A stretch of 22,068 nucleotides of DNA, from IMG/VR virus record IMGVR_UViG_3300024264_001434, positions 1 through 22,068 of that record; one strand, written 5' to 3'. Origin of the DNA: a virus. Made by a program: the position numbers and the translations under genes. The number at the start of each line of letters is the position of its first letter. The stretch's first letter is position 1. The notes below the pieces were generated by a model. That model was not told the DNA's origin. It worked only from the letters and a program-made list of their open reading frames with translations, and ran no database searches. This document shows positions 1-22,068 of the stretch, piece after piece.

Positions 1-3
1 CAT
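1..3 (-). CDS. start codon of a gene running off the window
   Basis: Only the ATG (positions 3-1, minus strand) is inside the window. It is called because it follows a GTAAATA late-type motif at 9-15 with exactly 5 bases between, the same layout as at seven other starts here. The motif contains the TAA stop of the preceding gene. Nothing can be said about the product. Confidence 0.5.
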
Positions 4-8
4 AAGTG

Positions 9-15
9 TATTTAC
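9..15 (-). promoter_or_regulatory. late-type promoter motif GTAAATA
   Basis: GTAAATA on the minus strand, 5 bases before the ATG at 3. It resembles the core of T4 late promoters (TATAAATA). The TAA stop of the gene at 12-350 lies inside it. No ribosome-binding site fits between motif and ATG. Confidence 0.5.
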
Positions 16-350
16 TTGCCGCGAATGTCTTTGACTAGGTTTTTAATATCACGTATTTCAGATAATACGGATTGAACATTTAGTTCTGCTTTTGCTGTTC
101 TGTCTGCAATAGTGCCAATAGTATGTACTGTCCAAAACCACCATGTAACAGCCGTCATAGCAAATGCACCTGCACCAATGCCGGCAATAATTTGCCAATC
201 CATTGATCCAAAGTACCATAGTACTACTCCGATTATAACATATAAGATAGGCGATACTTTAGCGTACAAGTCCCACCATCGTACATCACGCTTTATCTTA
301 TCAGGCTCGTTCTGAAAATTTTTAAAGATTATTGTTTTATTATTGCTCAT
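12..350 (-). CDS. small two-TM membrane protein, unknown
   Basis: A 112-residue protein starting MSNNKTIIF. Two hydrophobic segments at about residues 33-50 and 54-76 suggest a double-spanning inner-membrane protein. A charged C-terminal tail (about 80-112) looks helical and ends in DIRGK. The ATG at 350 was chosen because a late-type motif (356-362) lies 5 bases upstream. A longer in-frame reading from 581 would run through the antisense strand of the fibre gene and is unlikely. I do not recognise the family. It lies directly downstream of the fibre-like gene but has its own promoter motif. Confidence 0.75.
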   Translation of the reverse strand: MSNNKTIIFKNFQNEPDKIKRDVRWWDLYAKVSPILYVIIGVVLWYFGSMDWQIIAGIGAGAFAMTAVTWWFWTVHTIGTIADRTAKAELNVQSVLSEIRDIKNLVKDIRGK

Positions 351-355
351 ATCAA

Positions 356-362
356 TATTTAT
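356..362 (-). promoter_or_regulatory. late-type promoter motif ATAAATA
   Basis: GATAAATAT on the minus strand, 5 bases before the ATG at 350. It matches the T4 late promoter core. If transcription starts where it does in T4, the message begins at the start codon. Confidence 0.6.
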
Positions 363-393
363 CTTTGTGTGTAAATCTATTAATACGATAGTA

Positions 394-1491
394 TTATGTT
401 CCGATAAATCCCCATGATGACCAGTTACCTGGTGTACCACTTGCTGTACATACCCAACCAATTGGAGCAGTATTTTTTGGATTTTCATTCCACACTGTGT
501 CACCTTTGTTCCAGTGTCCGTTAGTTGGCGGCTTGTCCGCAACCATAAACAAACGATTTTGAAAACGTATGTTACCTGCAACTTCTAAATCCTCTGAAGG
601 ATTTTTTACACCAATACCTAGTTTACCGTAAACACGATGTGTACTACTAGTATTGCCTTCTTGACCAATTGTAACATCACCGTTAAAACTTACTTTAATA
701 CGTGCTTGGTCATCTGTTATTATACGTAAATTTTTATTATTATATGTTCCAATTTTAGCATCACCATCTTCAGCGTCAATAATAATATTAGTGTCATTAG
801 CAAAGTTGTACACTGCTAAATCACCTGCAGGCTTATCTGTACCAATACCTAGTCTATCTAAGTTAGGATCAAAGAACAATGTTTCAGCAACACTTAGACG
901 TCCTGCAACATTTAAATTACGTAAAGTACCTACTTCTTGTAAACTACTTTTACGAACAGTTCCTCCTAGTGTATCAAATGATAATACATCATTGCCGTCA
1001 ATCATAAACGAACGATCTTTGTGTATGTCTATAGGTTCAGTAGACCAAAATCTATCTGGATTGTTTTTGTAAATGAATTGTTTACTGTATTTGCCACCAC
1101 TCCATAAAAAGCCTGTGCCAACATTTGATTTACGTTTGTTTTTGTGTGTGAATTCTATAAACTGACGTTCTGTTTTTTCATCAGCAATAAGTTCTTTAGT
1201 AACAAGACTGTCAACTTCTAGTGTACCTTTTACATGAACATTACCAACAAAGTCTGCATTACCTTGTACTTGTATATCGCCCATAAGTGCATTAGTTTTA
1301 ATCTTATCAACAACAACAAAGCCGTCCATTATAGTTAAAACAGTTGCAGTTGCTTTGTCTAGTATACCTACAGAACTAAAATCTTGTAGTGGGCCACCTT
1401 TGATCCATTCCCCGTTGAACTCGCCTGATTTTAAATCAAGTTGTTCAACTCTAATCCCTTCGGGTTTGTCACCAAAAGTGGCCACGGGCAT
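394..1491 (-). CDS. fibre-like phage structural protein
   Basis: A 365-residue protein with the look of a phage fibre or appendage protein. Beta-rich repeats include 'NADFVGNVHVKGTLEVDSL' (about residues 78-96) and two copies of the pattern LGIG-x(5)-P-x-x-DL-x-V (about 215-230 and 291-306), common in trimeric fibre and tail-collar proteins. The C-terminus is rich in Gly, Trp and Thr (GNWSSWGFIGT). The start ATG overlaps the stop of the upstream membrane gene (TAATG), with GGAG 9 bases upstream. A perfect 6-bp hairpin (TAATAC/GTATTA, 381-396) overlaps the stop codon. The exact virion role (tail fibre, neck whisker or other) cannot be told from sequence alone. Confidence 0.7.
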   Translation of the reverse strand: MPVATFGDKPEGIRVEQLDLKSGEFNGEWIKGGPLQDFSSVGILDKATATVLTIMDGFVVVDKIKTNALMGDIQVQGNADFVGNVHVKGTLEVDSLVTKELIADEKTERQFIEFTHKNKRKSNVGTGFLWSGGKYSKQFIYKNNPDRFWSTEPIDIHKDRSFMIDGNDVLSFDTLGGTVRKSSLQEVGTLRNLNVAGRLSVAETLFFDPNLDRLGIGTDKPAGDLAVYNFANDTNIIIDAEDGDAKIGTYNNKNLRIITDDQARIKVSFNGDVTIGQEGNTSSTHRVYGKLGIGVKNPSEDLEVAGNIRFQNRLFMVADKPPTNGHWNKGDTVWNENPKNTAPIGWVCTASGTPGNWSSWGFIGT

Positions 1492-1718
1492 TAAACTATC
1501 TCCTCAACTATTCCTAGCACTTCTGCTAAAAATAATACTACTCCTCCGAGCATTAGTAAAAAACCTGAATCAGCAATAAAAATATCAGTGTACTCATTTG
1601 CTGTCCATAAAATATATCCTGCAACTGCCATTAGGCCCGATGCTACGAATCTAAATATACTTTTTACAATACTAACTGCAAAGTGTCCTTTGCTAGGATC
1701 TTTGTTTGCTATATTCAT
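1491..1718 (-). CDS. small membrane protein, unknown
   Basis: A 75-residue protein with two hydrophobic segments (about residues 20-40 and 50-72) and an acidic C-terminal end (EEIV). It starts 3 bases after the clpP stop, with AAGAAGG upstream, and its stop overlaps the start of the fibre gene as TAATG. It is therefore part of a translationally coupled operon with clpP and the fibre-like gene. I do not recognise the family. Confidence 0.75.
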   Translation of the reverse strand: MNIANKDPSKGHFAVSIVKSIFRFVASGLMAVAGYILWTANEYTDIFIADSGFLLMLGGVVLFLAEVLGIVEEIV

Positions 1719-1720
1719 AT

Positions 1721-2314
1721 TTAATCCCTTCTTTCGAAGATCTCATCAATTAAGCCATAATCAAGTGCTTCTTGTGCAGTCATAAACTTATCACGTTCCA
1801 TATCATTACTTAATTCGTCAAACTTTTTGCCTTTAGAATTATGTTTTTCATAGACGTATGTAAGTTCTTTTTTCAACTTGATAATTTCTTCTGCATGAAT
1901 TTGAATATCAGTTGCTTGTCCACTAGCACCACCACTTGGTTGATGTATCATGTGTCTAGCATGTGGTAACATAAATCGTTTACCTGGCTCTCCTGATTGT
2001 GCAAGTAGACTGCCCATTGAACATGCTTGGCCCATTACGTAAGTCCACACAGGTGATTTGATATATTGCATAGTATCATATATTGCCATACCACTGCTTA
2101 CTACGCCACCTGGTGAATTAATATAAAAGTTAATTGGCTTATCACGGTTTTGTGATTCTAAAAAAATCAATTGTGCTGTAATACTGTGTGCTACAGCGTC
2201 GTGAACCGGACCGTTTAAAAATACGATACGTTCTTTTAATAGTCTTGAAAAGATGTCATATGCTCTTTCGCCATTATGTTCTTTTTCAACGACCATTGGG
2301 ATTAGGTTACTCAT
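1721..2314 (-). CDS. clpP: ClpP-type serine protease
   Basis: A 197-residue protein that reads as ClpP along its full length. The catalytic triad is visible: Ser99 in GQACSMGS, His124 in HMIHQPSGG and Asp175 in MERDKFM. The oxyanion-loop region '[17 protein letters not shown]' is at 66-82. The length matches bacterial ClpP. In hosts ClpP forms a tetradecamer fed by ClpX or ClpA. A phage copy could redirect host proteolysis or act in virion maturation; which is not shown. The ATG overlaps the upstream gene's stop (TAATG), with GGAG 8 bases upstream. No ATPase partner is in the window, so it would have to use a host unfoldase or act alone. A second, divergent copy lies at 7562-8125. Confidence 0.93.
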
Positions 2315-3567
2315 TAATATACTCCTATCAGTATTGTTTCTGGGTTTATTCTACCATTCATTATAGTAGGGGTTGTTGTAAGTTTCTCAATCCAGTTTTC
2401 AAACTTTTTACGTGTATTGAGATTCTTGACTTCTTGTAATTGCTCCATAGGTTTTCGTAGAGTCCACCATACGCTTTCTTTTTCTTTATAGCGTTGTAGT
2501 GTTTGACCTTTAAGAGCCAATCCACTTCCTTCTCTACCAGTTCCTGTTGGATCTTCCATGTTAGTATAGTATATTCCAAGTTTTCTATTCTTGCTATTAA
2601 ACACAACAAGACATGTTGCTCCAATTAGTTTGTGTGGAAGAATACTTGAAATTGCATATTTCTCATCGGAAATTTTATATTTTAGTTTTTCAGTAAGTTT
2701 TTCAGGTGACTTTCTGCTTATTTTTCTAGGCTTTCTATTTGCTTTACTTTCTGCAATAATAGCATCACATGCACTAATAATAGCAACCATAAAGTCGTAT
2801 AGTTTTTTAATATCTCTTTTGTCGTAATGTGCATATGCTTCTTTTAGTTGTTTAGCATAATCTTTTTCTAGTTCTGAAAACTTAGAAGTATCAGGCGGAT
2901 TTAGTAATTCGTTGTATTCTTTAATTGCTGTTTCGTAAAATGCAGTTATATTTCTAGCATGTGGTTGTTTACATTGTTGTTGACGCAACCTTTGTAGGGG
3001 TTTAATCGCCTTAAAATCTTTAATCTTTCTATCTGTAAAATCATCTAATGCTTGTTCAAAGTCTTGCACCATTACAGCACATTGTTCTCTAATACGTTCT
3101 TGTATAGTAGGTTTCCATACTTTATCTTCTTTCTTTTGTTCTTCTTCTTTTTCTTCTACAATGTCTTGTGCAACATCAAGTATTTCATTTAACCATTTAT
3201 TGATGTATTCTGAATGAGGCTTTGGAGTTCCCATTGTACCTGGAAGACTTTCCCAGTATTCATTATACTTTTGATGTACATTTGGCATACCTTGTTTTAT
3301 TAGGTTACAAAGGCAACCTAATGTACTGTTAAATCTATTCTCAGGTGCTTTAGTAAGGACGCTATATTTGTCTTTCCATTCATCACTAGTCTTTACCCAA
3401 TCTAATGTATATCTTTTAAAATCGCTATTCTTCTTTTCTAAACGATAATATTGTAATGCATGATCCTTGCATCTGCTAAAGTAGGCACCTTCCCACTCTG
3501 CACTATCCGTGAAATCAGGAACAGATGCACTCTTCGGTCTTTTAACAAGTTGTTTTCTTTTTGCCAT
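2314..3567 (-). CDS. large charged protein, unknown
   Basis: About 417 residues, rich in Lys, Glu, Trp and Tyr, with no signal peptide or membrane segment. A Glu/Lys-rich stretch at about 140-150 ([13 protein letters not shown]) may be a flexible linker or coiled coil. A C-terminal part (about 310-419) contains short beta-like stretches ([23 protein letters not shown]). GGAG lies 10 bases before the ATG at 3567 (MAKRKQ) but only 4 bases before an ATG at 3573 (MLMAKRK), so I prefer 3567. It is the first gene of the operon read from the promoter at 3600-3628 and overlaps clpP by one base. I do not recognise the family. Confidence 0.75.
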
Positions 3568-3599
3568 CAGCATAAAACTCCAAATAAAGTATTGTTTAA

Positions 3600-3628
3600 A
3601 TTATATATAGTCTTTTTAAAAAAAGCAA
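3600..3628 (-). promoter_or_regulatory. sigma70-type promoter
   Basis: Minus strand TTGCTT, 17 bases, then a perfect TATAAT. It drives the operon of the 417-residue protein, clpP, the membrane gene and the fibre gene. The -35 is weaker than in the other such promoters here. Confidence 0.6.
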
Positions 3629-3670
3629 GAGGTTTTATGAGTCAATCTGCTCAATTGTGAGGATTTGTTA

Positions 3671-3910
3671 CTATTTGTCGAAGTAAAACTTAGAACCCCA
3701 TGAAGATTTAATCTTACTGAGGATTGAGGCATTACAACCAATAACCTTCTGTGTTGAATTATTATCAATAATAGTATTGTATTTGATCCAAGTCCAGAAC
3801 TGAACAAAGTCTGCGTCAGTTGTTCCAGGTTTCGCTACTACTTTATATCTATTAATAACAGGTATTTCAATAGTAAGTTTACCTTTGTTGGTTTGTAATT
3901 GTGCTTTCAT
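3671..3910 (-). CDS. small protein, unknown
   Basis: A 79-residue soluble-looking protein starting MKAQLQTNKGKL. It contains alternating hydrophobic stretches early (LTIEIPVINRYKVVAK) and a Ser/Lys-rich C-terminus (SKIKSSWGSKFYFDK). It starts one base after the stop of the upstream secreted protein and has no clear ribosome-binding site, so translation is probably coupled. The 100 bases that follow contain only the promoter for the next operon and a short imperfect hairpin (CTCA/TGAG near 3647). Family unknown. Confidence 0.65.
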   Translation of the reverse strand: MKAQLQTNKGKLTIEIPVINRYKVVAKPGTTDADFVQFWTWIKYNTIIDNNSTQKVIGCNASILSKIKSSWGSKFYFDK

Positions 3911-3911
3911 T

Positions 3912-4301
3912 TTATGTTGATTTGCCTTCGTTAATCACAGGACCAAAGTTTGCACCTGGCATTACAATACATGCAAAATCTACAGCAGGCATTATAACAA
4001 TTGAAACTGAAAAGGTTATTGGGTTGGCCCATATAACCATTGGTCCTCTAAGAAACTGTCCATTTGGTAAACTCCATGTAACTAATGCTTGTGCTGTCGG
4101 TATTTCACCGTGATCTCTCAATAGTTTTTCAACAACTGGAGCAGGTCCACAATCAACCAAAATAGGTAACTTCATTACGCCCTGATTAGGTTCTTGTTGA
4201 GGGGGTGGTGTTTCCTGAGCAACTAATGGTTGTATCAACATACCTCCGGAAAGCAATATTGCTCCGATGGTTAATGTTAAAGTTTTAAATAGATGTTTCA
4301 T
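3912..4301 (-). CDS. secreted/periplasmic protein, unknown
   Basis: A 129-residue protein with a clear Sec signal peptide: MKHLFK, a hydrophobic core to about residue 23, then QPLVAQ-ETPPPQQ, with cleavage likely after VAQ. The mature part begins with a Pro/Gln linker. It has two Cys (VDCGPAP, FACIVMP) that could form a disulfide in the periplasm. The ATG at 4301 lies 5 bases after an ATAAATA motif that abuts the CCA end of tRNA-Ser. Family unknown. Confidence 0.75.
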   Translation of the reverse strand: MKHLFKTLTLTIGAILLSGGMLIQPLVAQETPPPQQEPNQGVMKLPILVDCGPAPVVEKLLRDHGEIPTAQALVTWSLPNGQFLRGPMVIWANPITFSVSIVIMPAVDFACIVMPGANFGPVINEGKST

Positions 4302-4306
4302 ACTGT

Positions 4307-4313
4307 TATTTAT
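4307..4313 (-). promoter_or_regulatory. late-type promoter motif ATAAATA
   Basis: ATAAATA on the minus strand, starting at the last base of the tRNA-Ser CCA end and followed by 5 bases (ACAGT) and the ATG at 4301. T4 late-promoter core with a fixed distance to the start codon. Confidence 0.6.
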
Positions 4314-4402
4314 GGCGGAAGGACTGGGATTCGAACCCAGGGAAGAGTTACCCCTTCGTCGGTTTAGTAAACCGGTGCTTTAAGCCGCTCAGCCATCCTT
4401 CC
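4313..4402 (-). tRNA. tRNA-Ser (anticodon ACT)
   Basis: A 90-base class II tRNA. Acceptor GGAAGGA pairs with TCCTTCC, followed by G73 and an encoded CCA. Anticodon loop TTACTAA gives ACT. The long variable arm has a 6-bp stem (GAAGGG/CTCTTC), and the T arm is CTGGG-TTCGAAT-CCCAG. G73 and the long variable arm fit serine. Position 27-43 of the anticodon stem is mismatched. A34 is unusual: the ordinary bacterial isoacceptor has GCT. Confidence 0.9.
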
Positions 4403-4408
4403 ACAAGT

Positions 4409-4501
4409 TTAACTTATAGTAATCATCCACGGCTCTCCGTAGATCAAAACGTGTATACTGTTAACAACGAGTGCAACTCCTAATATTTCTAAGTAACCCA
4501 T
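4409..4501 (-). CDS. 30-residue membrane peptide
   Basis: A short ORF encoding 30 residues (MGYLEILGVALVVN... ending WMITIS). It is mostly one hydrophobic segment, so probably a single-pass membrane peptide. Its ATG overlaps the stop of the upstream gene as TAATG, the same coupling seen at other joints in this region, and it fills the gap before tRNA-Ser with 6 bases to spare. It has no independent ribosome-binding site. Function unknown; the coupling is the main evidence that it is real. Confidence 0.5.
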   Translation of the reverse strand: MGYLEILGVALVVNSIHVLIYGEPWMITIS

Positions 4502-4737
4502 TACTTTTCTTCTTTCCTTGTATTAACTTCTTGCTTGTGTACTACAAACTTTTCTACTTCAGACGGTTGTTTTACTAACCATCCACCTTCATTAACAATA
4601 AAGACATCACCAGGTCTGTATAACCAATGGTCTTTAGGTTTGCCATCTTGAGTGAGACCCATTACTTCTCCAGGCCAGTCCCCTGCAACTCTAAAGTTCT
4701 TACCAAATTGTTCTACAGTATAATCAAGCCACATCAT
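4501..4737 (-). CDS. small soluble protein, unknown
   Basis: A 78-residue protein (MMWLDYTVEQF...) with several Trp and Gly, and a beta-like middle part 'YRPGDVFIVNEGGWLVKQ' (about 41-58) followed by a charged tail (NTRKEEK). ATGs at 4737 and 4734 both overlap the upstream stop (ATGATG), so the start is uncertain by one residue. It is the third gene of an operon of tiny genes that ends with tRNA-Ser. Family unknown. Confidence 0.65.
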   Translation of the reverse strand: MMWLDYTVEQFGKNFRVAGDWPGEVMGLTQDGKPKDHWLYRPGDVFIVNEGGWLVKQPSEVEKFVVHKQEVNTRKEEK

Positions 4738-4922
4738 AGATCAGTCTCGTTTATTTGTATACAAATTGCTTGAGTTGACAGATTAAAGTAACCGTCACCT
4801 TTACCTACTTGTTCACTTAACATATCTCTCATACGAAAACATTCGTCCATAGTTCCTGGTAAGTCAACAACTGTACTAAAGGCTAGTCCTGCTTCTATCC
4901 ATATATAAACTAGATACCACAT
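4734..4922 (-). CDS. small protein, unknown
   Basis: A 62-residue protein (MWYLVYIWIEAGLAF...). It has a hydrophobic N-terminus, then a part with two Cys (DECFRMRDML, TQAICIQ) that suggests either a secreted small protein or a compact fold. Its ATG overlaps the upstream stop as TAATG, and its stop overlaps the next start. Family unknown. Confidence 0.65.
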   Translation of the reverse strand: MWYLVYIWIEAGLAFSTVVDLPGTMDECFRMRDMLSEQVGKGDGYFNLSTQAICIQINETDL

Positions 4923-5083
4923 TACACAGTTTCCTTGCTTGATTTTATCAAACCGTAAACCTCAATTAGGTTGCTGATTTGTGTAGCAAGGTGTGGCCAT
5001 TTTTCTGTAAGTGTTTCTGCGAAACTATTACGTTCTTCAATTGACATCCTTGCGAATTGTTCAACTAGTGTATTAGTATCCAT
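4922..5083 (-). CDS. 53-residue protein, unknown
   Basis: A short gene of 53 residues starting MDTNTLVEQFARMS. It reads as two or three amphipathic helices with no membrane segment. It has a strong ribosome-binding site (AAGGAG, 7 bases before ATG) and is the first gene after the sigma70-type promoter at 5110-5138. Its stop overlaps the next ATG as TAATG. Promoter, ribosome site and coupling together make it a convincing gene despite its size. Function unknown. Confidence 0.75.
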   Translation of the reverse strand: MDTNTLVEQFARMSIEERNSFAETLTEKWPHLATQISNLIEVYGLIKSSKETV

Positions 5084-5109
5084 TTGTTTACTCCTTATTG
5101 TGTAAATTT

Positions 5110-5138
5110 AATATACTACAAAAAGTAATGTTTGTCAA
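5110..5138 (-). promoter_or_regulatory. sigma70-type promoter TTGACA-17-TATATT
   Basis: Minus strand TTGACA (5138-5133), 17 bases, TATATT (5115-5110). It lies just after the stop of the gene at 5143 and about 27 bases before the ATG at 5083. Confidence 0.8.
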
Positions 5139-5142
5139 CCTC

Positions 5143-5424
5143 TTATAGATATTCAAGTTGTCCTGTAACTGTGTACATCTTTATAATAATTGATTCTACA
5201 TCACTTTCAGTCAAGAAACCTTTCACTGTATCACCATTTTCTGTGATACCAGGCATTTCAACTTGACTATCACCTTTGAATACAGCAATCTCGTATAAGC
5301 CTTTGCGTCCGCCATAACTTACTTCATTCTGTATAATTGACAGTTCATATCCACCAAAGCGTACTTTGGCTTGTATGCCTTTAGGCATTAACGTTTCATT
5401 AAATTTTATATCATTAAAAGTCAT
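5143..5424 (-). CDS. small soluble protein, unknown
   Basis: A 93-residue protein (MTFNDIKFNETLMPKG...). It is beta-rich (AKVRFGGYELSIIQNEVSYGG), with no signal or membrane segment. Its start lies inside the end of the upstream gene (11-base overlap), preceded by GAGG and AGGAG. Last gene of the tRNA-Leu operon before the next promoter. Family unknown. Confidence 0.7.
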   Translation of the reverse strand: MTFNDIKFNETLMPKGIQAKVRFGGYELSIIQNEVSYGGRKGLYEIAVFKGDSQVEMPGITENGDTVKGFLTESDVESIIIKMYTVTGQLEYL

Positions 5425-5827
5425 TATCCTCTTCTCCTTTGTCTAAATCTTCTCTTAATTGTTTTAGTTGTTCGGAAGTCATACCAGTAACCTCGCCGAT
5501 ACTTTGTTGTAATTTTACTGCATCTGGATGATCTGAATACACACCACCTTTTTCAAAATCACGTTCGTCTAAGATAGGACCTTTGGTATCACTATCACGC
5601 ATCATCATAGTAAATTCTTCAAGTAAGCGATCTTTAATGAAAGTTTCTAAATTCATATCAGTATTGTTTTCTATCTCTATATCTAAATCACTAACAATAG
5701 GTGTATGTGCATCTGCCCACATCATTGGTATTCCGTCTTCACCATAATAGACTTCTACGATTTCATACCAAAACAAATCCGGAGATTCTTTTTGGTAGCG
5801 GCGCATTATTCTAAAGTTCCAAGTCAT
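5414..5827 (-). CDS. acidic protein, unknown
   Basis: A 137-residue protein (MTWNFRIMRRY...). The N-terminal part 'FWYEIVEVYYGEDGIPMMWAD' (about 19-39) suggests a beta sheet; the C-terminal part is acidic and helical and ends GEEDNDF. Its ATG overlaps the upstream stop as ATGA. Second protein gene of the operon that begins with tRNA-Leu. I do not recognise a named family. Confidence 0.72.
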   Translation of the reverse strand: MTWNFRIMRRYQKESPDLFWYEIVEVYYGEDGIPMMWADAHTPIVSDLDIEIENNTDMNLETFIKDRLLEEFTMMMRDSDTKGPILDERDFEKGGVYSDHPDAVKLQQSIGEVTGMTSEQLKQLREDLDKGEEDNDF

Positions 5828-5976
5828 TTTGTTATCTCTCTAATTTTTAATTTATAATCGTACATGGAATTGTGTCCATTGAATTTTATAAGACAGTCTG
5901 TTATAGTATAGTTCTTCCATTGTACTGTTTGTCCTGATGGGTATGTAACTTCATATGTTCTTATTACGGTATCCAT
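5824..5976 (-). CDS. 50-residue protein, unknown
   Basis: A short gene of 50 residues starting MDTVIRTYEV. It looks like a small beta protein (YEVTYPSGQTVQWKNYTITD). AGGA lies 8 bases before the ATG. Its TGA stop overlaps the next ATG (ATGA), which supports it as a real coupled gene. It starts 25 bases after tRNA-Leu and shares its transcript. Function unknown. Confidence 0.7.
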   Translation of the reverse strand: MDTVIRTYEVTYPSGQTVQWKNYTITDCLIKFNGHNSMYDYKLKIREITK

Positions 5977-6000
5977 TTAGTTTGTCCTATATAGTTGCGT

Positions 6001-6087
6001 TGGTGCGGGCGGCGAGACTCGAACTCGCACGAACATACGTTCTCAAGATTTTAAGTCTTGTGTGTCTACCTATTCCACCACGCCCGC
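6001..6087 (-). tRNA. tRNA-Leu (anticodon TAA)
   Basis: An 87-base class II tRNA. Acceptor GCGGGCG pairs with CGCCCGC, then A73 and an encoded CCA. Anticodon stem CAAGA/TCTTG closes the loop CTTAAAA, giving TAA. D arm TGGTGGAATAGGTAGACAC is the typical leucine form; long variable arm and T loop TTCGAGT present. It reads TTA, a frequent codon in AT-rich genomes. Confidence 0.95.
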
Positions 6088-6148
6088 GGCTAACGCCTTT
6101 AATTAATCTGATTGTATTGCTCCCAAGGAAACGTCTTACTGTTTATAT

Positions 6149-6177
6149 ACTATACTATCGAACGATATAGATGTCAA
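6149..6177 (-). promoter_or_regulatory. sigma70-type promoter TTGACA-17-TATAGT
   Basis: Minus strand TTGACA (6177-6172), 17 bases, TATAGT (6154-6149), upstream of tRNA-Leu. The TGA stop of the gene at 6174-6857 lies inside the -35 element. Confidence 0.8.
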
Positions 6178-6857
6178 CTATTTTGTATATAAAAATATGT
6201 TTTTTTGAGCAATTTTTTTATGACAGGATGTCTTGTGTTAAAGTTCCATGCAGTTAGATATCCTACTAGGTTAGGTGAAAGTAAGTTTCCTAGTTTGTCA
6301 CGAAGTTCAGTTGTACTGTTTGCTTTTCGTAACATATCTAATGCTTGTTCTTTGTCTGCGTGTCTTAGCAGTTCGCTTGAGATATTCTTTGCAAAGGCTT
6401 CTATCTCATCTTGATTACCTAAATACTTTTGTTCTCTATCAGTTGCACGAAAGCCTTTTTGTGTCGCAAAGTCTCTTTTACGATATTGATTACTATGAAT
6501 CATTTCATGTTCAAGTGCATCAATAACTCTAAATTTAATTTCTTCTATGGTATCTGCTGAAAACTTTATACCATTTTTGTTTTTTGGGTTAAACAATAAA
6601 TCAATTCTATAAGGATCTAATTCATCTTCATCGTCCCATGGATCATATGTCGCATTAAGATTCATATCATTAACATCAACGTTGTCAGTGTAGTCTACTG
6701 ACACTTTTTCAACTCCTAGACCTGCTATTAGGCTTTTTAACTTCCTAGCAACATACTTAGGTTGAAGATTGTCTTTAGTAAGATAAGTTAGAAAAGGTTC
6801 TAATATCTTTGCTAGTTCTGATCTGTCTTGAGGTTGTTGTACTTCATATAAACGCAT
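6174..6857 (-). CDS. HExxH putative zinc metallopeptidase
   Basis: A 227-residue protein with HEMIH at residues 117-121 (context IDALEHEMIHSNQYRKR), the zinc-binding and catalytic HExxH of many metallopeptidases. A possible third zinc ligand is an acidic residue in 'GNQDEIEAFAKNIS' about 30 residues later, which is a guess. There is no signal peptide, so it probably acts in the cytoplasm or in particles. The ATG lies 5 bases after a TTAAATA motif (6863-6869) that contains the upstream stop, which argues for late expression. A role in virion assembly or in opening the host envelope is possible but not shown. Confidence 0.72.
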   Translation of the reverse strand: MRLYEVQQPQDRSELAKILEPFLTYLTKDNLQPKYVARKLKSLIAGLGVEKVSVDYTDNVDVNDMNLNATYDPWDDEDELDPYRIDLLFNPKNKNGIKFSADTIEEIKFRVIDALEHEMIHSNQYRKRDFATQKGFRATDREQKYLGNQDEIEAFAKNISSELLRHADKEQALDMLRKANSTTELRDKLGNLLSPNLVGYLTAWNFNTRHPVIKKLLKKTYFYIQNS

Positions 6858-6862
6858 AATGC

Positions 6863-6869
6863 TATTTAA
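6863..6869 (-). promoter_or_regulatory. late-type promoter motif TTAAATA
   Basis: TTAAATA on the minus strand, 5 bases (GCATT) before the ATG at 6857; overlaps the TAA stop of the upstream gene (6866-6868). A variant of the ATAAATA motif, kept because of the identical spacing. Confidence 0.45.
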
Positions 6870-7354
6870 CCTAATTTGTATTCAAAATTTTGAGATACGC
6901 CATTTATATGTACTTGCTTTGCACCATTCTTAATATGAAAATGTGTTGCCATAGGTGTTAATGGAGATAGTGTTACTAGTCTACTAAACTTGTTTTCAAT
7001 AGTCCATTCTCTTAATTTTGTAATTATTTCTCTACCTGCTCCACGTTTGCGTGACCAAACAGTGTATGCAATAACAATCTCGCCTCGCTGGCCCTCTTGG
7101 TTAGCCGCTTGTGACATATAATCCATTTCTCTAACTGTAAATGGAACCTCAGGGCATAGTGCTATACAAACGATTGCTTCGATCTCATCGTTGTATTTTA
7201 ATCCAAATATTTTACGTCCATTTGTAATTCTAAAACCTAGTGTAAGTTCCGGTCTAACTGGATCCTCACTTACATCAATGTCGTCTAGTTCAACTAGTTC
7301 AGTACCTTTTACCCACTTAAAAAAGTCTTCAACACTGTCTTTAATTTTCATCAT
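6866..7354 (-). CDS. GNAT-like N-acetyltransferase
   Basis: About 162 residues. The pattern 'AYTVWSRKRGAGREIITKLREWTIEN' (mid-protein) matches the GNAT acetyl-CoA-binding motif R-x-x-G-x-G/A and its helix. The following 'SRLVTLSPLTPMATHFHIKNGAKQV' fits the next GNAT strand and the 'FY.K.GF' region. The substrate is unknown. Possible starts are ATGs at 7363, 7354 and 7351. AAGGA is 2 bases from the first and 11 from the second, so I chose 7354 with reserve. It overlaps the end of the upstream small gene. Confidence 0.7.
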   Translation of the reverse strand: MMKIKDSVEDFFKWVKGTELVELDDIDVSEDPVRPELTLGFRITNGRKIFGLKYNDEIEAIVCIALCPEVPFTVREMDYMSQAANQEGQRGEIVIAYTVWSRKRGAGREIITKLREWTIENKFSRLVTLSPLTPMATHFHIKNGAKQVHINGVSQNFEYKLG

Positions 7355-7547
7355 TAATAGCATCTTCCTTCTTTGTTACTGACCATGCACCATGATCAAG
7401 TTCTTCCCATAACAAAGTGTCACCTTCGTCCCAGCCAACTTGATTAAGACTTTCAGGGGGTAACTCTAAAAAGAGTTCTTTTGTTTTTCCATTTTCTCTT
7501 ACTTGAACGATCCAACTATTCGGACCTGTTTTCTTAGGATAAGTCAT
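7341..7547 (-). CDS. small AbrB-like protein
   Basis: A 68-residue protein (MTYPKKTGPNSW...). The part 'LPPESLNQVGWDEGDTLLWEELDHGAWSVTKK' resembles the second half of the AbrB/MazE swapped-hairpin fold (L-x(4)-GW-x-EGD-x-L). The usual basic DNA-contact residues at the start are not obvious. It could be a DNA-binding regulator or merely share the fold. GGAG lies 4-5 bases before the ATG at 7547; an ATG at 7550 is too close to it. It overlaps the next gene by 14 bases. Confidence 0.6.
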   Translation of the reverse strand: MTYPKKTGPNSWIVQVRENGKTKELFLELPPESLNQVGWDEGDTLLWEELDHGAWSVTKKEDAINDEN

Positions 7548-7561
7548 CATCTCTCCTCTGA

Positions 7562-8125
7562 CTAAAGTATTTCGTCTGCAAGACCAAGGTCAACCATCTG
7601 TTTAGCAGTATAATATTGGTCCGATGGATTTTTAATAAATTTTGTACGAACCTCTTGCATTGACATTCCTGTTGCTTCTCTCAATATATTTAAGCATCTT
7701 AGTTCACAGTTTTGATTTTCTTTCATCTGTGCTCTCATGTCATGCATCTTAGCATCTAAACTATCACTGTGTTGATGATTCATACAACCTGTATTCCTAC
7801 CAATCCAACGATATCCTTTTGTACCACTAGTAAAAATTAAAAAACCTGCACTCATAACAGCACCAATACCTACTGTGCTAATATTGTGATAACTGTTCTT
7901 CATTATATCAATTAAAGCAAACATCTCATATAGGTCTCCGCCTACAGTATTAACATAGAGTTCAAGTGTGCGTTTGGGTTTTTTCTGTAAGTTTGCTGAC
8001 AATATCCATTTAATTGTTTCACCTACATTTTCGCTTGTGATTTCTCCGTTTAGATAGTGTATGTCGTTATCTAGTAACGATCTATCTACGGCATCTGAAC
8101 TATTCCAATTATCGTATTTAGGCAT
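7562..8125 (-). CDS. divergent ClpP-like protease
   Basis: A 187-residue ClpP/crotonase-fold protein with an apparently intact triad: Ser92 in GAVMSAGF, His117 in CMNHQHS and Asp169 in NPSDQYYTAKQ. The 'NTVGGDLYEMFALIDIM' loop (59-75) corresponds to the ClpP glycine loop. It differs strongly from the ClpP at 1721-2314, so it is not a recent duplicate; T4-like marine phages are known to carry ClpP-like genes. The ATG has no ribosome-binding site, and the -10 of the promoter at 8132-8160 ends 6 bases before it, which suggests a leaderless message. Function may be virion-related or host-directed. Confidence 0.85.
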   Translation of the reverse strand: MPKYDNWNSSDAVDRSLLDNDIHYLNGEITSENVGETIKWILSANLQKKPKRTLELYVNTVGGDLYEMFALIDIMKNSYHNISTVGIGAVMSAGFLIFTSGTKGYRWIGRNTGCMNHQHSDSLDAKMHDMRAQMKENQNCELRCLNILREATGMSMQEVRTKFIKNPSDQYYTAKQMVDLGLADEIL

Positions 8126-8131
8126 AATTAT

Positions 8132-8160
8132 AATATACGTATATTTAGTTTAAAAGTCAA
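8132..8160 (-). promoter_or_regulatory. sigma70-type promoter TTGACT-17-TATATT
   Basis: Minus strand TTGACT (8160-8155), 17 bases, TATATT (8137-8132). The -10 is only 6 bases from the ATG at 8125. A CTAAATA late-type motif (8142-8148) also lies inside the spacer. Confidence 0.72.
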
Positions 8161-8292
8161 CATCTTTATTGTCCAAGTACGGCCCCCATCCCGCCTACTC
8201 AGTGATCTGGCTCATTATGAACACGGAGTACCTACCAAACTACGCTCACGGATCCCCAGATCTTTCCTTATGTGTAGCATTATGCTACGAAT
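8161..8292 (-). other. structured spacer after tRNA-Arg, possible ncRNA
   Basis: 132 bases with no convincing ORF, transcribed after tRNA-Arg. Directly behind the CCA is a hairpin (GTAGC/GCTAC, 8276-8290). A 7-bp inverted repeat GATCTGG/CCAGATC encloses 45 bases that include tRNA-like wording (GTAGTTTGGTAGG, TTCATAA), but no T arm is present. It is more GC-rich than its surroundings. It shares the ordered blocks TGAGCC, AGATCA and AGGCGGGA with the spacer at 20857-20949. It may be an RNA element or a decayed tRNA; it fits no family I know. Confidence 0.35.
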
Positions 8293-8368
8293 TGGCCTGC
8301 TCGGCAGGATTCGAACCTGCGACCTACTGCTTAGAAGGCAGTTGTTCTATCCACTGAACTACGAGCAG
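8293..8368 (-). tRNA. tRNA-Arg (anticodon TCT)
   Basis: A 76-base tRNA: acceptor CTGCTCG/CGAGCAG, G73, CCA encoded. Anticodon stem ACTGC/GCAGT with loop CTTCTAA gives TCT, reading AGA/AGG. T arm GCAGG-TTCGAAT-CCTGC. The acceptor stem is identical to that of the tRNA-Arg at 21464-21540. Confidence 0.95.
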
Positions 8369-8373
8369 AAACT

Positions 8374-8634
8374 TCAGTTATACTCCCTATAGTTCTTGAT
8401 AGCCCATTTTTCAACAACAGGTAAACCAAATTCATCTTCGTCTACTGCAATATAAGCCACAGTCTTTTTAACTGTACCATAACGGTATCCTTGACCAACT
8501 ATATCGCCTACCCAGATCTTGTGTGGGAAGTCGCACCATGTATCGCGATCATTTAGTGAAAATTCAAAATGGTTGCCCACTTCCTTTTCAACAAATGCTC
8601 CAATTGGGTCTTTAGTGTGAGTCCAGTAAGCCAT
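8374..8634 (-). CDS. small soluble protein, unknown
   Basis: An 86-residue protein (MAYWTHTKDPIGAFVEKE...). It is aromatic-rich and mixed in character, with a part 'IWVGDIVGQGYRYGTVKKTVAYIAVDEDEFG' (about 40-70) that looks like a small beta barrel. A strong ribosome-binding site (AGGAGG, 5 bases before ATG) and its own sigma70-type promoter (8671-8699) support expression. It is followed by tRNA-Arg after 5 bases. Family unknown. Confidence 0.75.
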   Translation of the reverse strand: MAYWTHTKDPIGAFVEKEVGNHFEFSLNDRDTWCDFPHKIWVGDIVGQGYRYGTVKKTVAYIAVDEDEFGLPVVEKWAIKNYREYN

Positions 8635-8670
8635 GTAGGCCTCCTATTGCTGTTTTCTAACTATGTACTT

Positions 8671-8699
8671 ATAATAACACCACCCTATATAGAAGTCAA
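8671..8699 (-). promoter_or_regulatory. sigma70-type promoter TTGACT-17-TATTAT
   Basis: Minus strand TTGACT (8699-8694), 17 bases, TATTAT (8676-8671). It reads the 86-residue gene and tRNA-Arg. It diverges from the plus-strand late-type motif at 8742. Confidence 0.78.
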
Positions 8700-8741
8700 C
8701 CACTAATTGCAATTATGTACTAATATTTTTCCAATTAAGCG

Positions 8742-8748
8742 ATAAATA
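8742..8748 (+). promoter_or_regulatory. late-type promoter motif ATAAATA (plus strand)
   Basis: GATAAATAT on the plus strand, 25 bases before the ATG at 8774. Here a normal leader with GAGG is present, unlike the leaderless cases. It would drive the four plus-strand genes to 9846. Confidence 0.6.
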
Positions 8749-8773
8749 TCTACATCGAAGCGAGGATGTGTAC

Positions 8774-9052
8774 ATGGATTTTTTAGCGTTTGTTGGCGAA
8801 GTTGGTTTCCCTATTGCAGGAGCAATAGCCGCGGGATCCTTTGTCTTCTTAACGTTAAAATTTATCCTAGCATCAGTAACAGGGTCAGTACAAGGTATCA
8901 AAGGTATTATTGGTGCATTAGATAATCGTGTTCAAACTATGAACAACGACCTTGTTAAAATAGATGCATTATTAAGTTATGTATTAAGTATTAGACCAAA
9001 CGTTGATCGTATTGCGGCCAACGAAGGAAAAGAGGACGCTCGGCGTGATTAA
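8774..9052 (+). CDS. small membrane protein, paralogue 1
   Basis: A 92-residue protein starting MDFLAFVGEVGFPIAG. It has one N-terminal membrane segment (about residues 10-35) followed by a helical part 'ALDNRVQTMNNDLVKIDALLSYVL' likely to be a coiled coil. The layout (short GFPI-containing membrane anchor plus coiled coil) resembles the YvrJ and BhlA-type holin-like small proteins, a resemblance of pattern only. GAGG is 8 bases before the ATG at 8774; an upstream GTG at 8768 is less likely. The next gene is a paralogue. Confidence 0.75.
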   Translation: MDFLAFVGEVGFPIAGAIAAGSFVFLTLKFILASVTGSVQGIKGIIGALDNRVQTMNNDLVKIDALLSYVLSIRPNVDRIAANEGKEDARRD

Positions 9053-9058
9053 AACAAG

Positions 9059-9388
9059 ATGACAACAGAATTAGCAAATGCAATTAAAGACTTTGGGTTT
9101 CCGATTGTTGCCGCTATGGGGTTAGGTTATTTTGTTTATTATGTATGGAAGTGGGTAACCACTGAAATTAAACCTGTGTTAGGTGAAGCACAATCTACAC
9201 TTATAAAATTAGTCGATCGTGTTAGAATGTTAGATAATGATATGATTAGACTGAACACCAAACTATCGATGGTGTTAGAATACAAAGATGAGATAGAACA
9301 AGCCTCTGGGCAAAAACTAGACATAGACGATATTCTAACTAGAAACAAAAGTTTTTCTGAAGGATTTGATAGTACAGGGAAAAAATAA
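9059..9388 (+). CDS. small membrane protein, paralogue 2
   Basis: A 109-residue protein that aligns with its upstream neighbour: shared GFPI, a glycine-rich membrane segment (about 13-35), then LVDRVRMLDNDMIRLNTKLSMVL matching LDNRVQTMNNDLVKIDALLSYVL. The C-terminal extension is polar (DIDDILTRNKSFSEGF). A tandem duplication is the simplest explanation. It may form hetero-oligomers with its paralogue in the inner membrane. The ribosome-binding site is weak, so translation may be coupled to the gene 6 bases upstream. Confidence 0.75.
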   Translation: MTTELANAIKDFGFPIVAAMGLGYFVYYVWKWVTTEIKPVLGEAQSTLIKLVDRVRMLDNDMIRLNTKLSMVLEYKDEIEQASGQKLDIDDILTRNKSFSEGFDSTGKK

Positions 9389-9493
9389 ATGTCTGAAGAA
9401 CAAAGAAACTATTTTGCTTTGACTAAGTATGTACTGATAGGATTAATATTCAGTATTGCAGTTGGAGTTGTAGTTTCTCATATATGTTATTAA
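9389..9493 (+). CDS. 34-residue membrane peptide
   Basis: A short ORF (MSEEQRNYFALTKYVLIG... ending VSHICY) with one hydrophobic segment (about residues 13-31). Its ATG directly follows the TAA of the previous gene, and its last 10 bases overlap the start of the next gene. This tight fit within a four-gene plus-strand operon is the evidence that it is real. Function unknown. Confidence 0.6.
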   Translation: MSEEQRNYFALTKYVLIGLIFSIAVGVVVSHICY

Positions 9494-9846
9494 CATTTTT
9501 ATTTTTACTTTTTGCTAAACACGCAATTTGTGATCTAGCAATTCAACGACTATTACAGTCAAACAAAGAAAAGTATTTTAATCAACAAGCACATATTCAC
9601 TACTTACATCACGGCTTAGGCAGTTTGTTTGCAGGACTTGTTATTGATATTAAGTTCGCTTTTGTAATTTTTGTTTTAGACTATCTAATTCACTGGCACG
9701 TTGATTATTGTAAGACCCTTGTTCGTAAGTATTATGATCTGAAGGAAAAGGATTTGCAGTTTTGGGTATTGCAGTCTGCGGACCAGATGCTACACTATTT
9801 GACGTATATCCTATTTGCTGTTTTAGTTCTGCAATTCTACGCTTAA
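9484..9846 (+). CDS. DUF3307-type integral membrane protein
   Basis: A 120-residue protein with four hydrophobic segments. The spaced polar residues in the membrane regions match the DUF3307 pattern: KHAICDLAIQ near the start, HYLHHGLGSLF (about 39-49), LDYLIHWHVDYCK (about 66-78) and SADQMLHYLTYI near the end. The repeated His and Asp could bind metal, but the biochemical role of DUF3307 is not known to me. It starts inside the 34-residue peptide gene and ends 23 bases before the convergent cyclase gene. Confidence 0.8.
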   Translation: MLLTFLFLLFAKHAICDLAIQRLLQSNKEKYFNQQAHIHYLHHGLGSLFAGLVIDIKFAFVIFVLDYLIHWHVDYCKTLVRKYYDLKEKDLQFWVLQSADQMLHYLTYILFAVLVLQFYA

Positions 9847-9869
9847 TTTGTATTACACGATATTCTATA

Positions 9870-11921
9870 TCACTTACCTGTTGCAATAAAAACTCCATTC
9901 CAATCTTTTGGTAAGTCTTGTGTTTGCTGGAATTCACAACGTTCAATCCACATCTTATAATATCCTTCCATCTTACCATCAAAGTGTCGCATTAAATTAT
10001 TGCAAAGTTTAATTGCTTCTTTAAAGTTTTGGTTTCTATATTCGTTATGCATACGAACATGCATCTCTTGACTTTTTGTTATTGCAGGTGTAACTTCAAT
10101 ATTTAATACTGTGTATATTGCAAGTCCAACACTTTTACCTTTAACTTGTAGATCATCTACTTTGAGATAGAAGAAGTCGTCTTTTGTTGCTTCATATGTT
10201 GCTTCTCCAACAAGTAGTAGACATCCGTACTCTTTACATTTACTTTCAATACGAGCGGCTGTACTGACTGAGTCTCCAAGGACATCGTAACTGTGTCTTT
10301 GTGTACTGCCCATTTCGCCAAGATAACCAAGACCAGTATTAATGCCGGCACCCATACCAACAGGTGGCCTGCCTTCGCTAGTAATTTTTTCATTAAACTT
10401 CTCCACTGCGGTTAACATTTTTAATCCTGTTTGGATTGCACTCTTAGGATGATGCGGATCGTCTAGTGGTGCACCGTGAATGTGCATACTTGCATCACCA
10501 ATATATTTAATAACCATACCATCTGCATCTAGTATAGGTTGCGTAATTGCATCCATATAACTATTCATAATTTTAGTTAGGCCTTTTACATCATCTCCAA
10601 AACTTTCACCTAATGGTGTAAATCCTCTTAGATCGGAGAAGCAAATTGAAACTTCTTTTTTCATACCATCTTTAATCAGTGCAGGGTTCTCTTGTAGCAT
10701 ACGTACTACTGTAGGTGACGCATATCCTGCGAACTGTTTCTTGATTGCTTGTTTCTCAAAAAACTCAACTACAAATCGATTAAACGTTGCATGAAACCCT
10801 GTAATAACAGTTACAAGTACAAACCAACTCCAATCCCACAGCATTAAATGCTTCGTAAACGCAATATAAGCACCGTACACTGGCGTTATAGAAGTAACGA
10901 GTATCATTGCCCCAACGGCCCAGTAAGGAGCACGTACGGCTACTAATATTAACAGTAAGCCACCTACGATTGTTGCTATCCATTCTACAAAGGTAGCATA
11001 ATCAAAACGTACAATAGTGTCTCCATTTATAATAGTTTGGAGGCTAGTAGCAATAGGCATATGTCCAAATTGTTCTCCACGTGGAGTGGCTATTACATTG
11101 GCTAACCCTTCTGCTGTAATTCCTACAATTACTGTTTTGCCTGCTAACATACTATAGTCATCTTGTGAAGCACTAACAGTTTCAAATTCTTTATTATAAC
11201 GTAACCATATTCTACCATATTGATCAGTTTTAATTGTTGCATATTTTGGAACACGCATTGCAGTGATTCCACCTTGTTGTGTTTTAACTTGATAACTTGG
11301 ATCACCAACAGCAACACGAATAGTTTCCATAGCAACACTAGGATATGTTTCGTCACCAACTCTCATTATAAGAGGCACACGTCTTACAACACCATCTATT
11401 TCTGGTACAGTCGATATTACTCCAACACCGTCTGCATTTAATCCTAATAATTCAATTGGACCTAACATACCCGGCCATTCAAACAACCAAGGCATAGGAT
11501 CGCCTATTTTAGCAACACCTCTTGGTACTGCGTTTTTATTAACACCTTGTGTTGTTCCTGTTTGAGCAATAACTACTCCATTACCTGCTAATGCTTCAGC
11601 AAGTTCTATATCTCCGCCTAGTCTATCTTCTTCAGAAAATAGTATAGGCATTACAATAATGCCAGCACCGTTTTCACGTAACTTCCAAATTATATCTGCA
11701 AGGGTTTTTCTGTTCCACGGCCACTGTCCGTATTTCTCAATTGACTTTTCGTCTATTTCTAAAATAGCAACATCTTGTGATACAGTAGGAATATCATACT
11801 GTTGTATAATATCAAAACTTTTTAATCGTAGTGTTTCTTTAACATAAGGATCAGAAAATCCTATAAAAGAAAGTACTGCTAAAGTAACTAAAGCAGTTGC
11901 CCAATGTGTGATATATTTCAT
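9870..11921 (-). CDS. CHASE2-domain class III adenylate cyclase-like protein
   Basis: A 683-residue membrane signalling protein. Order: N-terminal membrane helix (about 6-24); extracytoplasmic CHASE2 sensor (about 30-300; 'AILEIDEKSIEKYGQWPWNR' at 52-71 is diagnostic); two or three membrane helices (about 311-378); class III cyclase domain (about 420-610). Five of six expected catalytic residues are present: metal Asp430 and Asp476, Lys472, Asp546 (adenine choice) and Arg557. The transition-state Asn is Ser553 in VSTAAR. It would make cAMP in the infected cell in response to an envelope signal, if active. ATAAATA lies 5 bases before the ATG. It converges with the DUF3307 gene. Confidence 0.92.
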   Translation of the reverse strand: MKYITHWATALVTLAVLSFIGFSDPYVKETLRLKSFDIIQQYDIPTVSQDVAILEIDEKSIEKYGQWPWNRKTLADIIWKLRENGAGIIVMPILFSEEDRLGGDIELAEALAGNGVVIAQTGTTQGVNKNAVPRGVAKIGDPMPWLFEWPGMLGPIELLGLNADGVGVISTVPEIDGVVRRVPLIMRVGDETYPSVAMETIRVAVGDPSYQVKTQQGGITAMRVPKYATIKTDQYGRIWLRYNKEFETVSASQDDYSMLAGKTVIVGITAEGLANVIATPRGEQFGHMPIATSLQTIINGDTIVRFDYATFVEWIATIVGGLLLILVAVRAPYWAVGAMILVTSITPVYGAYIAFTKHLMLWDWSWFVLVTVITGFHATFNRFVVEFFEKQAIKKQFAGYASPTVVRMLQENPALIKDGMKKEVSICFSDLRGFTPLGESFGDDVKGLTKIMNSYMDAITQPILDADGMVIKYIGDASMHIHGAPLDDPHHPKSAIQTGLKMLTAVEKFNEKITSEGRPPVGMGAGINTGLGYLGEMGSTQRHSYDVLGDSVSTAARIESKCKEYGCLLLVGEATYEATKDDFFYLKVDDLQVKGKSVGLAIYTVLNIEVTPAITKSQEMHVRMHNEYRNQNFKEAIKLCNNLMRHFDGKMEGYYKMWIERCEFQQTQDLPKDWNGVFIATGK

Positions 11922-11926
11922 ATTTG

Positions 11927-11933
11927 TATTTAT
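11927..11933 (-). promoter_or_regulatory. late-type promoter motif ATAAATA
   Basis: AATAAATA on the minus strand followed by 5 bases (CAAAT) and the cyclase ATG at 11921. No ribosome-binding site is possible between them. Confidence 0.6.
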
Positions 11934-11944
11934 TTGCGTTTAAG

Positions 11945-12163
11945 TTAGTGGTCGTATATGTTAGGACCGTCTTGTACTTTTACAGGCTTACAATAAGCAG
12001 TTACTCTGTGTTCTTTAGGTACTAGATAAGAGTATGAATAGTTTCCGTATTGTCTTGGTATGCGTTTAGCATAGTATTGACATACATCTATACTCCTAAA
12101 ATACATAGGAGATGGTTGCTGTACATCTGCTATTAACACAATTAACATAAAGGCATGTATCAA
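11945..12163 (-). CDS. small secreted protein, unknown
   Basis: About 72 residues. The N-terminus MIHAFMLIVLIADVQQPSPMYF looks like a short signal peptide or anchor, and the rest has two Cys (VCQYY, AYCKPV) and many Tyr. The start used is TTG, which overlaps the upstream TGA stop (TTGA) with GGA about 10 bases upstream. An ATG five codons in would remove part of the hydrophobic segment and has no ribosome site. Start uncertain, family unknown. Confidence 0.6.
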   Translation of the reverse strand: MIHAFMLIVLIADVQQPSPMYFRSIDVCQYYAKRIPRQYGNYSYSYLVPKEHRVTAYCKPVKVQDGPNIYDH

Positions 12164-12453
12164 CGTACTAATTTCCTATCAATACTTGGGCGTCTAATTA
12201 CTGGCTTCTTAGATACTTCTTCTTTTATAGTTGGTTCTTTTGGTTTCTTTGCTTCTGCTCTAAGTTTAATTACTTCTCTTTGCTCAAGTTGTGCTTTGAA
12301 CATTTCTCTTACTTGAGGAGCATTATTAGTTGCACTTAAAAATTGTAATATACCACTCCAACTATTGCCTTTAAACACAATATACCCGTCTTTGTATAAT
12401 ATGCTTTTGTTGTCTAAATTTCTAAACAAAAAGTTGTCATACTGATAATCCAA
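12160..12453 (-). CDS. small basic protein, unknown
   Basis: A 97-residue protein (MDYQYDNFLF...). The N-terminal half holds aromatic and beta-like sequence; the C-terminal half is strongly charged and basic (RAEAKKPKEPTIKEEVSKK) and probably disordered. The start is TTG immediately after the upstream TAG, with AAAGGA 9 bases before it; there is no in-frame ATG nearby. Its stop overlaps the next TTG start. Family unknown. Confidence 0.68.
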   Translation of the reverse strand: MDYQYDNFLFRNLDNKSILYKDGYIVFKGNSWSGILQFLSATNNAPQVREMFKAQLEQREVIKLRAEAKKPKEPTIKEEVSKKPVIRRPSIDRKLVR

Positions 12454-12936
12454 CTACATCATTCCTTTTGCCTTTGCTATAAAATAAATTATACTACCTA
12501 TCATTATAAACGATAATCCTAGTAATGCTGTAATTGCAATACCATTAATCATTGCCTGTCGTGCTTCTGCTTGTTTATAAACTTCACGTTCACGCTGGGC
12601 TCTAATTTTACGTTGCATATCTTTTAGTTCATCCCATGTACCAAAACCAAAACGCATGTTTAGTATTTGTTGAAGTTCTTTTTCCATCTCCATGATTCTT
12701 TTTTCATGTATTAATAGATTAAGTGCTTCTTCTTCAACTGACCCTGCGGCTAGTAGTTTTTTAAAGATGGGTGGTTTCTTTTGTAGTTGTTGGCCTTTAC
12801 GGAAATCGGATACTGAGGTATACCACTTGCCCATTTGGCCCATTACATTTTCAAAGTCTTGACCTGCACTAACAAACTTCTTAACAGTTTGAAAGGCAGT
12901 AGTTGCCGCCGCGACGGCGGTGAATGGATCTATCAA
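12454..12936 (-). CDS. coiled-coil membrane protein, conserved-phage type
   Basis: A 160-residue protein. It starts with an Ala-rich helix (IDPFTAVAAATTAFQTVKK), has a long charged helical middle (about 65-130, likely coiled coil) and ends with one membrane segment (about 132-155) plus a short basic tail. The style recalls uncharacterised proteins of T4-like marine phages, but I cannot name it. The start is TTG with AAGGGAG 5-10 bases upstream, and an ATAAATA motif lies 22 bases upstream, so this late gene does have a leader. Role unknown. Confidence 0.72.
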   Translation of the reverse strand: MIDPFTAVAAATTAFQTVKKFVSAGQDFENVMGQMGKWYTSVSDFRKGQQLQKKPPIFKKLLAAGSVEEEALNLLIHEKRIMEMEKELQQILNMRFGFGTWDELKDMQRKIRAQREREVYKQAEARQAMINGIAITALLGLSFIMIGSIIYFIAKAKGMM

Positions 12937-12958
12937 CTCGCTCTCCCTTGCTCACTAC

Positions 12959-12965
12959 TATTTAT
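12959..12965 (-). promoter_or_regulatory. late-type promoter motif ATAAATA
   Basis: AATAAATA on the minus strand, 22 bases before the TTG at 12936, with AAGGGAG between. This one predicts a conventional short leader. Confidence 0.55.
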
Positions 12966-12969
12966 TTGT

Positions 12970-13389
12970 TTATGATATATTGCACCAATACTGTTCCGCA
13001 CCAGGCTGAAGTGATTCACACCCTCGTATTAATAATTCTAACATCACAGGAAGATCTTTTGCTATACCTGTTATCATAGCAAGAAAAATAAACAAGAAAA
13101 ATAATATAATAGGACTTAATAAAATTAACCACCAATAGGTTCTAAGTATTCCGTGTCCGTGTTCAAGTCTGTATTCTCTTTTACAAGCAAACCATCGTAC
13201 TACTATTTTGATTATTGATTTGATTCCGCCAACAAACCAATCGCCTATAAAGTGTCTAATGATTCTAACAACAATAAGTATGGGACTTGAAACTACTTCC
13301 CATATTAAAAGCAATGCATCGACACAAAGATCAACAACGTGATCTATGGTCCACCATTCTTTAAAACGTTGCCATCTACTCTTGTTCAT
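12970..13389 (-). CDS. membrane protein, unknown
   Basis: A 139-residue protein with a basic Trp-rich start (MNKSRWQRFKEWW), hydrophobic stretches at about 19-45, 52-68 and 84-110, and a C-terminal part with two Cys (IRGCESL, YWCNIS). Probably inner-membrane. The ATG at 13389 lies 4 bases after an ATAAATA motif that overlaps the TAA of the curlin-repeat gene upstream. It follows the curli-type genes and may belong to the same functional group. Family unknown. Confidence 0.7.
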   Translation of the reverse strand: MNKSRWQRFKEWWTIDHVVDLCVDALLLIWEVVSSPILIVVRIIRHFIGDWFVGGIKSIIKIVVRWFACKREYRLEHGHGILRTYWWLILLSPIILFFLFIFLAMITGIAKDLPVMLELLIRGCESLQPGAEQYWCNIS

Positions 13390-13393
13390 AACG

Positions 13394-13400
13394 TATTTAT
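13394..13400 (-). promoter_or_regulatory. late-type promoter motif ATAAATA
   Basis: TAATAAATA on the minus strand, 4 bases (CGTT) before the ATG at 13389. It overlaps the TAA stop of the gene upstream by one base. Confidence 0.55.
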
Positions 13401-14842
13401 TATTGCTGAACTACAGTAGTTGTACCACAACCATTTGCGTTTAAGCAAGTTTGACTTAGTGAATAAGTTTGATTAGATGACCCTTGTTGTGTAAGGTCAA
13501 GCGTTGCACTGAAACCTGACATAGATACTGAAGTGTTGTGCTGTCCACTTCCATCTTGTGTAATGTCAACAGTTTGATCACTGCCAACAGCAATTTCTAC
13601 ATAGTGCGAACCTGCACCTTGTTGATATAAGTCTATATCATTGTCGTCACCTTGTACACTTAGAAATGCTTTTTTATCTCCGTCATTGAGTTGACTTGCT
13701 AAAACATTGTTGTTGTCACCATCTAAATCTAATGCAAAGAAGTGTCCATTAGTTCCTATACCGTTGTTGTGATTTTGTGTAACGCTTAATACATTAGTGT
13801 CACCATTAATATCAAACTCAACTCTATTGTCATCTGCACCTGATGTACTACCTTGATCAACAGTTGTTGTATTAGAGTTTCCTGTAATATCAAACAACAT
13901 AACATTGTTGTTACCTTTTTGTTTTAGTGTAGTAGTGTTGTTATTTCCTGTAATATCTGCATCAACTAAACTGTTTGTTGTACTACCAACACCTGCTATT
14001 AAGTTATCATTGCCGTCTTGTACGATAGTAAGTTTATTACTGTTGCCTACTTGCTGAATGTATATGCCGTTGCCACTGTGTGTTACTGCTCTTGATGTTG
14101 TAATCTGTGTAGTCTGTGCATTGCTTATACTTGATGTGTATGATGTTGTAGAGTATAATCCTGCTTCTTGCATTGCACGAGTTAGGAAGTCCACCATGTT
14201 ATTACTATATTGATGTGTTGATAGTAACTGTCCATAACCAAATGAAACTGTGATTGATCCACCATTACTACCATAATCCCAATTATACCAAGAGTTCCAA
14301 CTACTGCTTGAACTGTTTTTGGCCATTGCTGTACCGCCACTTGCGGTAAACAATTTGTCTGGTCCTGGCAATGTGTTTTCACTTGATGTGCTTGAAGCAT
14401 AATCTCCTACTGCAACTGAACCATAACAGGTATTACATCCACCTGTTATTGACATACTTCCTACACTTAATTTACTTTCAACTAGTGCTTCAATGCTACC
14501 TATTCTATTGGTTGCTCCGTTGGGTGCAAGAATAACTAAATGTCCTCCGTTGCCTATATAACTTTCATAGTTTGTTTTACACGAACTACCACAGTTTGAA
14601 GTTCCTGCTATATCAATTACAAGTTCTTTGCCTGATAGATCACTTGAACTTACTGTGCCACTTGTACTTCCTGTTACAGTAAATCCTAAATCTTCAAGTT
14701 TGCTTTTTATATGATTGTATTGTGAACTTGTGTTTGTTCCACCTGTGCTATAATATATGAATGCATCATTTGCAAATGCTTGTATAGGCAATACTAATAA
14801 TAAAAATAATATACTACTGTACTTGAATAATGTCAATTTCAT
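13400..14842 (-). CDS. secreted protein: GATase-like domain plus curlin-type repeats
   Basis: A 480-residue exported protein. Signal peptide at about 1-22 (MKLTLFKYSS... ends QAFAND). Residues about 23-230 resemble a glutamine-amidotransferase-like (ThuA-type) fold: 'IKSKLEDLGFTVT', 'SGKELVIDIAG', 'IGNGGHLVILAPNG'. No catalytic Cys-His pair can be assigned, so it may be a binding domain. Residues about 260-480 are Asn/Gln/Gly/Asp/Thr-rich with curlin-like units (GIYIQQVGNSNKLTIVQDGN; N-x(4)-Q-x-G-x-x-N). It shares IYIQQ-x-GN...QDG with the protein at 15934-16638. The ATG at 14842 has GGAG 9 bases upstream and lies 29 bases inside the FecR gene. Probable substrate of the CsgG pore. Confidence 0.8.
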   Translation of the reverse strand: MKLTLFKYSSILFLLLVLPIQAFANDAFIYYSTGGTNTSSQYNHIKSKLEDLGFTVTGSTSGTVSSSDLSGKELVIDIAGTSNCGSSCKTNYESYIGNGGHLVILAPNGATNRIGSIEALVESKLSVGSMSITGGCNTCYGSVAVGDYASSTSSENTLPGPDKLFTASGGTAMAKNSSSSSWNSWYNWDYGSNGGSITVSFGYGQLLSTHQYSNNMVDFLTRAMQEAGLYSTTSYTSSISNAQTTQITTSRAVTHSGNGIYIQQVGNSNKLTIVQDGNDNLIAGVGSTTNSLVDADITGNNNTTTLKQKGNNNVMLFDITGNSNTTTVDQGSTSGADDNRVEFDINGDTNVLSVTQNHNNGIGTNGHFFALDLDGDNNNVLASQLNDGDKKAFLSVQGDDNDIDLYQQGAGSHYVEIAVGSDQTVDITQDGSGQHNTSVSMSGFSATLDLTQQGSSNQTYSLSQTCLNANGCGTTTVVQQ

Positions 14843-15929
14843 TTTGCCCATCTCCAAGTTGATAATCTCTGTATTCAAAATCATTTTGTTGCATATTAAC
14901 ATTATAACCATACTGTTGATCTAAACGTAATTCATAAAAGTTTCCTAATCCGTCATCACGTCTTAATACCCAGTCTGGTGCTTGGTTATATAATTCTATT
15001 CCTGTTTCAGGATCTTTACCTAATTGTATACCTTGTACTCTCGAGTCTAATGCTCCACGCATTAATCTTGCTAACTGTTGATTAATTAAATCTAATACGT
15101 TTGCAAGAAAGTTTTGTTCTAAAAAATCTATGTCTAAGTCAGTCATCCAGATATCTTTAGTTTGTACAGCAAGATAGTCTGAATTAAGTTCGTCAAATTC
15201 TAAAAAGTCAAATCCTAAAAAGTCTGCAAGTTTTTCTGCTCTTATTCTTTCTTCTTCGTCTGATATTTCTACAGGCTTACGAATGATTAATAAGTTTCCA
15301 ATTAAATTTTCGTCAATGTCTAACATTAAAGGTTTGAGAGGATTATTCTTTGCTGTTTCAACTACTGTTGCCTGAAATGCTTGATTAAGAATTACAGTAC
15401 CAACATCAGAACTTACTTCAATTTCTCCTACAACACAGACTGCTGTTTTTCCATTACCGGAGCAACTAGGTAATAATATAATTGTTGAACTACCTGTTTC
15501 ATCTACAGTCATCGAAAAGTCTGTACCACGTACACCAATTACTGCTGTTGGAGTTTTGATCTTTACATTCTGTCTAGAGTTCTTAGCAATTTGTCCAGAT
15601 GCGTACCTAACTGTTCCAAATGACGCTTTTAGAGAAAGACTTCCAGTTGAAGTGTTTGGATCGTATACAAATTCATCAATAACCAGTTTACTGTTTTGTG
15701 TAACATCTACTCTTGTTTCATCTAAAAACTGAATTGCCGTTTTACCTTTTTTTGTTCTAATAGTGTCGTAACTTTCAACTCCAGAACCTTCTTCACTAAC
15801 AATCTTATCGCCAGCCTTTCTTTCGATGGTCGTGGCTCCTACTTGCTCGATTACTTCGCCAATGCTGGCAAACGCACTCGAGGTCATAGCCGTGAACAAT
15901 AGTATAGTTGTTACGAACAGTCTATGCAC
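14814..15929 (-). CDS. FecR-domain periplasmic protein
   Basis: A 371-residue protein with a signal peptide (MHRLFVTTIL... ending AFAS). A FecR-type domain spans about residues 22-190: 'SYDTIRTKKGKTAIQFLDETRVDV', 'SLKASFGTVRYASG', 'IKTPTAVIGVRGTDFSM'. The C-terminal 180 residues are acidic and novel to me (LADFLGFDFLEFDELNSDYL). FecR-domain proteins act as periplasmic sensors or structural partners of surface fibres. The start is GTG, 4 bases after the upstream curlin gene's stop. It sits between two curlin-repeat genes, so a role in fibre export or anchoring is likely. Confidence 0.87.
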   Translation of the reverse strand: MHRLFVTTILLFTAMTSSAFASIGEVIEQVGATTIERKAGDKIVSEEGSGVESYDTIRTKKGKTAIQFLDETRVDVTQNSKLVIDEFVYDPNTSTGSLSLKASFGTVRYASGQIAKNSRQNVKIKTPTAVIGVRGTDFSMTVDETGSSTIILLPSCSGNGKTAVCVVGEIEVSSDVGTVILNQAFQATVVETAKNNPLKPLMLDIDENLIGNLLIIRKPVEISDEEERIRAEKLADFLGFDFLEFDELNSDYLAVQTKDIWMTDLDIDFLEQNFLANVLDLINQQLARLMRGALDSRVQGIQLGKDPETGIELYNQAPDWVLRRDDGLGNFYELRLDQQYGYNVNMQQNDFEYRDYQLGDGQNEIDIIQVQ

Positions 15930-15933
15930 AGGA

Positions 15934-16638
15934 TTAGTCGTCCTGCGTTATGTCGATTTCAGCACTGTCACCACTAGTGGTTAAACTGATTATATTATCA
16001 TACAATCCACTTTGTGTAATGTTGATAAGTCCGCCATCTCCTGTATGACTATGTGTTAAAGTGTGTCCGTTAGTATCGCCGTCATCATTGATATCATAAG
16101 TTGCTGTATTACCTGCACTACCTAATGAATTTGAAATGTCGATATCTGCTATTGCACTTTTACCGTCTACTGTTAGTGTAACTGTTTCTGCCGCACCACT
16201 TGTGATATCTATTGTACCAGTGAAGGTTTGTGCATCGGCCGCTTCACCTACGCTTACATTAATATCTGCATTTGATCCTGTTATGTCAATACTCAAACTT
16301 ACAGTTTCACAATTTCCTGCTCCTGCACTATCACATAGTAATGCCACATCGTTACTGCTACCAGTAAGATCAATATTACCTGTGTAAGTCGTACCTTTAA
16401 CTATTGCCGATACAACGTTAGCACCACCAATTTGATCAATGTTAAAAGTCATTGAGTTCCCGGTAAGTACTACACCTTGCGATGATGTACCGATTACGTT
16501 GTTTTGTCCGTCTTGTGATATATCTAAATCTAAGTTGTTACCTGACTGTTGAATGTATATGTCATTCGCAAATCCAGACCCTACTGAGAAAAAGAATAAT
16601 ACAAAACCCATCATTATATATTTTACTTTATTTTGCAT
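15934..16638 (-). CDS. curlin-repeat secreted protein (CsgA/CsgB-like)
   Basis: A 234-residue protein with a signal peptide (cleavage likely near SGFAND) and curlin-type repeats: 'IYIQQSGNNLDLDISQDGQNN' begins the mature part, then units such as 'MTFNIDQIGGANVV' and 'INITQSGLYDNI'. The composition is Asn, Gly, Asp, Ser, Thr and Gln with few charges, typical of amyloid subunits. The spacing between repeats is looser than in E. coli CsgA. AAGGAG lies 5 bases before the ATG. It follows csgG by 17 bases and is presumably exported through CsgG as a fibre subunit or nucleator. Confidence 0.85.
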   Translation of the reverse strand: MQNKVKYIMMGFVLFFFSVGSGFANDIYIQQSGNNLDLDISQDGQNNVIGTSSQGVVLTGNSMTFNIDQIGGANVVSAIVKGTTYTGNIDLTGSSNDVALLCDSAGAGNCETVSLSIDITGSNADINVSVGEAADAQTFTGTIDITSGAAETVTLTVDGKSAIADIDISNSLGSAGNTATYDINDDGDTNGHTLTHSHTGDGGLINITQSGLYDNIISLTTSGDSAEIDITQDD

Positions 16639-16655
16639 TCTCGCTCCTTGTTCTT

Positions 16656-17483
16656 TTAATGAAGATGGTGTCCTTCTGAAGTTATTTCTTTTCCTTTATA
16701 CTTCCAAAGTTCGCCTTCTTCGCCTTTCTTTACTATTTCCCCTACACATGCCTCTATTGCGGCTCTAACTGCGTAGTTGGTTGGTTCATTGACCGCGGAA
16801 CCCGTTTCTAATTCTAACGCTTTCGTTCCAAGATCTAAAAACCTAAATACATCTGCTCCAGACTTGTGACTTGCTATTGTTTTCTCACAGGCTACAGTAA
16901 GTAATACTTCACCTGTTTGAACACTTACAATTCGCATTGCCACTGTTACTTGATCAGTTCGATAACTTGTGTTAGCGCCGATACCAAAATATCTTGCTCC
17001 AACTCCGCCACTAGTTGTATTTGAATCATAGCCTACTACGCCACCTTCTAATAACAACCCTGCAAATAACATAGGTTTTAACTTAACTGCCTCTTTGCCT
17101 TCAAATACTTCCCTTGTTGATCTTATCAATTGCCTTTCTTTAACCAAATTATCTAAGCCTACACGTTCTACAACGGTAAACCAAGAACCTCCTCCTACCT
17201 TCTGAAGTGCGTTAATAACCCAAACTTCAGACCCTTGCGTTACCGCACTAGACAACTGACTAAATGAGTCACTTGGTTTTCGTTGTCCAGTTTTGTCCTG
17301 AAAACTATAAACCGCTATAGTAATTTTAGGACCATCAAGTTTTGGCATTGCAACTAAAGTATCCTGTATGGGAGAGCGTGCCTCGGTTGGACTGCTCCAG
17401 TTTACTTTTGCTGTTTGTGTAGCACACCCGTTTAAAAACGTCATTGCCAAAAACCCAATTATTAAAAATCTTATACCTCTCAT
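16656..17483 (-). CDS. csgG: CsgG, curli secretion channel lipoprotein
   Basis: A 275-residue lipoprotein. The lipobox is LNGC with Cys20 as the acylation site. The CsgG family is recognised from 'DGPKITIAVYSFQDKTGQRKPS' (about 50-71), 'SSAVTQGSEVWVINAL' (about 77-92), 'FTVVERVGLDNLVKERQLIR' and 'LEGGVVGYDSNT' with the transmembrane hairpin region around 'SGGVGARYFGIGANTSYRTDQVTVAMRIVS'. In E. coli nine subunits form an outer-membrane pore that exports curli subunits. The length matches the family. It starts 3 bases after csgF. Finding it in a likely phage is unusual. Confidence 0.95.
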   Translation of the reverse strand: MRGIRFLIIGFLAMTFLNGCATQTAKVNWSSPTEARSPIQDTLVAMPKLDGPKITIAVYSFQDKTGQRKPSDSFSQLSSAVTQGSEVWVINALQKVGGGSWFTVVERVGLDNLVKERQLIRSTREVFEGKEAVKLKPMLFAGLLLEGGVVGYDSNTTSGGVGARYFGIGANTSYRTDQVTVAMRIVSVQTGEVLLTVACEKTIASHKSGADVFRFLDLGTKALELETGSAVNEPTNYAVRAAIEACVGEIVKKGEEGELWKYKGKEITSEGHHLH

Positions 17484-17486
17484 ATT

Positions 17487-17936
17487 TTAGAATCCAAATC
17501 CGCTCAATGGAACAACAATCTCTGTAGTGCTACCGTCCGCTTCTGTAATTAGAAGTGTAATAGTATCAGACGTTGTATCCTTTACCCAGTAAATCGTAGC
17601 ACCCTCAATAGTTGCAGTTCCAGAACTGTCTCCGTCATCAGTAAACATATTGTCAACTAACTGTTTAGACAGTTGAGCATAGATTCGAGATTCTATGTTG
17701 TTTAAAAACTTTGCTAAGGTAGTGCTATCCGCTTCACGTTTGGCTTTAGCCGCATCGGCCGCCGCTTTTTCTTCTGCTTCTTTCTTTCGAGTAAACTGTA
17801 ACTGTTCAATTGACAGTACATGATTACTGTATCCTGATCCACTAAAAGATGGATTTTTAAAAGTGAATACTTGTTCGCTCGCTCCAGCCGTACCAATAAG
17901 ACAGACGAACAATGTAGTCGTGATAATTTTTTTCAT
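17487..17936 (-). CDS. csgF: CsgF, curli assembly factor
   Basis: A 149-residue secreted protein. Signal peptide MKKIITTTLFVCLIGTAGAS, then 'QVFTFKNPSFSGSGYSNHVLSIEQ', the CsgF hallmark that inserts into the CsgG pore as a second constriction. An Ala/Lys-rich helix (about 50-70) and 'SRIYAQLSKQLVDNMF' also fit. The ATG at 17936 has GGGAGAG 4-6 bases upstream; an ATG at 17951 would include that ribosome site and add MGEQK. First gene of the curli-type operon, diverging from the Fis-like gene. Confidence 0.92.
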   Translation of the reverse strand: MKKIITTTLFVCLIGTAGASEQVFTFKNPSFSGSGYSNHVLSIEQLQFTRKKEAEEKAAADAAKAKREADSTTLAKFLNNIESRIYAQLSKQLVDNMFTDDGDSSGTATIEGATIYWVKDTTSDTITLLITEADGSTTEIVVPLSGFGF

Positions 17937-18055
17937 TTTCTGCTCTCCCATTGATATTTACCGTGATCTTTAACATTTGTTAAATACTCATAGCAAAGTA
18001 ATTACAGTATTATTTACTGTAAAATATTTTACGATTAACCAGGAGTATTTAACCA
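17937..18055 (-). promoter_or_regulatory. divergent csgF / Fis-like control region with three palindromes
   Basis: This intergenic region holds a GTAAATA late-type motif toward csgF (17955-17961) and a second one at 18011-18017. It has three inverted repeats: TTTAACA-TT-TGTTAAA (17969-17984), TTACAGTA-5-TACTGTAA (18002-18022) and the perfect palindrome GTAAAATATTTTAC (18019-18032). The last two overlap. No strong -35/-10 pair toward the Fis-like gene is visible. The repeats look like operator sites for a dimeric regulator, plausibly the Fis-like protein itself. Confidence 0.5.
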
Positions 18056-18313
18056 ATGACAGCACAATCAGAGTCTGAACAGCAACTACAATCTAGAAAA
18101 GAGCAAGATGCTTTATGGGAGATTTTTAGTGTAATATGGCCCCACGATCCTGATCCTGTAAAATGTGATCTTAACGACGAATTAAGTAGTTTAGAAAAGG
18201 TACTAGTTCAAGACGCAATGCAAAGTGTTAATAATAACAAAACCAAAGCGGCTAGGTTACTTAATATTAGCAGAGAAAATTTAATATATAAACTTAAGAA
18301 GATTGCAGAATAG
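18056..18313 (+). CDS. Fis-family helix-turn-helix regulator
   Basis: An 85-residue protein whose C-terminus (about residues 48-83, 'LVQDAMQSVNNNKTKAARLLNISRENLIYKLKKI') is the Fis/NtrC-type HTH_8 DNA-binding motif. The N-terminal half carries no AAA+ or receiver domain, so it is a stand-alone Fis-like protein. AGGAG lies 10 bases before the ATG. It diverges from the csgF operon and overlaps the end of speD by 20 bases (convergent). It may control the curli-type operon through the palindromes between them; this is inferred from position only. Confidence 0.85.
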   Translation: MTAQSESEQQLQSRKEQDALWEIFSVIWPHDPDPVKCDLNDELSSLEKVLVQDAMQSVNNNKTKAARLLNISRENLIYKLKKIAE

Positions 18314-18743
18314 CATTTGTAGCATCTACTAATTCTTGTGTAGAAAACTTAAACTTATCTTTTTCAGGTAATAGTGCTGGTGTTAGAGCATGTTCTCGAT
18401 CAAGATATTTGTATTCCATTTTAACGGGGTTGTAGTACTCTTCAACCCACTCAAACACTGTACGTGGATCAAATGCTCCACAAGTATAAACATCTAATTG
18501 TATTAATGCAGGATCTGTTTCATCCCATGCGTGTAGTACAATATGACTAGTTTCTATTATTGCGGCAACTGTTAATCCTCTGTTACCTTTCATCTCTACA
18601 TACTTGGCAAAAGGACCCATAAGCACTTTCATGCCTATGCGGTCAATCAGAGTTTGTATTTGATTACTTGCTGTGTTTTCGTTTGTGGGCGGATTAAGTA
18701 CTTCCGCTCTTATTATCACATGCTTATGCACGAGTGGTTTCAC
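18294..18743 (-). CDS. speD: S-adenosylmethionine decarboxylase proenzyme
   Basis: A 149-residue SpeD-type enzyme that makes decarboxylated SAM for spermidine synthesis. It self-cleaves to form a pyruvoyl group. The catalytic pattern is clear: Ser66 (processing and pyruvoyl) in ETSHIVLHAW, His71, and Cys88 in DVYTCGAFDP. The N-terminal KHVII strand fits the family. The start is GTG (18743); no ribosome-binding site is seen, and the GTG lies in a perfect 6-bp hairpin (18731-18746). A second in-frame GTG is at 18731. It follows the tRNA at 18766-18850 by 22 bases. speD is a known auxiliary gene of T4-like marine phages. Confidence 0.9.
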   Translation of the reverse strand: MKPLVHKHVIIRAEVLNPPTNENTASNQIQTLIDRIGMKVLMGPFAKYVEMKGNRGLTVAAIIETSHIVLHAWDETDPALIQLDVYTCGAFDPRTVFEWVEEYYNPVKMEYKYLDREHALTPALLPEKDKFKFSTQELVDATNAILQSS

Positions 18744-18765
18744 TCGACTACTTATATCTGTTAGT

Positions 18766-18850
18766 TGGCTCTAGGGGAAGGATTCGAACCTCCAAGACTT
18801 TCGTCACACGAGAAACAATCGTGCGTGTTTACCTATTTCACCACCCTAGA
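18766..18850 (-). tRNA. class II tRNA with anticodon GTT (Asn codons)
   Basis: An 85-base tRNA: acceptor TCTAGGG/CCCTAGA, G73, CCA encoded. The D arm GTGAAATAGGTAAACAC is leucine-like. Anticodon stem CACGA/TCGTG closes loop TTGTTTC, giving GTT, which reads AAC/AAT. A long variable arm (GAC-GAAA-GTC) makes it class II, whereas bacterial tRNA-Asn is class I. T37 instead of a purine is also odd. It lies 7 bases after the Asx-synthetase-like gene. What it is charged with cannot be told: the anticodon says Asn, the body says Leu or Ser, and G73 fits Ser or Asn. Confidence 0.8.
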
Positions 18851-18857
18851 TTATAAC

Positions 18858-19688
18858 TTATATCTTATTGATATTTTCTAGTGCAGGGATCATACGTGTT
18901 ACACCTATGCCTCCGCCCACTCTTTGGAAGAAGTCAAACTCTAAAAACTTTTCAAGTTCTGCTTCTACACGTTCTTTGCCAAACAGTTCAAACAATAGTT
19001 TTGAGTATGCTCCTTCTGTAATACTGTGGAATGTATCACGCATCATATCAACATCACACGAACGTTCTGCTGATCCAATAGTTTCCATGCCACCTAATAT
19101 AACATCGATCTTTTTAGCAGTTTTGCCATCAGCATTTCTACTCATATTCCAAAATGGACTTGTTAGTTCTGGAAAGTCTGTAATCATTGTTGTACCAAAC
19201 TCCTTGTGCATTTTAGTTTCTTCATCAGCAGTCATTTCGTAATCTTCTGCAAGTTCGTAATGCTTTTGCCATTCAGCATAAGTTTTTTCAGTAGGCTTTT
19301 TGAATTCTAAGTATTCACATAGTTCATACTCCATCTTTTTAAGATCATCTATGTCACCTGGCATTTCAAATTCAAACATTGGAAATATTATATCATGTCT
19401 ACCTGGGATTGCATTTGGTTCCTGCCTATAGGAAGTGGAGACACAAAAAAACCCCTTACTATCGGGGCTACTTAATAATTCATGTTCGAGCCACATCTGG
19501 CCTGTTTGCGGTAGTGGCCAAGTCTTGCCTGCGTATTGATATGTTGCTACATTGAATGGATCTTCACATGCGGCAAGTATGCTGAGTCTGTTTTGGGTGT
19601 GGACTTCTAAAAATCCTTTATCCAAAAAAAATGACCTTAAAAGGCCAATTGTGTTTGTAAATTTTTGTGGGGATATTAACTGCGTCAT
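18858..19688 (-). CDS. class IIb aminoacyl-tRNA-synthetase-like protein (Asp/Asn type, catalytic domain only)
   Basis: A 276-residue protein made of a class II synthetase core. Visible motifs: substrate loop PLPQTGQ (58-64), motif 2 'SYRQEP...GRHDIIFPMFEFE' with Arg88 and Glu90, 'ITDFPELTSPFWNM', 'GGMETIGSAER' and motif 3 GGGIGVTRM (Arg265). These match AspRS/AsnRS and the related archaeal asparagine synthetase (AS-AR). The N-terminal OB-fold anticodon-binding domain is missing. It could make asparagine, charge a special tRNA, or modify something else. GGA lies 8 bases before the ATG. The tRNA with a GTT anticodon follows directly. Confidence 0.82.
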   Translation of the reverse strand: MTQLISPQKFTNTIGLLRSFFLDKGFLEVHTQNRLSILAACEDPFNVATYQYAGKTWPLPQTGQMWLEHELLSSPDSKGFFCVSTSYRQEPNAIPGRHDIIFPMFEFEMPGDIDDLKKMEYELCEYLEFKKPTEKTYAEWQKHYELAEDYEMTADEETKMHKEFGTTMITDFPELTSPFWNMSRNADGKTAKKIDVILGGMETIGSAERSCDVDMMRDTFHSITEGAYSKLLFELFGKERVEAELEKFLEFDFFQRVGGGIGVTRMIPALENINKI

Positions 19689-19717
19689 CTTTTTTTCCTT
19701 TTTTCGAGTTGCGACCT

Positions 19718-19747
19718 AAAAAAAATTTGCTCAAAAAAAAATTGAGC
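19718..19747 (-). terminator. hairpin plus T-run upstream of the synthetase-like gene
   Basis: On the minus strand GCTCAA-(T)7-TTGAGC (19747-19729) is followed by AAA and eight T. It lies between nfu and the synthetase-like gene and just downstream of a GATAAATA motif. It could terminate nfu transcripts or sit in the synthetase leader as an attenuator. The stem is short, so strength is uncertain. Confidence 0.45.
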
Positions 19748-19765
19748 CTATTTGCTTTGTCCATC

Positions 19766-19772
19766 TATTTAT
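19766..19772 (-). promoter_or_regulatory. late-type promoter motif ATAAATA
   Basis: GATAAATAG on the minus strand between nfu and the synthetase-like gene, 77 bases before the ATG at 19688. The predicted leader would contain the hairpin at 19718-19747. Confidence 0.5.
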
Positions 19773-19783
19773 CACATAGTTGA

Positions 19784-20065
19784 TTAATAGTAGGGATTGT
19801 TGAAGTTAGGATCGTCCATGCCTTCTACAGCATTTACTTCAGGTACATAATGTTTAAGCATATTCTCAACACCCATTTTTAGCGTAATAGTGCTACTTGC
19901 ACATCCGCTACAACTACCTTGAAGTAACACAGAAACTTTACCTGACTCTACATCAAAGTCTTCTAACTTAATATAGCCTCCGTGTTGTTCAACTGCTGGT
20001 TGAACATATTGATCAATAATATACTCAATATTTTTTATGATTTCTTCTTTTGTACGATCTTCCAT
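19784..20065 (-). CDS. Nfu-type iron-sulfur cluster scaffold/carrier
   Basis: A 93-residue protein that is a single Nfu (NifU C-terminal) domain. The cluster-binding CxxC is Cys52/Cys55 in QGSCSGCASST; 'VEQHGGYIKLEDFDVESGKV' (about 25-44) is also typical. Such proteins bind a 4Fe-4S cluster as dimers and pass it to target enzymes. The ATG at 20065 was preferred over 20071 because it lies exactly 5 bases after a CTAAATA motif, and the 20071 ATG is inside that motif. Its target is unknown; no iron-sulfur enzyme is visible in the window. Confidence 0.9.
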   Translation of the reverse strand: MEDRTKEEIIKNIEYIIDQYVQPAVEQHGGYIKLEDFDVESGKVSVLLQGSCSGCASSTITLKMGVENMLKHYVPEVNAVEGMDDPNFNNPYY

Positions 20066-20070
20066 ACACA

Positions 20071-20077
20071 TATTTAG
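20071..20077 (-). promoter_or_regulatory. late-type promoter motif CTAAATA
   Basis: ACTAAATA on the minus strand directly after the CCA of tRNA-Glu, followed by 5 bases (TGTGT) and the nfu ATG at 20065. A variant at the first base; supported by the constant spacing. Confidence 0.5.
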
Positions 20078-20078
20078 T

Positions 20079-20153
20079 TGGTAGTCCCTAGGAGAATCGA
20101 ACTCCTCTTTGCGAGATGAAAACCCGCTGTCCTAACCGATAGACGAAGGGACC
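20079..20153 (-). tRNA. tRNA-Glu (anticodon TTC)
   Basis: A 75-base tRNA: acceptor GGTCCCT/AGGGACT (G1-T72 wobble), A73, CCA encoded. Anticodon stem GCGGG/CTCGC closes loop TTTTCAT, giving TTC. D arm TTCGTCTATCGGTTAGGAC is typical for Glu. T arm AGGAG-TTCGATT-CTCCT. It has its own sigma70-type promoter 20 bases upstream. Confidence 0.93.
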
Positions 20154-20167
20154 TTAATTTTTAATTA

Positions 20168-20201
20168 TTAACAGTATAGCACCAAAGCACTATACTGTCA
20201 A
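20168..20201. promoter_or_regulatory. face-to-face overlapping sigma70-type promoters
   Basis: Minus strand: TTGACA (20201-20196), 17 bases, TATACT (20178-20173), reading tRNA-Glu and nfu. Plus strand: TTAACA (20168-20173), 17 bases, TATACT (20191-20196), reading antisense into the phosphoesterase gene. The symmetry comes from a 9-bp inverted repeat ACAGTATAG/CTATACTGT (20171-20198). The phosphoesterase stop TGA lies inside the minus -35. The minus promoter is well supported; the plus one is a prediction. Confidence 0.68.
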
Positions 20202-20719
20202 CCTTTCCTAACCTCATCAATGTGTATAGGTGTAAAATTAATTTGTTCTACACAAACACACTTGTAAGGACCATCTGGACTAGGATTGCTATGTATATGT
20301 CCATGAGCATTTATTCCAGGTCCGTTATCACCCCATCTATGTCTTTCTTCAAGAGTACTTGCATGTAATGGAGTGTGAGTACAAATAATACCAGGTAACT
20401 CAATCCACAACTGTATGTCCTTAAAGAACGGAGCAACATGTTTTACGTTATCGTGGTTTCCAAGAACAAGTCTTTTCTTACCAGGTAACTTTGCAAAGTT
20501 TGCTTCTAACCATTCTACTTTGTTTTCACCAAACAATACATCACCTAAGTGTATAACTGTGTCCTGCGGTTTGACAGTGTTTGCCCAGTTATCTAACATT
20601 GTTTGATTCATTTCATCTACGTTAGAAAAAGGTCTGATAGATCTACCACCTTGTGTAAATTCAAGGATCTTACTGTGATTAAAATGTGTATCACTTATTA
20701 ACCATATATCTTTTGCCAT
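20198..20719 (-). CDS. calcineurin-like metallophosphoesterase
   Basis: A 173-residue protein with the full metallophosphoesterase signature: Asp10-x-His12 (SDTHF), Gly59-Asp60, GNHD (87-90), His115 (CTHTP) and GHIH (140-143). These bind two metal ions and hydrolyse phosphate esters. The short form with 'HLGDVLFG' and 'LVLGNHDN' is common in phages; the substrate is unknown (nucleotides or small phosphoesters). AGGAG is 6 bases before the ATG at 20719 and only 3 before the ATG at 20722, so the later start is used. Promoter at 20746-20774 is near perfect. Confidence 0.9.
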   Translation of the reverse strand: MAKDIWLISDTHFNHSKILEFTQGGRSIRPFSNVDEMNQTMLDNWANTVKPQDTVIHLGDVLFGENKVEWLEANFAKLPGKKRLVLGNHDNVKHVAPFFKDIQLWIELPGIICTHTPLHASTLEERHRWGDNGPGINAHGHIHSNPSPDGPYKCVCVEQINFTPIHIDEVRKG

Positions 20720-20745
20720 CATATTCTCCTAACTAACTTATATAC

Positions 20746-20774
20746 ATTATAACATCGGTAATACCAGATGTCAA
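20746..20774 (-). promoter_or_regulatory. consensus sigma70 promoter TTGACA-17-TATAAT
   Basis: Minus strand TTGACA (20774-20769), 17 bases, TATAAT (20751-20746): a perfect consensus match upstream of the phosphoesterase gene and just after tRNA-Cys. Confidence 0.88.
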
Positions 20775-20782
20775 CCAAAAAT

Positions 20783-20856
20783 TGGAGTGGACGACAGGAA
20801 TCGAACCTGTATACATGGATTTGCAATCCACTGCGTAACCATTCCGCCACGCCCAC
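20783..20856 (-). tRNA. tRNA-Cys (anticodon GCA)
   Basis: A 74-base tRNA: acceptor GTGGGCG/CGTCCAC, T73 (the cysteine discriminator), CCA encoded. Anticodon stem GTGGA/TCCAT closes loop TTGCAAA, giving GCA. T arm ACAGG-TTCGATT-CCTGT. Second tRNA of the unit that begins with tRNA-Trp. Confidence 0.95.
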
Positions 20857-20949
20857 AAAGTGGAGGCCTTTCTAGAGGGCACCTCCTATTCCCGCCTGAT
20901 CTTATATGTAGGGGCTCAGGCCTAACCACGTTTTTACTCGTTCCCTATT
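20857..20949 (-). other. structured spacer between tRNA-Trp and tRNA-Cys, possible ncRNA
   Basis: 93 bases without an ORF, GC-richer than the surroundings. Two hairpins: GCCTGA/TCAGGC with a 16-base loop, and GGAGG...CCTCC extended by GCC/GGC. AGGCCT occurs twice, able to pair with itself. It shares the ordered blocks CGTG, TGAGCC, AGATCA and AGGCGGGA with the spacer at 8161-8292. Too long for a plain processing spacer; identity unknown. Confidence 0.35.
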
Positions 20950-21023
20950 TGGCATAGGTGGAGGGAATCGAACCCCCATTAACTGGTTTGGAATCAGTTG
21001 TGTTACCATTACACCACACCCAT
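20950..21023 (-). tRNA. tRNA-Trp (anticodon CCA)
   Basis: A 74-base tRNA: acceptor ATGGGTG/CACCTAT, G73 (tryptophan discriminator), CCA encoded. Anticodon stem ACTGA/CCAGT (A31-C39 mismatch) closes loop TTCCAAA, giving CCA. T arm GGGGG-TTCGATT-CCCTC. Its first base directly follows the T-run of the upstream terminator. Confidence 0.93.
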
Positions 21024-21058
21024 AAAAAAACCCCCGTAAGCATTATAACTCCGGGGGT
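21024..21058 (-). terminator. intrinsic terminator, probably an attenuator, before tRNA-Trp
   Basis: Minus strand ACCCCCG (21058-21052), 15-base loop, CGGGGGT (21036-21030), then a run of T to 21024. The T-run abuts tRNA-Trp. Promoter 21177-21205 lies upstream, so this terminator stands between promoter and tRNA genes. The 8 bases ACCCCCGG (21058-21051) can instead pair with CCGGGGGT (21100-21093) inside the leader ORF. Confidence 0.85.
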
Positions 21059-21083
21059 CTAAAATTCATTGCTGAACAACTGC

Positions 21084-21149
21084 CTACAAGACACCCCCGG
21101 GTGGTTCACAACCACACCATTCATAATTATTTGTATACTTCGTATTCAT
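21084..21149 (-). CDS. 21-residue leader peptide with Trp-Cys-Gly-Cys
   Basis: A short ORF encoding MNTKYTNNYEWCGCEPPGGVL, ending in TAG. AAGGA lies 9 bases before the ATG, and a consensus-like promoter is 28 bases further upstream. Codons 11-14 are Trp, Cys, Gly, Cys, and the genes that follow the terminator are tRNA-Trp and tRNA-Cys. The codons just after the Trp/Cys run overlap the strand that can form an antiterminator. This is the layout of amino-acid attenuator leader peptides such as TrpL. The peptide itself probably has no function. Too short to be certain without comparison to relatives. Confidence 0.65.
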   Translation of the reverse strand: MNTKYTNNYEWCGCEPPGGVL

Positions 21150-21176
21150 TGTTCGCTTTCCTTATTAACTTTTTAC

Positions 21177-21205
21177 AGTATATTATCTTTTTGTCGTATT
21201 GTCAA
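21177..21205 (-). promoter_or_regulatory. sigma70-type promoter TTGACA-17-TATACT
   Basis: Minus strand TTGACA (21205-21200), 17 bases, TATACT (21182-21177). It overlaps the 3' end of the gene at 21183-21443 and reads the leader ORF, tRNA-Trp and tRNA-Cys. Confidence 0.85.
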
Positions 21206-21443
21206 CCACAAATGCTTTAATTTTGTTAAAATTATTTGTAGTTTGTTCTTTACCTTCTTGCCAACTATTTTTTTGGTATTCTACTATATCTGTCCATTCG
21301 CTGATTACCCAGTTATTTATTTTTTCAACAATAACAGGTTTCTTCTTAGGTGTTACTGTTTCATCAGCACTTGCTGTTGTAACAAGAAGTACAAATAATA
21401 TTGTTATACTTGCTACGATTGTTAATAGTGTCTTAGTTGTCAT
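21183..21443 (-). CDS. small secreted protein, unknown
   Basis: An 86-residue protein with a Sec signal peptide (MTTKTLLTIV... cleavage near TASADE). The mature part is about 60 residues, helical and charged (NNWVISEWTDIVEYQKNSWQEGK). It is probably periplasmic. AAGGA lies 4 bases before the ATG. It follows tRNA-Arg by 20 bases and shares its promoter at 21563-21591. Family unknown. Confidence 0.75.
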   Translation of the reverse strand: MTTKTLLTIVASITILFVLLVTTASADETVTPKKKPVIVEKINNWVISEWTDIVEYQKNSWQEGKEQTTNNFNKIKAFVVDNTTKR

Positions 21444-21463
21444 ACATTCCTTTTGTTAGTTTT

Positions 21464-21540
21464 TGGCCTGCTCGGGAGGACTCGAACCTCCGACCTTTGG
21501 TTCCGCAAACCAATGTTCTATCCGGCTGAACTACGAGCAG
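21464..21540 (-). tRNA. tRNA-Arg (anticodon GCG)
   Basis: A 77-base tRNA: acceptor CTGCTCG/CGAGCAG, G73, CCA encoded. Anticodon stem TTGGT/ACCAA closes loop TTGCGGA, giving GCG, reading CGC/CGT. T arm GGAGG-TTCGAGT-CCTCC. Most bacteria read these codons with ACG (inosine), so GCG is a notable choice that needs no deaminase. Confidence 0.93.
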
Positions 21541-21562
21541 TCTTTGTTTCATATATAACTTA

Positions 21563-21591
21563 ACTATATATGGTAAAACCTTTTTTGTCAA
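21563..21591 (-). promoter_or_regulatory. sigma70-type promoter TTGACA-17-TATAGT
   Basis: Minus strand TTGACA (21591-21586), 17 bases, TATAGT (21568-21563), upstream of tRNA-Arg and the small secreted protein. Confidence 0.83.
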
Positions 21592-21609
21592 CCAGATTTT
21601 TAATCCAAT

Positions 21610-21804
21610 TTAATATGTACAAGTAAGTTCAGCACCTGGATTAACATGACGTTCAACTTCGTCAATCAAACTCTTTTCATCTGAATCGCTTGGTGCTTGG
21701 GGATTTTTATTTTGGGTTACTGTTGGTTTAGCATTACAGTTGTCCAATTTGAATGTGCAAGATATAAGAAATATCGCGATGAATATCAGTAGTGTGTAAC
21801 GCAT
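21610..21804 (-). CDS. small lipoprotein, unknown
   Basis: A 64-residue protein with a lipoprotein signal: MRYTLLIFIAIFLISC, Cys16 being the likely acylated residue. The mature part is polar, with two further Cys (DNCNAK, LTCTY at the end). The ATG at 21804 is used because an ATAAATA motif lies exactly 5 bases upstream; a longer reading would overlap that motif and the upstream gene. Small lipoproteins in phages are sometimes spanin components or exclusion proteins, but nothing here proves either. Confidence 0.7.
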   Translation of the reverse strand: MRYTLLIFIAIFLISCTFKLDNCNAKPTVTQNKNPQAPSDSDEKSLIDEVERHVNPGAELTCTY

Positions 21805-21809
21805 GGTTG

Positions 21810-21816
21810 TATTTAT
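21810..21816 (-). promoter_or_regulatory. late-type promoter motif ATAAATA
   Basis: AATAAATA on the minus strand, 5 bases (CAACC) before the ATG at 21804. It overlaps the TAA stop of the oxygenase gene. Confidence 0.6.
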
Positions 21817-22068
21817 TTGTACTTCGGCCCTAATGCCCAAACTACCATGCTTTTTCTTGTACCTTCTGTAACTGGTAAAACTCTGTGAGGCACTGTTGAA
21901 CTAAAGATAACCATATCTCCAATTCCGCCTAGTTTTACAATTTCTGTTTTGCGTTCGTTGTGTTCCATGCCACCGTCTAATTCAAATCCTCCACCTGTGT
22001 ATTCGGTTGGATCGTTCATTAGTATAGTTGCACTTAACTTTCTTAATTTGCCTGGAAAGGCAGTATCG
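21813..22068 (-). CDS. 2OG-Fe(II) oxygenase, C-terminal part
   Basis: The 5' end is outside the window; 84 C-terminal residues are visible. They read as the end of a prolyl-4-hydroxylase-type double-stranded beta-helix: 'RKLSATILMNDPTEYTGGGFEL', 'GDMVIFSSTVPHRVLPVTEGTRKSMVVW'. The His in VPHRV is the distal iron ligand and the Arg in GTRKS the 2-oxoglutarate-binding residue; the HxD pair would be upstream. This family is frequent in T4-like marine phages; substrate unknown. The reading frame is open to the window edge. Confidence 0.88.
   Translation of the reverse strand, partial: DTAFPGKLRKLSATILMNDPTEYTGGGFELDGGMEHNERKTEIVKLGGIGDMVIFSSTVPHRVLPVTEGTRKSMVVWALGPKYK

Follow-up and report, generated by a model that had tools for sequence, protein, structure and literature searches.

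A sigma70-type promoter, a ribosome site, a short leader ORF, an intrinsic terminator and the genes of a tRNA unit follow one another on the minus strand of the window (the whole stretch of DNA analyzed here, a fragmentary IMG/VR record of 22,068 bases; Table 1). A preliminary description, made without database searches, had reported the promoter, the AAGGA site, the ORF, the pairing segments, the leader stop, the terminator and the tRNAs, all on the minus strand, and each of them was found exactly where it had been placed. The T-run of the terminator abuts tRNA-Trp, so that a terminated transcript would carry no tRNA. tRNA-Trp and tRNA-Cys are separated by a 93-nt spacer (20857-20949), in which neither a recognizable tRNA nor an unusual fold was found and which is well conserved in two relatives (L013 and L015); its place is occupied in other relatives by tRNA-Pro, -Ser, -Gln or -Tyr.

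Table 1. Leader and tRNA unit of the window, in order of transcription
Feature	Position	Strand	Basis
Sigma70-type promoter TTGACA-17-TATACT	21177..21205	-	Sequence, 11/12 consensus positions
Shine-Dalgarno AAGGA, with ATG 9 nt further on	21159..21163	-	Sequence
Leader peptide ORF (ATG start), MNTKYTNNYEWCGCEPPGGVL and stop	21084..21149	-	17-24-codon ORF kept in 81 distinct leaders
Regulatory codons TGG TGT GGT TGT (leader codons 11-14)	21119-21108	-	Sequence
Antiterminator 5' strand (segment 2), CCGGGGGT, within the final codons of the leader	21093..21100	-	Pairs with 5' terminator arm
Leader stop codon	21086-21084	-	
Segment 3, ACCCCCGG, shared as antiterminator 3' strand and terminator 5' arm	21051..21058	-	Pairing, folding
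Terminator 3' arm CGGGGGT (21036-21030) and T-run to 21024	21024..21036	-	Fold
tRNA-Trp (cca), first gene of the unit	20950..21023	-	ARAGORN, Rfam
tRNA-Cys (gca), second gene of the unit	20783..20856	-	ARAGORN, Rfam

The source of the window is an uncultured, large, T4-like phage lineage, which is judged to be marine from its relatives. The genes near the leader encode a metallophosphoesterase, a NifU-like protein, an S-adenosylmethionine decarboxylase and a class II tRNA-synthetase-like "tRNA ligase" that is common to Prochlorococcus phages P-SSM2 and P-SSM7, and the large terminase of a related 236,751-base contig is nearest to those of Pseudomonas phage PA5oct-like and Agrobacterium/Sinorhizobium jumbo phages (~50% identity). 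Elsewhere in the window, again on the minus strand, we noted a tRNA-Asn immediately 3' of a small class II tRNA-synthetase-like gene (18766-19688), an arrangement also present in P-SSM7; a 683-aa phage protein with CHASE2 and adenylate/guanylate cyclase domains (9870-11921); a FecR-domain protein adjoining proteins with curlin-like repeats recognized by eye (13400-17951), possibly a curli-like cluster in a phage; a ClpP-like protease that matches phage head maturation protease families (1721-2314); and a further protein that is ClpP-like by eye only (7562-8125).

Recurrence of the leader and its Trp codon in relatives

Relatives were found via a search with the downstream phosphoesterase, which yielded 80 loci (proteins 58-100% identical), many of them with a tRNA unit just upstream and tRNA-Trp as its first gene. 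The order of elements in diverged relatives comprises a TTGACA/TATAGT promoter, AAGGA, an ATG or GTG ORF of ~20 codons with a G-run near its end, the stop, a GCCCC...GGGGC-T7 terminator and, as the first tRNA 3' of the leader, tRNA-Trp. At the equivalent place the promoters of relatives read TTGACA...TATAGT/TATACT, their ribosome sites are AAGGA/AGGAA or GAGAGA-like, and typical leader peptides are MFKTNTTNITCWPPGSRGMS, VLRTIQQSSLQCWCPSQGRGMS and MIKTSTMYIKCWRRNQGRMS. Judged by its recurrence in 81 distinct leaders of diverged relatives, the arrangement exceeds chance; all counts given here refer to distinct sequences, not to independent events.

Within the 81 peptides, no internal residue other than tryptophan is invariant. 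The finder that yielded these leaders, and the 84 leader-unit combinations considered below, required TGG, and the real test of the Trp codon is provided by two scans that were blind to it. The first applied a leader-end motif (GGGG), in a pattern without the Trp codon, to all 2.9 million viral contigs and returned 100 stretches; among the matches listed, all complete leaders have an in-frame TGG, with tRNA-Trp next. The second had only the terminator and the antiterminator's 3' half as its pattern, and all 63 distinct upstream contexts that it gave contain an ORF with an in-frame TGG and a G-run (54 were recognized by script, the remaining nine failed only the ribosome-site filter and were read by eye, and in two of the 63 tRNA-Trp is uncalled since the contig ends there). 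Relatives with the terminator and without the ORF or its Trp codon, which the preliminary description had named as grounds for refutation, were thus sought and are absent from these 63 contexts. The conservation of Trp and Cys codons that it had anticipated was borne out, Trp being invariant and Cys codons being absent only where the unit has no tRNA-Cys (tRNA-Cys in 0 of 15 units with Cys-less leaders). Small indels in three leaders (L321, L144 and L344) shift the end of the frame and place the stop further downstream, with TGG and the G-run kept.

The remainder of the peptide bears on whether the ORF encodes a functional small protein, the terminator serving only to insulate the tRNAs from upstream transcription. 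A terminator combined with a separate promoter upstream of the tRNA would indeed insulate, but the window has no promoter between the two; moreover, the N-terminus is highly variable (58 different 8-residue N-termini among the 81 distinct leaders), and the part that is conserved, the C-terminus, overlaps the antiterminator strand. We consider this explanation extremely improbable.

The switch is dispensable, since three related phages (L137, L143 and L152) have tRNA-Trp behind a bare promoter with no leader. In the window and nine related records, no leader was found for tRNA units of other kinds (Ser, Thr, Leu, Arg, Glu, Asn, Met), which there have plain promoters or directly follow genes, without a leader or terminator. 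A conserved, structured element of 50-75 nt lies between the terminator and tRNA-Trp in L059, L061, L050, L055, L040, L319 and L339, and the same element occurs 5' of tRNA-Ser in L304 and L309. One example, CTACACTACGCCTTACTGCAATAAGGTGTCTTTGCAGAGACAGAGGCCTCGAAAGGGTCAAAGTTAGTGTAG, folds with a z of -2.5 and has complementary CUGCAA/UUGCAG loops, which could kiss; no Rfam family matched this element in the seven loci scanned.

Alternative pairings of the leader RNA

According to the preliminary description, the antiterminator and the terminator share one strand and exclude each other, a claim on which pairing and folding agree across relatives. RNA folding, suggested there as a check, gave for both regions of the window structures more stable than those of shuffled sequences (-20.8 kcal/mol and z -2.4 for the antiterminator, -18.8 kcal/mol and z -3.2 for the terminator). 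The stretch from the G-run through the 5' terminator arm folds as a single long hairpin, and the interior of the antiterminator, taken without its G-C clamp, has a mean z of -2.4 against dinucleotide shuffles (n = 80, 94% below -1). The window's own interior is no better than shuffles (z -0.2), and its stem is carried by a longer 8-bp clamp. Sequences were folded one by one because RNAalifold, run on the whole antiterminator alignment, recovered only four G-C pairs, a result of the poor alignment of the interior.

The clamp formed by the G-run and the C-arm is retained in 79 of 80 distinct sequences, mostly as G-C pairs with some G-U and one A-U replacement, and in L175 both sides of the stem are altered with the pairing preserved (GAGGGC/GCCCTC). 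Changes that break only the antiterminator, the other finding that would have told against the original proposal, therefore come down to the sole remaining sequence, a single mismatch in the L013/L014 variant (GGGAG), which belongs to a sub-lineage near the window. The intrinsic terminator is present in all leader-bearing relatives. A further hairpin, GTGGTT/AACCAC, had been described over the Trp/Cys codons, and its conservation could not be demonstrated: for this 1:2-type protector pairing, 74 of 76 folds have the G-run paired to upstream sequence, with a mean z of just -0.4.

The spacing of these parts was also compared. The G-run starts 11-14 nt upstream of the stop in 77 of 81 leaders, in the zone covered by a terminating ribosome, and the distance from the Trp codon to the G-run is nearly always at least 12 nt, so that a ribosome stalled at Trp would leave the G-run free. 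The placement of the stop and the regulatory codons thus suits an attenuator for Trp and for most Cys codons; some Pro and Ser codons are separated from the G-run by just 6-10 nt, and a ribosome stalled at them would partly mask the G-run. Equilibrium folding of the full stalled transcript predicts the terminator to be favored in 57 of 63 leaders, which means that the switch must be kinetic, with the antiterminator forming first during transcription. Kinetic switching is also assumed for other attenuators.

The same order of folding would hold without any ribosome, the antiterminator again forming first, and, together with the lack of demonstrated conservation of the protector hairpin, it is compatible with a sensor of translation in general, in which a slow or absent ribosome frees the antiterminator and ribosome availability or speed is registered, not particular tRNAs. 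Such a sensor would not account for the Trp codon in every complete leader, nor for other codons that track the tRNAs of the unit even among synonymous ones (see below), and we regard it as quite unlikely.

Leader codons and the tRNA content of the unit

By comparison of leader sequences with the units that follow them, the codons around Trp track the other tRNAs of their own unit, which goes beyond the Trp and Cys of the preliminary description. The part of that description in which the leader carries codons for sensing Trp and Cys is supported; what had to be refined is its range, as the codons follow the whole tRNA unit. Where a unit has a given tRNA, the cognate codon is present in the leader in all cases for Cys (44/44), Pro (39/39), Ile(tat) (AUA, 11/11) and Tyr (7/7), and in part of the cases for Ser(tga) (UCA, 11/13), Gly (3/4), Arg(acg) (3/5) and Gln (3/8). 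Over the 84 leader-unit combinations and these eight tRNA types, a total of 121 of 131 tRNA genes are matched, vs. 81.2 ± 3.4 after shuffling. The tRNA calls are those of ARAGORN, and some units may be incomplete, many of the contigs being fragments. The matching rule had been derived from the first 64 combinations; applied to 19 held-out combinations from later scans, it matched 23 of 24 tRNA genes, vs. 17.9 ± 1.4 after shuffling, a value reached by 6 of 20,000 shuffles.

Synonymous codons provide an internal control: AUA tracks tRNA-Ile(tat), whereas AUU and AUC do not, and UCA tracks tRNA-Ser(tga), whereas other Ser codons do not. Individual loci illustrate the correspondence, e.g., a CWRR leader with the unit Trp-Arg(acg)-Cys (L044), a GWPS leader with Trp-Pro-Gly-Ser-Met-Ile (L196), and a YWYP leader with an ATA codon and the unit Trp-Ile(tat)-Tyr-Pro (L190). 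With Pro codons in nearly every leader, the signal for Pro is weak. tRNA-Met, -Glu, -Lys and -Arg(gcg) are unmatched by leader codons, and tRNA-Gln is poorly matched too.

The leader adjoins its unit, making joint inheritance possible, and many codons persist without a matching tRNA in the unit (25 of 69 leaders for Cys, 38 of 77 for Pro). The correspondence might accordingly be a by-product of common descent, or of block recombination of leader and tRNAs, with the further tRNAs remaining unsensed. Two results argue that descent is not its cause. When shuffling is confined to clusters of similar leaders (diverged by no more than ~15% outside the codon zone), 110 ± 2.3 matches are obtained vs. 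the 121 observed, which none of 20,000 shuffles reach, and the outcome is again 0 of 20,000 when Pro and Cys are left out. When each unit is set against its nearest relative without a given tRNA, 37 codon differences are concordant and 3 discordant. In addition, two leaders (L039 and L040) differ by one base in 69 (CCA vs. TCA), and only the L040 unit contains tRNA-Ser(tga). We therefore hold an origin of the signal by descent or block recombination to be very unlikely.

The same data bear on a TnaC-like arrest peptide, which would sense free tryptophan and stall at its own stop codon, and for which the position of the invariant Trp 7-11 codons upstream of the stop and the prolines that often come after it could be cited. 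Within that range, however, the distance from Trp to the stop and the intervening residues vary, with no fixed spacing; a ribosome arrested at the stop would hide the G-run, which would favor termination; and sensing of free Trp cannot explain why non-Trp codons follow the tRNA content. Hardly any credence can be given to this possibility.

Proposed regulation and comparison with known systems

Taken together, the directly observed anatomy, conservation, mutually exclusive pairings and codon-tRNA matching make it very probable that the element is a ribosome-mediated (leader-peptide) transcription attenuator by which a phage multi-tRNA operon regulates itself. The attenuator reading of the preliminary description is thereby strongly supported and extended, in the absence of expression data or any other experimental data. 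RNA polymerase would initiate at the promoter, and a ribosome would translate the leader. With an ample supply of charged tRNA-Trp, or of another of the unit's tRNAs (tRNA-Cys in the window), the ribosome would proceed to the stop and cover the G-run, the 5' terminator arm would remain free, and the terminator would form and halt transcription short of the tRNAs. Under scarcity of a cognate tRNA the ribosome would stall at its codon (for Trp, ~12-22 nt upstream of the G-run), and the G-run with the sequence that follows it would pair with the 5' terminator arm as the antiterminator, allowing the tRNA genes to be transcribed. With the supply restored, ribosomes would again reach the stop and early termination would resume, which would amount to a homeostatic loop on tRNA supply.

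The change of the leader codon set with the tRNA set of the unit across relatives implies that the operon senses its own products. Such a loop is sensible if the tRNA itself is short, because extra tRNA cannot cure a shortage of amino acid. Stalling, a read-through response to charged tRNA and a benefit to the phage are inferred only. Possible sources of shortage include phage codon demand, host shut-off and host nucleases that cut tRNAs, and the benefit might consist in matching phage codon demand or in replacing host tRNAs lost to infection or to tRNA-cutting defenses. Phage tRNAs that evade tRNA-cutting host defenses are reported in PMC10264068 and PMC11555353; that such defenses are what creates the shortage for these phages is our inference.

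In a broader sense, we think it likely that the element represents a new class of phage regulation, in which multi-tRNA operons gauge their own tRNA supply via the ribosome and leader codons evolve to keep up with the operon's tRNA content, perhaps as an alarm raised by the destruction of specific tRNAs in host defense. If true, this would be the first leader-peptide attenuator of tRNA genes, as far as searched, and a case of direct feedback in which scarcity of tRNA at the ribosome switches on the tRNA genes themselves. It would address the old question of why phages carry tRNAs: tRNAs made only when ribosomes lack them would point to the replacement of depleted tRNAs, not to constant codon compensation, and the leader codons would form a written record, legible from sequence alone, of the tRNAs that a phage treats as limiting.

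The element was not seen when the window and the leaders of two relatives were compared by blastn with 50,697 phage records, in which the only matches were to tRNA bodies, to a stretch resembling a terminator in Pelagibacter phage HTVC010P, or due to chance. Its motif (a narrow pattern) was not found in 84,980 species genomes, bacterial genomes included. Rfam returned only tRNAs above threshold, weak leader and sRNA matches being rejected as below the gathering score. No tRNA-Trp unit is annotated around the homologous genes of two cultured phages, Sinorhizobium phage phiM12 and Prochlorococcus phage P-SSM7. The titles and abstracts retrieved from 5.39 million open-access papers (the subscription literature lay outside the search), including those from a related search on phage tRNAs, contained no precedent for tRNA genes under attenuation or leader-peptide control, or for such control in phages.

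Leader-peptide attenuators are known from the trp, his, thr, ilv, leu, pheA and pheST operons. Like the attenuators of the trp/his/thr type, the phage element combines a promoter, a ribosome site and a short ORF with regulatory codons with a mutually exclusive antiterminator and intrinsic terminator; as in classical attenuators, the stop codon is so placed that the antiterminator is blocked by a ribosome terminating there; and, as in the thr and ilv leaders, several amino acids are read by a single leader. The general logic of attenuation is outlined in PMC1183508. Where classical attenuators control biosynthetic or aminoacyl-tRNA synthetase genes, the phage element targets tRNA genes; the codons of its leader vary with the tRNA content of the unit, and a conserved protector hairpin is not shown. 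None of the Rfam attenuator families is matched by the element. The mechanism as such is known for biosynthetic and tRNA-synthetase operons, and for tRNA genes as its target no precedent was found.

T-box riboswitches have in common with the phage element a tRNA-responsive antitermination of transcription. They bind tRNA directly through RNA, without a leader ORF, and Rfam scans of the element gave no T-box match. Like the phage leader, TnaC-type arrest peptides are short leader peptides that contain an indispensable Trp. Whereas TnaC responds to free Trp and works via Rho, the phage element has an intrinsic terminator, its spacing varies, and its regulatory codons are not limited to Trp. Finally, the phage tRNAs that offset the loss of host tRNAs (PMC10264068 and PMC11555353) are likewise phage genes that possibly replace depleted tRNAs; those accounts concern the tRNAs themselves, whereas the element proposed here would be a feedback switch of tRNA genes.
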